A stretch of 64,000 nucleotides of DNA from Peribacillus sp. ACCC06369 (GTDB taxonomy: Bacteria > Bacillota > Bacilli > Bacillales > DSM-1321). This document shows positions 1-64,000 of this stretch, piece by piece. The notes below the pieces were generated by a model, which worked only from the letters and a program-made list of their open reading frames with translations, was not told where the DNA came from and searched no databases. Positions within the stretch are counted from its first letter, which is position 1. Every line of letters starts with the position of its first letter. Position numbers and translations under genes: made by a program. The stretch covers positions 3,844,001-3,908,000 of the forward strand of contig NZ_JAUCEN010000002.1 of NCBI RefSeq assembly GCF_030348945.1, in the 5' to 3' direction.

Positions 1-101
1 CCAAACATATCAGTTTCTGAAAAACGGACCTTAATCTCATGTTTAAAAGAAAAATCATTGATCCACTCCGTTATATTATCGATATATGATATCCTGCCCA
101 T
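1..101 (-). CDS. ysmA: Acyl-CoA thioesterase (hot-dog fold), N-terminal fragment
   Basis: The first 33 codons of a gene that runs off the left edge. The reading ends in the motif KVRFSETDMFG, the conserved N-terminal D-x-F-G of 4-hydroxybenzoyl-CoA-thioesterase-like hot-dog enzymes, which hydrolyse acyl-CoA to free acid and CoA. The ATG at 101 lies 10 nt after an AAAGGG ribosome site; an upstream in-frame GTG at 110 is too close to that site. In B. subtilis ysmA lies next to sdhB, so position supports the family call. A FadR-like operator (124-141) precedes it, which would place it with fatty-acid metabolism. Only the N-terminus can be judged. Confidence 0.7.
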   Translation of the reverse strand, partial: MGRISYIDNITEWINDFSFKHEIKVRFSETDMF

Positions 102-363
102 CTTGTGCACACCCTTTCTGAATTGAATGACTATTCACTCATTTTATAAGAAAACAACGATATTGAAAAGGATTTTCTATTGAAGGCAGGTTAATTTGCT
201 TGTTGCTCACTTTATTATTCAAATCCTTCAGCCTTTGCGTGAGGATGTTGGGTTACAAGAAACTCATTTGCCCAAACCAATCACACTTCGATCCCGGTTT
301 TTCAGGGTGCATGCAAATTATCAATCTTTTAAGGACTTGCCATTCTCTACGAATGTAAAACAA
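102..363. other. sdhB-ysmA spacer, no gene seen
   Basis: Apart from the FadR-like box and the weak promoter at its left end, nothing is recognised here. The short ORFs that cross it have no ribosome site and no familiar motif. Confidence 0.5.
124..141. promoter_or_regulatory. Candidate FadR operator upstream of ysmA
   Basis: TGAATGACTATTCACTCA matches the published B. subtilis FadR box TGAATGAMTANTCATTCA at 17 of 18 positions. It begins right after a possible -10 (TAAAAT, minus strand, 141-146; a weak -35 TTTTCA at 164-169, 17-bp spacer), so bound repressor would cover the transcription start. That fits a thioesterase gene under acyl-CoA control. Binding is inferred. Confidence 0.6.
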
Positions 364-395
364 AAAGAACCCATATCCTAAGATACGGGTTCTTT
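364..395 (-). terminator. Terminator after sdhB
   Basis: Stem AAAGAACCC (364-372) pairs with GGGTTCTTT (387-395), extended inside by TATC/GATA. On the minus strand it ends in a T run, and it starts 11 bp after the sdhB stop. It closes the sdhCAB operon. Confidence 0.8.
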
Positions 396-406
396 CATTT
401 TCATTA

Positions 407-1180
407 TTAAACTTCGTCGCTTCCGAAGAAGTTACGGAATTGTTGGATCGTAGTATCACGGTTCAATGCTGCAATCGAAGTTGTTAATGGAATGCCTTTA
501 GGGCAAGACTGCACACAGTTTTGTGAGTTACCGCAGTTTGCAAGTCCTCCATCACCCATGATTGTATTTAAACGTTCAGCTTTGTTCATTGCACCCGTTG
601 GATGTGCGTTGAATAAACGAACTTGTGATAATGGTTGTGGCCCCATGAAGTCTGAATTGCTGTTTACGTTCGGGCAAGCCTCCAAACAAACACCGCAAGT
701 CATACATTTTGATAACTCGTAAGCCCATTGACGTTTCTTTTCTGGCATACGCGGTCCTGGTCCAAGATTGTACGTTCCATCGATTGGAATCCATGCTTTT
801 ACCTTTTTCAATGAGTCGAACATACGGCTGCGATCGACTTGTAGGTCACGAACAACAGGGAATGTACGCATTGGAGCTAGACGAACCGGTTGCTCCAATT
901 GATCGATAAGAGCTGTACATGATTGTCTTGGTTTACCATTGATAACCATTGAACAAGCACCACAAACCTCTTCAAGACAGTTCATGTCCCATGCGATTGC
1001 TGTAGTGTGCTTGCCTTGTACAGTTACCGGATTACGACGAATTTCCATTAGAGCGGAAATTACGTTCATATTCGGGCGATACGCTAATTCGAATTCCTCA
1101 TCATAAGGAGCTGAATCCGGTGTATCTTGACGAGTGATTATAAAACGGACTGTTTTAGTCTCAGATTTAGTTTCAACCAT
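407..1180 (-). CDS. sdhB: Succinate dehydrogenase iron-sulfur subunit
   Basis: Third gene of sdhCAB. SdhB carries electrons from the SdhA flavin through three Fe-S clusters to the membrane anchor SdhC and menaquinone (complex II). At 257 aa it has the usual length. Visible ligands: C68, C73, C76 and C88 for the 2Fe-2S cluster (CLEEVCGAC motif); C159, C162 and C165 for 4Fe-4S (CMTCGVCLEACP); C169, C216 and C222 with C226 for the 3Fe-4S and closing 4Fe-4S ligands (CVQSCPKG). The ATG follows a GAGGGGGAG ribosome site. It starts 17 bp after sdhA, and a terminator follows directly. Confidence 0.97.
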   Translation of the reverse strand: MVETKSETKTVRFIITRQDTPDSAPYDEEFELAYRPNMNVISALMEIRRNPVTVQGKHTTAIAWDMNCLEEVCGACSMVINGKPRQSCTALIDQLEQPVRLAPMRTFPVVRDLQVDRSRMFDSLKKVKAWIPIDGTYNLGPGPRMPEKKRQWAYELSKCMTCGVCLEACPNVNSNSDFMGPQPLSQVRLFNAHPTGAMNKAERLNTIMGDGGLANCGNSQNCVQSCPKGIPLTTSIAALNRDTTIQQFRNFFGSDEV

Positions 1181-1197
1181 TTTTTTGCTCCCCCTCT

Positions 1198-2949
1198 TTA
1201 GTGTTTCGTTGTGTAATCACGTTTACGCGGTGCGATCAGTGATACATCAATATCTTCATAATGGAATTCAGGTGCTTGATCCATGCCTTTGAATGTTGCC
1301 ATAGTTGTTTTCATGAATTCCTCATCATTACGTTCTGGGAAATCAGGTTTGTAATGCGCTCCGCGGCTTTCGTCACGGTTTAACGCACCAATTGTGATTA
1401 CACGAGCCAATTGCATCATATTTTGCAGCTGTCTAGTGAATGCAGCTCCTTGGTTACTCCATTTTGCCGTGTCATTGATGTTAATTTTCTTGTAACGTTC
1501 CATCAGTTCAAGAATCTTGTTATCCGTTTCTTTCAGCTTGTCATTGTAACGAACTACAGTAACATGCTGTGTCATCCACTCACCAAGTTCTTTGTGAAGA
1601 ACGTACGCATTTTCGTTACCATCAAGGGACATGACTTCATTCCATTTTTCCTGTTCTTGTTTTTCGTACCCTTCAAACAACGAAGAAGAAATGGATTCTG
1701 AAGTTTTATCAAGGCCTTCAATATATTTAACGGCATTCGGTCCAGCGACTGAACCACCATAGATTGCAGAAAGAAGTGAGTTCGCACCAAGACGGTTACC
1801 GCCATGTTGAGAGTAATCACACTCACCAGCAGCGAATAAACCTTTGATGTTAGTCATTTGGTCATAATCCACCCAAAGTCCGCCCATGGAATAGTGAACG
1901 GCAGGGAAAATTTTCATTGGAACTTTACGTGGATCTTCACCCATGAATTTCTCGTAGATTTCAATGATTCCACCAAGTTTTATATCAAGTAATTTAGGAT
2001 CTTTATGTGATAGATCCAGGTAAACCATGTTTTCTCCATTAATGCCAAGCTTCATGTTCATGCATACGTCGAAGATTTCACGAGTCGCGATATCACGAGG
2101 TACTAGATTACCATAAGCAGGGTATTTTTCTTCAAGGAAATACCAAGGTTTTCCGTCTTTATATGTCCAGATACGTCCACCTTCACCACGAGCGGATTCA
2201 CTCATTAGACGAAGTTTGTCATCTCCAGGGATTGCAGTCGGGTGAATTTGAATGAACTCACCATTTGCATAATTTACACCTTGTTGATAAACGATGGAAG
2301 CTGCTGAGCCTGTATTGATCATTGAGTTAGTTGATTTACCGAAAATGATTCCAGGGCCACCGCTCGCCATGATGACTGCGTCGCCAGGGAATGATTTGAT
2401 TTCCATTGAAGTCAGGTTTTGAGCTACGATACCACGTGCTGTTTGTTCATCATCGATAACAGCTCCAAGGAATTCCCAGCCTTCATATTTCGTTACAAGG
2501 CCTTCAACTTCATAACGGCGAACCTGCTCGTCCAATGCGTAAAGTAATTGTTGACCAGTTGTTGCACCAGCAAATGCTGTACGGCTATGTTGAGTACCAC
2601 CGAAACGACGGAAATCAAGAAGACCTTCCGGAGTACGGTTGAACATAACACCCATACGGTCAAACATATGGATGATAGATGGTGCTGCTTCGCACATCGC
2701 TTTAACCGGCGGTTGGTTAGCCAAGAAATCTCCGCCATAAACTGTATCGTCGAAGTGGATATATGGAGAATCCCCTTCACCTTTTGTATTTACTGCCCCA
2801 TTGATTCCGCCTTGGGCACAAACTGAGTGAGAGCGTTTAACAGGCACTAAAGAAAATAAATCAACCTGTTGTCCCAGCTCTGCTGCTTTGATCGTAGCCA
2901 TTAATCCAGCTAGACCTCCACCAACGATAACTATTTTACCTTTACCCAA
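1198..2949 (-). CDS. sdhA: Succinate dehydrogenase flavoprotein subunit
   Basis: Oxidises succinate to fumarate on a covalently bound FAD. The N-terminus has the dinucleotide fold GGGLAGL; the His of RSHSVCAQGG (residue 41 from this start) is the covalent flavin site, and HPTAIPG and SESARGEGG carry active-site residues. I chose TTG at 2949: it sits 8 nt after AAGGGAG and gives the N-terminal length usual for Bacillus SdhA. An in-frame TTG at 2979 with a weaker AGGA site would add ten residues. 583 aa from the chosen start. Co-transcribed between sdhC and sdhB. Confidence 0.96.
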   Translation of the reverse strand: MGKGKIVIVGGGLAGLMATIKAAELGQQVDLFSLVPVKRSHSVCAQGGINGAVNTKGEGDSPYIHFDDTVYGGDFLANQPPVKAMCEAAPSIIHMFDRMGVMFNRTPEGLLDFRRFGGTQHSRTAFAGATTGQQLLYALDEQVRRYEVEGLVTKYEGWEFLGAVIDDEQTARGIVAQNLTSMEIKSFPGDAVIMASGGPGIIFGKSTNSMINTGSAASIVYQQGVNYANGEFIQIHPTAIPGDDKLRLMSESARGEGGRIWTYKDGKPWYFLEEKYPAYGNLVPRDIATREIFDVCMNMKLGINGENMVYLDLSHKDPKLLDIKLGGIIEIYEKFMGEDPRKVPMKIFPAVHYSMGGLWVDYDQMTNIKGLFAAGECDYSQHGGNRLGANSLLSAIYGGSVAGPNAVKYIEGLDKTSESISSSLFEGYEKQEQEKWNEVMSLDGNENAYVLHKELGEWMTQHVTVVRYNDKLKETDNKILELMERYKKININDTAKWSNQGAAFTRQLQNMMQLARVITIGALNRDESRGAHYKPDFPERNDEEFMKTTMATFKGMDQAPEFHYEDIDVSLIAPRKRDYTTKH

Positions 2950-3019
2950 TTCTGTCACTCCCTTATTTCCATTAGCCAAGCTATGTTTTTCCTAATACTT
3001 ATAAATGAACTCTATCTTC

Positions 3020-3628
3020 TTATACGAAAGCGAAAATTGCGCTAATTCCGATATAAGAAAGAAGAACGAAAACGATCAATGTAAAGTAAGTCATGATTTT
3101 TTGCGATTTAGGTGAAACTGTAAGACCCCAGCTCACTGCAAATGACCATAATCCATTAGCAAAGTGGAAAATTGCCGAGATAATTCCAACAATATAGAAC
3201 ACAATCATAAATGGACTAGAGAAAATTTCAGCCATCATGTCAAAGTTAACTTCAGCACCCATGGCTGCTTGAATTCTAGTTGCCCATATATGCCAAACAA
3301 GGAAAATCAACGTTATGATTCCAGTTAGACGTTGCAGCATGAACATCCAGTTACGGAAGAAACTAAATCTGCCTAAATTGTTTTTTGCTGTAAAGGCAAT
3401 ATAAATTCCGTACACAGCATGGAAAATGAGCGGTAGATAGATAACGACCCATTCTACCAAAATCTTCACGGGCGTATACTCAATTAAATGAACTGCCCCA
3501 TTAAAAGTTTCTTCTCCTTTTGTTGCCATAAAGTTTACCGATAAATGAAAAATTAGGAATAGACCAATTGGAATTACTCCTAGAAGTGAATGAAGCCTGC
3601 GATTCCCAAACTCACGATTTTTTGCCAC
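3020..3628 (-). CDS. sdhC: Succinate dehydrogenase cytochrome b558 membrane subunit
   Basis: Di-haem membrane anchor of complex II that passes electrons to menaquinone. The 202-aa protein has five hydrophobic helices. Histidines at the helix ends, including H28 (LIFHLSV), those in FHAVYG and WHIWATR, and one in IFHFANG, match the axial haem ligands of the Bacillus family. The start is GTG at 3628 (MAKNREF...), 6 nt after a G-rich ribosome site; a longer in-frame reading to 3664 has no good site. First gene of sdhCAB, with a leader of about 125 nt. Confidence 0.94.
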   Translation of the reverse strand: MAKNREFGNRRLHSLLGVIPIGLFLIFHLSVNFMATKGEETFNGAVHLIEYTPVKILVEWVVIYLPLIFHAVYGIYIAFTAKNNLGRFSFFRNWMFMLQRLTGIITLIFLVWHIWATRIQAAMGAEVNFDMMAEIFSSPFMIVFYIVGIISAIFHFANGLWSFAVSWGLTVSPKSQKIMTYFTLIVFVLLSYIGISAIFAFV

Positions 3629-3705
3629 TAAGTGCCCCCCCTTAATTTGTGAAAAATCATGCAAAGATAAACTGGTGGCTACCTTTTATCTCCGCGTGAA
3701 AATAC

Positions 3706-3735
3706 AGTATAGAGTCAAAAAAACTCCTCTATACT
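3706..3735 (-). promoter_or_regulatory. Hairpin in the sdhCAB leader
   Basis: AGTATAGAG (3706-3714) is the exact reverse complement of CTCTATACT (3727-3735), with a 12-nt loop that is U-rich in the RNA. There is no T run after the stem in the sdh direction, so it is not an ordinary terminator. It lies between the predicted sdh promoter and the sdhC start. Confidence 0.55.
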
Positions 3736-3760
3736 TCCTTTACAATTATGTGACATGTCC

Positions 3761-3789
3761 ATTTTACTCCTGACTTCTATGTGCGTCAA
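3761..3789 (-). promoter_or_regulatory. sdhCAB promoter (sigma-A)
   Basis: -35 TTGACG (3784-3789), 17-bp spacer, -10 TAAAAT (3761-3766). The only good sigma-A match in the 384-bp gap between sdhC and yslB. Confidence 0.65.
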
Positions 3790-3802
3790 GAAAACGGATA
3801 CA
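3789..3802 (-). promoter_or_regulatory. Possible CcpA (cre) site at the sdh promoter
   Basis: Minus-strand TGTATCCGTTTTCT resembles the cre consensus TGWAARCGYTWNCW with two mismatches and abuts the sdh -35 box. Glucose repression of sdh would fit, but the match is imperfect. Confidence 0.35.
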
Positions 3803-4012
3803 AGAAATCTCTTTTTCAGAATAGATTTTATTGGATTAAATTGGCTATTTTTTGTTTGTCAAGATGATATTTTGAAGAAATTTCAAATTTAACTATTAAT
3901 ATCTCGGTATAATTTCTCATTTTTTTCCAATTGTTATTTAAATAAATAAAAAACAGTATAATTTGCAAAAGAAATACGTTTATAATAGATTTACAGAAAG
4001 AGGCGATAAACT

Positions 4013-4483
4013 ATGAAAAAAAATATTGCTGCTGCGATAGAAGAAGAGATTCAAGCTGAAGAAATTCAAACTGAAGAATTCCAAGTTCCAGCTTTCGGAT
4101 ACGAATTAATCAGAGAAGTTCTATTGAACGATATTCTCGGAAAAGACTCTAATCAAATCCTTTATTGGGCAGGTAAACAGTTAGCAAGAAAATTCCCATT
4201 GAATGGCGATCAGGAAGTGATTGAATTTTTCCAGAGCGCTGGATGGGGCAATTTGGAAATCATGAAGTATTCAAAAACCGAGATGGAATTATCCCTGACG
4301 GGTGAAATAATCAGCCGCCGCCTGGATTTACACCCTGATTGTCACTTCCAACTTGAAGCCGGTTTCCTTGCCGAGCAGTTTACACTGCAAAAAAAATTCC
4401 TCAGCGAATCAACGGAAGAAATCAAACGCCGCGCAAAAAAAGTGATATTCACCATCCAATGGGATCCCAGAGATCCAATCTAA
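4013..4483 (+). CDS. yslB: YslB family protein (DUF2507)
   Basis: 156-aa protein of the YslB/DUF2507 family, recognised from PAFGYELIREVLL, ILYWAGKQLAR and the C-terminal region that resembles 4-vinyl-reductase-like (V4R) small-molecule domains. In B. subtilis it lies between lysC and sdhC, as here. Its biochemical role is not established. The first 25 residues are a Glu-rich stretch (EEEIQAEEIQTEEF) longer than in B. subtilis. An AGAGGCG site precedes the ATG. It is divergent from sdhC and convergent with lysC. Confidence 0.8.
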   Translation: MKKNIAAAIEEEIQAEEIQTEEFQVPAFGYELIREVLLNDILGKDSNQILYWAGKQLARKFPLNGDQEVIEFFQSAGWGNLEIMKYSKTEMELSLTGEIISRRLDLHPDCHFQLEAGFLAEQFTLQKKFLSESTEEIKRRAKKVIFTIQWDPRDPI

Positions 4484-4492
4484 TAAGCCCTT

Positions 4493-4531
4493 AAAACAGA
4501 CTTACCCTTTTTACCGGAAGTCTGTTTTTTT
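4493..4531. terminator. Terminator between convergent yslB and lysC
   Basis: AAAACAGACTT (4493-4503) pairs with AAGTCTGTTTT (4518-4528) and is followed by T's on the plus strand. It serves yslB and possibly also lysC. Confidence 0.75.
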
Positions 4532-4547
4532 ATTGGACTCCTTACAC

Positions 4548-5045
4548 TCAAGCTAGCACATTTGCATGCTGCCCAAGTTTAAATGCTTCATGAAGAGATT
4601 CGACAGCCTTCACCATTTCCTTTTCATTGACGACAGTCGAGACTTTAATTTCCGATGTGCTGACCATTTTCACTTGGATGCCTGTATTGGCCATCACTTC
4701 AAACATCTCGGCAGCCACTCCTGGATTGGATACCATACCAGATCCGACGATGGACACTTTGGCCAACCCACCCTCCGTTTCGATTCGGTCGAATGCCAAT
4801 CGTTCTTTATTGTTTTCCAGCACGACCAATGCCGCTTCCGTATCTTCACTTTTTGTGGAAAATGATAGATTGGTCGTATCCTCGGCAGTCATGCTTTGAA
4901 TGATGATGTCCACATTAATCCGGTTTTTCGCAAGTGTCGTGAAAATTGTGGATAATGCACCAAGTGATTGTGGCAAACCATAAATTGTGACCCTAGTAAT
5001 ACTGTCTTCAAAAGCAATGCCGCGTACAATTAAGTTTTCTTCCAT
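4548..5045 (-). CDS. lysC: Aspartate kinase II, beta subunit from an internal start
   Basis: An ATG at 5045 (codon 246 of lysC; MEENLIVRGIAFED) lies 5 nt after a very strong ribosome site, AGAGGAGGAAG (5051-5061), inside the gene. It would give a 165-aa protein holding only the two ACT regulatory domains. B. subtilis lysC is known to make alpha and beta subunits this way, from an internal start at the same codon number. The site is seen directly; translation is inferred from that precedent. Confidence 0.85.
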   Translation of the reverse strand: MEENLIVRGIAFEDSITRVTIYGLPQSLGALSTIFTTLAKNRINVDIIIQSMTAEDTTNLSFSTKSEDTEAALVVLENNKERLAFDRIETEGGLAKVSIVGSGMVSNPGVAAEMFEVMANTGIQVKMVSTSEIKVSTVVNEKEMVKAVESLHEAFKLGQHANVLA

Positions 5046-5780
5046 AGTTGCTTCCTCCTCTATGATCGTTCCTGATTCTCTCTCCATGCTCGAACGGACT
5101 TCAAGCGGGATTTGATAATTCTTTGCATATTCGACAGCCCTTGGATGTAGGACGCCCGCCCCCAGGTTTGCAAGTTCCAGCATCTCATCGTAAGAAATGG
5201 ATTGAAGTTTTCGCGCACCTTTTATGTAGCGTGGATCCGTAGTGAAAACACCAGTTACATCCGTATAAATATCGCATCTATCCGCATTCAGCGCTGCAGC
5301 GATGGCAACCGCCGTCGTATCGGAACCACCCCGCCCTAAGGTAGTGATTTCCCCATTTGCATCGCTCCCCTGGAAACCGGCTACGACCACAATTTTCTTT
5401 TCCTGGAGCTGGGCTTGAATCCTTGTAGCATCGATGTTTAAAATCCTGGCATTCCCATGAACGGATTCCGTTTGCATGCCTGCCTGCCAGCCTGTGTACG
5501 AAATGGCTTCATGTCCTTTTTCAATCAATGCCATCGTTAACAGGGATATCGTGATCTGTTCCCCCGTCGTCAATAGCATATCCATTTCCCTCTTGCTCGG
5601 GGTTCCGGAAATATCTTGGGCCATGGAAACCAATTGATCTGTGGTTTTCCCCATAGCTGAAACAACGACTACCACACCATTTCCATTCTCCACTTCCTCG
5701 ATTACCCGATTGGCAACATTTTTGATTTTTTCTACGCTTCCGACGGATGTTCCGCCGAATTTTTGAACGATTAATGCCAT
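4548..5780 (-). CDS. lysC: Aspartate kinase II, alpha subunit (lysine-sensitive)
   Basis: Phosphorylates aspartate, the first step to lysine, threonine, methionine and diaminopimelate for the cell wall. The kinase domain opens with KFGGTSVG (residues 7-14) and contains LGRGGSDTTAVA; two ACT domains follow from about residue 265. At 410 aa it matches the B. subtilis LysC length. An internal, independently translated beta subunit is encoded in frame (separate entry). The gene is preceded by a lysine riboswitch, so expression should fall when lysine is plentiful. It is transcribed alone, convergent with yslB. Confidence 0.96.
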   Translation of the reverse strand: MALIVQKFGGTSVGSVEKIKNVANRVIEEVENGNGVVVVVSAMGKTTDQLVSMAQDISGTPSKREMDMLLTTGEQITISLLTMALIEKGHEAISYTGWQAGMQTESVHGNARILNIDATRIQAQLQEKKIVVVAGFQGSDANGEITTLGRGGSDTTAVAIAAALNADRCDIYTDVTGVFTTDPRYIKGARKLQSISYDEMLELANLGAGVLHPRAVEYAKNYQIPLEVRSSMERESGTIIEEEATMEENLIVRGIAFEDSITRVTIYGLPQSLGALSTIFTTLAKNRINVDIIIQSMTAEDTTNLSFSTKSEDTEAALVVLENNKERLAFDRIETEGGLAKVSIVGSGMVSNPGVAAEMFEVMANTGIQVKMVSTSEIKVSTVVNEKEMVKAVESLHEAFKLGQHANVLA

Positions 5781-5812
5781 CCTAATGCACCCTCTCTACC
5801 TTTTTAGGCAAT

Positions 5813-6050
5813 AAAAAAAGCAATGAGAAATATCTCATTGCTGTGATCACATATCTAATACTGTAAACACAGTGAGATAGCTCTCCAGGGTATTACCCCT
5901 GACAATCCGCCATTTATTAAATGTCAGACCAGAAAAACAAGGTATGAGTCTTGTCTTCCTTCGGCGTCATCCCCTTTCAAAACCTTTCATGGAAGCTCAT
6001 ACTTCTCCAGGTTTTTACTCTTGAATTCCGCACCTCTATCAGCACTTTTA
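5813..6050 (-). promoter_or_regulatory. Lysine riboswitch (L box) with terminator
   Basis: The lysC leader contains the L-box landmarks on the minus strand: AGAGGTGCGG (near 6029-6038), AAGGGGATGACGCCGAAGG, and TGGAGAGCTATC before the expression platform. The platform ends in the terminator AGCAATGAGA...TCTCATTGCT (5819-5842) with a T run to 5813. TATCTCA at the aptamer 3' end can pair with TGAGATA of the terminator stem, giving the antiterminator. Lysine binding should stop transcription of lysC. Confidence 0.92.
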
Positions 6051-6076
6051 AGTTGTCTAGTTAAAAATTCCTTTTA

Positions 6077-6105
6077 ATCATAGCATAGGGAATAGTCGGT
6101 AGCAA
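6077..6105 (-). promoter_or_regulatory. lysC promoter (sigma-A)
   Basis: -35 TTGCTA (6100-6105), 17-bp spacer, -10 TATGAT (6077-6082). Transcription would start just before the riboswitch. The promoter sits against the uvrC stop codon. Confidence 0.65.
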
Positions 6106-6108
6106 GGA

Positions 6109-7881
6109 TTATTCTTGTAATTTTCTTACGATTCCCTCGGCTACCCCTTTTGGCATGCCCGCTTCCATAATTTCCTCGGCCGTTGCCTCTTTGATTTTCT
6201 TCAATGACCCAAAATGCCTCAACAATTGCTTCCTTCGCTTTTCCCCGACACCTGGAATATCATCTAGCTGGGAGTGAACCGCATTTTTCCCGCGTAGCTG
6301 GCGATGAAACGTAATCGCGAACCGATGCACCTCATCCTGAATTCTTTGCAATAAGTAAAATTCCTGGCTACGTGAATCAAGTGGTACGAGTTCGAGCGGA
6401 TTTCCAATCATCAACTGCGAGGTCCTATGCTTTTCATCCTTAATGAGACCTGATAGTGGAATATCAAGGCCCAATTCATTCTCCAATATATCCCGAACGG
6501 CTTCCACATGGCCCTTTCCACCATCGATGATGATTAAGTCCGGAAGCGGCAGCCCTTCTTTCAATACTCGTGAATACCTTCTTCTGACCACTTCACGCAT
6601 CGATTCATAATCATCAGGTCCCTGGACCGTCTTGATCTTATATTTACGGTACTCCCTTTTTTCCGGTTTCCCATCAATGAACACGACTAAAGCGGAAACA
6701 GGGTCACTTCCCTGAATATTGGAGTTATCGAAAGCTTCAATTCGGTGCGGGGTGTAGATGCCTAATTGGGTCCCGAGGTTTTCTACCGCATTGATGGTTC
6801 TTTCTTCATCCCGTTCAATCAAGGAGAATTTTTCCTGAAGGGCGATGGAGGCATTTTTATTCGCCAATTTAAGCATGTCTTTTTTCGATCCCCGTTTCGG
6901 GTGAATCGTTTTGACACCAAGGAGCCCTTCGGCCATTTCAGCATCCACTGACTCAGGCAGCAAGATTTCCTTTGGTTTAAAGTGGTTGGTAATCTCGTAA
7001 AACTGACCGAGGAATGTAAGAAGTTCCTGTTCCGGTTCATCATAGACAGGAAAAAGTGAAACATCTCTTTCTATCAATTTACCCTGTCGGACAAAAAATA
7101 CCTGAACACACATCCAGCCTTTATCATAGGCAAACCCAAATACATCCCTGTCGATGAAATCGGTCGTCATCATTTTCTGCTTCTCCATCGTAATATCGAT
7201 GTGGGCAATTTTGTCACGGAACTCTTTGGCCCTCTCGAAATCGAGATTTTCTGATGCCTCCAGCATTTTTTCAGTCAGTTCTTTTTTTATCTCAGTATGT
7301 CCACCGTTCAAGAAGCGGTTGATATCATCCACCATTTTCTTATATTCCTGTTCCTCAACATCATAAACACATGGGGCCAGGCACTGGCCAAGGTGATAAT
7401 AAAGACAAACGCGATCAGGTAAGGTATTGCATTTTCTAAGGGGATAGATGCGATCGAGCAACTTTTTCGTTTCGTTAGCTGCAAAAGCATTTGGATATGG
7501 TCCGAAGTATTTCCCTTTATCTTTTTTTACTTTTCGCGTAATGATTAGACGTGGATGACGTTCCGCCGTCAGCTTGATGAAAGGGTACGTCTTATCATCC
7601 TTAAGCATGACATTATATTTTGGATCATGTTTTTTGATTAAGTTCAGCTCTAAAATAAGGGCCTCGATATTGGAAGAGGTGACGATGTATTCAAAATCCT
7701 CAATCTCATTCACAAGCCGAAATGTTTTTCCATCATGAGAACCCGTGAAATAAGAACGGACACGATTTTTCAACACTTTCGCTTTGCCTACATATATGAT
7801 CGTTCCCTGACGATCTTTCATTAAATAACAACCAGGTTGATCGGGAAGAAGGGCAAGTTTATTCTTTATTTGTTGGTTCAT
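6109..7881 (-). CDS. uvrC: Excinuclease ABC subunit C
   Basis: Makes both incisions in nucleotide excision repair when recruited by UvrB. Order of domains: GIY-YIG nuclease at the N-terminus ([17 protein letters not shown]), UVR motif that contacts UvrB ([15 protein letters not shown], about residue 205), RNase-H-like endonuclease in the middle, and a C-terminal helix-hairpin-helix ([20 protein letters not shown]). The ATG at 7881 follows AGGAGG by 8 nt; the reading can extend to 7926 but without a ribosome site. 590 aa, normal for the family. It lies after trxA, as in B. subtilis, with a terminator between them. Confidence 0.96.
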
Positions 7882-7933
7882 GCATTCAGCCTCCTGTTCT
7901 CCCATTTTACAATTATTATATATCAAGATAGTG

Positions 7934-7970
7934 AAAAAAGCTTCAAGTCCGCAGACTTGAAGCTTTTTTT
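7934..7970 (-). terminator. Terminator after trxA
   Basis: A near-perfect stem (AAAAGCTTCAAGTC with GACTTGAAGCTTTT, 4-nt loop) with T runs on both strands, between trxA and uvrC. Confidence 0.85.
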
Positions 7971-7983
7971 AGCTAACTTACTA

Positions 7984-8298
7984 TTACGCGTGTTTTGAAA
8001 TAAGTTCAGCAAGTGCTTCTTTAGGTTGGAAACCAACAACTTTATCCACCACTTCACCGTCTTTAAGGACGATTAATGTCGGGATGCTCATCACACCGAA
8101 TTTCCCAGCTGTTTCTTGGTTTTCATCTACATCCACTTTTACGATTTTCGCTGTATCGCCAATTTCAGTATCAAGCTCTTGAAGAACAGGAGCGATCATT
8201 TTACAAGGTCCGCACCATGGTGCCCAAAAATCTACAAGAACTACACCTTCGCTAGTATCTGTTGTGAAAGTTTGGTCAGTTGCATTTACAATAGCCAT
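7984..8298 (-). CDS. trxA: Thioredoxin
   Basis: 104-aa thioredoxin, the general cytoplasmic disulfide reductase that is recycled by thioredoxin reductase and feeds ribonucleotide reductase and others. The active site W28-C-G-P-C32 ([10 protein letters not shown]) and the cis-Pro of MSIPTLIV are intact. The start at 8298 (MAIVNATDQ) follows GAGGAGG by 8 nt; a longer reading to 8325 lacks a site. A TATACT -10-like sequence lies about 40 bp upstream, but no clear -35 was found. It stands between the etf genes and uvrC, separated on each side by a terminator. Confidence 0.97.
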
Positions 8299-8449
8299 AT
8301 ATATTTCCTCCTCAAAATTACTCAAATAACTAAAGACAGTATACCATTGTTGCTAGAAACGATGCTAATATTTTGCTTCAGTGGTAGGATGTCCAAAAAA
8401 AGAGTAAATATGCAGGCTCAAACCTTGCCTAAAAGCCAAGAAAAATGAA

Positions 8450-8490
8450 GGGGCAAGACATGTATCGGCTTATGCCAAATGTCTTGCCCC
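8450..8490 (-). terminator. Terminator after etfA
   Basis: GGGGCAAGACAT (8450-8461) pairs perfectly with ATGTCTTGCCCC (8479-8490); a T-rich tract follows on the minus strand. It closes the fadR-fadB-etfB-etfA unit. Confidence 0.85.
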
Positions 8491-8509
8491 TCATCAGAAT
8501 TTATTTCTT

Positions 8510-9487
8510 TTAAGCGTTAACTTTTAGTTTTTTGAATTCTTCCGTAAGTAATGGAACGACTTCGAAAAGATCTCCGACAATTCCATAATCAGCTATATTG
8601 AATATGTTAGCTTCCGGGTCTTTGTTGATGGCAACGATAACCTTGGAGTTGGACATCCCCGCTAAATGCTGTATCGCTCCAGAAATACCGCAGGCGATAT
8701 AAAGGTCTGGTGTAACGACTTTACCCGTTTGCCCGATTTGCAAAGAGTAATCGCAATAGTCCGCATCACATGCACCGCGGGAAGCACCTACCGCTCCGCC
8801 CAGTACTTGTGCCAGTTCCTTCAATGGTTCAAAACCATCTTCACTTTTCACGCCACGGCCACCTGCGATGATTACTTTTGCTTCTGAAAGGTCGACCCCT
8901 TCACTAGCTTTTCTAACAACATCTTTGATGATTGTGCGTAAATCCTTAATATCCACACTTAATGCAGAAACATCACCAGAGCGGGACTCATCTTTCGCTA
9001 ACGGTTCAATATTGTTCGGACGGATTGTCGCGAATATCACGCCATCTGTAACAATTTTCTTTTCAAATGCTTTACCAGAATATATCGGGCGGGTGAAAAC
9101 GATATTTCCGCCTTCTTCTTCAATGGATGTAACGTCGGAAATCAATCCTGATTCAAGCTTTCCAGCCAATTTAGGTGCAAGGTCTTTTCCCAGAGCCGTA
9201 TGTCCAAAGAAAATCCCTTCTGGCTTTTCCTGCTCGATGACGGCAAGCAATCCTTGCGCATAACCATCTGAAGTATATTGTTTCAATTGATCATTTTCGA
9301 CTGCAACAACCCGGTCTGCACCATACTGGATCAATTCATTTCCGAAATTTTGAACACTGTCACCAACTAAAACACCTACGATTTCCCCGCCATCTGCAGC
9401 AAGTTTAGCCGCACCGATAGCTTCAAATGATACATTTCTTAGTGAACCGTCGCGAACTTCGCCCAATACAAGAAACTTTCTAGCCAT
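8510..9487 (-). CDS. etfA: Electron transfer flavoprotein alpha subunit
   Basis: With EtfB forms the FAD-containing heterodimer that takes electrons from acyl-CoA dehydrogenases during beta-oxidation and passes them to the quinone pool. The 325-aa protein has the alpha-subunit C-terminal FAD-binding domain: GGRGVKSEDGFEPL, AVGASRGACDAD, QIGQTGKVV and YIACGISGAIQHLAGM. ATG start after a GAGG site. It follows etfB by 69 bp at the end of the fadR operon and is closed by a terminator, so it should be FadR-regulated. Confidence 0.96.
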   Translation of the reverse strand: MARKFLVLGEVRDGSLRNVSFEAIGAAKLAADGGEIVGVLVGDSVQNFGNELIQYGADRVVAVENDQLKQYTSDGYAQGLLAVIEQEKPEGIFFGHTALGKDLAPKLAGKLESGLISDVTSIEEEGGNIVFTRPIYSGKAFEKKIVTDGVIFATIRPNNIEPLAKDESRSGDVSALSVDIKDLRTIIKDVVRKASEGVDLSEAKVIIAGGRGVKSEDGFEPLKELAQVLGGAVGASRGACDADYCDYSLQIGQTGKVVTPDLYIACGISGAIQHLAGMSNSKVIVAINKDPEANIFNIADYGIVGDLFEVVPLLTEEFKKLKVNA

Positions 9488-9556
9488 TTATAAAAACCTC
9501 CTGTGCTCTATTTTATCTATTTGTCGTGTGTTGTTGTTTTAAAAGTACCGTTTCGA

Positions 9557-10330
9557 TTAAATCACTTTTGCTTCGCTGCGTAATAATTGAACAAGTTCGC
9601 TGACTTGGGCACCGATTTCGCCGTTCAATACTTTTCCAGCTTCTTTTTTCGCAGGAAGGTAGATTTCAATCGTTTTTGTTTTTGCTTCAACATCTTCCTC
9701 TTCCAAATCCAGGTCATCCAATTCCAATTCTTCAAGCGGTTTTTTCTTCGCTTTCATGATTCCCGGCAAAGAAGGATAACGTGGCTCATTTAGCCCTTGT
9801 TGAGCTGTCACTAACAATGGAAGAGATGCTTCGATCGTTTCAGAGTCCCCTTCGACATCCCGGATAACGCTTACATTTCCATTTGCAATGTCCAGTTTAG
9901 TAATGGTTGTAATATAAGGAATTTCTAAAATCTCGGCAACTCGTGGACCCACTTGACCAGAACCGCCATCGATTGCAACGTTCCCTGCAATGATTAGATC
10001 GGCATTTTTACCTTTTAAGTATTCGCCTATAATTTTGGCAGTCGTGAATTGATCGCCATTTTCTATGTCGTCCTCAATATTTATCAATACGGCTTTGTCA
10101 GCCCCCATTGCAAGCGCTGTGCGTAATTGCTTTTCAGCCTCTTCGGTTCCGACAGAAATAACCGTTACTTCGCCGCCTTGTGCATCTCGCACCTGGATTG
10201 CTTCTTCAACAGCATATTCATCGTATGGATTAATGATGAATTCTGCTCCATCCTCATTAATTTTCCCGTTGGATAGTGTAATTTTTTCTTCTGTATCAAA
10301 TGTTCTTTTCAGCAGTACATAAATGTTCAC
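9557..10330 (-). CDS. etfB: Electron transfer flavoprotein beta subunit
   Basis: 257 aa, the usual length. Partner of EtfA; the beta chain binds AMP and forms the docking site for acyl-CoA dehydrogenases. Seen: MNIYVLLKRTFDTEEKI at the N-terminus, the Gly-rich DGGSGQVGPRVAEIL segment, and the P-S-LPGIMKAKKK signature loop. The start is GTG at 10330, after GGGAGG with a 7-nt gap; the same frame is open to 10402 but without a site. Lies between fadB and etfA. Confidence 0.95.
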   Translation of the reverse strand: MNIYVLLKRTFDTEEKITLSNGKINEDGAEFIINPYDEYAVEEAIQVRDAQGGEVTVISVGTEEAEKQLRTALAMGADKAVLINIEDDIENGDQFTTAKIIGEYLKGKNADLIIAGNVAIDGGSGQVGPRVAEILEIPYITTITKLDIANGNVSVIRDVEGDSETIEASLPLLVTAQQGLNEPRYPSLPGIMKAKKKPLEELELDDLDLEEEDVEAKTKTIEIYLPAKKEAGKVLNGEIGAQVSELVQLLRSEAKVI

Positions 10331-10441
10331 GATAATACCTCCCGAATGATTTGAGTTTTGAAGATTATGAATTTTATTGATATATATTATTGTATTCTTC
10401 AAATTTCATCAAAATCCTGCATGATATATAAAAATAGTTAT

Positions 10442-11215
10442 TTATTTCCCTTTGAATACAGCTTCTCTTTTTTCCATGAAAGCGCCAATTCCTTCTTTTG
10501 CGTCAGCAGTATCGAAAGCTTTGCCAAAGAGATCGGCTTCCCTTTCCACACCTTTATAGTAGGAATCATGCTTGGAATAATTTAATAATTCTATAGCCGC
10601 CTTTAAAGCCAGAGGGCTTTTCTTGGCAATTTTATTGGCTAGTTCCTTCGCTTTTGGAATCAGTTCTTCATCCGAGAAAGCATGATTGGCCAATCCGCAT
10701 TGCACAGCTTGGATACCTGTAATCGGTTCACTTGTAAACAGCATTTCAGCGGCCTTTGCCATACCCACATAACGAGGAAGACGCTGGGTGCCAGCAAATC
10801 CAGGGATTAAGCCCAACTGCAGTTCAGGCAAACCTAGTTTAGCCTTTTCGGTTACCAAACGGATGTGACAGGACATGGCCAGCTCCAATCCTCCGCCAAG
10901 CGCCGCACCATGGATGGCTGCAATGACCGGCTTTGGAAAAGATTCGATTTTCTCGAATACAGATTGACCATTCTTGGTCAGCTTCTCGAAAGCCTTACCG
11001 TTTGTCACTTCCGTAAACTCTTTAATGTCTGCTCCTGCAGAGAAAAATCTTCCTTCACCATGAAGAAGGACAACCCGTACGGCTTCGTCTTGCTCAATTT
11101 GATCAAAGGCCTGTGACAGCTCTCCGATGATTGCCGTGGAAAGCGCATTTGCTGGTGCATGATCAATCGTTATAAATGCTACATGATTTTCGACAGAAAG
11201 CTTAAGGTATTCCAT
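10442..11215 (-). CDS. fadB: Enoyl-CoA hydratase
   Basis: 257-aa crotonase-family enzyme that hydrates trans-2-enoyl-CoA in beta-oxidation (YsiB/FadB of B. subtilis, not the large E. coli FadB). The oxyanion-hole segments FSAGADIKEF and HGAALGGGLELAMSCHIR are clear, and catalytic Glu is in LPELQLGLIPGFAGTQRL. The ATG at 11215 follows AGGAGG by 7 nt. Second gene of the fadR operon. Confidence 0.94.
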   Translation of the reverse strand: MEYLKLSVENHVAFITIDHAPANALSTAIIGELSQAFDQIEQDEAVRVVLLHGEGRFFSAGADIKEFTEVTNGKAFEKLTKNGQSVFEKIESFPKPVIAAIHGAALGGGLELAMSCHIRLVTEKAKLGLPELQLGLIPGFAGTQRLPRYVGMAKAAEMLFTSEPITGIQAVQCGLANHAFSDEELIPKAKELANKIAKKSPLALKAAIELLNYSKHDSYYKGVEREADLFGKAFDTADAKEGIGAFMEKREAVFKGK

Positions 11216-11338
11216 ATCTATCCCTCCTGGCATCTAGTCAAACTTTTTTGAAAATTCTATATGTATCACTTCCCGGTAAGCCGGAAAGCATATTAACCGA
11301 TTCTTTCGAGGATGGCTAGCCATCCTCTATTAAAATCG

Positions 11339-11926
11339 TTAACTTTTCAAGCCACAGCCGCCAATTAGAAGGCGGTGAACGTCTGGTGCAAGGTCTGGGA
11401 GCGAATACTTTTGCTCATTCATGACCCAAGTCGTCACTGTTTCGTCAATCGTTCCAAAAATCATCTGCCTGGCAAGTAAATTATTTAAATCAGGCAAAAA
11501 TTCGCCGTTCTCTTTTCCTTCTATAATGATCTGATCGATTAAATTTAAATATCCTCTTAACACATCATTAATCCTTAGGCGTAATTCTTTATTCGACTGT
11601 CTTAATTCCAACTGAGTGACAATTGCTAAATTCACGTCTTCTGAAAGGTTTTGAAAATGTTTTTGGATGAGCACATGCAGTTTATCCGAAGCTGTGGTCT
11701 TTCCTTTTAGTTCTTCTTCGATCTGTTCCACAAAATAGCCCATCTTTTCATGGAATAATGATATTAAGATATCTTCTTTATTTTTAAAATAAAGATATAT
11801 GGTGCCATCCGCTACGCCTGCCTGCTTGGCGATTTTGGATACTTGAGCTTGATAGTAACCGTTTTGGGCAATGACGATAACGGCCGCATCAATAATTTGG
11901 TTATACTTTGGTCTGTTGCGTTTCAC
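11339..11926 (-). CDS. fadR: TetR-family fatty-acid degradation repressor
   Basis: 195-aa repressor. The N-terminal helix-turn-helix (ADGTIYLYFKNKEDILISLF, about residues 35-54) is nearly identical in type to B. subtilis FadR (YsiA), which leaves DNA when it binds long-chain acyl-CoA. The start is GTG at 11926, 7 nt after AAAGGGG. The frame stays open to 11962, but that would begin inside the operator. A FadR box lies just upstream, so it represses itself together with fadB, etfB and etfA. Confidence 0.93.
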   Translation of the reverse strand: MKRNRPKYNQIIDAAVIVIAQNGYYQAQVSKIAKQAGVADGTIYLYFKNKEDILISLFHEKMGYFVEQIEEELKGKTTASDKLHVLIQKHFQNLSEDVNLAIVTQLELRQSNKELRLRINDVLRGYLNLIDQIIIEGKENGEFLPDLNNLLARQMIFGTIDETVTTWVMNEQKYSLPDLAPDVHRLLIGGCGLKS

Positions 11927-11947
11927 TGGATGTCCCCTTTCAGAAAA

Positions 11948-11965
11948 TGAATGAATCATCATTCA
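11948..11965. promoter_or_regulatory. FadR operator upstream of fadR
   Basis: TGAATGAATCATCATTCA matches the FadR box TGAATGAMTANTCATTCA at 17 of 18 positions and lies 7 bp downstream of the -10, over the expected start of transcription. Confidence 0.85.
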
Positions 11966-11972
11966 TATTTCT

Positions 11973-12001
11973 ATCATAAAATGACGACCCTTTACTGTCA
12001 A
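11973..12001 (-). promoter_or_regulatory. fadR operon promoter (sigma-A)
   Basis: Consensus -35 TTGACA (11996-12001), 17-bp spacer, -10 TATGAT (11973-11978). It drives fadR-fadB-etfB-etfA independently of lcfA. Confidence 0.85.
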
Positions 12002-12085
12002 GCAAAAACTTCTAAGAGTCATGGCATTCCACTTATGTTCATTGTACAGCCCCGATCCATAGGTTGTCCAGTCGTTCTGCAAAAC

Positions 12086-12110
12086 ACGGAGCCCTATTCC
12101 GCTGCTCCGT
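12086..12110 (-). terminator. Terminator after lcfA
   Basis: ACGGAGC (12086-12092) pairs with GCTCCGT (12104-12110); minus-strand tail GTTTT. It separates lcfA from the fadR operon. Confidence 0.65.
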
Positions 12111-12127
12111 ATGAAGGGGTTGCTTGT

Positions 12128-13825
12128 TTACGCTTCTTTTCTTTCCTCCGATATTTTTTTCTTTTCTTCCTCGATAAGGACTCTTCTCAGAATCTTTCCT
12201 ATCGTCGTTTTAGGAAGTTCCTCCCTAAATTCATAGCTGCGCGGCACCTTATAGGAAGCCAGGCTTTTTCTAGCAAAATCATTCAATTCATCTTCAGTCA
12301 CCCGGGCATTTTTTTTCAGTACGACGTAGGCTTTGACGGTCTCACCGCGATATGGGTCAGGGATACCTGCCACAACAACCTCCTGTATGGCCTCATGCTC
12401 GTATAGTACCTCTTCCACCTCACGTGGGTATATATTGAAACCACCAGCAATGATTGTATCCTTTTTCCTCTCGACTACATAAAAGAACCCACGCTCATCC
12501 ATGTAACCCAGGTCGCCTGTTAGTAGCCAGCCATCTTTAAAAGTGCTTTCCGTTTCATCCGGACGGTTCCAGTAACCTTGCATTACCTGAGGTCCTTTTA
12601 TGGCAATCTCACCAATTTCATTCGGAGGAAGCTCTTCGCCCGTTTCCAAGGACAGAATCACCGAGTCGGTATCTGGCCATGGCAATCCAATGCTTCCTTT
12701 TACACGCGGCTGATCCCAAATGAAATTAGCATGGGTTACCGGTGAGGTTTCCGACAGTCCAAAGCCTTCAACCAGCTTCCCGCCGGTAATTTTCTCAAAC
12801 TGCTCTTGAACCTCTAAAGGTAATGGTGCAGAACCGCTTATGCAGGCATTGATGGAAGAAAGGTCATACTTAGCGATATCCGGATGGTTCAAGAGGCCGA
12901 TATACATCGTTGGCGCTCCTGGAAACATGGTCGGTTTCTGTTTTTGGATGGTTTTAAGCGTCGCTTCAACATCAAACTTCGGCATGATGATCATGGTGTT
13001 CCCTTCCATGACGGAAAGAACCAAGACTGTCGTCATACCGTACACATGGAAGAATGGGAGTATCGCAAGGATCCTTTCCTCACCGCGCTTATTTTTATAA
13101 AGCCATGCATTGCACATTTTTGTATTTGCCAGCAAGTTCTTATGGGTAAGCATGACCCCTTTGGGAAAGCCTGTTGTCCCGCCAGTATATTGCAAAAGTG
13201 CAAGGTCGTTATTCACATCGATCGGCTCGGCGACTTCTTCAGGGACCTTTTGTTTCATGATTTCGGAAAATAAATGATGATTGCCCACATGCTCCACATT
13301 GATGACAATGCCATATTGCTTTTTTTGAATAAAAGGATAGATAAGATTTTTCGGAAAAGGTAAATATTCCTTGATAGCGGTTACAATTATATGTTCTATA
13401 TCCGTTCTTGAAGCGACTGCAGTGACACGGGGAAATAAAATATCCATCGCTAAAATTATTTTCACTCCTGAATCTTTCATTTGATACTCTAATTCACGTT
13501 CAGTATAGGTTGGATTCGTTTGAACCACGACACCGCCAGCCATCAATATCCCAAAAAAGCTTATGACACCCTGAGGGCAGTTCGGAAGCATGACGGCAAC
13601 GCGTTCTCCTTTTTGAAGACCGATACTTTTTAAATACGCTGCGAACTTTAAAGCAGATTCATGCACTTCCTGGAAAGTTAATTCTTTTCCCTGGAAATGA
13701 ATCGATACTTTATCAGGGAATTCTTCGGCTGATTCCTTCAAAAAAGAATAAAGAGGTTTATCTTCGTACGACAAAACCGCTGGTATCTGTTCCGGATAAA
13801 TAGCTTGCCATGGCTTATTGCTCAT
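12128..13825 (-). CDS. lcfA: Long-chain fatty-acid-CoA ligase
   Basis: 565-aa member of the adenylate-forming family; activates fatty acids with ATP and CoA, the entry step to beta-oxidation. The AMP-binding loop is YTGGTTGFPKGVMLTH, followed by the ATP/acyl pocket (GFGLSETSPVTH) and the hinge (GDLGYMDERGFFYVVERKKD); the C-terminal catalytic lysine is in PKTTIGKILRR. The ATG at 13825 follows AAGGAGGGGG; an in-frame ATG at 13852 has no site. It has its own promoter and terminator, unlike B. subtilis, where lcfA leads the fadR operon. Confidence 0.94.
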   Translation of the reverse strand: MSNKPWQAIYPEQIPAVLSYEDKPLYSFLKESAEEFPDKVSIHFQGKELTFQEVHESALKFAAYLKSIGLQKGERVAVMLPNCPQGVISFFGILMAGGVVVQTNPTYTERELEYQMKDSGVKIILAMDILFPRVTAVASRTDIEHIIVTAIKEYLPFPKNLIYPFIQKKQYGIVINVEHVGNHHLFSEIMKQKVPEEVAEPIDVNNDLALLQYTGGTTGFPKGVMLTHKNLLANTKMCNAWLYKNKRGEERILAILPFFHVYGMTTVLVLSVMEGNTMIIMPKFDVEATLKTIQKQKPTMFPGAPTMYIGLLNHPDIAKYDLSSINACISGSAPLPLEVQEQFEKITGGKLVEGFGLSETSPVTHANFIWDQPRVKGSIGLPWPDTDSVILSLETGEELPPNEIGEIAIKGPQVMQGYWNRPDETESTFKDGWLLTGDLGYMDERGFFYVVERKKDTIIAGGFNIYPREVEEVLYEHEAIQEVVVAGIPDPYRGETVKAYVVLKKNARVTEDELNDFARKSLASYKVPRSYEFREELPKTTIGKILRRVLIEEEKKKISEERKEA

Positions 13826-13863
13826 TTGCCCCCTCCTTCTGAATATTCTCAATACTCTTTATC

Positions 13864-13892
13864 ATTATAATACAATCGGGATTTTCTTACAA
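13864..13892 (-). promoter_or_regulatory. lcfA promoter (sigma-A)
   Basis: -35 TTGTAA (13887-13892), 17-bp spacer, -10 TATAAT (13864-13869). No good FadR box was found next to it; a degenerate palindrome TGAATATTCTCA lies in the leader. Confidence 0.75.
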
Positions 13893-14006
13893 TTGCTTAA
13901 ATTCAGAAAAATAAGCATAAAGGCTGATGATGAGCATTAAGGTAGTCCATATGTCCTGCAAGAGTACAAGAGAGGATTGGAAACACTTAAAAAGGAAAAC
14001 AAAAAA

Positions 14007-14025
14007 AAGGAGTGTTTTACTCCTT
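14007..14025 (-). terminator. Terminator in the lcfA-yshE gap
   Basis: AAGGAGT (14007-14013) pairs with ACTCCTT (14019-14025) with a run of T's on the minus strand. It has no annotated gene upstream except the 14-codon ORF at 14078-14122. Confidence 0.7.
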
Positions 14026-14077
14026 ACAGACTGTAAACAAACTTGAAGAAAAGCTTTTTTTGTCCCATTTCAATATG

Positions 14078-14122
14078 TTACGAATTAGATTTGCAGCATA
14101 GTCTTGGTTTCGAAAGTTTCAC
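14078..14122 (-). CDS. Possible 14-residue peptide ORF
   Basis: A GTG at 14122 lies 9 nt after a near-ideal ribosome site (AAGGAGGTG, 14132-14140) and opens a 14-codon frame (MKLSKPRLCCKSNS) that is followed by its own terminator. Two adjacent cysteines are notable. No promoter is clear; readthrough from the yshE unit is possible. The pairing of strong site and terminator is what supports it. I do not recognise the product. Confidence 0.35.
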   Translation of the reverse strand: MKLSKPRLCCKSNS

Positions 14123-14164
14123 TTTACACACCACCTCCTTTTTTAAAATGGAATTCAAATAAAA

Positions 14165-14186
14165 GAAGCGGCACAATGGCCGCTTC
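14165..14186 (-). terminator. Terminator of the mutS2-yshE unit
   Basis: GAAGCGGC (14165-14172) pairs with GCCGCTTC (14179-14186); T-rich minus-strand tail. It overlaps the stop codon of the 27-residue ORF. Confidence 0.7.
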
Positions 14187-14268
14187 AATTGAAGAATATC
14201 ATATAAAAAATTCCTAACAGAAAAAAGATTCCGCAACAAACAATTAAGACTTTTGCAAGCTTCTCCAC
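14185..14268 (-). CDS. Small single-span membrane peptide (27 aa)
   Basis: A GTG start at 14268 stands 6 nt after AGAGGGAG (14275-14282). The product begins MEKLAKVLIVCCGIFFLLGI and continues FYMIFFN: two lysines, then one hydrophobic span of about 20 residues with a CC pair, the look of a small membrane peptide. It starts 26 bp after the yshE stop and ends at a terminator, so it would be the last gene of the mutS2-yshE operon. No family is recognised. Too short for ordinary gene finders. Confidence 0.55.
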   Translation of the reverse strand: MEKLAKVLIVCCGIFFLLGIFYMIFFN

Positions 14269-14293
14269 AGTTTTCTCCCTCTCATGAAGGGCA

Positions 14294-14701
14294 TTAAGAA
14301 ATTCCTGCGCCGATGACAAAAGATAATGCGATTGAAATGATCATCGATAGGAATCCAACTGCCCGATTATCTTTTTGTATCTCTTCATCTATTTTAAATC
14401 CAGGAGTCATAAATTCAAAAATGAAATAACCGATCAACAGAAGGATAAATCCGTATACGCCCCAGCCAATCATGGTAAGCATCGAATTCTGATGGAGGAT
14501 GGACTGTTGGAATACATAGGCGATTCCAAATATTTTACCACCTGTTGCCAACGCGACAGAAAAGTTTCCCTGTTTGATTTCCTCCCAGTTCTTGTACTTT
14601 GTGACAAGTTCAAAAATGGCTAAAAAAACAATCATGCAAAGAATGACGACACTGTAACGAGCAGCTATATATACATATTCATTTTCCCACATGTTCTCCA
14701 T
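14294..14701 (-). CDS. yshE: DUF350 membrane protein
   Basis: 135-aa protein with four hydrophobic segments (about residues 15-32, 50-65, 75-97 and 115-133) and the DUF350 pattern (ALATGGKIFGIAYVFQQSI). The molecular role is unknown. The ATG at 14701 is 7 nt after GGGAG. It lies 64 bp downstream of mutS2, as in B. subtilis, and a 27-residue membrane peptide ORF follows it. Confidence 0.85.
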   Translation of the reverse strand: MENMWENEYVYIAARYSVVILCMIVFLAIFELVTKYKNWEEIKQGNFSVALATGGKIFGIAYVFQQSILHQNSMLTMIGWGVYGFILLLIGYFIFEFMTPGFKIDEEIQKDNRAVGFLSMIISIALSFVIGAGIS

Positions 14702-14765
14702 GGTCCAACTCCCGAATGGTAACTAGCCACCCGGCTTGGCAGTTAGCCGGAATGACCACTTTCCT

Positions 14766-17120
14766 TTATTTAAATTCCACCACCGTAACACCTGTTCCGC
14801 CTTCACCGGCTTCGCCGAAGCGAATCCTTTTGACAGAGCGGTGATTTTTCAAGTATTCCTGGACCCCGGACCGGAGAGCGCCCGTTCCTTTACCATGAAT
14901 GATGGAGACACTGGAATAACCGGCCAAAAGAGCATCATCAACGTACTTTTCCACTCTTGATATTGCATTTTCAAAGCGTTCACCACGTAGGTCAAGTTCC
15001 ACGCTAACATGATAATCGCGACCTTTTACCGTAGTAAGCGGCTTTATTTCTTTTACTTTCGTGGCCTTGATGAATTCTAGGTCAGACTCCTTCACCTTCA
15101 TTTTCATGATGCCGATCTGAACCTGCCATTCATTACTTGATACCTTCTCGATCAAATGACCTTTTTGACCAAAACTTACGACCTTTACTTCATCTCCAGG
15201 TTTCAAGCTTTTATCCAGAGGCCTCGCCACTTTATTTGATGTTTTTTTCACTTTAGGCGCTGCTTCTTCGAGCCGTTTTTTTGCATCAATCAGTTCATGT
15301 TCTTTAACATCGGCATGCTTTTCGAGTCGCAGTTTACGTAAGTCAGCTATAATCGCTTCCGCTTCTTTTTGTGCATTTTCAACGATCGCCGCTGCCTCTT
15401 TTGCTGCCTTTTCAACCATAGCATCCCGTTCTTCATGGTATTCACCAATTTGCCTTTGAAGGTCTTTATGAAGGATTTCTGCCTGTTTCAAGTGATTCTT
15501 GGCTTCCTGCTCCTCTTCTTCGGCCTTCTTGCGGCTGTCTTCAAGGGACGCTATCATATTCTCAACTTTATTCGTATCCTCACCAATATGGCTGCGGGCG
15601 TTGCTTATCACGCTTTCTTCCAAACCAAGGCGCTTGGATATTTCAAACGCATTACTCCGTCCCGGTACACCGATCAAAAGTTTATAGGTGGGACTCAATG
15701 TTTCCACATTAAATTCAACGCTTGCATTAATGACGCCTTCCCGATCATATCCATAAGCTTTTAATTCCGGGTAATGTGTCGTGGCAATCACACGTGCACC
15801 GCGCTTATACACTTCATCCAAAATGGAAATGGCCAAAGCGGCACCTTCCTGAGGGTCAGTTCCCGCTCCAAGCTCATCGAATAAAACTAGGCTATCATAA
15901 TCGACATTCTTAAGGATATCGACAATATTGACCATATGCGAAGAGAATGTACTTAAGCTTTGTTCAATCGACTGTTCATCGCCAATATCGGCATAAACAG
16001 AGGAAAACACTGCCGTTTCGGAACCATCAAGCGCAGGGATTTGCAGACCTGACTGGGCCATTAATGTACAGAGGCCAATCGTTTTCAGGGTAACCGTTTT
16101 ACCTCCTGTATTCGGTCCGGTGATGACGATTGTCGTAAATTCATCACCAAGGAAAATGTCATTGGCTACGACAACATCACTCGGAATGAGCGGGTGTTTC
16201 GCTTTGAATAATTTCACGCGTCCCTCATTATTCAGAATCGGTTTGGACCCTTTTATCGCTTTTGCATACTTTGCCTTGGCGACAAGAAAATCGATTTGTG
16301 CAAGGACTTTGACATTATGAAGCAATTCAGGGGTGAACGCACCTACCTTTTCCGAAAGTTCGACCAGGATCCGTTCTATTTCCTGCGTTTCCTTCACTCG
16401 GGTTTCCTGCAGGACATTATTCAATTGAACGATTGCTTGCGGTTCAATGAACAATGTCTGCCCAGATGAGGATTGATCATGAATGATCCCGCCATACACA
16501 CTGCGGTATTCCTGTTTTACCGGGATGACAAAACGGTCATTCCGGATGGTGATGATGGCGTCCGATAACATCTTTGATGCATTGGAAGAACGGATCATGC
16601 TTTCCAGTTTTTCCCGGACACGGCTTTCGTTCGTCCGAATTTGGTTTCTTAGGGTACGGAGCTTATCGCTAGCAGAATCCATCACTTCGCCATGCTCGCT
16701 TACTGCATACGTAATTTCCTGCTGCAAATCAATCAATGGATGAAGGGAATCGATATATTCGGCTAAAAGCGGAACTTCAATTTCCTGTTCTGCAAGTTCT
16801 TCGAAGAAACGGCTGAGAATCCTGCCGGCTCGAATGGTACTCGCAAGTTCCATCAATTCCATAGGTGAGAGCATTCCGCCAATCTGTGCCCTTTTTGCAT
16901 GAGGACGGATATCAAAAATCCCGCCCAATGGCAAGTTACCTTTCAAGCGGACGATTTTTGCTGACTCATCTGTTTCTTCCTGCCATCTCGACACCTCTTC
17001 AAAATCAGTAGAAGGCATCAAGTGCTGTGCCTTCTCTTTTCCTATGGAAGAGGATGCGTGTGAGATTAATTGTTCTTTTATTTTATGAAATTCCAATGTC
17101 TTTAAAGCTTTATTATGCAT
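14766..17120 (-). CDS. mutS2: Endonuclease MutS2
   Basis: 784-aa MutS paralogue without the mismatch-recognition domain; linked to suppression of homologous recombination and to ribosome rescue in B. subtilis. Seen: core/clamp region to about residue 310, Walker A GPNTGGKT (335-342), [11 protein letters not shown] (Walker B), a long coiled-coil rich in Glu/Lys (about 510-640), and a C-terminal Smr nuclease domain with LDLRG (709-713) and HGKGTG (742-747). ATG at 17120 after GGAGGAG. Follows polX by 35 bp. Confidence 0.96.
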
Positions 17121-17155
17121 GGAGTTAAAGCTCCTCCTTATTTATGGGCAAATAG

Positions 17156-18874
17156 TTAATCATTTCTCTTTAAAAACGCTAATAATCCATCCGTATCCCT
17201 TGCATTAAGAACCGTTGATTCTTTAATCCAGCCCTTTTTGGCCGACGAGACCCCAACAGGCATATGATCAAGCATATCGATGCTGTGGGCATCTGTATTG
17301 ATAACAATCGGAACGCCTGCTTCCTGTGCCTTGCGCAGATGGGGAGGTGCCAAATCCAATCGGTTCGGATTCGCATTCAATTCCAAGGCGGTATTCGTTT
17401 CGCGTGCCAGTTCGATCAGCATCTCTATATCGACATCATATCCGGCGCGTCTGCCGATAATCCTTCCCGTTGGATGGGCGATTATGTCGACATGCGGATT
17501 ATTCAGAGCCGTTTTTAAGCGCTCCATGATCGTTTCCCGCGGCTGTGAAAAGCTTGAGTGGATCGATGCGATAACCAAATCCATCTCTGCAAGCAGCTCA
17601 TCGTCATAATCAAGTGTCCCATCAGGAAGTATATCCATTTCAATCCCCGAAAGAACGGTAAAATCATCGTATTTTTCATTCATTTCATGGATGATCCGTT
17701 TTTGTTCCCGTAAACGTTCCACGGTCAAGCCGTTCGCAACTTTCAAATATTGCGAATGATCGGTTATGGCCATATATCGATAACCTTTTGCACGGCACGC
17801 TTCAATCATTTCTTCAATGGTATGAGCCCCATCACTCCATGTGGTATGCATGTGCAGGTCACCTTTGATGGCCTCCAAAGACATGAGAGGTTCATTTGCA
17901 TCATAATGCTCTACTTCCGTTCCGTCTTCACGCAGTTCTGGGGGAATGAATGGAAGACCAAAATGATTATAAAAACGTTCTTCTGTTTCAAACGTCAATA
18001 CCTCACCGGTTTCAGCCACTTCCACCCCATATTCGCTGATTTTCTCACCGCGATCTTTAGCCAGCTGGCGCATTCGCACATTGTGATCTTTCGAACCGGT
18101 AAAATGATGGAGTGTCGTTATGAATTCCTTATCCTTCACGATCCGGAAATCGACGGAAATATCATATTCATAATCTAGCACGACCGATACTTTTGTATCA
18201 CCCGCTGCAATCACTTGCTTTATGCCCTTTAATGCAAGCAGTTGATCCTTAACTTCTTCGGGATGATCTGTCGAGATGATGAAATCGAGGTCCTTGATCG
18301 TTTCCCTCATACGCCTGATGCTGCCGGCTCTGGAAGAACGGATGATGTATTCCATGTTAGCAAGGGCCGTTTCAATATCATCCGCAATCGGCCTCATGAA
18401 GGCAAGGGGCAGCCGATCAGGCCTTGAACCTGCCTCGGCAATCGCAGACAGGATCTTCTCTTCCGTTTTTTTGCCGAAACCGGCAAGCGCCGCGACCCTG
18501 CCTTCTTCACAGGCGAGTTTAAGATCATTCACATCATTTACATGCAGCTCTTTATGAAGCTTGGCAATTTTCTTCCCGCCCAAACCTTGAAGCTGCAAGA
18601 GCGGAATCAGACCTTTTGGCACCTGCTCCTGAAGCTCTTCAAGTACAGTCGATTTCCCCTCATTCATATACTCTTCGATGACGGATGCCGTTCCTTTCCC
18701 GATTCCATTTAAAGCGGTAAAGTCTTCGATGGCCGTCAGGCTCCGGTCATCTGTCTCCAAGGCGCCTGCTGCCTTTCGGAAAGCTGAAACCTTGAACGGG
18801 TTCTCTCCTTTTAATTCCATATATATTGCGATTTTTTCTAATAATTTAATGATATCTTTTTTATTAATCGTCAT
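17156..18874 (-). CDS. polX: DNA polymerase/3'-5' exonuclease PolX
   Basis: 572-aa family-X polymerase for gap filling in base excision repair. N-terminal helix-hairpin-helix units (LNGIGKGTA, LQGLGGKKIAKL, LAGFGKKTEEKI), the nucleotidyltransferase core with GSIRR and DLDFII aspartates, then a C-terminal PHP exonuclease domain (GDLHMHTTWSDG, ITDHSQ, NTDAH). The ATG at 18874 lies just after GGCGGTG; an in-frame GTG at 18883 is the other choice. Starts the polX-mutS2-yshE unit. Confidence 0.95.
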   Translation of the reverse strand: MTINKKDIIKLLEKIAIYMELKGENPFKVSAFRKAAGALETDDRSLTAIEDFTALNGIGKGTASVIEEYMNEGKSTVLEELQEQVPKGLIPLLQLQGLGGKKIAKLHKELHVNDVNDLKLACEEGRVAALAGFGKKTEEKILSAIAEAGSRPDRLPLAFMRPIADDIETALANMEYIIRSSRAGSIRRMRETIKDLDFIISTDHPEEVKDQLLALKGIKQVIAAGDTKVSVVLDYEYDISVDFRIVKDKEFITTLHHFTGSKDHNVRMRQLAKDRGEKISEYGVEVAETGEVLTFETEERFYNHFGLPFIPPELREDGTEVEHYDANEPLMSLEAIKGDLHMHTTWSDGAHTIEEMIEACRAKGYRYMAITDHSQYLKVANGLTVERLREQKRIIHEMNEKYDDFTVLSGIEMDILPDGTLDYDDELLAEMDLVIASIHSSFSQPRETIMERLKTALNNPHVDIIAHPTGRIIGRRAGYDVDIEMLIELARETNTALELNANPNRLDLAPPHLRKAQEAGVPIVINTDAHSIDMLDHMPVGVSSAKKGWIKESTVLNARDTDGLLAFLKRND

Positions 18875-18924
18875 TTCATTCACCGCCGAAAAAATTAGTA
18901 GGGTGTCCCATGTTCACTTTCTTA

Positions 18925-18953
18925 AAGATACCTTTCTTGGAGGTAAAGTACAA
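18925..18953 (-). promoter_or_regulatory. Candidate polX promoter
   Basis: -35 TTGTAC (18948-18953), 17-bp spacer, -10 TATCTT (18925-18930), between the cvpA terminator and polX. Confidence 0.45.
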
Positions 18954-19010
18954 GCAGTCCGATTCTTGACTTTTGATTCAATCAGGGAGGAAGTTACATG
19001 CTGCTACATA

Positions 19011-19072
19011 AAAAGGGGCCTCCCCCATTCAAAGTATAGGAATCTAGGACTTTGAGAAAGGGAGGCAGGCCC
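19011..19072 (-). terminator. Terminator after cvpA
   Basis: GGGGCCTCCC (from 19015) pairs with GGGAGGCAGGCCC (to 19072) across a long loop; the minus strand runs into TTTTT. It separates zapA-cvpA from polX. Confidence 0.65.
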
Positions 19073-19085
19073 TCGTATACTGACA

Positions 19086-19631
19086 TTAAGATTGTTTTAA
19101 ATCATGAAACCAAAGTTCCTTCACTTGCTCGGAAAGGAACGGTGTATGTTTCACGATCGATTCTGCCAGAAAAGATCCCGTTAATGGTTTCTGGATGGAA
19201 TCCATTGGCAGCATGGCAGCTATATATAATATAATAAACATGATAAGATAGACTTCGATAAAGCCCAATATCCCTCCACCCCAGCGATTCAGCTGTTTTA
19301 AAATCGGAAGATGGGTAATGAAATTCAGCATGGACCCGATCATTTGCCAAAGAATCTTGGCAGCAAAGAAAATGATTGCAAAGGCAATTGCATTGTAATA
19401 CGCCGTGTCCAGCCCGACTGTATCGAAAAACATATTAATGGTCGAGGAATCCCCCATAGTCGGAAACGGAATCCACAATTTCAAATTGGGAGCAAGATCT
19501 CCGTAAAATACATAGGCGACGATGAAGGCTACTATGAACCCAGTCATATGAACCGTTTGTAAAATGAAGCCACGCTTTAAACCGATTAATAAACCGATTA
19601 AAAGAATGGCCAGAATTGCTAAATCAAGCAT
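19086..19631 (-). CDS. CvpA family membrane protein
   Basis: 181-aa integral membrane protein with four predicted spans (about 3-20, 25-45, 75-97 and 115-140). It matches the CvpA/YshB family in N-terminus (MLDLAILAILLIGLLIGLKRGF) and position. Family members are tied to colicin V export in E. coli, but the role in Bacillus is undefined. It starts 4 bp after zapA stops, after a GAAGG site. In B. subtilis the gene is yshB. Confidence 0.85.
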   Translation of the reverse strand: MLDLAILAILLIGLLIGLKRGFILQTVHMTGFIVAFIVAYVFYGDLAPNLKLWIPFPTMGDSSTINMFFDTVGLDTAYYNAIAFAIIFFAAKILWQMIGSMLNFITHLPILKQLNRWGGGILGFIEVYLIMFIILYIAAMLPMDSIQKPLTGSFLAESIVKHTPFLSEQVKELWFHDLKQS

Positions 19632-19635
19632 GTAC

Positions 19636-19896
19636 TCAGTCCTTCTCTCTCTTTAATTCCAGTTGAAGCTGGTCTAGTTCATCTTTTAATTTTATATATT
19701 CGTGAATCGTATTCACGGCCGTTAGTACCGCTAGCTTACTTGTATCCAAATATGGATTTTTCATCCTGATCTCTCTCATTTTTTCGTCAACCATCGAAGC
19801 GACCAGGCGCATATGACTCGCGCTTTCTGTACCGACTATTGTATATGGTTGTCCGTATATATCAACTGTTGTTTTATTTCGTTTATCGTCTGACAA
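19636..19896 (-). CDS. zapA: Cell division protein ZapA
   Basis: 86-aa protein that binds FtsZ and promotes bundling at the Z-ring. N-terminal beta region ([14 protein letters not shown]) and C-terminal coiled coil (about residues 50-84) are typical. Start TTG at 19896, 7 nt after GGGG. First gene of zapA-cvpA, divergent from rnhC. Confidence 0.93.
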
Positions 19897-19929
19897 AATG
19901 ATGCCCCCAATCTAAACAATCCTAATTCT

Positions 19930-19958
19930 ATCATATCATGAAGTTTTTCGTCATGAAA
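19930..19958 (-). promoter_or_regulatory. Candidate zapA promoter
   Basis: -10 TATGAT (19930-19935) with a weak -35 TTTCAT (19953-19958) at 17 bp. Confidence 0.4.
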
Positions 19959-20068
19959 GAGAGTACAGCGTCATTTCTTGCATAAAAAATACAATAATTT
20001 GTCAAAAAAAAACGACTTAAGGAAGAAGATTACCTAAAAAATAAAATGAAGTTAGGAGTTTACCCATT

Positions 20069-21028
20069 ATGTCCCATGTAGTTTTACTTATCAGCCCTGA
20101 ACAAATAAAGGCGATGAAATCCCATTATTCTTCATCCTTGGCCGCCAAGCTGCCGCCGGGAAGCATCTTTTCCGCAAAACCGCCGCTATGTACGGTGACC
20201 GCCTATAAATCCGGAAAGGTACTCTTTCAGGGTAAGAATGCCGAACAGGAAGCGGTAAAATGGCAACAAAATACTACTGCTGTGGCTCCAAAGAAAAAAA
20301 CGGCTTCATCTGCATCAGTAAACGTCCATCGCTATTCACCACCTGCAAATATCGGAAACATGTCAGTGATTGGTTCCGATGAAGTCGGAACAGGAGACTA
20401 TTTCGGTCCGATCACCGTCGTGGCCGTATATGCAAAAAAGGAGCAACTCGCCCTGTTGAAGGAACTTGGTGTCCAGGATTCCAAAAATCTGAAGGATCCA
20501 CAAATCATCGAAATTGCCAAACAAATTAAGGATGTGGTGCCATTCAGCCTGCTCACATGCGACAACCCGAAATATAATACGCTGCAGGCAAAGGGAATGT
20601 CACAAGGAAAAATGAAGGCACTCCTCCATAACCAGGCTATCAAGAATCTCATGCAAAAAATCCAGCCGGAAGAAGCGGAAGCGGTCCTTATTGATCAATT
20701 CGCTCAACCAGATGTATTTTTCAATTACCTAAAAGGCCAAGAACTCTTTCAAGCCAATGCCACCTATTTATGCACAAAAGCGGAAGGCATACACCTTGGA
20801 GTGGCAGCCGCTTCCATCCTGGCCCGATATGCATTCGTCAAACGCTTTGACTTGCTGAGTGAAAAAGCCGGATTCAAAATCCCTAAAGGTGCCGGCTTTG
20901 CAGTCGATGAAGCGGCCGCAAGATTGATTCATGAGAAAGGAATCGAATCATTAAACGAATTCACGAAAACCCACTTCGCCAATACAGAAAAAGCGAAGCG
21001 ATTATATCAACAGAAATATCATAAATAA
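20069..21028 (+). CDS. rnhC: Ribonuclease HIII
   Basis: Removes RNA from RNA-DNA hybrids. The 319-aa protein has the N-terminal TBP-like substrate-binding domain (to about residue 90) that marks HIII, then the RNase H fold with the catalytic GSDEVGTGDYFGPI (Asp-Glu) and DSKNLKD motifs, LIDQFAQPD and a C-terminal DEAAARLI. TTAGGAG precedes the ATG by 10 nt. Lone plus-strand gene between zapA and pheT, closed by a strong terminator. Confidence 0.95.
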   Translation: MSHVVLLISPEQIKAMKSHYSSSLAAKLPPGSIFSAKPPLCTVTAYKSGKVLFQGKNAEQEAVKWQQNTTAVAPKKKTASSASVNVHRYSPPANIGNMSVIGSDEVGTGDYFGPITVVAVYAKKEQLALLKELGVQDSKNLKDPQIIEIAKQIKDVVPFSLLTCDNPKYNTLQAKGMSQGKMKALLHNQAIKNLMQKIQPEEAEAVLIDQFAQPDVFFNYLKGQELFQANATYLCTKAEGIHLGVAAASILARYAFVKRFDLLSEKAGFKIPKGAGFAVDEAAARLIHEKGIESLNEFTKTHFANTEKAKRLYQQKYHK

Positions 21029-21034
21029 GGGAAA

Positions 21035-21068
21035 GCGGCTGACCTTCCGGGTACAGCCGCCTTTTTTT
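21035..21068 (+). terminator. Terminator after rnhC
   Basis: GCGGCTG (21035-21041) pairs with CAGCCGC (21054-21060), followed by seven T's on the plus strand. Confidence 0.88.
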
Positions 21069-21089
21069 GTTTAATGAAGAACGTGATAT

Positions 21090-21720
21090 ACTCGTGAATT
21101 TGCTCCATTTACTCGTGAATTTGCACATTTCACTGAATTCGAGACATTTACTCGTGAGTTTGCGTGATTTACTCGTGAGTTTACGCACTTTACTCGTGAG
21201 TTTACGCACTTTACTCGTGAATTCGATACATTTACTCGTGAGTTTACGCACTTTACTCGTGAGTTTACGCACTTTACTCGTGAATTCGATACATTTACTC
21301 GTGAGTTTACGCACTTTACTCGTGAGTTTGCTCCATTTACTCGTGATTTTGCACATTTCACTGAATTCGAGACATTTACTCGTGAATTTACTCACTTTAC
21401 TCGTGAATTCACGCCATTTACTCGTGAATTTGCACATTTCACTGAATTCGAGACATTTACTCGTGAATTTGCACATTTCACTGAATTCGAGACATTTACT
21501 CGTGAATTTACTCACTTTACTCGTGAATTCACGCCATTTACTCGTGAGTTTACGCACTTTACTCGTGAATTCGAGACATTTACTCGTGAGTTTACGCACT
21601 TTACTCGTGAATTCGTGCGTTTTACTCGTGAGTTTACGCACTTTACTCGTGAATTCGAGACATTTACTCGTGAATTCACGCCATTTACTCGTGAATTCGC
21701 ACGTTTTACTCGTGAGTTCA
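21090..21720. repeat. Tandem array of 31 units of about 21 bp
   Basis: Consensus unit TTTACTCGTGAGTTTACGCAC, phased on ACTCGTGA. I count 31 units from 21090 to 21720. Four (near 21131, 21359, 21440 and 21480) lack CGT and are 18 bp; the rest are 21 bp, and the last is cut short. Second halves come in a few types (GTTTACGCAC, AATTCGATACA, AATTCGAGACA, AATTCACGCCA, AATTTGCACA), some repeated in blocks such as units 5-7 and 8-10, a sign of recent duplication. Because all lengths are multiples of three, a heptapeptide frame is open on both strands (plus LLVSLRT type; minus TSKVRKL type). No ribosome site precedes either. The array lies between two terminators that point toward each other. Confidence 0.95.
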
Positions 21721-21723
21721 TAA

Positions 21724-21758
21724 AAAGACAGCTTCCCTGGATTCAGGGAGCTGTCTTT
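21724..21758 (-). terminator. Terminator after pheT
   Basis: AAAGACAGC-CCCTG pairs with CAGGG-GCTGTCTTT (21724-21758); the minus strand ends in T's. It abuts the repeat array. Confidence 0.88.
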
Positions 21759-21764
21759 CTGGTT

Positions 21765-24179
21765 TTATCCTCTTAGTTCTGCGCCAGCTTTTTCTTTGAC
21801 GGCTTCAAGCACTTTTTCATGTGCTTTTGTAATGTCCTCGTCCGTTAGCGTACGTTCCGGATCGAAGTATTTCAGTGAGTAGGCAATGGATTTCTTGCCT
21901 TCCTCCATTCTGTCACCCTCGTATAAGTCGAAGATGCTTACTTCTTTCAGTAGTTTGCCGCCAGCTTCTTCAATAATATCCTGAATGTCCCCGGCTTTCG
22001 TAGCTTGGTCCACAACGAGCGCGATATCGCGTGTTGTTGATGGATAGCGCGGAATGGTTTTGTAGGCAATCGGCGCGACTTCGGCTTCGGCCAATGCTTT
22101 TAAGGAAAGTTCGAAAATGTATGTTTCTTTAATATCCAAGTCTTTTTGGACGGTTGGGTGCACTTGGCCGATAAAGCCTATCACATCACCATTCAAAAGT
22201 ACTTCCGCTGTCCGTCCTGGATGCATGTCGTTGATTTCCGCTTGGCGGTAACTGATTTGATCAGTTAATCCAAGTGTATCGAATAACGCTTCGATCACGC
22301 CTTTGGCTACAAAGAAATCCACTGGTTTCTTTTCACCTTGCCATAGGTGCGACTCCCATAGGCCTGTAATGGCTCCAGCAACATGTTCTTTTTCTTCAGG
22401 TAGTTCTTGTTCGTCCTGCTTAAAGAAAACCGAACCGATTTCATACAAGGCTAGTGAATCAATTTGGCGGGCATTGTTATATTTCACGACTTCCAGCAAT
22501 TGAGGAACGATGCTCAAACGCAATTGGCTCCGTTCTTCACTCATTGGCATTGCTAAACGAATGGATTCTCTAGCTTCCAATGCGAATTGGGACGCTTTTT
22601 CCTGGCTTGTCAGTGAATAGGTCACCGCTTGATAAAGGCCTGCGCCTTCAAGTGTACGGCGTGCTTTCCGCCGTTTAATTTGATAGTCAGTCAATTGGCC
22701 TGGAGTAGAAGAACCGATCGGCAGTGTAGCGGGAATGTTATCATATCCATATAAACGTGCAGCCTCTTCAACTAAATCAGCTTCAATCGTAATATCACCA
22801 CGGCGCGTCGGGACAGTGATGGTGAACGTTTCATTGTCAAGTTCGACGCCGAATTGAAGGCGTTTGAAGATGGACTCTACAACTGACACGGTCATGCTTG
22901 TTCCAAGAAGTGTGTTGATTTTTTCAAGTGTGATGCTAATGACCGCAGGTTCCATTGTCAATTCATCCACTTCTGCCGCTCCTTGTAAGACTGTTCCGCC
23001 AGCATATTGTGCAATCAATTGTGCTGCACGTTCTCCAGCTTCACGTACACGGGCCGGATCGACGCCTTTTTCAAAACGGGCACTTGCTTCACTGCGTAAG
23101 CCATGGTCTTTAGAAGCTTTACGAACTACTGTACCTGCAAAATATGCACTTTCAATAATGATGTTCGTTGTATCATTTTTCACTTCTGAATCCGCTCCGC
23201 CCATTACACCAGCTATTGCAACAGGCTCGCTTCCATTTGTGATCACTAAATGGTCTGGTGTCAAAGTGCGTTCAGCTTCATCCAACGTTACGATTTTTTC
23301 TGCATCTTTCGCTCTGCGGATGACGATTTCCTTTGACCCAAAGCGGTCATAATCAAAGGCATGTAGCGGTTGACCATATTCAAGCAAAATGTAGTTCGTG
23401 ATATCGACCACATTATTATGAGGTCGGATACCTGCAGACATTAGCCGAGTCTGCATCCAAAGTGGTGAGGGTCCGACTTTAACATCTTTAATGATTTTTG
23501 CAATGTATATCGGGTTATCTTCTTTCGCTTCCACTTTGACACTGATATAATCAGAAGCTTTTTCAGCTGCCTCTTCTTTCTCGACAACCGGCCATTTCAC
23601 TTCCCGGCCTAGAATGGCACCCACTTCGTATGCAACACCAAGCATGCTTAATGCATCAGAACGGTTTGGAGTCAGTCCAAGTACAAGCACTTCATCACTT
23701 AATCCGAGTTCCTCCAATGCATCATTCCCCACTTCCACATCATTAGGGAAAACGAAGATGCCTGTAGCATAATCCTTGGACACGAGCTTGGACTCGAAGC
23801 CCAATTCTTGAAGCGAGCAAATCATCCCGTGCGATTCTTCTCCGCGAAGTTTCGCTTTCTTGATTTTGAAATTACCTGGAAGGACTGCGCCAACAGTAGC
23901 GACTGCAACTTTTTGGCCTTTATCGACATTCGGTGCCCCACAGATGATTTGAACGGGATTTTCGGCCCCGATATCAACTTGGCATTTATTCAATTTATCC
24001 GCATTTGGATGCTGTTCACGTTCAATGACATGCCCGATGACGACTCCCTTAAGCCCTTCACTTTTCTTTTCTACCCCTTCAACCTCAATGCCGCTTTTCG
24101 TGATTTTGTCTGCTAGCTCCGTCGCATTGATGCCTGAAAGGTCAACATAATCTTGTAACCATTTATATGACACAAACAT
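21765..24179 (-). CDS. pheT: Phenylalanine-tRNA ligase beta subunit
   Basis: 804-aa beta chain of the alpha2-beta2 PheRS; contributes tRNA binding and the editing site. N-terminal tRNA-binding (EMAP-like) domain ([21 protein letters not shown]), B3/B4 editing domain, B5 ([21 protein letters not shown]) and C-terminal ferredoxin-fold anticodon-binding domain ([12 protein letters not shown]). ATG after an AGGAGG site. 28 bp after pheS, so one operon under the T-box. Confidence 0.97.
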
Positions 24180-24207
24180 GGTAGGTCCTCCTTTTTAAAA
24201 TAAAAAT

Positions 24208-25248
24208 TTATGCTTCGTGATGGTTGAATTGTTTTAAGAATCGAACATCATTCGTATAGAAATGACGAATATCGTCCACACCGTATTTCAACATGGCAAT
24301 CCGTTCCACGCCAATTCCAAATGCGAATCCAGAGTATTTCTTGGAATCGAAGCCAGCCATTTCAAGGACGTTCGGATGAACGATCCCGCCGCCAAGCACT
24401 TCGATCCAGCCTGTTTGTTTACATACGCTACAGCCTTTACCACCGCAGATTTTACAAGAAATATCCACTTCGACGGAAGGCTCCGTAAATGGGAAGAAAC
24501 TTGGACGAAGACGGATTTCACGGTCTTGCCCGAATACTTTTTTCGCAAATACGTCAAGCGTTCCTTTCAGGTCGCTCATGCTGATGTTCTCATCGATGAC
24601 CAAGCCCTCAATTTGTTGGAATTGATGGGAGTGTGTCGCATCATCGTTATCACGGCGATATACTTTACCCGGGCAGATGATTTTAACAGGACCTTGACCT
24701 TTATGTTTTTCCATGGTTCTTGCTTGAACCGGTGAAGTGTGCGTACGCATCAGGATTTCATCCGTGATGTAGAAGGAGTCCTGCATATCACGTGCCGGAT
24801 GGCTTTTTGGCAAGTTAAGTGCCTCGAAGTTGTAGTAGTCGCTTTCAACTTCGGGACCTTCTGCAACCGTATAACCCATACCGATGAATAAGTCTTCGAT
24901 TTCCTCCACGACACGTGTTAATGGGTGAAGATTCCCCTTGTTAACCGGACGTCCTGGAAGTGTGACGTCAATCGTTTCAGTTGCTAGCTTAGCATTGACT
25001 GCCGCAGTTTCAAGTGCTTTTTGTTTCTCCTCGATCTTTGTTGCGATCGCTTCCCGAACATCATTGGCTAGTGCCCCGATTTTCGGACGTTCTTCGGCAG
25101 ATAATTTACCCATGCCGCGCAATACCTCAGTGATTGGTCCTTTTTTCCCTAAATAAGCGACACGTACTTCATTCAGTTCCTTTAATTCGGAAGCGGCGGC
25201 AACTTTTTGCAACGCTTCTTCCTGCAGTTCTAGTAAACGTTCCTGCAT
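24208..25248 (-). CDS. pheS: Phenylalanine-tRNA ligase alpha subunit
   Basis: 346-aa catalytic chain. N-terminal coiled coil (to about residue 90), class II core with motif 2 ([20 protein letters not shown]) and motif 3 ([17 protein letters not shown]). Two adjacent ATGs at 25251 and 25248 follow AAAGGAGG by 5 and 8 nt; I took the second. A longer frame to 25302 would begin in the terminator region of the leader. Regulated by the upstream T-box. Confidence 0.97.
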
Positions 25249-25290
25249 CATGTCTTCCTCCTTTATTTTCCTTTTGTAAAAATGAACACA

Positions 25291-25545
25291 AAAAAACCCC
25301 AATCCCTAAAGGGACGAGGTTTATGTATCGCGGTACCACCCTTATTAGTGCATGAACAAATAAACTTCTGCACTCACTTCATTAAAAATAACGGCTCTTC
25401 ACCGGAACATTTTTCGGACATTTTGTCTTCCCAATGCCAACTCGAAAGGTGAATTCCCTTAAGCAGTGCCATAAAAATGCTTTCAGTCAAGGCATTTTTT
25501 CCCTGGATATGGATAACTTAAGTTACTACTCTTTGTCATCGTTGT
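25291..25545 (-). promoter_or_regulatory. T-box leader of pheST
   Basis: The T-box core AGGGTGGTACCGCG lies at 25329-25342 (minus), followed by a terminator (stem around CCTCGTCCC/GGGATTGGGG with seven T's, 25291-25321). A TTC (Phe) triplet followed by A at 25451-25453, on the 3' side of stem I, is the probable specifier; this assignment is by eye. Uncharged tRNA-Phe should allow readthrough into pheST. Confidence 0.9.
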
Positions 25546-25566
25546 TTCAATATAAAATTCAGTTTT

Positions 25567-25595
25567 ATTATATTATAATTCCACGGCCGTTTCAA
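25567..25595 (-). promoter_or_regulatory. pheST promoter (sigma-A)
   Basis: -35 TTGAAA (25590-25595), 17-bp spacer, -10 TATAAT (25567-25572). The -35 overlaps the last codons of the upstream methyltransferase gene. Confidence 0.75.
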
Positions 25596-26350
25596 ATCGA
25601 TTTTCGTAAATGGTACATTAAAATCCCGGCAGCGATCCCCACATTCAGAGATTCGCTTTTTCCGTAGATGGGAATATAAAGGTTTTTAGTCGTTTTCTCC
25701 AGTAATTCCTTCGATACTCCTTGGCCTTCATTGCCGACCAGCAGGGCAAATCGGGAAGACTTTTCCACTTCTTCAAATGGAGATGCGCCTTCCAATGCAG
25801 TGCCATAGACCGGTGTGCCGATTTGCTTCAGCTCATCGATGATTTCGGAAAGGTTCCCTTTAATGACAGGCATATGGAATAGGCTCCCTTGTGTCGAACG
25901 TACCACTTTGGGATTATACAAGTCGGCACACCCTTCGCCAAGAATGACCGCATCGATTCCAGCTGCATCCGCTGTCCTGATCATCGTTCCAATATTCCCC
26001 GGATCCTGGACAGCATCGATCAACAATAGTTTATCCGGATTAATGGACGTCATGCTCGTTGATTTCTGTTCACAAACAGCTGCAATTCCCTGTGGGGCTT
26101 CGGTATCGCATATCGCCTTCATAATATCATTTTTTACATAGATGACTTCTGTGCCTTCCAGCTTAAAATGGGCTGGCATTTCAGTTTCTTCATTGACGAT
26201 CACTTCCATGACGATATCTTCTTTTAAGGCTTCTTCAACTAGGTGAAAACCCTCGACTAAATATTTGCCTGTTTTATCTCGTTCTTTTTTCGTCAATAGC
26301 TTTTTCCATTGCTTCACTTGCGAGTTTTTTACCGATTCGATATATTTCAA
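25592..26350 (-). CDS. ysgA: TrmH/SpoU-family RNA methyltransferase
   Basis: 252-aa SPOUT methyltransferase that 2'-O-methylates RNA, probably 23S rRNA. N-terminal L30e-like substrate domain (to about residue 95) then the knotted domain with DAVQDPGNIGTMIRTADAAG, LVGNEGQG and IPIYGKSESLNVGIAAGI, the three SpoU motifs. The start is TTG at 26350, 7 nt after AAAGGAGCG; the frame extends to 26449 without a site. Position before pheST matches ysgA of B. subtilis. Exact target not known from sequence. Confidence 0.9.
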   Translation of the reverse strand: MKYIESVKNSQVKQWKKLLTKKERDKTGKYLVEGFHLVEEALKEDIVMEVIVNEETEMPAHFKLEGTEVIYVKNDIMKAICDTEAPQGIAAVCEQKSTSMTSINPDKLLLIDAVQDPGNIGTMIRTADAAGIDAVILGEGCADLYNPKVVRSTQGSLFHMPVIKGNLSEIIDELKQIGTPVYGTALEGASPFEEVEKSSRFALLVGNEGQGVSKELLEKTTKNLYIPIYGKSESLNVGIAAGILMYHLRKSI

Positions 26351-26472
26351 GGGTAAACGCTCCTTTAACTTAACACTGATTTTCCTATTATAACGCAATT
26401 CACATACATATTGCATGCGAGTTTGTGAAATGCTATTAATGTCAGTCATTATGTGTTAGAGGAGGAATAATT

Positions 26473-26682
26473 GTGAATTTAAACCTACGTAATGCGATCA
26501 TCCAAAATGTATCTGGAAATTCGCAAGAGCAGCTGGAAGACACGATTGTCGATGCCATACAGAATGGCGAGGAAAAAATGCTTCCTGGATTGGGAGTATT
26601 ATTCGAGGTCATCTGGCAAAATTCATCTGAACAGGAAAAACAGGAAATGATCACTGCCCTCGAAGAAGGATTAAAAAAATAA
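26473..26682 (+). CDS. sspI: Small acid-soluble spore protein I
   Basis: 69-aa spore-core protein of the SspI family, recognised over the whole length ([20 protein letters not shown]). Made in the forespore; its exact function is unknown. GTG start 7 nt after GGAGG. Divergent from ysgA. A sigma-G promoter is expected in the 100 bp upstream but I could not fix one with confidence. Shows that the host forms endospores. Confidence 0.95.
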
Positions 26683-26708
26683 CAGCCCTCAAAGGCTGTT
26701 ATTTTTTT
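26681..26708. terminator. Bidirectional terminator, sspI / stress gene
   Basis: AACAGCC (26681-26687) pairs with GGCTGTT (26694-26700), flanked by T's on the plus and A's on the left, so it can serve both convergent genes. Confidence 0.8.
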
Positions 26709-26715
26709 GATTAGC

Positions 26716-27108
26716 TTACTTCTTCATTGGTACCACTTTACCGGCGCCAGCCTTCAATTCTTCGATAGAGACTTCTTCATCGATAAGAAGAATGAATTTC
26801 TTAGCGCCCACTTCTTTAAGCATCGCTTTTGTCTCAGCAAAAGAGTAGCCGTATTTCGTGAAAAAGCTGCGTAAATCTCCAGATCCTTCATCAGTGAAGT
26901 AGTGGAAAATTTTTAAAAAAAGAGTATCCTCCTTATCCTGATTGGCGATGATCAGGATATCCGTATGTTCATTTCCAAGCTGCACATCATTTTTTATATC
27001 AGCTGCTACTGTCATTTGGGAGCCAGTCACGCCTTTTGCTTGTAAATCTTGAATTGCAGCAAGTAGTTCCGGATTAGAGTCAAAAACACCATATACGTTT
27101 TTTTCCAT
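26716..27108 (-). CDS. General stress protein 17M (YflT) family, single domain
   Basis: 130-aa protein that is little more than one YflT/Gsp17M domain: MEKNVYGVFDSNPELLAAIQ, the T-V-A-D core, then a C-terminal half ending in KFILLIDEEVSIEELKAG. YflT is a sigma-B general-stress protein of unknown biochemistry. GAGGGGG ribosome site. It has its own sigma-B-like promoter and is one of three related genes in tandem, with the other two carrying longer tails. Confidence 0.8.
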   Translation of the reverse strand: MEKNVYGVFDSNPELLAAIQDLQAKGVTGSQMTVAADIKNDVQLGNEHTDILIIANQDKEDTLFLKIFHYFTDEGSGDLRSFFTKYGYSFAETKAMLKEVGAKKFILLIDEEVSIEELKAGAGKVVPMKK

Positions 27109-27158
27109 GTTTTTCCCCCTCCTTGTTACTTTACTTATAATAAAATTCCTTTGTAATT

Positions 27159-27183
27159 ATACCTTGCGGCTTTATCAATAAAC
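27159..27183 (-). promoter_or_regulatory. Sigma-B-like promoter of the 26716-27108 gene
   Basis: -35 GTTTAT (27178-27183), 13-bp spacer, -10 AGGTAT (27159-27164); consensus GTTTAA-N12-14-GGGTAT. Confidence 0.7.
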
Positions 27184-27295
27184 AAGCAAATAGTCTATTG
27201 AGAATTCCTGACTAATATACGAGGGAACCCTTTGCCTAAAGGGTTTAAGATGACAATTATCTACAGTTTTTTAAGGGATTGTACAATTCGAACGT

Positions 27296-27390
27296 TGCCT
27301 CTAGGCACTGACTTTCCGCTAGCGGTCCGGGAGCCTACTCGGCGCCTTTGCGCCTGCGGGGTCTCGCATACCCGTTCCAATCAACTTTGT
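27296..27390. repeat. Short copy of a dispersed Bacillus GC-rich repeat
   Basis: A GC-rich block in an otherwise AT-rich gap. Read on the minus strand it has the order GTTGATTGGAACGG, GCGAGACCCCGCAGGCGC, GCGCCGAGTAGGCTCCCGG, CGGAAAG, which I recognise as the pattern of a palindromic element scattered through many Bacillus genomes. The centre GGCGC-CTTT-GCGCC forms a hairpin. It has no ORF. Boundaries are approximate; identity rests on memory, not on a search. Confidence 0.55.
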
Positions 27391-27427
27391 TTGGAAATTT
27401 AGATAGAACCCCTTTTGTCTACAAATT

Positions 27428-27458
27428 GAAATAACAGCCTTGTGCAGGCTGCTATTTC
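27428..27458 (-). terminator. Terminator after the 27463-28233 gene
   Basis: GAAATA-CAGCCT (27428-27440) pairs with AGGCTG-TATTTC (27446-27458), loop TGTGC. Confidence 0.75.
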
Positions 27459-27462
27459 AGTA

Positions 27463-28233
27463 TTATAGATTATCGGTATTAATTCGATTTTTAATGTATT
27501 CATCCTTCAAGATGTCCTCTTTCTCTTGCTGCCCAGTATTAGCATTCGGGCTTAAGGTCCGATCCAGTGCTCCTTGAGGATCCAGGGACTTATGATCCCC
27601 TGGCTTTTGTTCCTTATACTTTTCGGTGGAGTTCCCCCTGATTTCCCTTTCTTGGGCTCGATTCGTATCCAGCTCTTCCTTATCAAAGATGTTGGCAGAA
27701 TTTCCGTGAAGTTCTTCGCTTCTTCCTGGCTGTGCTTCCACTTCCCTTGTTTGAAATGCATTCGCAGTTGTTTCAGGAAAAAGGTTCGGGTCCGGATTGT
27801 TCACCACCCCTGTTTTAAGCGGATTCTCTGCAGGTAGTTCGTCTGCACCCTGCATGCCGTTGGAAGTTACGCCTTCTCGTTGTGATAAAGTTTCCGATTC
27901 ATCTAAAAGAATCAGGAATTTTCCAGCTTCCACTTCGTTTATATAAGCGGTGGCTTCACTATCGGCAAGCCCTAAGTCACCTAGTCGGTTCCTTATATCT
28001 CCAGAACCCTCGTTCAGGAAAAAGTGTTTCATCTTATCAATGAAGGAATCGTCGTTCGAGTTAGTAACGACGTCTACATCCGGATCCCGCTTTTCATTGA
28101 CGAAACCCAAATCTTCTTTCTTATCAGCCATTACAGTTATTTCTCCCTCATGGACCCCTTTTTCCTTGAGGGATTGTATAGCCTGGATTACTTCTTTTTC
28201 CGTATTAAAAACACCATATAATGTTTTTCCCAT
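27463..28233 (-). CDS. General stress protein 17M family with polar C-terminal tail
   Basis: 256 aa. Residues 1-115 form a YflT/Gsp17M domain (MGKTLYGVFNTEKEVIQAIQ ... GKFLILLDE). The rest is a charged, low-complexity tail rich in E, N, D and R with no known domain (REIRGNSTEKYKEQKPGDHK), probably disordered. AGGAGGAAG ribosome site. The promoter is an exact sigma-B consensus. Paralogue of its two neighbours; function unknown beyond probable general stress. Confidence 0.75.
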   Translation of the reverse strand: MGKTLYGVFNTEKEVIQAIQSLKEKGVHEGEITVMADKKEDLGFVNEKRDPDVDVVTNSNDDSFIDKMKHFFLNEGSGDIRNRLGDLGLADSEATAYINEVEAGKFLILLDESETLSQREGVTSNGMQGADELPAENPLKTGVVNNPDPNLFPETTANAFQTREVEAQPGRSEELHGNSANIFDKEELDTNRAQEREIRGNSTEKYKEQKPGDHKSLDPQGALDRTLSPNANTGQQEKEDILKDEYIKNRINTDNL

Positions 28234-28277
28234 GCATCTTCCTCCTATTATTCCGATATTTCTTCTTATCTGTATTT

Positions 28278-28302
28278 ATACCCCGATGGGTGCTAATTAA
28301 AC
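28278..28302 (-). promoter_or_regulatory. Sigma-B promoter of the 27463-28233 gene
   Basis: Exact consensus: -35 GTTTAA (28297-28302), 13-bp spacer, -10 GGGTAT (28278-28283). Confidence 0.85.
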
Positions 28303-28374
28303 AAAAAATGGCCCATTCAAAGGTTCTCCTCCACTAAGTTCAAACCTCTTTATCAAGCTTTAAAATAAAAAGAA

Positions 28375-28399
28375 GCCTGCAGTTTTAAAAACTGCAGGC
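28375..28399 (-). terminator. Terminator after the 28414-29343 gene
   Basis: GCCTGCAGTTT pairs with AAACTGCAGGC across a tiny A-rich loop; minus-strand tail contains TTCTTTTTA. Confidence 0.8.
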
Positions 28400-28413
28400 C
28401 ATTTCCATCACTC

Positions 28414-29343
28414 TTAGAAGCGGTCGCTTCTTCGTTCAGTTGCCTTTTTCTCATTTACGAACGATTCATCTGTACTATCAAGCTTGATATCTTCCTTTTT
28501 AAGGGTATCCTGAACTTGTTCCGTTTCTTGTACAGCATGTTTCCTGATGACAATTTCATCTGTGACAACAGGTTTTTTCGAAACTTCCAATTTTTCTTCA
28601 ACTACTGGGATACGTAGTGTTTCTCCATCTTCAATGCTTCCAGTTTCCAGATTCTCTTCACGTCCTGAAACCGATCTATGCTCGACTGTCACTTCTTCGT
28701 GTTCAACAGGAACATTTATCGTTTTATGTTGTTCATTGACTTCTTTATTAATGACCACTTCACCTGTCTGAACTCTTTCTTTGTCAATGTTCAGCTGTTC
28801 TTCCCGAAGTGTAAGCGTCCTTTCATCTTCAGGCAATTCACGGCCTTGCCCGTTCACTCCATAAACATCTTCTTTATTCAGTGCATCGTTTTTTTCAGTC
28901 CCGTTATAAAGCGGGTTGGCGGAGTTCGTATCCAGCCTTGTACCGGCAGTGTCCATTGTTCCTGTCGTGAATTTATCTCTTGCCGTCCCCAGGTGCCCTT
29001 CACCTTCTTCGACCAGAACCAGGACTTTTCCGTTTTCTACATCAAAGACATGTTCAGCCGCTTCACTATTCGAAAGACCAGCATTCGCCAATCTTGTTGA
29101 AAGGTCTGCCGTATCTTCCGGCATGAGGAAGCGTGCCACCTTGTCCATGAATGATTCGTCGTTAGGAACATTCGTCATCGTATGAACATCCGTTTCGCGT
29201 TGCTGGTTCGTGAAATCCAATGTTTCTTCCTTGTCTGCGACAACCGTAATATCGTCCCCTTCAAAGCCCTTGGCCTTAAGTGCATTGATTGCTTGGATCA
29301 CTTCTGCATTTGATTCATATACTCCATATACTGTTTTATTCAT
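28414..29343 (-). CDS. Stress protein: Gsp17M domain fused to a YsnF-type DUF2382 domain
   Basis: 309 aa. Residues 1-115 are a Gsp17M/YflT domain (MNKTVYGVYESNAEVIQAIN). After a linker, about residues 180-290 form a DUF2382 (YsnF/AvaK) domain with its repeated beta-strand phrases (LREEQLNIDKERVQTGEVVI, INVPVEHEEVTVE, LRIPVVEEKLEVSKKPVV). B. subtilis YsnF, a sigma-B stress protein, pairs a related N-terminal module with this domain. AGGAGG ribosome site. Own sigma-B-like promoter. Biochemical activity unknown. Confidence 0.82.
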   Translation of the reverse strand: MNKTVYGVYESNAEVIQAINALKAKGFEGDDITVVADKEETLDFTNQQRETDVHTMTNVPNDESFMDKVARFLMPEDTADLSTRLANAGLSNSEAAEHVFDVENGKVLVLVEEGEGHLGTARDKFTTGTMDTAGTRLDTNSANPLYNGTEKNDALNKEDVYGVNGQGRELPEDERTLTLREEQLNIDKERVQTGEVVINKEVNEQHKTINVPVEHEEVTVEHRSVSGREENLETGSIEDGETLRIPVVEEKLEVSKKPVVTDEIVIRKHAVQETEQVQDTLKKEDIKLDSTDESFVNEKKATERRSDRF

Positions 29344-29397
29344 TTTACATTCCTCCTTAGGTTTTGGTGACTGGTTTAGTGATGCTATATATAAACT

Positions 29398-29422
29398 CTA
29401 CCCGCCATACACCTAAGTAAAC
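29398..29422 (-). promoter_or_regulatory. Sigma-B promoter of the 28414-29343 gene
   Basis: -35 GTTTAC (29417-29422), 13-bp spacer, -10 GGGTAG (29398-29403). Confidence 0.8.
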
Positions 29423-29587
29423 GAGAAATCAATATTTCATTTATGTTATATCATTACAATTTGTTCTCAACATAGAACAATTTTTCAAATGAAATCCAGG
29501 TATTATAACGGTTCCCCCATTTTTAAAAATGTAATGTTTACCCAAATAATCCCATTTCATTATTTTCATCTAATCTTTTTTCTTCTA

Positions 29588-30913
29588 TTATAAACCCACG
29601 GCCTCCACTAGCAGGTCCACTATATGCACCGCTTTCGTACATGCCCCCAGGTTTTCCCGCTCGATCCCCAATTGCATTTGTAGCAAACAGCCTGGATTTG
29701 CCGTAACAACGATATCGGCCTGTGTCGATTTAGTGTGCTCCATTTTAGTGTCGAGGATATTCATGGACATCTCTGATTCAACAATATTATAAATCCCTGC
29801 CGATCCGCAGCACCGATCCGCATCCTTCATTTCCCTGAAGTCGATTCCTTCTATCGATTGAAGGAGAATTCGCGGAGCCATGGAGGTATTCATCACATTC
29901 CGTAAGTGACAGGAATCCTGAAAAGTTACTGATTGTGCTGGCAGTTTCAGACGGACTTTTTCCTGAAAACGCAAGTCCACAAGGATCTCGCTTATATCTT
30001 TCAACTTATTTTTAAATGCGATTGCCCGGTCGTTCCATTCCGATTCATCTTGGAGCAAATGGTCATAGTCTATGAGAAAAGCTCCGCAACCGCCGGCATT
30101 CGTAATAATATAATCCACTTCGTCCGCTTCAAAAGCTTCAATATTACGCCTGGCCAGTTGCTTTGCCCCTTCTTTTTCACCACTGTGTCCATGCAGTGCC
30201 CCGCAACAAGCCTGGGATTTCGGAATAACGATTTCACATCCAGCCAGCTGAAGCAGCTTTAGTGTAGCCTTGTTCGTTTCCAAAAACATCGTATCCATCA
30301 AGCAGCCGGAAAAGAAAGCCACCTTTTTGAGTGCTGTTCCGATTGCAGGCAGCTCAGTTGGCCTATTTTTCATTTCTGATTTTTTTGGGACCTTCGGCAG
30401 CACTTTTTCCATGGTTGCCAAATTATCCGGAAGCATGTTCAGGACTCCCGTTTTACGGGCCACATATTGGAGTCCTGATCTCTGATAGAAGCCTAGCAAA
30501 CTCGTCATAGCCTGCATTCGCTCCTGATGCGGGAATAATCCACTAAAAACGGCCTTGCGAATCGTTTTTACAGGGAGACTGTGTTTCTTATTCTGATGGA
30601 TGATATCCCTTGCTTCTTCTAGAAGATGTCCATATTTCACACCTGAAGGACAGACAGGCTCACAAGCCCTGCAGCCGAGACAGAGACTCAAAGAACGTTC
30701 AACATCCTCATCGGGCGCAATTACACCATCGGCCACCGCTTTCATAAGTGCAATCCTGCCTCTTGGTGAATGGGATTCCTTCAACCCCGATTCCATGTAT
30801 GTCGGGCAATGGGGTAAGCAAAAGCCGCAGCGCATACAATTCAACAATTCATCTTCATTCATTTTTTCCGCGAATTGTTGGGCAATGGTTTCCCTTTCCT
30901 GAACTGTCGTCAT
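29588..30913 (-). CDS. glcF: Glycolate oxidase iron-sulfur subunit
   Basis: 441 aa. Two N-terminal 4Fe-4S motifs (CMRCGFCLPHCPTY near residue 25, CLGCRACEPVCPSG near 75) and two C-terminal CCG domains (CCGALHGHSGEK; QDSCHLRNV with RCCGSAGIYN). Takes electrons from the FAD of GlcD and gives them to the quinone pool. Its ATG overlaps the glcD stop by 4 nt (ATGA), so the two are translationally coupled. B. subtilis homologue: YsfD. No clear terminator follows. Confidence 0.92.
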   Translation of the reverse strand: MTTVQERETIAQQFAEKMNEDELLNCMRCGFCLPHCPTYMESGLKESHSPRGRIALMKAVADGVIAPDEDVERSLSLCLGCRACEPVCPSGVKYGHLLEEARDIIHQNKKHSLPVKTIRKAVFSGLFPHQERMQAMTSLLGFYQRSGLQYVARKTGVLNMLPDNLATMEKVLPKVPKKSEMKNRPTELPAIGTALKKVAFFSGCLMDTMFLETNKATLKLLQLAGCEIVIPKSQACCGALHGHSGEKEGAKQLARRNIEAFEADEVDYIITNAGGCGAFLIDYDHLLQDESEWNDRAIAFKNKLKDISEILVDLRFQEKVRLKLPAQSVTFQDSCHLRNVMNTSMAPRILLQSIEGIDFREMKDADRCCGSAGIYNIVESEMSMNILDTKMEHTKSTQADIVVTANPGCLLQMQLGIERENLGACTKAVHIVDLLVEAVGL

Positions 30914-32322
30914 GAAGATACCACCACCCTTTTCCTGCTTTCCTTGGCAAATACTTTACCGGGATTCATGATGTTATTGGGATCGAATGCTTGTTTAATC
31001 GCTCTCATGGCGGCAATCCCTTCTTTCTTCAGCTTCCATTCAAGATAAGGGGCCTTCATCGCTCCTACACCATGTTCACCGGTAATCGTCCCGCCAAGGT
31101 CGATAGCCACGGCAAAAATGTCGGCAAAGGCGAGCTCCACTCTCTCCATTTCATCTTGGTCACGAGCGTCGGTAATGCACGTTGGATGCAGATTCCCATC
31201 ACCCGCATGACCGAAAGTGCAAATGTCCACGTTATGCTTGCTTGCGATCTCATTAATCGCCCTAACCATTTTGGCAATTTCCGACCGGGGAACGGTGGCA
31301 TCTTCCAAAATGGTCGTCGGCTTGAGGCGTGCCAGTGCGGAAAGGGCTGTCCGTCTTGCCGTTTTCAAGGCAATTGCGTCAGATTCCGTTTCGGCAATTT
31401 CCACAGAAACCGCCTTTTCTTCTAGGCAGATATCGGCCATCCTTTTCATATCACGTTCCACCACTTCCGGCGGACCATCCTGTTCAATCAGCAGGACCGC
31501 CTCCACATTGGTGGGCAAACCGATTTTCGCGAAGTCCTCAACCACGATCAACGTCGGCCGATCCAGAAATTCCAGTGTGACGGGAATGATTTTATTTGAA
31601 ATGATCTTGGCCACTGACTGGGCCGCAGCATCCAGATCTTGATATAGGGCTAGCATCGTCTTTGTCGTTTCCGGGATTGGAATCAGCTTTAAGATCGCTT
31701 CCGTAACAATGCCCAGCGTCCCCTCTGAACCGACAAAAAGCTTCGTTAAATCATATCCGGCTACATCTTTGGCAAGCTTGCCCCCTGTTCGGATGATGTC
31801 CCCATTCGGAAGGACCACTTCAAGCCCGATGACATAATCACGGGTGACTCCGTACTTTAACCCACGCAGTCCACCTGAGTTTTCATTAATGTTGCCGCCA
31901 ATCGTGGAGATTTTCATCGAACTTGGATCGGGCGGATAAAACAAGCCCTTTCCTTCAACTGCTGAAATCAAGTCCAATGTGATGAGCCCAGGTTGTACGG
32001 TCGCCGTTAAATTTTCCTCATCTATTTCGAGTAATGAATTCATTCGATTGAATAAAAGGACAAGCCCCCCCTCTGTCGGGCAGGTGCCTCCGCACAAATT
32101 CGTCCCCGACCCCCGTGGAACGATCGGAACATGGTATTCATTGCAAACTTTTACGATGGCTGCGACTTCAGCTGTGCAGCCCGGTTTAATGACTGCATCC
32201 GGCATCGCTTGAAACCCTGGCGTGGCATCATATGAATAGACAAGACATTCAACTTTCGAGTCATCGTAATTCTCCTGACCAACGATGGTAAGAAGTATTT
32301 GCTTAACCTGCTTTGTTAACAT
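30910..32322 (-). CDS. glcD: Glycolate oxidase FAD subunit
   Basis: 470 aa. FAD-binding PCMH-type domain (VPRGSGTNLCGGTCPTEGG, DPSSMKISTIGGNINENSGG, FVGSEGTLGIVTEAIL) then the FAD-oxidase C domain (TFGHAGDGNLHPT, GEHGVGAMKAPYL). Oxidises glycolate, or a similar 2-hydroxy acid, to the 2-oxo acid; D-lactate is an alternative substrate the sequence cannot exclude. The start at 32322 follows GAGGAGG by 7 nt; upstream in-frame codons to 32337 lack a site. B. subtilis homologue: YsfC. Confidence 0.92.
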   Translation of the reverse strand: MLTKQVKQILLTIVGQENYDDSKVECLVYSYDATPGFQAMPDAVIKPGCTAEVAAIVKVCNEYHVPIVPRGSGTNLCGGTCPTEGGLVLLFNRMNSLLEIDEENLTATVQPGLITLDLISAVEGKGLFYPPDPSSMKISTIGGNINENSGGLRGLKYGVTRDYVIGLEVVLPNGDIIRTGGKLAKDVAGYDLTKLFVGSEGTLGIVTEAILKLIPIPETTKTMLALYQDLDAAAQSVAKIISNKIIPVTLEFLDRPTLIVVEDFAKIGLPTNVEAVLLIEQDGPPEVVERDMKRMADICLEEKAVSVEIAETESDAIALKTARRTALSALARLKPTTILEDATVPRSEIAKMVRAINEIASKHNVDICTFGHAGDGNLHPTCITDARDQDEMERVELAFADIFAVAIDLGGTITGEHGVGAMKAPYLEWKLKKEGIAAMRAIKQAFDPNNIMNPGKVFAKESRKRVVVSS

Positions 32323-32439
32323 GTATATCCTCCTCATATAAACAAATGGAATTCGATATTTTTTATATGATTTAAGTATAAGAAAATAACATTCAACCTT
32401 CTATGTATGAACATATAGAATTTACAGCTTTCCATGGAA

Positions 32440-33552
32440 TTAATTTGTATGTTTATCCAATACTCTTAGTGCTAGATACATAGTGACCAAATCGGCTAGC
32501 TTCCTAGGATTCAACTGGGTCATTTCTTCTATGCGCTTGAGCCTGTAATGGAGGGTATTGATATGGATATGCAGGGCTGCAGCGGTTTCCTTCAAAGATA
32601 GATCACTTGCAAAATACATGGAAAGGGTTTTAAGCAGCTCCTCATTAGGAAGCAAATCCTGAATAGTCCGGGATAAATAATCATGTCTTGTTTCAGGGGT
32701 AACTTCATCAAGCAGGACCTCAAGCTTCAAGTCCTCGTCAAATATTATTTCCGATGAAGGTAACGCGATTTTCAAGGAACGTTCCGCTTTAAAAAATGCT
32801 TGCCTGAATGCGGATCCCGGTGCACGCGAACTAACCCCTGCGCTCACTTTAAAACCTGAACTCTCTTCCAGATTTCTTATCAGTTTGCTTAATTTCTTTA
32901 GTTGTTGGATTTTTGAACCGATAAAATCGGCTATCGAAAGAATGACGAATTGGTTCCTCCCCCAACGGACCACGATGTCCTTGGGATGCTGCTGTTTTAT
33001 GTACATCTGAAGCGTTCTCCACACATGAGGTTCGATGATTTTTTCAGTCTTAAATTCACCAAGGGTTATGATCCGGTCTGCATGAACATCGACCCCAAGC
33101 AACTTAGCCTTCTGAAGGAATGGTTCATTGAACATCTGCAGCTGATGCCATTCAAATACAAAGAATTCCATCAGACGTGATTGGGATTCTGCTTGTTCGA
33201 TATGATAGCTTTCCTGAATGAACATCTCCGTCATCTTTTTTAAAAGTTCTGCATAGGGGGAAACATGTTTGGGGTCTCCCGTGATTCCAATTACACAAAC
33301 GGCTTCCTGATTAAAGAAAATAGGTAGATTTATTCCTGCCTTCACCCCTTTCCAACTTCGTTCATCCTGTTTGTTGATGATCAATTTCTCACGATTGTTG
33401 AAAGCGTGGATGGCTCCTTCATGATAAGATCCGATACGGCTGCCATCGGTGCTTGCGATAATCGTGCCAGCATGATCAATAATGATGATTTCCTCATCAA
33501 TCAGTTTTCGAACCTCATGAACCAATTTTTCTGCCACAGCTGCCAATTGCAT
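32440..33552 (-). CDS. CdaR-family transcriptional regulator
   Basis: 370 aa. N-terminal sugar-diacid/hydroxyacid-recognition domain (residues 1-135; DHAGTIIASTDGSRIGSYHEG), a degenerate GGDEF-like middle part, and a C-terminal PucR-type helix-turn-helix (SLKETAAALHIHINTLHYRL, about 325-345). Same position relative to glcDF as ysfB of B. subtilis, so the likely effector is glycolate or glycerate and the target glcDF. AGGAGG ribosome site. Lies between the lactate permease and glcD on the same strand. Confidence 0.87.
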   Translation of the reverse strand: MQLAAVAEKLVHEVRKLIDEEIIIIDHAGTIIASTDGSRIGSYHEGAIHAFNNREKLIINKQDERSWKGVKAGINLPIFFNQEAVCVIGITGDPKHVSPYAELLKKMTEMFIQESYHIEQAESQSRLMEFFVFEWHQLQMFNEPFLQKAKLLGVDVHADRIITLGEFKTEKIIEPHVWRTLQMYIKQQHPKDIVVRWGRNQFVILSIADFIGSKIQQLKKLSKLIRNLEESSGFKVSAGVSSRAPGSAFRQAFFKAERSLKIALPSSEIIFDEDLKLEVLLDEVTPETRHDYLSRTIQDLLPNEELLKTLSMYFASDLSLKETAAALHIHINTLHYRLKRIEEMTQLNPRKLADLVTMYLALRVLDKHTN

Positions 33553-33592
33553 TATATGTCCTCCTTTATTGAATGGGCTTGGAAAATACTTC

Positions 33593-33618
33593 GAGGCTCC
33601 CTTTCGAAAGGGAGCCTC
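33593..33618 (-). terminator. Hairpin after the lactate permease
   Basis: A perfect 26-bp palindrome (GAGGCTCCCTTTC and its complement, 33593-33618), 8 bp downstream of the permease stop. No strong T run follows on the minus strand, so termination may be partial. Confidence 0.65.
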
Positions 33619-33625
33619 TTTCTAC

Positions 33626-35317
33626 TTATGGAATCATCCAGGAAAGGACGCCATTTTGCAAGAAGGTAATCACGCAAACAAGCAGCAGCAAGAATAAACT
33701 ATGTTTGAGCGTGAACCTCAATAATTCTGATTCCCTGCCGGCCAATCCAACGGCGGCACAAGCAATCGCTATCGATTGTGGTGAAATCATCTTTCCGGTG
33801 ACCCCTCCGGATGAGTTCGCCGCAAGCGCCAGGACCGGCTCCATCCCCACTTTAAGTGCGGTAACTTTCTGAAGACTGCCAAATAAGAGGTTGGCTGATG
33901 TATCCGACCCGGTAATGAACACACCCAGCCAGCCGAGAACCGGTGCGAAGAACGGAAATAAATCCCCCGATTTTGCAAGGGTCATCCCTAATGTTGTCGA
34001 CATGCCTGAAGCATTCGTTATGTAGGCAAAAGCCACCACGGATGAAATCATCAAGATTGGTTTTGCCAACTCATTCATCGCTTCCGCAAAGGTGCTAAAA
34101 AAGTCTTTTGCAGACATATGTGCGATGAACTTCGTAACGATGGCTGCCAGCAAAATGGCAGTTCCGGCTGCTCCAAGCAGTTCTATTTTATAGAAAGCCG
34201 CAATCGGCAATCCGTTGCTTCCGATTATCTCATTATGCAAACCTGGAACTTCGATTTGGAAGGTTAATAGTTTCCCAATTTCATTGATTCCGCCAAGCAA
34301 CACATTGTTGCCTTCATAATGTCCGGAGAGCGCAGGCTTAATTGGGTTCATCCCCCATATTGAGATGAAAAGCGTTAACAGAAGGAATGGTGACCAAGCA
34401 TGGAAAACCTGCCATTTCGTGTACGTTGTTTCCGCTTCGGCTGTTTCATCCAAAGGTTCGACAGCTGCTGCCGTTTCCTCGGATGCAAAGCGAAAGATCG
34501 TTTTAGGTTTCCAGAATTTAAGGAAGATCGCCAATGCAAATAGTGACACTAACGCAGAAAGGATGTCCGGTAATTCAGGCCCAAGGAAATTTGAGCTTAA
34601 GTACTGGGTGATGGCAAAGGAAAATCCGGAAACCAAAATTGCCGGCAAGACTTCGAGCGACCTTTTCCACCCAGTCATTATCAAAATGAGATATAGCGGA
34701 ATGAAAGCCGAAAGGAATGGCAATTGACGGCCGACCATTTTTGAAATCTCCATGGCGGCAATGCCAGTTGGGCCTTCCATGGCGATGATCGGTATGCCAA
34801 CCGCCCCGAATGCTACCGGTGCGGTGTTCGCGATCAAACAAATCCCGGCAGCATATAGCGGGTTAAAACCGAGACCAACCAAAAGCGCGGCTGAAATGGC
34901 GACCGGTGCTCCAAATCCCGCGGCACCTTCTAAAAAGGCCCCGAAAGAAAATGCCACCAATAACGCCTGAAGGCGGCGGTCTTCGGTAAGCGAAAGCACA
35001 GAAGAGCGAATAATATTGAATTGCCCGCTTTTAACAGTCATTTTGTACAAAAATACTGAAGTGATGATTATCCATCCGATTGGGAGCAGCCCATATACCG
35101 CTCCTTGTGAAGCAGACATCACCGCTTTTCCTGCCGGCATTCCATATAACAATACGGCCACTGCAATAGCTACAAGCAACGTGGTTATACCAGCAATGTA
35201 CCCTTTCATCCGTTTGATGGTAAGTGCCCAGAAAAAGTAAAGAATTGGGATGAGTGCGACAAGAGATGATAAAACTAAATTATCGGTGATTGGCGTAAAG
35301 TTTTGTGTCCATGTCAT
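33626..35317 (-). CDS. lutP: L-lactate permease
   Basis: 563-aa LctP-family transporter with about 12-14 hydrophobic spans; family signatures FGAFLEGAAGFGAPVAIS and LGVFITGSDTSANLLFG are intact. Brings in lactate (and often glycolate) with protons. GGAG ribosome site. Divergent from lutR, with a LutR-like operator between them. Family members such as GlcP also carry glycolate, and this one sits between glc and lut genes, so it may serve both. Confidence 0.9.
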   Translation of the reverse strand: MTWTQNFTPITDNLVLSSLVALIPILYFFWALTIKRMKGYIAGITTLLVAIAVAVLLYGMPAGKAVMSASQGAVYGLLPIGWIIITSVFLYKMTVKSGQFNIIRSSVLSLTEDRRLQALLVAFSFGAFLEGAAGFGAPVAISAALLVGLGFNPLYAAGICLIANTAPVAFGAVGIPIIAMEGPTGIAAMEISKMVGRQLPFLSAFIPLYLILIMTGWKRSLEVLPAILVSGFSFAITQYLSSNFLGPELPDILSALVSLFALAIFLKFWKPKTIFRFASEETAAAVEPLDETAEAETTYTKWQVFHAWSPFLLLTLFISIWGMNPIKPALSGHYEGNNVLLGGINEIGKLLTFQIEVPGLHNEIIGSNGLPIAAFYKIELLGAAGTAILLAAIVTKFIAHMSAKDFFSTFAEAMNELAKPILMISSVVAFAYITNASGMSTTLGMTLAKSGDLFPFFAPVLGWLGVFITGSDTSANLLFGSLQKVTALKVGMEPVLALAANSSGGVTGKMISPQSIAIACAAVGLAGRESELLRFTLKHSLFLLLLVCVITFLQNGVLSWMIP

Positions 35318-35404
35318 TCATTTCGACTCCATTTTCTATAAATTTTTTTAAAATTTCAGAAATCTACCATTAACTGAAAACCCTTACATATCCAAATATT
35401 CAAA

Positions 35405-35417
35405 GTCATCAGATGAC
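35405..35417. promoter_or_regulatory. Candidate LutR operator, lutP/lutR divergent region
   Basis: GTCATCAGATGAC, a 13-bp palindrome apart from the central base, identical to the site before lutA (36436-36448). GntR/FadR-family regulators bind such sites. LutR is the only such gene here. Confidence 0.7.
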
Positions 35418-35570
35418 TTGATGAGTATTCATTAAAATTAAATGATTAAAAATATAAAATCAAGATTTTTTTTTATTTTTTGTTGATTTTTAACCTTCTG
35501 GAAGTGTGAAAGATCATTTGTGTTATATAATATTAACCAGAGAAACTCATAGAAAATAGAGGTGCTACCC

Positions 35571-36302
35571 TTGGTATATAAAAAAATAAAGCCGAAAAAA
35601 ATTTATGAAGAAGTCAGCGATGAACTTTATGAAATGATTCGGTCAGGTATCCTGAAACCAGGTGAACAATTGGATTCCATTCAGCAGCTTGCGGAAAATT
35701 TCCAAGTTGGGCGCCCGGCCATCCGTGAGGCATTAAGTGCATTAAGTTCAATGGGCCTCATTGAAATAAAACAAGGGGAAGGAACATTCGTTAAAACCTT
35801 CGACCCTACTATCATGAACCATCCCTTGTCCGCTGCCCTTTTGATGGATCAAGACAATATCCAGCATTTGCTGGAAGTTCGGAAAATCCTTGAGTCCGGC
35901 ACGGCAGAGGTGGCAGCGAAGAAAAGATCGGAAGAAGACCTTATCGAACTCAAAGAAAGGCTTTCTGATATTGAGAAGGTATCCTTCGATGAAGAACTTA
36001 GTGATAAAGCGGATATCGCCTTCCATGTCGCAGTGGCAAATGCTTCCCAAAATGAGCTGCTGATAACATTGATGAACCACGTTTCAGAGTTAATGACGGA
36101 AAAGATGCGTGATATCCGTCGGATTGCGCTTTATTCCGAAGAGATGACACTTAAGCAGCTTTACCAGCAGCATGCCCGGATATATGATGCAATCGTGGCA
36201 CAAGATGAAGCTGGAGCCCGCAATGCCATGCTGTTTCACCTTCAAAGCGTCGAGGAATCACTGAACCGGGTCATCCAAAAGAATCAGCAAAAGAATCGTT
36301 GA
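35571..36302 (+). CDS. lutR: GntR/FadR-family lactate-utilisation repressor
   Basis: 243 aa. N-terminal winged helix (about residues 10-75, RPAIREALSALSSMGLIEIK) and C-terminal FCD effector domain with the metal-ligand pattern (IAFHVAVANASQNELL, HARIYDAI). B. subtilis LutR represses lutABC and lutP until lactate is present. The start is TTG at 35571 (MVYKKI), 6 nt after AGAGGTG; GTG at 35562 lies inside that site. Sits between the permease and lutABC. Confidence 0.9.
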   Translation: MVYKKIKPKKIYEEVSDELYEMIRSGILKPGEQLDSIQQLAENFQVGRPAIREALSALSSMGLIEIKQGEGTFVKTFDPTIMNHPLSAALLMDQDNIQHLLEVRKILESGTAEVAAKKRSEEDLIELKERLSDIEKVSFDEELSDKADIAFHVAVANASQNELLITLMNHVSELMTEKMRDIRRIALYSEEMTLKQLYQQHARIYDAIVAQDEAGARNAMLFHLQSVEESLNRVIQKNQQKNR

Positions 36303-36361
36303 TCTTCCTTTAAATTTGAAAAATACCCTATACAAACAAAGATAAAATTGATATATTATTT

Positions 36362-36375
36362 TGAAAACGATTACT
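36362..36375 (+). promoter_or_regulatory. Candidate CcpA (cre) site upstream of lutABC
   Basis: TGAAAACGATTACT matches the cre consensus TGWAARCGYTWNCW with one mismatch. Carbon catabolite repression of lactate use would be expected. Confidence 0.5.
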
Positions 36376-36435
36376 TCATTTAAAAATCTTGGAAATTGGT
36401 ATATTCTCTTAACCATTTCCTTTTTCTATTTTTTA

Positions 36436-36448
36436 GTCATCAGATGAC
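36436..36448. promoter_or_regulatory. Candidate LutR operator upstream of lutA
   Basis: Second exact copy of GTCATCAGATGAC, 35 bp before the lutA start. Confidence 0.7.
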
Positions 36449-36482
36449 CTGTTAACCTATTTTGTTAAAGGAGGAGTTCAGA

Positions 36483-37199
36483 TTGAAAGTTACTCTCTTT
36501 GCAACCTGTTTGGTTGATTTGTTTCAATCCAATGTCGGCAAGGCGACAGTGGAGCTGCTCGAGAGATTAGGCTGTGAGATTGATTTCCCGGAATCCCAGA
36601 TATGCTGCGGACAGCCGGCATATAATAGCGGGTATACGAAGGATTCGAAGGAAGCTATGAAAAAGATGATTAAAACGTTCGCGGATGCTGAATACATCGT
36701 AACCCCTTCCGGTTCCTGTGCAGCGATGTTCAAAGAATATCCGGTCCTTTTCAAAGGCGATGCCGAATGGGAAAAGAAAGCAGCTTCATTAGCGGCTAAA
36801 ACATATGAATTGACCCAATTCATCGTGGATGTCTTAAAAGTAACCGACGTCGGGGCTACCCTTAAGGGAAAGGCAACTTATCATACTTCATGCCATATGA
36901 CACGGCTACTTAAGGTGAAGGAAGCACCTGCCATTTTGTTAAGCCATGTTAAGGGTCTGGAAATGACACCTCTTCCCGATGCTCAGAATTGCTGCGGGTT
37001 CGGGGGAACATTTTCGGTTAAGATGGGGGACATTTCCGGGCAAATGGTGGAGGAGAAAGTCTGCAATATTGAAGCGACCGGGGCCGATTTTTTAATTGGT
37101 GGGGATGCAGGATGTTTGATGAATATCGGCGGACGGATCCAAAGGAAGGGGCAACCGGTGAAAGTGCTCCATATTGCGGAAGTCCTGAATAGTATTTAA
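36483..37199 (+). CDS. lutA: Lactate utilisation protein A
   Basis: 238 aa with two CCG domains (CLVDLFQ ... [20 protein letters not shown] ... [12 protein letters not shown]), which bind Fe-S clusters. One of three subunits of the LutABC complex that oxidises L-lactate to pyruvate and lets the cell grow on lactate. Start TTG at 36483 (MKVTLFATC), 6 nt after AAGGAGGAG; the in-frame extension to 36462 would start in the upstream spacer. First gene of lutABC. Confidence 0.95.
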
Positions 37200-37221
37200 A
37201 GAAAGTGAGGAGGGAAAAACG

Positions 37222-38652
37222 ATGGCTATGAAAACCAGCTCTGCCAAGTTTAAAGACCGGGTGGATGAAGGAATACATAATGATTTTATGCGATTGGCAG
37301 TATCGAGTGCCCAGGAACGATTACACGGACGGCTGCTGACGGCCGTTGATGAATTGGGAAACTGGGAGGATTGGCGTTCCCTAGGTGAAGAGATCCGGCA
37401 GCATGTGCTCAGTAACCTTGATTTCTATTTGCATCAGCTTGCAGAAAATGTTTCGAAAAGGGGCGGTCATGTCTTCTTCGCTGAAACGGCTGAAGAAGCA
37501 AGCGGATACATCAAGGATGTCATTGTAAAGAAGAACGCCAAAAAAGTCGTGAAATCCAAATCGATGGTCACAGAAGAGATCAATTTAAACGCAACTCTTG
37601 AAGCGGTTGGCCTCGATGTCGTCGAAACGGACCTTGGTGAATACATTTTACAAGTGGATGATCATGATCCCCCTTCCCATATCGTCGCACCTGCTCTCCA
37701 TAAAAATAAAGAACAGATAAGGGATGTTTTTAAAGAGAAGCTCGCCTATACGCAAACCGAAAAACCGGAAGAGCTTACTGCCCATGTCCGGGGCATTCTG
37801 CGGAAAGATTTCTTAAGCGCCGATGTGGGCATAACCGGCTGTAATTTTGCAATTGCAGAAACGGGCTCGATCGGTTTGGTGACGAATGAAGGAAACGCCG
37901 ATTTGGTCACTGCCCTCCCGAAAACGCAAATCACCGTGATGGGAATGGAACGGCTTGTGCCTACATTCGATGAATTCGAAGTCCTTGTCAGCTTATTGAC
38001 AAGAAGCGCTGTCGGCCAAAGATTGACCAGTTACATCACCGCACTTACCGGCCCGCGTGATGAAGGCGATGCAGACGGACCCGAGGAATTTCACCTTGTG
38101 ATTGTAGATAATGGACGTTCCTCCATTTTGGGAACTGAGTTTCAATCCGTTCTTCAATGCATTCGCTGTGCTGCCTGTATAAATGTATGCCCGGTCTATC
38201 GCCAGGTTGGCGGCCATTCATATGGTTCAATATATCCTGGACCAATCGGTGCTGTGCTTTCACCCTTGCTCGGAGGGTATGATGATTTCAAGGAGCTTCC
38301 ATATGCTTCAACTCTTTGTGCAGCATGTACAGATGCCTGTCCGGTAAAGATTCCTCTTCACGAATTACTGAGGAAGCATCGTGAAGTCATCGTTGAAAAG
38401 GAAAAAATGGCTCCATTTTCAGAAAAGATGGCCATGAAAGCCTTCGGAATCGGTGCGGCATCGCCTATGCTTTATAAGTTCGGTTCCAAAATGGTCCCAT
38501 CAGCGATGTCTCCTTTTAAAACGGGGGATTTCATCTCAAAAGGACCTGGGCCACTCAAAACTTGGACAGAAAGCCGCGAGTTCCCTGCTCCGGGAAAAGA
38601 AAGCTTTCGGGACTGGTTCAAAAATCGGGAAAAAGGAGGGAAACCATCATGA
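37222..38652 (+). CDS. lutB: Lactate utilisation iron-sulfur protein B
   Basis: 476 aa. An LUD domain (about residues 70-295; [20 protein letters not shown]) followed by two ferredoxin-type 4Fe-4S motifs ([28 protein letters not shown]). Electron-transfer core of LutABC. ATG after GAGGAGGG. Its stop overlaps the lutC start (ATGA). Confidence 0.95.
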
Positions 38653-39350
38653 ATGGAACCATCCACAATGAAGGGACGTTTTTAAACAATATTGCCAAAA
38701 ACCTGGGAAGGGCTCCTATTAAGGAAGGCATTTCCGTTCCGGTATGGAAGCATGCCCCCCAAAAAGAAGTTTTGAAACATGCGACACCAAATGAGCTTGT
38801 CGAGGAATTGGAGGAGCAGTGCAAAAGGGTACATACTCAGTTTCACCTTACCGACTCCAAGCAAGTGATGCAGTGTTTAAAACAGGTGATCGAGGAACTT
38901 GGAAACGGACCCTTGATCATCCCTAAGGACGATCGATTTTCTGCCTATCAGTTAGATGATATCCTAAAGGATAAAGATGTCCATGTTTGGGATCACCAAG
39001 CAGGGAAAGAAAATGTCAAGAAAGCCGAGAGTGCCAACATCGGAATCACATTCAGTGAAATGACATTGGCAGAATCAGCGACCGTCGTCTTGTTCAGCGA
39101 CAAGGACCACGGCCGTTCCATCAGCTTCCTTCCTTCCTGCCATGTTTCCATCATTCCAAAAAGCACCATTGTTCCGCGAATGACCCAGGCTGCTGCGGCC
39201 ATTCGTTCAAAAGTTACCCGTGGCGAAGTCGTTCCTTCCTGCATTAATTTCATAACAGGACCGAGCAATTCCGCGGATATTGAAATGGACCTTGTCGTCG
39301 GCGTCCATGGGCCCATCAGAGCTGTCTATATAATCGTAGAAGATAAATAA
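38649..39350 (+). CDS. lutC: Lactate utilisation protein C
   Basis: 233-aa LUD-domain protein, third subunit of LutABC. Seen: [20 protein letters not shown] and [20 protein letters not shown], the conserved C-terminal signature. ATG at 38649 follows AAAGGAGG and overlaps lutB by 4 nt, so it is translationally coupled. The frame is open upstream inside lutB but without a start site. A terminator follows. Confidence 0.95.
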
Positions 39351-39370
39351 AATAGAAATAAAGAAAAGAA

Positions 39371-39405
39371 AAAATGGAGAGGCCCTAATTAGGCCTCTCC
39401 ATTTT
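39371..39405. terminator. Bidirectional terminator, lutC / ysdC
   Basis: AAAATGGAGAGGCC (39371-39384) pairs perfectly with GGCCTCTCCATTTT (39392-39405), with A and T runs at its two ends, between convergent genes. Confidence 0.9.
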
Positions 39406-39419
39406 TAACTTTCACTATA

Positions 39420-40505
39420 TCACTCGTAAATGATCCGATCAACCGCTTCACGGTCGAGGCGTTTGATCACTTCGACAATGAGCTTAACAGCATTCTCATA
39501 ATCGTCCCGGTGAAGCATTGCTGCATGTGAATGAATGTAGCGGGTTGCAATCGTGATCGCCAGGGCAGGTACTCCATTTGCCGTTAAATGGATGGAGCCT
39601 GCATCCGTCCCACCACCTGGAATCGATTCATATTGATAAGGAATTTCCATTTCATCAGCCGTGTCGGTAACGAAATCGCGTAATCCCTTATGTGCTACCA
39701 TCGACGAATCATATATGACTATTTGCGGACCTTCCCCCATCTTACTCATCGCTTCTTTATCGGATACCCCCGGTGTATCACCAGCTATGCCGACATCGAC
39801 GGCAAAACCGATATCCGGCTGAATTTTGAATGTGGATGTTTTAGAGCCACGGAGGCCGACCTCTTCCTGCACCGCGCCAATTCCATAAACTACATTAGGA
39901 TGGTCGCTATCTTTCAGCTGTTTAAGCACATCAATGGCGATTGCACAGCCAATTCGATTGTCCCAGGCTTTGGCCAGCAGCATCTTTTCATTATTCATGA
40001 CCGTGAATTCGAAATATGGCACGACCATATCCCCTGGCTTGACGCCCCATTTCTTAACCTCTTCTTTGCTTGCTGCACCAATATCAATAAACATATCCTT
40101 AATATCAATCGGCTTTTTCCTCGCTTCCGCTGACAGGATATGCGGAGGCTTGGAACCGATAATGCCAGTTACATCACCTTTACTTGTAACGATCGTCACA
40201 CGTTGGGCCAGCATGACCTGTGACCACCAGCCCCCTACCGGCTGAAAACGCAAAAATCCTTTATCATCAATTTGGGTAATCATGAAACCGACTTCGTCCA
40301 TATGCCCAGTAACGACAATTTTCGGTCCGTTTTCATCACCCGTTTTCTTGGCAATCAAACTTCCCAGGCCATCTGTCGATATTTCATCGGCAAATGGTGC
40401 TATGTATTCGGTCATCACTTTTCTTACTTCACTTTCATTTCCTGCAATGCCTTTAGCATCCGTTAAGTCCCGCAGCATTCTTAACGTTTCGTCTAATTGA
40501 GCCAT
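39420..40505 (-). CDS. ysdC: M42-family metallo-aminopeptidase
   Basis: 361-aa cytoplasmic peptidase of the M42 (TET/glutamyl aminopeptidase) family. Metal ligands in [44 protein letters not shown] and the C-terminal [11 protein letters not shown] are all present. Trims N-terminal residues from peptides; specificity cannot be told. Same locus as ysdC of B. subtilis. AGG-rich ribosome site; single gene, convergent with lutC. Confidence 0.93.
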
Positions 40506-40576
40506 TCTTTTACCTCCCTATTACTTACATTACAAGAATAATTATACAGAAAATCGATTGCATAAACAATCAACAA

Positions 40577-41071
40577 TCAGTAGCCTTGCTTTTGCCGTTG
40601 GTAGTTTACTTCATTTTTGCTTACATATGCTTTTTCGACATCCACTGTTGAAAATCCAAGCAACTCCCCTAAATGTAAATACTCAGCAAAAACCTTTTGG
40701 AAAGATGACTCTGTCAATTGCGTGCGAAATTCACTGATGTAGCCGTAAATAGCAGTAAATTGAGCCGTCAAATCCTCCTGAGGCATCTTGAGGGCGGATG
40801 GAACTTCAGGTTCAAATCCCAGTTCGATCCCGAGTGACAAAATGAAATGAATCCCATCCACGTATTCAGCCAAAATCGTTTCTTTATCAGAGGGGCCTTT
40901 GAGACTCCAAAATTTAAAACATCTCGTTTCATTAGCCAACTCCCCAAGCTCCACCAATAGAGCAAGTATCTTCCGTTCGACCAAGTCTTCAGCACCCAAA
41001 TCATGTTTTGATTGTATATGCTCATCTAACGCTGCCTGCATGTCCATTAATTTACCTATGTTCATTTTCAT
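40577..41071 (-). CDS. Dimeric all-alpha dUTPase
   Basis: 164 aa of the dimeric, MazG-related dUTP diphosphatase type (dUTPase_2). The metal-binding signature E-x-x-E (VELGELANETRCFKFW) and second motif AEYVDGIHFILSLGIELG are present. Hydrolyses dUTP to dUMP and PPi, keeping uracil out of DNA. The trimeric dUTPase motifs are absent. Start choice among GTG 41074, ATG 41071 and ATG 41065 is uncertain because no clear ribosome site is seen. Between ysdC and ysdB. Confidence 0.85.
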   Translation of the reverse strand: MKMNIGKLMDMQAALDEHIQSKHDLGAEDLVERKILALLVELGELANETRCFKFWSLKGPSDKETILAEYVDGIHFILSLGIELGFEPEVPSALKMPQEDLTAQFTAIYGYISEFRTQLTESSFQKVFAEYLHLGELLGFSTVDVEKAYVSKNEVNYQRQKQGY

Positions 41072-41112
41072 CACTACTTTCTATCGTCTTCCTTTAAATT
41101 ATATCAAATAAA

Positions 41113-41138
41113 TGAAACTTATTAAAAACCCATACGTA
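41113..41138 (+). promoter_or_regulatory. Sigma-W promoter of ysdB
   Basis: TGAAAC (41113-41118), 16-bp spacer, CGTA (41135-41138): an exact sigma-W match, 37 bp before the ATG. B. subtilis ysdB is a known sigma-W gene. Confidence 0.85.
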
Positions 41139-41174
41139 AATGAAGGGAATCACTCTGTTTAGGGAGGTAGCTCC

Positions 41175-41555
41175 ATGGTATTGATCATGCGGTTCATTCT
41201 TTTGGCTCTTATCATCTTCTTAATATATACAGTCATCAAATACGTATTTAACCCGAAAAGAAAATTAGAGCTGGCACATGAACAGAAAAAGTTCTTTCTG
41301 CTCGACGATACAGCCAATATACGAAAGAATTTTTTATTGACGTACAACGGGGTGATGTTTGAAGGGGAAAAGTATTTAGGGACGACGGAGCGCTCCTTCG
41401 AGGTCATATCCATCTTCATATGGCCTAAAAAAGTTGCGGGCTTGAAAGGCTTGAAGCGAAATGACTTTTTAAAAATCGAGGAAGCGATAAAAAAACAATA
41501 TCCGGATGCCGTCATTGATTGGAAAAGCCCGGTTAAGGAATTTTTGCAAAAATGA
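41175..41555 (+). CDS. ysdB: Sigma-W-controlled membrane-associated protein YsdB
   Basis: 126 aa: one N-terminal membrane span (about residues 5-24) and a cytoplasmic domain (RKNFLLTYNGVMFEGEKYLG) typical of YsdB. Role unknown; made under cell-envelope stress in B. subtilis. AGGGAGG ribosome site before the ATG and a sigma-W promoter upstream. Convergent with the following TVP38-type gene. Confidence 0.85.
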   Translation: MVLIMRFILLALIIFLIYTVIKYVFNPKRKLELAHEQKKFFLLDDTANIRKNFLLTYNGVMFEGEKYLGTTERSFEVISIFIWPKKVAGLKGLKRNDFLKIEEAIKKQYPDAVIDWKSPVKEFLQK

Positions 41556-41574
41556 AAAATATCACGCACAACAA

Positions 41575-41605
41575 AGAGCCTTGAGAAAAATGAACTCAAG
41601 GCTCT
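41575..41605. terminator. Terminator between ysdB and the TVP38 gene
   Basis: AGAGCCTTGAG (41575-41585) pairs perfectly with CTCAAGGCTCT (41595-41605). Confidence 0.8.
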
Positions 41606-41608
41606 ATA

Positions 41609-42178
41609 TTAATCATGGGAACGGAAAAATTCCTTCCAGGGAACGACCGTCTGCTTCTCTCTCAATAAATATAGCAATAAGGTTAATGATAATAAAATAA
41701 TGACAATCAGTGTTGGACTGAAATCGGCAATATAGTGGCCAAAAACCGTGTATACGAAAGCTACAGGGATATTAGTCATGAAAGATAGATAAAAGTAATT
41801 TTTCAACCCTTTATTGGATTCCAATAAGCAAAGCGATAATAAATAAAAATGTATGAATGGTATTAATCTCAGCACTGCAATTTGACGGCTGTTTAGCTTT
41901 CGGTTTCCAAACAACTTATTCTTAAGCCGCAGCAGCCTTTCCTTTGTTTTCGGAAATTTGCCTATCACGAAATAAAAGGCCATACTGGACAACGTCAAAC
42001 CGATTACCGAATAGATGGTCCCAAAAGCGGCCCCGAATAATACTCCGCCAGACATGCAAACCACAATGACGGGAATGAATAAAAATTGCCTTAATAAATG
42101 AAAAGTGATAAAGATAAGTGGTGCAAACACGCTTCCGGATTGAATGTAGCTCATCACAAGTGTCAGTTTATCATTCAT
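41609..42178 (-). CDS. TVP38/TMEM64 (DedA-like) family membrane protein
   Basis: 189 aa, five to six hydrophobic spans, with the SNARE-associated/TVP38 core (SGGVLFGAAFGTIYSVIGLT, FVIGKFPKTKER, LRLIPFIHFYLLSLCLL). B. subtilis YtxB is the nearest family member I can name. Members of the wider DedA superfamily act as lipid scramblases or flippases; that is not shown for this branch. Start ATG at 42178 follows GGAGGGAG; a longer frame to 42223 has no site. Confidence 0.8.
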   Translation of the reverse strand: MNDKLTLVMSYIQSGSVFAPLIFITFHLLRQFLFIPVIVVCMSGGVLFGAAFGTIYSVIGLTLSSMAFYFVIGKFPKTKERLLRLKNKLFGNRKLNSRQIAVLRLIPFIHFYLLSLCLLESNKGLKNYFYLSFMTNIPVAFVYTVFGHYIADFSPTLIVIILLSLTLLLYLLREKQTVVPWKEFFRSHD

Positions 42179-42238
42179 ACTCTCCCTCCAGCTACTCTTT
42201 GCTGCTTCTACAAGCATATACATTATACGGGCTACATA

Positions 42239-42514
42239 TTACCATTGAATGAATATCTTGATCAATAAGCCTATTTGAAGAATCATCAATATAGGCAGGC
42301 CCCATTTAAAAGCGCCATGCTTCGTCTTATGGCGGAAATGCTTCATCCCCAGAAAGGATCCTGTCCCTCCACCTATGACCGCCCAAAACCAAAGTGTCTT
42401 TTCGCTGATCCGGTACTCCCCATTACGCGCTTTCCTTTTGTCGACTCCCATTATGGCAAATCCCATGATGTTCGTGATGATCATATAAACAACAATGAAC
42501 CATACTCCTTGCAT
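42239..42514 (-). CDS. ysdA: DUF1294 membrane protein
   Basis: 91 aa with three hydrophobic spans and the DUF1294 signature MGVDKRKARNGEYRISE ... GGTGSFLGMKHFRHKT. Function unknown. Two in-frame ATGs lie at 42520 and 42514; the second has the better spacing (8 nt) from GGAGG. Same place as ysdA of B. subtilis, after rplT. Confidence 0.85.
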   Translation of the reverse strand: MQGVWFIVVYMIITNIMGFAIMGVDKRKARNGEYRISEKTLWFWAVIGGGTGSFLGMKHFRHKTKHGAFKWGLPILMILQIGLLIKIFIQW

Positions 42515-42540
42515 CCTCATTCCCTCCTTTAAATGTAAAA

Positions 42541-42567
42541 AGCCACCCTCTTGAAAAGAGAGTGGCT
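42541..42567 (-). terminator. Terminator after rplT
   Basis: AGCCACCCTCTT (42541-42552) pairs with AAGAGAGTGGCT (42556-42567), one mismatch; T run on the minus strand. Confidence 0.85.
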
Positions 42568-42581
42568 GATATCAGTCAGAC

Positions 42582-42941
42582 TTATTTGTCTAATTGTTGT
42601 TTAGCAGCAGTTGCTAATTGAGCAAAAGCTTGTTCGTCAGCAACAGCAAGATCAGCAAGCATTTTGCGGTTCACTTCGATACCAGCAAGCTTTAGACCAT
42701 GCATTAAACGGCTGTAAGAAAGACCGTTGATGCGTGCTGCAGCGTTGATACGAGTGATCCAAAGTTTGCGGAAATCACGTTTCTTTTGACGACGGTCACG
42801 GAAAGCATAGTTTCCTGACTTCATTACTTGTTGGTTAGCTACTTTGAAAAGAATATGTTTCGCGCCATAGTAACCTTTAGCTAATTTTATTACCTTTTTA
42901 CGACGTTTGCGAGTAACAGTACCGCCTTTTACACGTGGCAT
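42582..42941 (-). CDS. rplT: 50S ribosomal protein L20
   Basis: 119 aa, full length, with the L20 basic N-terminus ([20 protein letters not shown]) and conserved [20 protein letters not shown]. Binds 23S rRNA early in 50S assembly and, in Bacillus, represses its own operon through the infC leader. Last gene of infC-rpmI-rplT. Confidence 0.98.
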
Positions 42942-42976
42942 GTTATTTCCCTCCTATTTAACTCGATAAATCGAAC

Positions 42977-43177
42977 TTATTTAATGTTGTCTAGCATATG
43001 ACGAATACGTTTGAAGTCACCTTTGCTTACAAGGCTAGCTTTGCGAAGCTTACGCTTTTGCTTAGTAGATTTGTTAGCAAATAAATGGCTTGTGTAAGCG
43101 TTAGAACGCTTAAGTTTGCCGGATCCAGTCTTTTTGAAACGTTTAGCAGATCCGCGGTGAGTTTTCATTTTAGGCAT
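42977..43177 (-). CDS. rpmI: 50S ribosomal protein L35
   Basis: 66 aa, highly basic ([20 protein letters not shown]), typical L35. AGGAGG site before the ATG. Between infC and rplT; co-transcribed. Confidence 0.98.
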
Positions 43178-43211
43178 AAGGTATTCCTCCTCATTACAAA
43201 TTACTTTACAA

Positions 43212-43727
43212 TTACTTTTCGTTTTTCGGTGCTAAGATAATGAACATGCTGCGTCCGTCCATTTTTGGGTGTTGCTCGATTGTAGCCACTTCTTTACATG
43301 CTTCAGAAAAACGAACGAGTACACGTTGACCAATTTCCTTATGCGTAATGGCACGTCCTTTGAATCGGATAGAAGCTTTTACTTTATCGCCTTTTTCAAG
43401 GAATTTAATTCCGTTGCGAAGCTTCGTATTGAAATCATGTTCTTCAATCGTCGGGCTCAGACGAACCTCTTTCAGACTGATGACTTTTTGATTTTTACGT
43501 GCTTCCTTGTCTTTCTTTTGCTGCTCGAAGCGGTGTTTTCCGTAGTCCATAATCCGGGCTACCGGAGGCTTTGCATTTGCAGCAACTAAAACTAGATCAA
43601 GATTTACACGAGCGGCAATTTCCAATGCTTCGAATTTCGTTTTAATTCCAAGTTGTTCTCCGTTTTGGTCAATAAGACGAACTTCACGGGCTCGGATGCC
43701 CTCGTTTACCATCGCGTCTTTACTAAT
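43212..43727 (-). CDS. infC: Translation initiation factor IF-3 (AUU start)
   Basis: IF-3 checks the start codon and keeps 30S and 50S subunits apart. N-domain ([13 protein letters not shown] type), linker and C-domain ([15 protein letters not shown]) are complete. The true start appears to be ATT at 43727 ([10 protein letters not shown]), 7 nt after GGAGGTG; the first ATG, at 43712, has no ribosome site. An AUU start lets IF-3 limit its own translation, as in E. coli. 171 aa from the ATT. Confidence 0.93.
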
Positions 43728-43740
43728 AGTTAGCCACCTC

Positions 43741-43970
43741 CAAAGATATTGGCGAATACGAATATTTGAATCAATTCGGTCACGCTCACAACTCGCTTAC
43801 AGGATATAATCATAATAAAAAAGTGTGGATGCATGCTGCACCCACACTGATAGACTCATTCAGAAAGATCCAAATAATCAAATCATGACCTGTTAACTGC
43901 ATTGCTTGCGTCAACCAGGTGAGAAGCGGGTGCTTCTTCTTTTCCTCAAACACGTATTCAATTCACTTTA
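43741..43970 (-). promoter_or_regulatory. L20 autoregulatory leader of infC-rpmI-rplT
   Basis: Long leader ending in a strong terminator (AGTGTGGATGC paired with GCACCCACACT, 43822-43848, T run to about 43810) ahead of infC. Upstream parts (GAAGAAGCACCCGCTTCTC and CTGGTTGACGCAAGC on the minus strand) resemble the Bacillus L20 leader, in which L20 binding favours the terminator. Confidence 0.8.
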
Positions 43971-43972
43971 GA

Positions 43973-44002
43973 AATATATCATAAACAATGATGACTTGTC
44001 AA
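43973..44002 (-). promoter_or_regulatory. infC operon promoter (sigma-A)
   Basis: -35 TTGACA (43997-44002), 18-bp spacer, -10 TATATT (43973-43978). Confidence 0.75.
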
Positions 44003-44073
44003 ATGCTAATTTATTCGTTTTTCACAACAAAATTAATATTATCAGACATTCTGTTATTTGACAATACGTTTTT

Positions 44074-44568
44074 TCAAAGTAATTTGGACAAAAAATATTC
44101 ATCATGATACTTCCCATCAAAAAACAGCGATTCCCGCTTTATTCCTTCTTTTTCAAAACCCATCTTTTCATATAAGGAAAGCGCAGGGGCGTTGGTTGCA
44201 ATTACGGACAGTTCCAGGCGCCTGATTTCGTTTGTCCGTGCATGCTCCTCCATTTTCTGAAATAACTTCGTACCGATGCCTTTTCCTCTATCCTGTTCGG
44301 CGATGCCGATGACGATTTTGGCTGAATGTCTGGTTCGGCCCAATTGATTGCCCAATAATATTAGGTAACCATTCAAATCATGGCCGCTCGCAGCAACGAG
44401 GAAAACGGAAAGGGGATTTTTTTCGATTTGCTCCAGTTGCTTTTCCATTTGGTTCCCCGTCGCTTTTCTTTCCCCAGGGTTGAACAGCATATATCCGGAA
44501 TCTTCAACATGATTGAATAGAGCTGCCAATTTACCTGCGTCTTCCCTTGAAGCCCTTCGAATTTCCAT
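44074..44568 (-). CDS. GNAT-family N-acetyltransferase
   Basis: 164 aa. The acetyl-CoA loop is AEQDRGKGIGTKLFQ (Q/R-x-x-G-x-G type) and the C-terminal VIATNAPALSLYEKMGF motif is clear. Uses acetyl-CoA to acylate an unknown amine. ATG at 44568, 8 nt after AAAGGGGGAG; an in-frame GTG at 44577 lies within that site. Downstream of a small membrane-protein gene and upstream, in map terms, of the infC promoter. No substrate can be assigned. Confidence 0.85.
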   Translation of the reverse strand: MEIRRASREDAGKLAALFNHVEDSGYMLFNPGERKATGNQMEKQLEQIEKNPLSVFLVAASGHDLNGYLILLGNQLGRTRHSAKIVIGIAEQDRGKGIGTKLFQKMEEHARTNEIRRLELSVIATNAPALSLYEKMGFEKEGIKRESLFFDGKYHDEYFLSKLL

Positions 44569-44620
44569 TTCTCCCACTCCCCCTTTGGTTACAGGCCATA
44601 CTGATCGAAGCCATCAAAAA

Positions 44621-44791
44621 TCAAGAGTTTTCTTTGGCCTTTTTCTTTTTCTCAATGTTGTCCCAAGAAAATAGGGCTATCCAAAAAAGCAGGACCGGGA
44701 CAATGGCATATTGCCGATAATCATCCAATAACAATAAGATGATGATGGCAAGGAATGTTGGCCCGAATAGATAAGTGAATTTCTTTTTCAT
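44621..44791 (-). CDS. Small two-span membrane protein, unknown
   Basis: 56 aa: basic start (MKKKFTYLFGP), two hydrophobic spans (about residues 9-22 and 28-42) around an acidic DDYRQY turn, and a Lys-rich tail (EKKKKAKENS). The ATG at 44791 follows AAGGAGGG by 7 nt; a longer frame to 44827 lacks a site. Between thrS and the GNAT gene, same strand as both. I do not recognise the family. Confidence 0.65.
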   Translation of the reverse strand: MKKKFTYLFGPTFLAIIILLLLDDYRQYAIVPVLLFWIALFSWDNIEKKKKAKENS

Positions 44792-44862
44792 GCTGACCCT
44801 CCTTTTCATTGCTGTACATATATTCACATGATGGTTTCATTTTATCATGCCTTAATTAATAA

Positions 44863-44888
44863 GAGGGACACAATAATATGTGCCCCTC
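44863..44888 (-). terminator. Hairpin after thrS
   Basis: GAGGGACACA (44863-44872) pairs with TGTGCCCCTC (44879-44888) with one mismatch; the minus-strand tail is only moderately T-rich. Confidence 0.5.
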
Positions 44889-44896
44889 CATTGCTG

Positions 44897-46828
44897 TTAG
44901 CGGCTTACTTCCGCTTTAATCGCTGAAACAAAATCTTCAAATGCGATTGTTTCCGATTTTTGTTCACCGTATTTACGTACGTTCACGCTGCCTTCTTTGG
45001 CTTCATTGTCTCCAACAACCAGCATGTACGGGATTTTTTGCATTTGCGCTTCACGGATTTTATAACCGATTTTCTCGTCACGTGTATCCAGATCGACACG
45101 AATGCCTTGCGCTTTAAGTTTTTCCTGCACTTCTTTCGCATAATCCAAATGCACTTCAGGTGAGACCGGAATCACTTGTGCTTGGATAGGTGCCAGCCAA
45201 GTCGGGAATGCCCCCTTGTATTCTTCGATCAAGTAAGCGACAAAACGTTCCATTGTAGAAACGACCCCGCGGTGGATTACTACCGGGCGGTGCTGCTTAC
45301 CGTCTTCACCGACGTAATTAAGATCAAAACGTTCAGGAAGCAAGAAATCAAGCTGAACAGTGGATAGCGTTTCATCTTTTCCTAAGGCAGTACGCACCTG
45401 AACATCAAGCTTAGGACCGTAGAATGCCGCTTCACCTTCCGCTTCAAAGTAATCCAGACCAAGTTCATCCATAGCACCTTTTAACATGCTTTGGGCTTTT
45501 TCCCACATGGCATCATCATCAAAGTATTTTTCTGTATCCTGCGGATCGCGATATGACAGACGGAATGAATAATCCTTGATATCGAAATCTTTATATACTT
45601 CCAGGACCAGGTTCACAACACGCTTGAACTCTTCTTTGATTTGATCGGGACGGACGAATATGTGCGCATCATTCAATGTCATCCCACGTACGCGCTGAAG
45701 GCCGGAAAGGGCACCTGACATTTCATAGCGGTGCATCAAGCCAAGCTCAGCAATTCGGATTGGCAGTTCGCGGTAGCTGTGGATACTGTTTTTATATACC
45801 ATCATGTGATGCGGACAGTTCATCGGACGCAGGACAAGCTGTTCGTTTTCCATCTCCATGACAGGGAACATGTCGTCCTGGTAATGATCCCAGTGTCCAG
45901 ATGTTTTATAAAGGTCCACGCTTCCCATTACAGGTGTGTAGACATGGTCATAACCCAGGCGTTCTTCTTTATCCACGATATACCTTTCGATTGTCCGGCG
46001 GATTGTCGCGCCTTTTGGTAACCACATCGGCAACCCTTGCCCCACTTTTTGTGAGCTCATGAACAAGTTCAATTCCTTGCCGATTTTACGGTGGTCACGT
46101 TCCTTGGCTTCTTCAAGGAAACGTAAGTGTTCGGATAAATCTTCTTTCTTATAGAAAGCCGTACCATAAATGCGCTGAAGCATTTTGTTTTTGCTATCGC
46201 CTCTCCAGTATGCACCAGCGATGCTCAAAAGCTTGAATTCTTTGATTTTCCCAGTTGATGGAACGTGAATTCCACGGCAAAGGTCAAAGAATTCCCCTTG
46301 CTCATAGAGCGTTACTTGCTGTTCGGCAGGAATCGCATCGATCAACTCCAGTTTATACTCGTCGCCTATTTCTTGAAAACGGGAAATGGCCTCATCACGA
46401 CTCACTTCGATACGGGAAATTTCCAAGTTTTCATTGACGATTTTCTTCATTTCTTTTTCAATCAATGGAAGGTCATCGGGAGTCAATGATTCCTCTAGAT
46501 CTATATCGTAGTAAAAACCGCCCTCGATGACTGGCCCTACACCGAATTTAGCATTTTTGTACAAACGTTTGATCGCTTGTGCCATCAAGTGTGCTGTACT
46601 GTGACGTAATATTTCAAGAGCATCGGCTGCGTCCTGTGTAACGATTTCGATTGTACCGTCTTGTTCAATCGGGCGTTTCAAATCATATAATTCACCATTG
46701 AATTTTCCGGCAATGGATTTTTTCCTTAAACCAGGACTGATGGATGCAGCGATGTCTTCAGTTGTAGTGCCTTTAGCAAACTCCTTGACCGCTCCGTCAG
46801 GAAAAGATATTTTCAGTAATTCAGACAT
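44897..46828 (-). CDS. thrS: Threonine-tRNA ligase
   Basis: 643 aa, full length. TGS domain (residues 1-62), SAD editing domain with [16 protein letters not shown], class II core with motif 2 ([20 protein letters not shown]) and motif 3 ([19 protein letters not shown]), C-terminal anticodon-binding domain. ATG after AAGGAGTG. Preceded by a threonine-type T-box, so induced when tRNA-Thr is uncharged. Confidence 0.98.
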
Positions 46829-46888
46829 ACAGTTTCACTCCTTCTTATTGTTCAAACAAATTAAGGGTTTTTGATTCCATTACAACAC

Positions 46889-47170
46889 AAAAAGCCCGCC
46901 CCTGTATAAAACAGGGACGAGCTTAGTAATAAATATCATTAACCCGCGGTTCCACCCTCGTTCCATCTTGCTTTTCACGGCAAAACGGCACTTGTAACTT
47001 GGTAACGGCAGCTTCCCGTCAGCTCATATTCGCAGAATGCTTGCTTTCCGAGCCGAAGTTTAAAGGTGGTAAGTGTTCCATGCGAATAGGAAGCTTACAG
47101 CCTGTTGGCTTCCCTCTCTGATAATCGGCGACTAGAATACCCTTGTCCTCATCATAACTTTTTGTTTTTT
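46889..47170 (-). promoter_or_regulatory. T-box leader of thrS
   Basis: T-box core AGGGTGGAACCGCGG near 46944-46959 (minus), then a terminator (AAGCCCG-CCCTGT with ACAGGG-CGAGCTT, 46889-46924). ACC (Thr) followed by A at 47068-47070 is the probable specifier codon. Confidence 0.9.
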
Positions 47171-47185
47171 AATAGTATGTAGGAA

Positions 47186-47214
47186 ATTATAATTTGTTAT
47201 ACGGTGAAAATCAA
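47186..47214 (-). promoter_or_regulatory. thrS promoter (sigma-A)
   Basis: -35 TTGATT (47209-47214), 17-bp spacer, -10 TATAAT (47186-47191). Confidence 0.7.
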
Positions 47215-47241
47215 GGTTAATTTTCTTTTTCCCAAGAAAGA

Positions 47242-48078
47242 TCATTCAAATGCATTAGAAAAAGACGAAAGTGGCAAGATGGTCGCCCGTTCTTCGAAAA
47301 TCCTTGAAATGGTCTGGATCAGCCCCTCTTCCTTGTCATCGGTATAGATACACAAGTTTTCAGGAGCAATCGATAAAAGTGGGGCAAGTATCACCGTATC
47401 TAGAAAAAGTGAACTTTTGGCAAGAAGCCTCCTGTCGATCATACTATTGATTTTTGGTCGGTCGAGCTTGCTTAATTTCTGATCATAGAAGTGAAAACCA
47501 TCCCGATTGACGAGGTGAAGCTTTCTTAATTTCGACTCCTGCCCCTGAAGGCAATCACGGAGAGTGGCAATGAAATTTTGATAATCCTGTTCCAACTTGT
47601 ATTCATCAATTGCCTTGACGACATACTTTTCCAAAGTGTGCTGAAATGATTTTAAACGGAAAGTCGTAAAAGAATCGAATGAAAAAGATACCTTCCCCGC
47701 CAAAATGCTTTGTAGTCCTTCCTCAATCAATCGTTTCTCCGTACTGAATACTTCTTCTTGATTCCTTGCACGTTCCCCTTCAATGATGGATGAAGCAATC
47801 TCAGTGATGGCTTCAATTTCTTCCCGTTCCCTATAAAAAAATTTACCGACTATTATTTGCTCCAGAACAGGAAGCGTCTTTTCTTCCAATAAAAAAGAAT
47901 GAAATGCATCACGAAGCAGAATTAGCCATTTATCACCTGAAGACTCCGTCATATCCACATGCATGCCTTGTTGCGGAAGAAATCGAATGTATGGTTGAAA
48001 TTCTGCCCCTAGCGGATGGGCAGAAACGAAATTCAGTAATTTCAATGCCTCTGAATCGTTTTGAAACGAAATTTGCAC
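47242..48078 (-). CDS. ytxC: Sporulation protein YtxC family
   Basis: 278 aa, YtxC-like by length, position between dnaI and thrS, and the conserved stretch KFFYREREEIEAITEIASSI. Mostly helical and soluble; function unknown, linked to sporulation by name only. GTG start after GGGGGG. It has no visible tie to thrS, which has its own promoter. Confidence 0.8.
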   Translation of the reverse strand: MQISFQNDSEALKLLNFVSAHPLGAEFQPYIRFLPQQGMHVDMTESSGDKWLILLRDAFHSFLLEEKTLPVLEQIIVGKFFYREREEIEAITEIASSIIEGERARNQEEVFSTEKRLIEEGLQSILAGKVSFSFDSFTTFRLKSFQHTLEKYVVKAIDEYKLEQDYQNFIATLRDCLQGQESKLRKLHLVNRDGFHFYDQKLSKLDRPKINSMIDRRLLAKSSLFLDTVILAPLLSIAPENLCIYTDDKEEGLIQTISRIFEERATILPLSSFSNAFE

Positions 48079-48164
48079 TACGACATCCCCCCTTCCCCCT
48101 TGCTTCTTTTTTCATGTATATGGGGATGGGGACGTGTTTAGAAGTAGGATGGACCTTGTAATAA

Positions 48165-48195
48165 GAAAAAAGTGACCTCCATTAAGAGACCACTT
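48165..48195 (-). terminator. Terminator after dnaI
   Basis: AAGTGACCTC (48170-48179) pairs with GAGACCACTT (48186-48195) allowing two wobbles; T run on the minus strand. Confidence 0.7.
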
Positions 48196-48199
48196 TCCT

Positions 48200-49138
48200 T
48201 TATCTTCTCCGATTCACGCCATCCAGCTTGACCGGCTCCGCTAAATATTGAATTCGTTCCAGTACCCTGGCCGCCTTCACTTCTTCCTTCTCACCACGCT
48301 GTGAAAAGGTTAGGTGATTCTCCAAGCCATTCATGTCAAAATTCGAAGTAAAAAACGTCGGCAGGTTTTCCAGCATCCTAAATTGCAAAATCGGACCAAA
48401 AACCTCATCGCGTCCCCAGCTCGTCATGGACTCCGCTCCAATATCATCCAGCATGAGGACAGGTGCCGTTTTCACCATCTCAATTTTTTCATTGACCGTA
48501 TTATCACCTATCGACCCTTTAAGTTCCCTCAAGTAGTCAGGCACATAGACAATAAGGGAGGAAATCTGCCTTTCTGCAAGTTCATTGGCAATCGCACCTA
48601 ATAAATAGGTTTTCCCAACACCGAATTTCCCGTATATATATAAGCCTTTTTGCCTTTTACCTGGCTCATACTCCATAATGAACGACATCGCCTTACTTAA
48701 AACACCCAAGCGTTTGTTTTCATCATCCGTTTGAGTGAAGTCCTCGATGGTCGCCTTTAAAATATCCTTCGGCACGTAAAGGCTGCGGATCAATTTTTCC
48801 CGTTTCCGCTTTTCATCCTCTGCGAATTTCCGTGGGCAGATTTCATAATTCAGATTCAAGGCCTTCCCTTGAACGACCAATTTAGGATAATACCCATGCA
48901 TCATATTGATACAGCCATCCAAGCTTGGACATTTATCACACTTATTGCTTTGTGAAGTGAACTCATAAAGCTTACCCAAGTTTTTGTCTATCATTTCCTT
49001 CGTGACAGTCGAACTGTTGGCATTCAAAAATAACCGCACCTGTTCGTCTTCAAAAATCTCTTGTTTCAGCTTTTCATAACGCTCTTGAAATTGGTTTGTA
49101 TTGGCCAATTTATTAAGGGATCTATTAATCTTTTCCAT
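48200..49138 (-). CDS. dnaI: Primosomal protein DnaI (helicase loader)
   Basis: 312-aa AAA+ ATPase that loads the replicative helicase DnaC at oriC and at stalled forks. N-terminal zinc-binding domain (CDKCPSLDGC ... H ... C), Walker A YGKFGVGKTYLLGAI (about 175), Walker B VLMLDDIGAE, sensor region RGEKEEVKAARVLER. The start overlaps the end of dnaB by 14 nt; ribosome site GGAGGTG lies within dnaB. Confidence 0.96.
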   Translation of the reverse strand: MEKINRSLNKLANTNQFQERYEKLKQEIFEDEQVRLFLNANSSTVTKEMIDKNLGKLYEFTSQSNKCDKCPSLDGCINMMHGYYPKLVVQGKALNLNYEICPRKFAEDEKRKREKLIRSLYVPKDILKATIEDFTQTDDENKRLGVLSKAMSFIMEYEPGKRQKGLYIYGKFGVGKTYLLGAIANELAERQISSLIVYVPDYLRELKGSIGDNTVNEKIEMVKTAPVLMLDDIGAESMTSWGRDEVFGPILQFRMLENLPTFFTSNFDMNGLENHLTFSQRGEKEEVKAARVLERIQYLAEPVKLDGVNRRR

Positions 49139-50549
49139 CGTTCATTTCACCTCCAGCTTTCCACTGCTTCCATTTCTCCTGAAGCTCACGTTTCTGGGCA
49201 TTCAATTCAGGCTGATCCGCATTCTGCTCCTGCGGTGCTTCTTCTTTTTTCTCAAGCCACTCCGGAACCACTTCTTCCCGTATCGTCTTTTTCCGGCCGC
49301 CCTTCGCAACATTCCTGCTTCCTTGAGCCCAGTCCTGATATTTCCGGTGTTCATTTTTAGCCAGTTCCATCGCCTCGATGACCGTGGAGACCTTCAGCCG
49401 TGCCCAATGGCCTGCCAGCTTTTCCACATAGCCCTTCGTGAACTTCATATCCGTTTTGAGCATGACATATTCAATCAAGACGTTGACGACACCCGGATTC
49501 AGCTTTTGATTGATCATCACGCCCTCCACCACTTTCAAATCACCGCTTGATGGCTCAGCACCGCCTGACAATTGCATCAGCCGCTCCCTTGGAGAAATCG
49601 TCTCCAAATGACGGATGAGCTCTTGTTCCTGCGTTTTCGGTTCTTCTTTTTGTGTCCGTTCACGGATCGGCTGCACGCGATTGACAAGGGAAGGCATATC
49701 GGCCTGCCGTTCGATCTGATACCAGTCCCTCGCCGCCTTCCTAAGCATTTCCTCATCGATCTCATCATCCAATGAAACGGCATCCATTACTAGTTTTTGC
49801 ATTTCAAGCGGATCAATGCCATATAAAAAAGCAAGCTTGGCAATCGTACTTTTTATTTTCGGGGTAAAGGCCTTTTTCGGTACGATCGAGGATTTCATCC
49901 CGGCAATTAAAAGTTCAAAATCAAATAAGTTGTCAAACCCCGTTGGTTCGACGCCATCCGCCCGATCGATGAATTGCTGTTCAGGCATCGGTTTCCATTC
50001 ATTTTTCGCTTCATCCGTTACATATAAAGAGTCCAAGTGATCTGATGAGAATACCTCCGCAAAAGATTTAGTCACACTTTCATATTGATCCGTTAAGATA
50101 TGATCATCACAAAAGAATCTCTTCAACCGGTTGAATTGTACTTTACCTATTTTTTTGTATAAGTAGATATTCAGCATTCCATCCGTGAAAAATTGCTGTG
50201 GGGAAAGCGGCGGGTTTAACTCATAGATAAATTCCTTCGTGTCATTCTCCGATTTCTTATATACATTCAACAAACCGATTCCCTCAAGTAAAAGCCGTGC
50301 TTCGTAAATATCACCTAACTTAAGGCCGATGGTATTCATTAATTGATAGTGTGAGGAGGTTTCCGACCATAGCCTGTTTTCCTCCAACTCACTCCACAAC
50401 GTCATATAAAGGCTGATACAGATAGGTCCAATAAGAGGTTGATATAGTCGGGTCAGTATTTTCCGATCATAATCATGAAGCAGCCCCGCAGATGAGACCA
50501 AATATGAATCCGCTGGGAGCAATTCTTGCCAATGCATTGACATCTCCAT
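49125..50549 (-). CDS. dnaB: Replication initiation and membrane attachment protein DnaB
   Basis: 474-aa Firmicute DnaB (not the E. coli helicase); acts with DnaD and DnaI to load the helicase at the origin and restart sites. N-terminal winged-helix region (LTRLYQPLIGPICISLYMTL) and C-terminal DnaB/DnaD domain (NPGVVNVLIEYVMLKTDMKF ... VEKLAGHWAR) are clear. ATG 50549 follows AAAGG by 5 nt; ATG 50537 (MHWQELLP) follows GGAG by 6 nt and is equally possible. Between nrdR and dnaI. Confidence 0.93.
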   Translation of the reverse strand: MEMSMHWQELLPADSYLVSSAGLLHDYDRKILTRLYQPLIGPICISLYMTLWSELEENRLWSETSSHYQLMNTIGLKLGDIYEARLLLEGIGLLNVYKKSENDTKEFIYELNPPLSPQQFFTDGMLNIYLYKKIGKVQFNRLKRFFCDDHILTDQYESVTKSFAEVFSSDHLDSLYVTDEAKNEWKPMPEQQFIDRADGVEPTGFDNLFDFELLIAGMKSSIVPKKAFTPKIKSTIAKLAFLYGIDPLEMQKLVMDAVSLDDEIDEEMLRKAARDWYQIERQADMPSLVNRVQPIRERTQKEEPKTQEQELIRHLETISPRERLMQLSGGAEPSSGDLKVVEGVMINQKLNPGVVNVLIEYVMLKTDMKFTKGYVEKLAGHWARLKVSTVIEAMELAKNEHRKYQDWAQGSRNVAKGGRKKTIREEVVPEWLEKKEEAPQEQNADQPELNAQKRELQEKWKQWKAGGEMNDGKD

Positions 50550-50601
50550 TCAAACCTTTCAAAAGATGTAGTGAAAAAAGAGCCAAAGTAAATCTTCAGC
50601 T

Positions 50602-51066
50602 CTACTTTCTTTCTTTATTTATTAAATCTTTCAATTCATCGATAAAGACATTGATGTCTTTAAATTGCCGATAGACGGATGCGAACCGAACATAGGCCAC
50701 CTCATCGACTTCTGCCAGCTTATCCATCACCATTTCGCCGACACTGTCGCTTTTCACTTCCGCTATGCCCTGATTGCGCAGTTCTTTTTCTACATAACTG
50801 GTAATTTGCTCTAGTTCTTTCAAGGGAACCGGACGTTTTTCGCAAGCCCTGATTAAGCCACGCAGGATTTTATCACGACTGAACTCTTCCCGTGTCCCGC
50901 CCTTTTTCACTACAATAAGAGGTGTTTCCTCCACCTTTTCAAATGTCGTGAATCGAAAACCACATGCCTCACATTCACGGCGTCGTCGAATCGATTTACT
51001 TTCATCGACTGGCCTGGAATCGAGCACTCTTGTTCCGTTATATTGACATGATGGGCATTTCATCAT
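50602..51066 (-). CDS. nrdR: Transcriptional repressor NrdR
   Basis: 154 aa. N-terminal zinc ribbon (MKCPSCQ ... CEACGFRF; four cysteines) and an ATP-cone domain ([20 protein letters not shown]). Senses dATP/ATP and represses ribonucleotide reductase genes. GGAG site 6 nt before the ATG. First gene of nrdR-dnaB-dnaI, as in B. subtilis. Confidence 0.97.
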
Positions 51067-51137
51067 TATCAGCTCCGTATTTTATGTAGGACTCCCCTAT
51101 CTAAATGTTCCCCAAGGAATTACTTTTCTACCTTAAT

Positions 51138-51165
51138 CTTATATTAAAAGGAACGGCCAGTACAA
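51138..51165 (-). promoter_or_regulatory. Candidate nrdR-dnaB-dnaI promoter
   Basis: -35 TTGTAC (51160-51165), 16-bp spacer, -10 TATAAG (51138-51143). A 9-bp hairpin (AAAAAGTGT/ACACTTTTT, 51168-51200) lies just upstream. Confidence 0.4.
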
Positions 51166-51269
51166 GTAAAAAGTGTAACTTCCAGCAGTAGACACTTTTT
51201 GTCATGCACTTGAAGCACCTTTATCAAAGTCTTTTTGTTCATGGCTATCTTACCCTATAAAATTAAAAA

Positions 51270-51292
51270 AGAGATGCACCCATGGCATCTCT
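51270..51292 (-). terminator. Terminator after speD
   Basis: AGAGATGC (51270-51277) pairs with GCATCTCT (51285-51292), T run on the minus strand. Confidence 0.85.
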
Positions 51293-51307
51293 GTGTATAC
51301 GTGTTTT

Positions 51308-51706
51308 TTATAGGGCACTTAGATTGGCTTTTTTCATTTGTACAGGACCTAATCCACGTGGTAATTCTATGTTTTCACGTGTTTGCGCGTTCAAAGCTTC
51401 TGCAATATAATCTGCCGCAATATTCGGATCCAAGTTACCGCATGTATAGACATCAATGCTAGCATAGCCGTGTTCTGGAAAACTGTGAATCGTTAAGTGT
51501 GATTCAGAAATGATGACAACCCCGCTAACTCCTTGTGGAGCAAACTTGTGAAAGGCAACTTCTCTTACCTCTGCACCTGATTTCAAAGCAGCATCAACAA
51601 AAATCTTTTCAATTAAATCGATATTGTTCAGTTTTTCAAAGTCACAACCCCAAAGTTCAGAAATGACATGTCTACCCATAGTTTCCATAGTGTAAGCTGT
51701 TTCCAT
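51308..51706 (-). CDS. speD: S-adenosylmethionine decarboxylase proenzyme
   Basis: 132-aa pyruvoyl enzyme that makes decarboxylated SAM for spermidine synthesis. Self-cleavage occurs before the Ser of [14 protein letters not shown]; the Ser becomes the pyruvoyl group. The catalytic Cys of VYTCGNL is present. The ATG at 51706 ([11 protein letters not shown]) is 6 nt after GGGGGAAG; an in-frame ATG at codon 7 would give the shorter form of relatives. Has its own promoter and a leader that may hide the ribosome site. Confidence 0.93.
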
Positions 51707-51712
51707 ATTAAG

Positions 51713-51765
51713 CTTCCCCCTTACCATGATTAAAAATTAAGTCTGATAACTACCACGGGGGAAAG
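51713..51765 (-). promoter_or_regulatory. Possible ribosome-site-sequestering leader of speD
   Basis: Leader sequence TTCCCCC on the minus strand (complement of GGGGGAA, 51757-51763) can pair with the speD ribosome site GGGGGAA (complement of TTCCCCC, 51714-51720), seven perfect base pairs around a loop of about 36 nt. The pairing is seen; control of translation is inferred. Confidence 0.4.
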
Positions 51766-51837
51766 TTAGTCCAAAGAGGTCCTAACCCTTTAAGTAGCCA
51801 TCATGCAAACCGCTTTTGAAGAAGTTCACGATTCATA

Positions 51838-51866
51838 GTATATATGGTTTGAATTTTTTTTGCAAC
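51838..51866 (-). promoter_or_regulatory. speD promoter (sigma-A)
   Basis: -35 TTGCAA (51861-51866), 17-bp spacer, -10 TATACT (51838-51843), giving a leader of about 125 nt. Confidence 0.75.
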
Positions 51867-52006
51867 TCCAATTTGAATTTTTGGAAAGATAAACTTTAAA
51901 TGTAATAGGGTTATAGTGAAGGGGCAAATTTGAGGAAGATTACTGTTTTCGGGTTTATTCAACGCCTTAAAACCGCCAGAATTGATTGATCAATGAATGA
52001 AAAATA
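51867..52006. other. gapB-speD spacer, no gene seen
   Basis: AT-rich spacer between the speD promoter and the gapB terminator. No ORF with a ribosome site or recognisable motif was found. Confidence 0.5.
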
Positions 52007-52031
52007 GCCCGCTAAAAAAATTTTAGCAGGC
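52007..52031 (-). terminator. Terminator after gapB
   Basis: GCC-GCTAAAA (from 52007) pairs with TTTTAGC-GGC (to 52031). Confidence 0.75.
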
Positions 52032-52044
52032 CCGTTTATTTTCA

Positions 52045-53082
52045 TTATTTTACTGTTAACTCGACTTCTGAAGTTTTTTTCAACTCGGACGCAACTAATT
52101 TCACAAGGTCCACTACCCGGTTGGAGTAACCCCACTCATTATCATACCATGCCAGGACTTTCACTTTCCTGTTCCCAATCATCATCGTTGTCAAACCATC
52201 GATGATGGCAGAGTGAGGATTAGTTTTGAAATCGCTGGAAACTAAAGGTTCCATCGTGAATTCCATGATTCCTTTAAGTTCATTTTCCGAAGCGTCGATG
52301 AACGCTTGGTTCACTTCATCAATCGTGACATCACAGTTTAGGTCCACAACAAGATCGACTAGAGATACGTTAGGTGTCGGTACGCGTATCGCCATTCCAT
52401 GAAGTTTGCCTTTTAATTGAGGCAACACCAGGGAGATGGCTTTTGCAGCCCCTGTGGTGGTAGGAATGATGCTTTCCGCAGCGGCACGGGCTCGTCTTAA
52501 GTCTTTGTGCGGGTTATCGATATTATTTTGATCATTTGTATAAGAATGTATCGTTGTCATTAAACCGTTGTTTATGCCGAATTTTTCATCAAGCACTTTT
52601 GCAACCGGTCCAAGACAGTTAGTTGTACAAGATGCATTGGATATGACAAAATGCTTGTCGATTTCCAGCACTTCCTGATTGACGCCCATAACAATGGTAA
52701 CGTCTTCATTTTTACCCGGCGCGGATAAAATCACCCTTTTTGCCCCTGCTTCTAAATGAAGAGCCGCTTTAGAACGGTCATTAAATTTACCCGTAGCTTC
52801 AATTACAATATCTATGTTCATCTCTTTCCAAGGCAATAGCTTTGGATCGCGGTTATTTATTAGTTTTACTCGGCGGCCATTCACTACAAGTGAATCATCT
52901 TCCGCTATAATGATACCGTCGAATTTACCATGTATCGTATCATATTTTAGTAAGTGGGCTAAAGTTTCAGCAGGATAGCTTGCATTAATGGCAACAATGT
53001 CCAAACTCTCATCTAATATGGCCTTTCGGAAAACCATTCTTCCAATTCTCCCAAATCCGTTAATCGCTATTCTTGAATTCAT
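52045..53082 (-). CDS. gapB: Glyceraldehyde-3-phosphate dehydrogenase, gluconeogenic
   Basis: 345 aa. NAD(P)-binding N-terminus (AINGFGRIGRMVFRKAI), catalytic Cys in NASCTTNCLGP, and substrate loop. GapB type by position between coaE and speD; B. subtilis GapB works with NADP in the gluconeogenic direction and is repressed by CcpN on glucose. Residues after the first strand (VAINASYPAETL) fit the GapB rather than the glycolytic GapA pattern. GGAGGG site before the ATG. Confidence 0.94.
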   Translation of the reverse strand: MNSRIAINGFGRIGRMVFRKAILDESLDIVAINASYPAETLAHLLKYDTIHGKFDGIIIAEDDSLVVNGRRVKLINNRDPKLLPWKEMNIDIVIEATGKFNDRSKAALHLEAGAKRVILSAPGKNEDVTIVMGVNQEVLEIDKHFVISNASCTTNCLGPVAKVLDEKFGINNGLMTTIHSYTNDQNNIDNPHKDLRRARAAAESIIPTTTGAAKAISLVLPQLKGKLHGMAIRVPTPNVSLVDLVVDLNCDVTIDEVNQAFIDASENELKGIMEFTMEPLVSSDFKTNPHSAIIDGLTTMMIGNRKVKVLAWYDNEWGYSNRVVDLVKLVASELKKTSEVELTVK

Positions 53083-53200
53083 TGTTCGGACCCTCCAAAA
53101 AATATTAATGTTATACTTATTACCTTTCTTATGTAATTAGTATAACATAATTCAGTTGAATTGTGCTAATAAAAATGCGGATTGTTCTTATTTTTTCAAC

Positions 53201-53236
53201 ATAAAAGGAAGAAACCCTGAGGTTTCTTCCTTTTAT
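53201..53236 (-). terminator. Terminator after coaE
   Basis: Perfect 16-bp stem (53201-53216 with 53221-53236), 4-nt loop; closes the polA-mutM-ytaF-coaE unit. Confidence 0.88.
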
Positions 53237-53241
53237 CACAA

Positions 53242-53841
53242 TTATATGACATGCCAATCGCTAAGTATGGCCTTCACTTGCTTCTTCGTATCATTAATGT
53301 CTCCATTATTGTCGATGACGGCATCCGCTAAAGCCTTTTTATCGGCCAAGGGCATTTGCGAATGGATCCTGGCAAGTGCCTCCGTCTCCGAAAGACCATT
53401 CCTGTTCATTAATCGTTTCAGTTGAACTTGCTCATCCACATATATCAAAAGCGTCTTTTCCACCATGAATGTCAGCTTACTTTCAAATAGGAGCGGAATA
53501 TCCATGAACACAGTTTCTTCCCCTGAAGCGAGTGCCTCTTCCGTCTTGAGGCGCATCCAATTCCTGACGGCAGGATGCACGATGCCATTCAATAGCAATC
53601 TCTTTTCCTGATCATGAAATATTATCGACCCAAGCTTTGCGCGGTCTATATTCCCATCCTTCAATAAGATATCTTCACCAAATGCCTTCACAACTTGATG
53701 ATAGGCTTCTTCACCTGGCTCAACGACAGCACGGGAAGCCAGATCTGCATCCACAATCGTGAATCCCAGTTCCTGTAAATAGAGGCTGACACTGCTTTTC
53801 CCACTAGCGATGCCTCCGGTGATTCCAATGATTTGTCCCAT
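53242..53841 (-). CDS. coaE: Dephospho-CoA kinase
   Basis: 199-aa P-loop kinase, last step of CoA synthesis. Walker A GITGGIASGKSSV at residues 5-17; DADLASRAVVEPG and the LID region follow. GGGGGAG site before the ATG. Last gene of the polA-mutM-ytaF-coaE unit. Confidence 0.96.
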   Translation of the reverse strand: MGQIIGITGGIASGKSSVSLYLQELGFTIVDADLASRAVVEPGEEAYHQVVKAFGEDILLKDGNIDRAKLGSIIFHDQEKRLLLNGIVHPAVRNWMRLKTEEALASGEETVFMDIPLLFESKLTFMVEKTLLIYVDEQVQLKRLMNRNGLSETEALARIHSQMPLADKKALADAVIDNNGDINDTKKQVKAILSDWHVI

Positions 53842-53865
53842 ACGCTCCCCCTTTTAAACCACGTA

Positions 53866-54498
53866 TCATAACTTGAATAAACCGATGATGATCAATAGTA
53901 CACCTGGAAGAAAGGTCAAATGCTGGACAACTTTATTATTTGAAAGCAGTTTCCCGCTTTGAATTCCGCTCCAAATGAAAATCGAACTCATAACAGCGAT
54001 GCATCCTGCGAGGATAATCGGTGAAATCCCGATCATAGCCGCTCCGACTCCAGCTCCGAACGCATCCAGCGAAAGTGCAAACCCCAGCACAAGCGCTTCA
54101 ATACCGGTGATCGTACCTGATTTATCAAAATCAGCATTCAATGGTTTTTGTAAAATATTAATGACTACCCCAAGTGATTTAATTTCAAAATTAAAGATGA
54201 TCTTTTCATGGTATCTATCATCTTTCAGATCTTTTTCAGGCTTAAAATACTGGTATACCATCCAGGCACCAAGAAAGATGAGGATGATGCCCCCCGTTTT
54301 TTCAGCCGCCCCGATAGATATGAGCTGGCTGATGAATTGTCCGATGACCATCGCTATACCTAAACTCAATGCAGAACAAAATGAGATGACCGCTATTGAC
54401 TTTAAGGGGATTTTCATCTTCCGCATACCGAATGTCAAACCTACGCCAAACCCGTCAATACTAACTGCAAAAGCAAGAAAAATAATTTGTAGCCACAT
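53866..54498 (-). CDS. ytaF: MntP/YtaF-family sporulation membrane protein
   Basis: 210 aa with six hydrophobic spans in two similar halves, each with an acidic motif in the membrane (SIDGFGVGLTFG and SLDAFGAGVGAAM), the layout of MntP manganese exporters. B. subtilis YtaF is grouped with sporulation proteins. Ion specificity cannot be told. GAAGGAG site. Between mutM and coaE. Confidence 0.88.
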   Translation of the reverse strand: MWLQIIFLAFAVSIDGFGVGLTFGMRKMKIPLKSIAVISFCSALSLGIAMVIGQFISQLISIGAAEKTGGIILIFLGAWMVYQYFKPEKDLKDDRYHEKIIFNFEIKSLGVVINILQKPLNADFDKSGTITGIEALVLGFALSLDAFGAGVGAAMIGISPIILAGCIAVMSSIFIWSGIQSGKLLSNNKVVQHLTFLPGVLLIIIGLFKL

Positions 54499-54573
54499 CG
54501 GAATATTACTCCTTCCCTTCTCGTTGCTACCCTAGTATATGGAAGGAGCCCATCCGATGTGTTTGAAAAAACA

Positions 54574-55407
54574 TTAGCTCATGTAAGGCTGGCACAACGG
54601 GCAAATATGTGTGCCACGTCCTCCAACAACCAGTTTTTCAAGTGGAGTGCCGCATGTTTTGCAGTTCTCGCCCTTTCGTCCATAGACATTCAGTTCCAAC
54701 TGAAACATGCCGATTTGCCCTTGAGAGTTAAGGTATGAACGAATCGTGCTTCCGCCTTTTTCCACCGCTTCAGCTAACGTTGCAATGATTTCTGCATGCA
54801 ACGTTTTTATTTCCTGCAATGATAGTGAAGAAGCGATTCTCTCCGGATGGATACCGGAACGGAATAACGACTCGTCCACATATATATTCCCAATCCCAAC
54901 GACAACCGTTTGATCAAGGAGAACCGGCTTGATTTTCCTGTTGGTTCTTGCCAATTTCGCACTAAGCCCCTCGACAGTAAAATCTTCAGATAACGGTTCA
55001 GGCCCTAAATGCAATAGCGGCAACCGCTCAAGTTCTTCCCCTTTTGCAAACAGATGCATCGTACCGAATTTCCGGACATCCCTGTATCGAAGTTCACTGC
55101 CATCCGTGAAAGTGAAGATTACATGGGTATGCTTATCGTAAGGCTCTTCTTTTGGATGCACCCCGTATTTCCCTTCCATCCTTAAATGCGAAACCATCGA
55201 ATAATCATCCAATGTGAAAATGAGGAACTTGCCCCGACGGCCTATACTCTGTATCGTCTGCCCCCTTAAAGCATCCTGAAACTGTTCGACAGGCTCAGGC
55301 GCTTTAATGATCTTTGGCCAGAAGACGGACACTTCCTTGATCTCTTTTCCGAGTACGAGCTGCTCTAACGTTCTTCTGACTGTTTCCACTTCTGGAAGTT
55401 CTGGCAT
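54574..55407 (-). CDS. mutM: Formamidopyrimidine-DNA glycosylase (Fpg/MutM)
   Basis: 277 aa. Removes 8-oxoguanine and other oxidised purines and cuts the abasic site. The catalytic N-terminus PELPEVE (Pro2, Glu3), H2TH domain and C-terminal zinc finger (CKTCGTP ... CPLCQ) are intact. The ATG at 55407 follows AGGTG; the reading to 55416 is not needed, since processing must leave Pro first. 19 bp after polA. Confidence 0.96.
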   Translation of the reverse strand: MPELPEVETVRRTLEQLVLGKEIKEVSVFWPKIIKAPEPVEQFQDALRGQTIQSIGRRGKFLIFTLDDYSMVSHLRMEGKYGVHPKEEPYDKHTHVIFTFTDGSELRYRDVRKFGTMHLFAKGEELERLPLLHLGPEPLSEDFTVEGLSAKLARTNRKIKPVLLDQTVVVGIGNIYVDESLFRSGIHPERIASSLSLQEIKTLHAEIIATLAEAVEKGGSTIRSYLNSQGQIGMFQLELNVYGRKGENCKTCGTPLEKLVVGGRGTHICPLCQPYMS

Positions 55408-55426
55408 TGCAATCACCTATCTTTTA

Positions 55427-58051
55427 TTATTTGGCATCAAACCATGTCGGCCCGAAAGCATAATCCACCTTAAGGGGCACGTTCAATTCAATGGCATTTT
55501 CCATTTCCTCAGGAACGATCACCTTAAGGATTTCTAGTTCCTCAGGAGGTGTTTCAAAAATCAATTCATCATGCACCTGAAGAAGCATTCTCGTTTTCAG
55601 CCCTTCACTTTTCAGGCGCTTATTCATATTTATCATCGCAAGCTTGATGATATCCGCGGCACTGCCTTGAATCGGCGTGTTCATCGCTGTCCGTTCGGCA
55701 AAGCTCCTGATGTTGAAATTCCTGCTAGTAATCTCAGGTATATATCGCCTTCTTTGCATCAGGGTCGTGCTATACCCTTTTTGACGGGCTTCATGTATGC
55801 TTTCTTCCATATATTCCTGAACACCAGGAAAGCTCCTTAAATACTTCTCGATGAACTCTCCAGCTTCTTTTCTCGTGATGCCAAGACTTTGAGATAGCCC
55901 GTAATCACTTATACCATAAACGATTCCGAAGTTGACCGCTTTGGCTTGGCGCCTCATGTTCGAAGTGACTTCCTCCGCCGATACATGGAACACATCCATA
56001 GCTGTCCTTGTATGGATGTCCATCCCGGCCTGGAATGCTTCCACCAATCCGCTGTCATTGGCGATATGCGCCAGCACGCGTAACTCGATTTGAGAATAGT
56101 CAGCAGCAAAAATGATCCAATCCTTTTCGGAAGGAATGAATGCCTGCCTGATTTTCCTGCCTTCTTCCAGTCTGATCGGGATATTCTGCAGATTGGGGTC
56201 TGTAGAACTTAACCGGCCGGTCTGGGTCAATGCTTGGTTGAACCGGGTGTGAACCTTGTCCGATTTACCATTGACCACTTTAAGCAAGCCTTCAATATAA
56301 GTCGATTGCAACTTACCAAGCTGGCGGTAAAGTAATATTTCCTTAACGATATTATGCTGGCTCTCCAGTTTTTCCAGCACATCGGCTGAAGTCGAATAAC
56401 CTGTTTTGGTTTTCTTCATGACCGGAAGCTCCAACTTTTCAAAAAGGATGGCCCCAAGCTGTTTAGGTGAATTGATATTGAAAGCCTCTCCAGCCAAATC
56501 AAAAATTCGTGCTTCGATGGTTCTTAAACGAATGGCTAATTCCTGCCCCATGTTTTTCAGCCGGCCTATATCCACCTTGATGCCCTGCCATTCCATATTC
56601 GCCAGGATGATCGACAGTGGAAGCTCCAGTTCCGTTAATAGATGATATTGCTCGAACTCTTGCAGCTTATCGATCATCGGTTCTTTAAGAGAAAGGATCG
56701 CCTTTGATTTTCTGGCGATATGCTCACTTAGTTCAGCTTGCTCAGGTATCTTGCGTTTTGCACCTTTCCCATAAAAAACATCATCGGTTTCAAGACGGAT
56801 TGTACCTTGAGTTTTCGTGATTTCTGCCACTTCGTCCACTGACTCTGCCGGATCCAGGATATAGGAAGCCAAAAACACATCAAAATCGATGCCTTTTATT
56901 TCGACGCCTCGATGACGGAGTGCCACAACCGTACGCTTCGCATCGAAAACCGTTTTCTTTTTTGTTTCATCCTCTGCCCAAGTTTTAAATGCCGCGGAAC
57001 TCAGGGCATCATCTCCATGGAAGTAAAAATGACCTTGTTCATTACTGATGGAAATCCCGATAATATCTGCACGATGATAATTATCTTCTAAAGTCTCAAC
57101 ATATAAAGCACTTTCATCTGTAAACATTCCTTCTGTCATTTCACCCGTGTGAACCTCTATCTTTTCCTGTTCAAGAGGTTCACTTTCCGTTACATCCAAT
57201 TTATCGAGCAAAGTAGAAAAGCCAAGCTCTTTATAGAATGAGATGACTCGATCCTGATCTATGCCACTGTACTCGGTCTCATTTACAGAAACCTCAAGCG
57301 GAGCTTCCCTCGTAATTGTAGCCAGCTCTTTACTTAATAGGGCCAGGTCTTTATGTTCTTCTATTTTTTCTTTCAATTTTTGTCCGCTTACCTCATCGAT
57401 CGACTGCAGAAGGTTTTCCACCGTTTCAAATTGATGCAATAACTTAAGTGCAGTCTTTTCACCAACACCCGGTATGCCGGGAATATTGTCTGAGGCATCT
57501 CCCATCAGCCCTTTTAAGTCAATGATCTGCAAGGGGGATAGACCGTATTTTTCATGTATATGCTTTGGAGTGTATTCCTCAATTTCAGTAATCCCCTTTT
57601 TCGTGATGGAAACCGTCGTACTTGGGGAGGATAATTGTGTTAAATCCTTATCACCGGAAATGACCTTCACTTCAAAACCATCTTTTTCCGCTTGTAAAGA
57701 AAGCGTACCGATAATATCATCGGCTTCGTAGTTCTCCAGTTCATACCTTTTTATTTGAAAACAATCAAGCAGCTCGCGAATGAATGGAAATTGCTCGGAT
57801 AATTCAGGCGGCGTTTTTTGGCGTCCTCCCTTATATTCTTTAAATGAGGCATGCCTGAATGTCGTTTTACCCGCATCGAATGCAACAAGTATGTGCGTTG
57901 GCTTTTCTTCCTCAAGGATGCGGTTGAGCATCATGGTGAATCCGTACACGGAATTCGTATGGACCCCTTTATCATTATTCAAGAGCGGAAGCGCAAAAAA
58001 TGCACGGTAAGCAATGCTATTTCCATCTATGAGTACTAACTTTTTATCCAA
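55427..58051 (-). CDS. polA: DNA polymerase I
   Basis: 874 aa. N-terminal 5'-3' exonuclease (LIDGNSIAYRAFFALP, GDKDLTQL), a 3'-5' exonuclease-like middle domain that lacks the usual Asp-x-Glu pair (YVETLEDNY) and is probably inactive, as in other Bacillus Pol I, and a polymerase domain with motifs A (ADYSQIELRVLAHI), B (RRQAKAVNFGIVYG) and C (LLQVHDELIFE). Start TTG at 58051, 6 nt after GGAGGAAG. Leads polA-mutM-ytaF-coaE. Confidence 0.97.
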   Translation of the reverse strand: MDKKLVLIDGNSIAYRAFFALPLLNNDKGVHTNSVYGFTMMLNRILEEEKPTHILVAFDAGKTTFRHASFKEYKGGRQKTPPELSEQFPFIRELLDCFQIKRYELENYEADDIIGTLSLQAEKDGFEVKVISGDKDLTQLSSPSTTVSITKKGITEIEEYTPKHIHEKYGLSPLQIIDLKGLMGDASDNIPGIPGVGEKTALKLLHQFETVENLLQSIDEVSGQKLKEKIEEHKDLALLSKELATITREAPLEVSVNETEYSGIDQDRVISFYKELGFSTLLDKLDVTESEPLEQEKIEVHTGEMTEGMFTDESALYVETLEDNYHRADIIGISISNEQGHFYFHGDDALSSAAFKTWAEDETKKKTVFDAKRTVVALRHRGVEIKGIDFDVFLASYILDPAESVDEVAEITKTQGTIRLETDDVFYGKGAKRKIPEQAELSEHIARKSKAILSLKEPMIDKLQEFEQYHLLTELELPLSIILANMEWQGIKVDIGRLKNMGQELAIRLRTIEARIFDLAGEAFNINSPKQLGAILFEKLELPVMKKTKTGYSTSADVLEKLESQHNIVKEILLYRQLGKLQSTYIEGLLKVVNGKSDKVHTRFNQALTQTGRLSSTDPNLQNIPIRLEEGRKIRQAFIPSEKDWIIFAADYSQIELRVLAHIANDSGLVEAFQAGMDIHTRTAMDVFHVSAEEVTSNMRRQAKAVNFGIVYGISDYGLSQSLGITRKEAGEFIEKYLRSFPGVQEYMEESIHEARQKGYSTTLMQRRRYIPEITSRNFNIRSFAERTAMNTPIQGSAADIIKLAMINMNKRLKSEGLKTRMLLQVHDELIFETPPEELEILKVIVPEEMENAIELNVPLKVDYAFGPTWFDAK

Positions 58052-58178
58052 ATCCGTCTTCCTCCAGTCATACAGGTTTATGTAGTTTTAGCTTCTATTT
58101 AAAAACGCAAAAAGCCGTTCATTTTCTTTCTCTATTCTACCATGAGTAGAAGCGGAAAGAAAAATGACGGCGACGCGG

Positions 58179-59111
58179 TTATTTAGTATTTCCCATTAAC
58201 AAGCTGGCATAAGGGGAATCCGACGGCAGGATGATGACCGTTTGATCTCCAATGGTTTTTTGATAGGATTCAAGAGTCCGGTATAGTTTATAGAATTCGG
58301 GGTCTTTGGAAAACGACTTATTATAGATTTTCGCTGCTTCCCCTTCTCCTTCAGCCCTGATCACTTCTGCATCAGCTTCTGCAGTCGAGAGCAATTCTTT
58401 CACTTTCCGATCAGTATCCGCAATGATACGGTTTTTCTTCGCATCACCTTTGGATAGGTACTCTTGCGCTTTCGATTCCCGCTCGGAAATCATCCTCTTG
58501 AAGACGGATGCTTCGTTTTCGGCGGGCAGGTCAGTCCGCTTTATCCGGACATCCGTCAAGCTGATGCCATAACTGTCCTTTTGCAGCAGATCGTTGACTT
58601 TATCCGTTATGCGGTCGTTTAAACTTCCCCTGGATGACTTCTCATCATTGATGATTTCATCATAATTCAGCTGTCCAAGCTCTGAACGAACTGCCGAATA
58701 GATGAACTCTTCCATTTTCGTTTCGGCATTCTCGAGCGTCCTTGCATTTGTAATCAATTTCTTCGGATCTTCTATTCTCCATACTGCATAGTTATCGATC
58801 AACATCCGCTTTTTATCTTTCGTATTGATTTCCGCTTCAGATACATCAGAACTCATCTGATACTTCGGCAAGGTCATCACACTCTGAATGAATGGCACCT
58901 TCGCCTTTAATCCCGGGGACTTATCAATCCTTACCACCTCTCCGAATTGACGGACGGCTTTATATTCGCCCTCTTTGACGATATATACATTGGTGAAGAT
59001 GATTAGCAGCAATGCGATGAAAATAATCAGGAAAATGCCAAATTTCACATAGCCTCTCCAATGAAAATCACCTTTTTTAAGCTCAGAGAAATCTACTATT
59101 TTTCCGCTCAT
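58179..59111 (-). CDS. hflC: SPFH-domain protein HflC
   Basis: 310 aa. One N-terminal span (about residues 23-45) and an SPFH/band-7 domain (YIVKEGEYKAVRQFGEVVRI ... VPFIQSVMTLPKY), then a coiled-coil rich in Ala/Glu (AEADAEVIRAEGEGEAAKIY). With HflK forms the large membrane cage that controls FtsH in other bacteria. The ATG overlaps the hflK stop by 4 nt. B. subtilis lacks this pair at this locus; here it lies between phoR and polA. Confidence 0.92.
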   Translation of the reverse strand: MSGKIVDFSELKKGDFHWRGYVKFGIFLIIFIALLLIIFTNVYIVKEGEYKAVRQFGEVVRIDKSPGLKAKVPFIQSVMTLPKYQMSSDVSEAEINTKDKKRMLIDNYAVWRIEDPKKLITNARTLENAETKMEEFIYSAVRSELGQLNYDEIINDEKSSRGSLNDRITDKVNDLLQKDSYGISLTDVRIKRTDLPAENEASVFKRMISERESKAQEYLSKGDAKKNRIIADTDRKVKELLSTAEADAEVIRAEGEGEAAKIYNKSFSKDPEFYKLYRTLESYQKTIGDQTVIILPSDSPYASLLMGNTK

Positions 59112-60151
59112 TGTTTAACGCCCCCTTCCCCTGTCGCTTTTTCTTCCGATGCATTCCCTTTTTTCGTTCCTTCTTCAGGTGTAGCGGCTTCATCAGGAGC
59201 AGGCGTTTTTTTCGTTTCTTCCTTTTCAAGCGGGCGAAGCGGCAAGTACTTCATTGTGTTTCCATCATCATTCATGATATAAATCTCCGCATTCGGCAAT
59301 ACTCCTTCGAGGGTCTCAATAATAAGGCGGTCCTTCGTAATCCCCTTATTGCCCTTATACTCACTGAGTAATTTTTCAAAGACCGCAACATCCCCACGGG
59401 CAGCTTCCGTCCGGGCAGCTTTATCCCCATTAGCCTGTGAAATGATGGCGTCTTTTTCCCCTTCCGCTTCATTCATCCGTTTATTTTCATATTTATCCGC
59501 TTCGTTGACTTTCGTATTTGCCGTTTCACGGGCATCCGTTACATTGGTAAATGCTTTCCTAACTTCTTCATTCGGTAGCTCCACATCCTGGAGTTTAACC
59601 GCTGATATGGAAATCCCAACATCATATTTTTCCATTAGCTGTGACAACAAATCCCTTACATCCGCTTCAATTTGCGCTTTTCCAGATGTAAGTGCATCAT
59701 CGATTTTCGTACTGCCGATAATGCTCCGTAACGCGGCTGACGTCGTATCATATAAAATTTTCTCAGGATCATCTGCATTGTACAGATATTTTGGAGGGTC
59801 TGTTATTTTCCACTGCACCACTAGATCTGCCAGCACAATATTTTCATCACCCGTAATCATTTTGGTCTCACTCGGGTAATCCTTCACCTCTCCATCCTCT
59901 TCCTTATATCCAAATTTAAGACTGAATGTTTCTTTCGATAATTTCTCGACCGATTGGATCGGCCAAGGCAGTTTAAAGTGAAGTCCCGGTTCTGTTATCG
60001 TCTGCTCCACCTCACCAAACGTCATTATGACAGCTTGATCGGATTCATCAACCGTGTACCAGGTCGATATCGCAACTACACCCAAAATTAAAATAAGAAA
60101 GACTAGTCCCGTGATCGTATATATCCTTTTTAAGCTAACGATATGTATCAC
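59108..60151 (-). CDS. hflK: SPFH-domain protein HflK
   Basis: 347 aa. N-terminal span (about 10-30), SPFH domain (YTVDESDQAVIMTFGEVEQT, PGLHFKLPWPIQSVEKL) and a C-terminal coiled coil, ending in a Lys/Glu/Gly-rich tail (about 305-347). The start is uncertain: GTG at 60151 sits inside its own AAGAAGGGGTG site; no other ATG/GTG/TTG follows for 40 codons. First gene of hflKC, behind a sigma-W-like promoter. Confidence 0.9.
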   Translation of the reverse strand: MIHIVSLKRIYTITGLVFLILILGVVAISTWYTVDESDQAVIMTFGEVEQTITEPGLHFKLPWPIQSVEKLSKETFSLKFGYKEEDGEVKDYPSETKMITGDENIVLADLVVQWKITDPPKYLYNADDPEKILYDTTSAALRSIIGSTKIDDALTSGKAQIEADVRDLLSQLMEKYDVGISISAVKLQDVELPNEEVRKAFTNVTDARETANTKVNEADKYENKRMNEAEGEKDAIISQANGDKAARTEAARGDVAVFEKLLSEYKGNKGITKDRLIIETLEGVLPNAEIYIMNDDGNTMKYLPLRPLEKEETKKTPAPDEAATPEEGTKKGNASEEKATGEGGVKQ

Positions 60152-60178
60152 CCCTTCTTTGCTGTGTTATATCTTATT

Positions 60179-60204
60179 TACGCAAGAAAGGGCCTAAAGT
60201 TTCA
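60179..60204 (-). promoter_or_regulatory. Sigma-W-like promoter of hflKC
   Basis: TGAAAC (60199-60204), 16-bp spacer, CGTA (60179-60182), an exact sigma-W pattern. It gives a leader of about 20 nt to the hflK start. Confidence 0.75.
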
Positions 60205-60274
60205 TGAAAATCAAATATTTTCCTAAGAAAATAGGATAGAGGAATGGTTCCCGGGGAATATAGCCAAAAATAAA

Positions 60275-60297
60275 AGACAGAGACTATGTGTCTCTGT
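60275..60297 (-). terminator. Terminator after phoR
   Basis: GACAGAGAC (60275-60283) pairs with GTCTCTGTC (60289-60297), followed by TTTTATTTTT on the minus strand. Confidence 0.88.
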
Positions 60298-60399
60298 CAA
60301 TGTTTAACTCCTTGGATGAGGGGTTGTACAACCATTGTACCCCTGCATTATGAAGCGGGTTTTAAGAAATTGTAAAGGAAATGTAAATTGAGAAACCCG

Positions 60400-62178
60400 C
60401 TACATTTTTCCTTTTAAGCTTTTATTTAAAGTGACTGTAAAAGTCGTCCCCGTTCCAGGTGTGCTCTCCACGTTGATTTTACCTTTATGGACTTCTATTA
60501 TATGCTTGACGATCGCAAGTCCAATGCCAGTTCCTCCTGAATCGCGGCTCCTTGCCTTATCGATCCGGTAAAACCGTTCAAAGATCCTCGGCAGTTCTTT
60601 TTCTTCGATGCCGATTCCGCTATCTTGAACCGCAATATCAACCGTCTGTTCTTTCTCCAAGATGTTCACGGTGACACTCCCGCCATTAGGTGTATAGGTC
60701 AATGCGTTGGTTATCAAATTAATGAAAACCTGTTTGATCCTGTCAGATTCCCCTTCAATGAATACCGGTTCCCGTGATGCTTTAATTTCAAGCGAGACTT
60801 CTTTTTCCCTAAGCTTCCCAATAAGCATTTCCTGGATTTCGCCAAGCACTTTCGTAATATCCACGACGCCTGCATTCAAAACGAATTCCTGTTGCTCCAT
60901 TTTAGATAAATTCAGAAGCTCCTGAATGAGTTCTTGCAGCCGATCACTTTCTTTCAGGATAATCGATAAAAAGTGCTTTAAGGTCTTTTCATCTTTTAAA
61001 GCCCCATCCAACAAAGTTTCTGAAAAGCCTTTAATTGATGTAATCGGGGTTCTCAATTCATGGGACACATTTGCCACGAAATCCTTCCGCATCTGTTCGA
61101 GCCTTTTTAATTCGGTGATATCATGGAAAATGAGGAGGATCCCCTTCCATTCATCATGATTCCCGATGATTGGAGCCCCGTAAATCTCAAAATGCTTACG
61201 TTCGATGGCAAGTGGTATCTTCACCTGGCGTTTTATCGTTTTTTCCGTTCGAAAGATCTCTTCGATGATGGCAATCACTTCCTGATCTTTAATGACCGAG
61301 TAATATTCCTGAAACAAAAACGTAGCGGCGTTTACATGGAAGCTTTTCTTGAATTCACGGTTGATTAAGGTGGTATACCCTTTACTGTCTATCAGCAAGA
61401 CTCCACTACCGATATTTTCAACAAGTGTTTCCAAACGATCCTGATTCATTTCCCTCGCTATCTCTGTTTCCTGAAGATTCCTCGCCAATATGTTCAAGGA
61501 AGTTGTCAGCATTCCCGTTTCATCTGAATGTCGCCCGAATGTCCGAGTTCCATAATTCCCTTTTGCCAGTTCAATGGCCGCCATCGTCGCTTCCTCGATC
61601 GGACGGGTATAATATGAAGTGATTTTACTCGCAAGCATGAGAATGATGATCAGGGCGACTCCTAAACAAATGATCAATATTTGCCACATTTGTTTATTCA
61701 CTTGATTGATGGCCTCTATTTCATTGCTATGAACGACAAAACCTTCAATCTCGCCATCCTTTTCAACCGTCTTCCAATAATAATGGAGGTCCGATTCCCC
61801 TTCAACCACTTCATACCCTTCCCTATGCTTAAGCCCTTTTTCCAAAGTTATTTTTCGAAGGACATTGGCATGACTTTTAAGTATTTCATTGGATGATGTC
61901 GAATCGTATAATATTTCCCCATTCGTGGAGAGTATGGTTAAGTTCGAATCTAAAAGGGGTGTCAGTTTTGCCGTCTTGCCTTTTTCCAAAAAAGACACGA
62001 TCCCCCCATGCTCTTGAATATATGTAGAAATGAAAAATGTTTCGTTCTGTATACGCTCATTGAACGTTTTAATATAATAACTTTTGAACAAATGTCCTAA
62101 TAAAAAGCCCACGGCCATCAGGACGACCATCACTAGCGTGATAAGGGTATATAAGAGCTTTTTACGGTAGGTCGTCAT
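60400..62178 (-). CDS. phoR: Phosphate-sensing histidine kinase PhoR
   Basis: 592 aa. Span 1 (about 8-30), extracytoplasmic domain (31-163), span 2 (about 165-185), HAMP (186-240), PAS (about 245-355), HisKA with the phosphorylated His373 in VSHELRTP, and HATPase with DSGIGIEEKELPRIFERFYR and DSGGTGIGLAIVKHI. Senses phosphate starvation and phosphorylates PhoP. Its start overlaps the phoP stop by 4 nt. Confidence 0.96.
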   Translation of the reverse strand: MTTYRKKLLYTLITLVMVVLMAVGFLLGHLFKSYYIKTFNERIQNETFFISTYIQEHGGIVSFLEKGKTAKLTPLLDSNLTILSTNGEILYDSTSSNEILKSHANVLRKITLEKGLKHREGYEVVEGESDLHYYWKTVEKDGEIEGFVVHSNEIEAINQVNKQMWQILIICLGVALIIILMLASKITSYYTRPIEEATMAAIELAKGNYGTRTFGRHSDETGMLTTSLNILARNLQETEIAREMNQDRLETLVENIGSGVLLIDSKGYTTLINREFKKSFHVNAATFLFQEYYSVIKDQEVIAIIEEIFRTEKTIKRQVKIPLAIERKHFEIYGAPIIGNHDEWKGILLIFHDITELKRLEQMRKDFVANVSHELRTPITSIKGFSETLLDGALKDEKTLKHFLSIILKESDRLQELIQELLNLSKMEQQEFVLNAGVVDITKVLGEIQEMLIGKLREKEVSLEIKASREPVFIEGESDRIKQVFINLITNALTYTPNGGSVTVNILEKEQTVDIAVQDSGIGIEEKELPRIFERFYRIDKARSRDSGGTGIGLAIVKHIIEVHKGKINVESTPGTGTTFTVTLNKSLKGKM

Positions 62179-62894
62179 TCTTTTTTAGGCTCCTCAAGCT
62201 TATACCCCAAGCCCCTTATCGTTTTAATATATAGAGGTTTTTTTGTATCCTTCTCTATTTTTTCACGTAGATGGCTAATATGCACATCGACGATTCGTGA
62301 ATCTCCCGCGAAATCATAATTCCATACCGCACTGAGCAGTTGGTCCCTCGTCAGCACTCTGCCTTTATTCTTCGCCAAGTATAAAAGTAATTCAAATTCC
62401 TTTGGAGTCAATTCTAATTGCTGTTCATCAAAGAATGCTTCGTATCGTTCCGGGAATACCTTCAATTCCCCTAATTTCAAGAGACCATCTTCCTGATCCT
62501 GACTTGAGTCACTGCCGTTCGATTGAAACTGGGATCTTCTTAATATGGCTTTAATCCGGGCCACTACCTCCCGCGGACTGAATGGTTTGGTCAAGTAATC
62601 ATCCGCTCCAAGTTCAAGTCCCAGCACTTTGTCAAATTCATCGTCCTTTGCCGTCAGCATCAAGATCGGTATATTGATTTTTTGCTGGCGAAGCTCCTTG
62701 CATACTTCAAGCCCATCCATTTTAGGCAGCATCAAATCCAATACCACTAAATCGGGGCGTATATCCACAGCAGCCTGGAGCCCTTGTTCCCCATCCAAGG
62801 CCGTAATCACCGAATAGCCCGCTTGTTCTAAATTGTACTGAAGTAAGGTAACTATTGATTGTTCATCATCCACTACGAGAATTTTCTTTGACAT
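62175..62894 (-). CDS. phoP: Phosphate response regulator PhoP
   Basis: 239 aa OmpR-type regulator. Receiver domain with phospho-acceptor D53 (VVLDLMLPKMDG) and acidic pair D9-D10, and a C-terminal winged helix (YEAFFDEQQLELTPKEFELL, DVHISHLREKIEKD). Controls the Pho regulon. AGGAGG site before the ATG. Between mdh and phoR as in B. subtilis. Confidence 0.97.
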   Translation of the reverse strand: MSKKILVVDDEQSIVTLLQYNLEQAGYSVITALDGEQGLQAAVDIRPDLVVLDLMLPKMDGLEVCKELRQQKINIPILMLTAKDDEFDKVLGLELGADDYLTKPFSPREVVARIKAILRRSQFQSNGSDSSQDQEDGLLKLGELKVFPERYEAFFDEQQLELTPKEFELLLYLAKNKGRVLTRDQLLSAVWNYDFAGDSRIVDVHISHLREKIEKDTKKPLYIKTIRGLGYKLEEPKKE

Positions 62895-63061
62895 TAGATC
62901 CTCCTGAATTATGTATTACCCCATAGACCAAATTCAGTCTACTCATCCACTTCCATTATAAAGAATATTATATGAAATTTACACATAAAAAAAACACATA
63001 GAAAGTTATTCCTACATTCAGCACCCCGCTAGAGTGGTTCGCGCCGTCTTTTGAAGCCGAT

Positions 63062-63122
63062 AAAAAAACTGCCCGGAGAATGGAAAGGGGGCCTTGGCCT
63101 TCCCTTCCAGTATCCGGGCAGT
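63062..63122 (-). terminator. Terminator after mdh
   Basis: ACTGCCCGGA (63069-63078) pairs with TCCGGGCAGT (63113-63122), with a second inner stem (TGGAAAGGG/CCCTTCCA); seven T's on the minus strand. Confidence 0.88.
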
Positions 63123-63150
63123 CTGATCAAGAGATTGTTTTCACTATCCC

Positions 63151-64000
63151 TTATTGAAGAACTTGCATTACTGCTTTAACAGATTCAACTGATTTTGAAA
63201 GTGCCGCTTTTTCGTCTTCAGTCAATTCAAGTTCGATGATTTGTTCAATACCGTTCGCACCCAGTACAGTTGGCACTCCAAGGTAGATTCCTTCGAATCC
63301 GTATTCGCCTTCAAGATAAGCGATGGATGGAAGAACGCGACGTTGGTCTTTAAGGATCGCTTCAGCCATTTCCACTAGAGACGCAGCTGGTGCATAATAT
63401 GCGCTTCCGTTCCCAAGAAGGTTTACGATCTCTCCGCCGCCAGTACGAGTACGAGCCACGATTGCTTCTAAACGATCTTGAGGGATCAATGTTTCCAAAG
63501 GAATTCCGCCAGCATAAGAGTAACGTACAAGAGGAACCATATCGTCACCGTGTCCGCCAAGTACGAAGCCAGTTACATCTTTGACGGATAAGTTTAATTC
63601 TTGAGCTACGAAAGTACGGAATCGAGCTGTATCAAGAACACCTGATTGTCCTATTACGCGTTCTTTAGGGAAACCTGATTCTTTATAAACAGTATAAGTC
63701 ATTGCATCAACTGGGTTGGTCAATACGATGATTGTCGTGTTCGGGGAATATTTAACCACTTCTTTAGTTACTGATTTCATAACTTTTTGGTTAGTTTGCA
63801 CTAAGTCGTCACGGCTCATGCCAGGTTTGCGAGCAATACCGGCAGTGATGATCACTACGTCGGAGTCAGCTGTATCCGTATAGTCGGATGTACCGATGAT
63901 TTTAGCATCAAAACCTAGAACCGGGCCTGCTTCCGCCATATCAAGAGCTTTGCCTTTTGTAGGGTTTTCAGTTTGTGGAATATCAACTAAAACGATATCA
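63151..64000 (-). CDS. mdh: Malate dehydrogenase (N-terminus outside the window)
   Basis: 282 residues are visible, running off the right edge; about 30 N-terminal residues with the first nucleotide-binding turn are missing. Reading at the edge begins [20 protein letters not shown]. Catalytic His in [12 protein letters not shown], substrate Arg in [13 protein letters not shown], and NPVDAMTY mark the LDH-like malate dehydrogenase of Bacillus. Oxidises malate to oxaloacetate with NAD in the TCA cycle. Upstream of phoPR. Confidence 0.96.

Follow-up and report, generated by a model that had tools for sequence, protein, structure and literature searches.

A dispersed, position-conserved intergenic minisatellite family with helically phased composition in Peribacillus

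The tandem array between rnhC and pheT

Analysis of the window, i.e., the whole 64,000-nucleotide stretch of Peribacillus sp. ACCC06369 DNA considered here, revealed a tandem array of short repeats between two genes. This array raises the question of whether it is a structural DNA element, a protein-binding array, or a neutral satellite, the three options named in a preliminary description made from the sequence alone. The array (positions 21090..21720, plus strand) was called by TRF with a period of 21, 30.4 copies, and a span of 21089-21715. Splitting at anchors, starting at position 21090, resolved it into 31 direct units (TTTACTCGTGARTTYNNNNNN on the plus strand): 26 units of 21 bp, 4 units of 18 bp, which start with ACTGAATTC, and a terminal partial unit that continues into the pheT terminator. 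TRF and anchor splitting thus upheld the 21-bp, 31-unit array of the preliminary description.

The left neighbor is rnhC, encoding ribonuclease HIII (20069..21028, plus strand; TIGR00716, 313 bits with a cutoff of 161.2), and the right neighbor is pheT, encoding the phenylalanine-tRNA ligase beta subunit (21765..24179, minus strand; TIGR00472, 912.1 bits with a cutoff of 402.65). The two genes converge, and their identities were confirmed by these models. On the plus strand, the gap is bounded by the two stop codons, one with its last base at 21028 and the other with its first base at 21765. The array had been described as filling this whole gap; it occupies only the portion between two hairpins (about 21030-21066 and 21718-21762). 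The hairpin 3' of rnhC (about 21029..21066, plus strand) is followed by a T-run and is terminator-like, and the 75-base flank folds at -28.1 kcal/mol; a consensus terminator scan did not list it and gave only a weaker minus-strand hairpin at the rnhC end. The terminator-like hairpin and T-run 3' of pheT (21718..21762, minus strand) adjoin the 3' end of the array and were found by sequence, fold, and the consensus terminator scan. Because a terminator-like hairpin separates it from either gene, the array sits between two terminators.

Blocks of several units are duplicated within the array, as had been claimed. Units 5 to 7 and units 8 to 10 are identical at 63 of 63 bases, and units 13 to 16 differ from units 19 to 22 at 1 of 81 bases. 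The recent growth proposed for the array is supported by this block duplication and by a copy number that varies widely among relatives at one place.

Several known classes of sequence were considered. It is very improbable that the array codes for a repeat protein or works as RNA, such as a structured transcript at the 3' ends of mRNAs. Two open frames (218 and 226 amino acids) do span the array, and the predicted fold of the plus-strand RNA from 21150 to 21450 beats 100 of 100 shuffles (z, -2.65). Against this, the minus-strand fold is ordinary (z, -1.32; 10 of 100 shuffles equally good), the array is located beyond both terminator-like hairpins, and promoter-like sites numbered 0 versus 1.5 expected. 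Over all loci of the genome, 114 of 707 simple unit lengths are frame-breaking and only 14 of the lengths other than 21 bp are frame-keeping; on account of the frame-breaking lengths, a protein-coding array was rejected. Rfam returned no family at the gathering score, and the sole subthreshold match (MIR395; 19.7 bits versus a gathering score of 56; E value, 0.59) was taken as chance.

A phage or plasmid origin was rejected, since neither the 72,556 plasmid records nor the 50,697 phage records contained a match and an exact-pattern search of viral contigs was likewise negative. CRISPR arrays consist of identical repeats separated by unique spacers of tens of bases; unlike in these, the variable stretch here is 6 bp long and recurs inside an array. 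Tandem direct units and a variable copy number, both found here, are features of a minisatellite (VNTR). The statement that no named element has this unit is in line with the collections of plasmids, phages, and viral contigs, Rfam, and the open-access literature searched, among which none was found.

A phased repeat family on the chromosome

A DNA search of the same genome revealed 58 matches, every one of them on the 5.47-Mb contig, and thereby ruled out a single-locus curiosity. A pattern of two neighboring cores matched 407 times genome-wide (298 forward and 109 reverse) versus 0 times for the reversed pattern. The array is therefore genuine and not a product of chance. All 407 matches fall in the fetched loci and the window, with 0 in 800 kb of further, evenly spread samples of the genome, so that the catalogue is complete for the two-core pattern. 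After merging, with at least 3 units per array and up to 2 mismatches in the 11-bp anchor (556 of 801 units being exact), the family comprises 34 loci with 801 units, 18.3 kb in total, and 3 to 87 units per locus. The search of the unit against its own genome that had been suggested thus returned 34 chromosomal loci, including the array between rnhC and pheT, which is one locus of a dispersed, position-conserved intergenic minisatellite family. The intergenic position was judged by simple longest-ORF gene calls. A higher-order layout was seen at L085:4035-5618, where one intergenic region holds seven blocks of 4 to 7 recognizable units repeating every 160 to 290 bp. At L094:7248-8001, a 256-bp unit that includes a terminator-like hairpin occurs three times; a short TTTACTCGTGA-family array lies about 2 kb away.

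The consensus over 579 units of 21 bp is TTTACTCGTGARTTY followed by six variable bases. Within the 22 arrays with at least eight 21-bp units, pairs of units mismatch at 1 to 5% at positions 3 to 11 of the core TTTACTCGTGA, a value biased by the fact that the 11-bp core itself belonged to the search pattern, versus 33 to 45% in the spacer (positions 16 to 21). Positions 13 and 14, outside the search pattern, are likewise low (8% and 3%), and positions 1, 12, and 15 mismatch at 22%, 40%, and 30%. Between loci, the spacers mismatch at 0.58 to 0.69 (positions 16 to 20). The GC content of the spacers is 56 to 93% in all 34 of the arrays or subarrays with at least four 21-bp units versus 34.2% in intergenic DNA. 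Units of 19 and 20 bp make up 108 of 707 simple spacings.

The preliminary description had noted perfect palindromes in some units. The sequence CACG, the partner of CGTG in the core, follows position 11 in 67 of 579 units versus 9.2 expected under independent columns, an excess that was set aside as evidence because the units of one array are mutual copies. Palindromes do occur in some units; a palindrome is not a defining trait of the family, which consists of direct repeats and in this respect lacks the palindromic stem-loop of BIME/REP elements.

Composition within the unit is helically phased. The mean GC contents of successive unit segments are 0.08, 0.66, 0.17, and 0.75, i.e., half-turn blocks that are AT-rich (ATTTA and ARTTT) alternate with GC-rich blocks (CTCGTG and the spacer) every 10.5 bp. 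In the GC profile of the 579 units, the second harmonic (10.5 bp) holds 40% of the power and the first (21 bp) holds 0.6%; harmonics 8 and 9 are high, too (18.5% and 18.7%). A permutation test for phasing gave a P value of 0.0023 for the consensus of the array between rnhC and pheT and values below 0.05 for 78% of 108 family arrays in the fetched loci, many of which are orthologous or overlapping. Measured in 63-bp windows, the array median of the phased amplitude corresponds to the 98.9th percentile among 159,520 genomic windows. By array or subarray, the percentile of the median ranges from 87.8 to 99.98, the array at 4.842 Mb reaching only the 87.8th. The phased amplitude of the real arrays is 0.371 versus a mean of 0.186 (95th percentile, 0.338) after permutation of columns.

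Placement and conservation in relatives

Comparison of the 34 arrays with background gaps (at least 100 bp, from the 800-kb sample and the window; genes taken as the longest ORFs, with ORFs inside arrays omitted) revealed a bias in placement. Convergent gaps are overrepresented (14 of 34 arrays versus 78 of 433 background gaps; P = 0.0027), and divergent gaps, which hold promoters, are avoided (1 of 34 versus 104 of 433; P = 0.0023). For tandem gaps, there is no difference (19 of 34 versus 251 of 433).

The arrays have a preferred orientation. With dnaA at position 337 and a change of sign in the GC skew between 2.62 and 2.70 Mb, the TTTACTC strand is directed toward the origin at 25 of the 34 loci (P = 0.009). 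In six complete relatives, with arms defined by half the genome length from dnaA, the orientation agrees at 43 of 53 places among the matches listed, many of which are orthologous and nonindependent. At the 19 tandem-gene loci, the arrays are antisense to the genes in 13 cases and sense in 6, and at the convergent loci the orientation matches replication in 9 of 14. The left arm holds 25 of the 34 loci (P = 0.010). The region from 2.35 to 3.74 Mb of the own chromosome (G000; 1.39 Mb, including the terminus) has 0 family arrays; the probability under uniform placement is about 0.001 for this region, which was picked post hoc.

A search of relatives, likewise suggested in the preliminary description, revealed the family, by a relaxed-core pattern, in 21 of 36 genomes of the genus, with copy numbers differing at the same place; the other 15 are without the pattern, and the control gave 0 of 36. 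A wider search matched 22 of 61 genomes, namely, 21 in the genus, counting the own genome, and 1 in another genus, this last match being weak (E value, 9.7e-8). In a named collection, at least 120 stretches matched, and the 80 listed all bear the name Peribacillus or Bacillus sp.

The place after rnhC was compared using an rnhC match in 36 genomes, from which 30 loci were returned. In 14 of these 30 loci, ACTCGTGA units follow rnhC, with 1 to 27 exact cores and a constant orientation relative to rnhC. Three more loci (L054, L056, and L058) carry variant-core arrays, and in L044 and L057 one or two degenerate units are left. Ten more distant loci (L059 to L068) have 0 ACTCGTGA units after rnhC; among these, L061 and L062 contain TTTACTCACC-like relics and L066 contains 20-bp units with another core. 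Since 14 of 30 orthologous loci have the core after rnhC and 3 more have variant-core arrays, an assembly artifact is unlikely. In L055 (G025), more than 1 kb of other sequence without an array follows rnhC, and the stretch ends short of pheT.

Among 28 match loci of other genomes (L009 to L036; up to three alignments per locus, with some loci being the same place twice and L029 being the match in the other genus), both flanks match an own array locus in 21 cases. One flank matches in L020, L021, and L034, and neither flank matches in L012, L018, L026, and L029. Because 21 of the 28 loci match on both flanks, most of these places are common to several species. The places are largely kept in relatives, and copy number and the 6-bp spacer turn over.

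Core use was compared by counting neighboring pairs. GTGA-GTGA pairs account for 335 of 419 pairs in the own genome and 96 of 112 in G007, for 0 of 115 in G013, 0 of 194 in G017, 0 of 10 in G011, and 1 of 11 in G034, and for 12 of 24 in G025, where core use is mixed. In the loci of G013, G017, G011, and G034, CGCC, CGCG, CACC, or CGGG mostly replaces CGTG, with few CGTG cores in G034. By these counts, the core varies between subclades more than inside genomes, and one subclade uses another core in most or all pairs.

Explanations and arrays with other cores

The family, its positions, its phasing, the contrast between core and spacer, and the copy-number differences were observed directly. As described in PMC6379681, GC percentage in the flanks of the E. 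coli gyrase motif oscillates with a period of 10.75 bp, which the authors ascribe to wrapping around the C-terminal domains of GyrA. The scores of BIME-2 elements for this motif are above average, and some of these elements, at least, are bound by gyrase in vivo. According to the same paper, consensus-bearing, well-phased substrates are processed more slowly by gyrase, and the gyrase signal in BIME-2 goes up, not down, when transcription is blocked; the slower processing and the rising signal disfavor a simple role in relief of transcription-generated supercoils.

Judged against this description, the arrays have the helically phased GC content over tens of base pairs of a gyrase site, with a period of 10.5 bp versus 10.75 bp in E. 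coli. The E. coli motif spans 130 bp, is degenerate, and has a cleavage region at its center, whereas the present arrays are tandem and have a near-fixed core. Like BIME-2/REP elements, they are clustered intergenic repeats; in contrast to these elements, whose units are palindromic and 30 to 37 bp long (PMC2884548), they are 21-bp direct repeats with few palindromes and a putative link to gyrase. With bacterial VNTRs and the "small dispersed repeats" (about 20 bp) described in PMC2884548, they share short, tandem, dispersed units of variable copy number; they differ in places kept across species, a kept core with a variable spacer, and, as measured in the present arrays, helical phasing.

On this basis, the preferred reading, given a probability of about 40%, is that the arrays may be phased DNA wrapped or bent by gyrase or a nucleoid protein, BIME-2-like in working without being BIME-2. 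The two-turn AT/GC phasing would favor bending or wrapping of array DNA toward one side, and each array would be a docking platform for a DNA-wrapping protein, with DNA gyrase as the first candidate and HBsu or another nucleoid protein as the second. Sites at 3' ends and in convergent gaps, where positive supercoils are expected, would leave promoters undisturbed; the array would hold or anchor supercoiled DNA, and slippage or unequal exchange would change its length with the phase retained. Such a platform is favored because the flanks of the gyrase motif are GC-periodic and BIME-2 scores high, and a two-turn unit would extend the signal over hundreds of base pairs. Anchoring would fit better than fast relief because phased substrates slow gyrase and the BIME-2 signal rises with transcription blocked. 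The phasing of composition is the most telling evidence for the wrapping reading, which is also supported by spacers that are GC-rich despite differing in sequence, by the frequent two-turn periods and combined 10-bp phasing of arrays with other cores, and by the placement of the arrays; wrapping, the identity of the protein, and any benefit are suggested by it and the other features above. Counting against wrapping are the 15 of 36 genus genomes without the pattern, the 19- and 20-bp units, the low percentile of the array at 4.842 Mb, the arrays with other cores (described below), of which just 4 of 16 reach significance singly and 4 are unphased, and the high harmonics 8 and 9. Since the E. 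coli gyrase motif is degenerate, the near-fixed core would require common ancestry, homogenization between loci, or another factor.

Of the three options initially proposed, a structural or protein-binding element is the best fit, given that composition is phased at 10.5 bp and that core and spacer contrast, and a neutral satellite is a serious rival that is quite possibly correct. Under neutrality, or slight harm, an ancestral unit was amplified by slippage or unequal exchange and survived where it was least harmful, at 3' ends and in convergent gaps, and the two-turn period is a product of the mechanism and not of function. The near-exact block duplications, the spread in the number of exact cores (1 to 27) at a single orthologous place, the avoidance of divergent gaps, the absence of the pattern from 15 of 36 genus genomes, and two-turn arrays without phasing (L301 and L318) all speak for it. 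It explains turnover and placement but not the phasing or the stability of the core relative to the spacer, the latter subject to the search-pattern bias; nor does it predict that spacers of differing sequence stay GC-rich or that the core is largely switched in one subclade. A dedicated, putative protein that reads the core, with the 21-bp spacing placing sites on one helix face, is an unlikely explanation. It would account for the nearly fixed core, which gyrase alone does not, and is consistent with the low-variation core next to a variable 6-bp spacer, the difference in core between subclades, and the preferred orientation; it leaves the GC-rich spacers and the common period and phase of other-core arrays unexplained, and core use in G025 is nonuniform. 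Plasmid iterons and partition arrays, which such sites would resemble, consist of direct repeats about two helical turns long that are conserved in part, and they serve a single plasmid locus whose Rep or Par protein is known. The present units share the two-turn direct repeats and the conserved part; in contrast, they occupy 34 chromosomal loci rather than a replication or partition site of a plasmid or phage.

Should gyrase or a nucleoid protein prove to wrap the arrays, the family would be the Gram-positive equivalent of BIME-2, would provide natural phased substrates for testing how phasing sets gyrase position, and would exemplify selection that acts more on helical periodicity than on the bases themselves. 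Neutral arrays would instead be useful for modeling how minisatellites turn over and as good markers for typing Peribacillus.

Arrays with other cores were surveyed as well. In the fetched loci, which were mostly chosen for carrying the TTTACTCGTGA family, the period of noncoding arrays with other cores is in most cases 20 to 21 or 40 to 42 bp, the exceptions being 14, 19, 52, 91, 103 to 106, 167, 172, and 256. Tandem repeats were also sampled in 800 kb taken evenly from the own genome and 400 kb of six others. The even 800-kb sample (at least 2.5 copies and a stop-free span below 100 codons) held 8 arrays outside long open frames, 5 with periods of 19, 20, or 41 and the rest with 11, 14, and 167. 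For phasing at about 10 bp, 17 representatives were hand-picked after the array results had been seen, and some may be distant relatives of others; with one representative per family and the TTTACTCGTGA family left aside, the combined P value was 1.8e-4. Singly, only 4 of the remaining 16 representatives gave a P value below 0.05, and phasing was absent in 4 (L258, L301, L318, and L266). Omitted were copies or likely relatives (L022, L066, L154, L159, L176, L177, L201, L245, L251, L256, L261, and L093) and probably coding arrays (L272, L295, and L314); L277 stood outside the phasing test.

Of the 249 genomes searched in the order, 10 contain TTATGAGCGA arrays, distributed over 7 of 105 genera; the control gave 0. 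Their units are 20 bp in most of those listed and 21 bp in most of G100, the pattern admitting 18 to 22 bp only. These arrays were seen at L257, L256, L251, L066, and L259, among other places. A broader proposal, which is doubtful, is that Bacillales may contain "wrapping satellites" with a replaceable sequence (TTTACTCGTGA, TTTACTCGCCA, TTATGAGCGA, TATTCGACC, and others) and a fixed two-turn AT/GC unit, kept by a DNA-wrapping protein to buffer topology or anchor the nucleoid where genes end.

Another array family, whose units measure about 20 bp and have a TATTCGACC- or GGTCGAATA-like core, was seen in the own genome and relatives (L297:3440-3577 and 17760-17912, L229, L093, L159, and L176). 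At L151:834-3023, a tandem repeat of about 91 to 106 bp containing CCAGTCGAAGAGTTTTCTTTA occurs in 21 copies and is not a two-turn repeat. Units resembling it are present at L134:5505-6360 and perhaps in L166 and L243.
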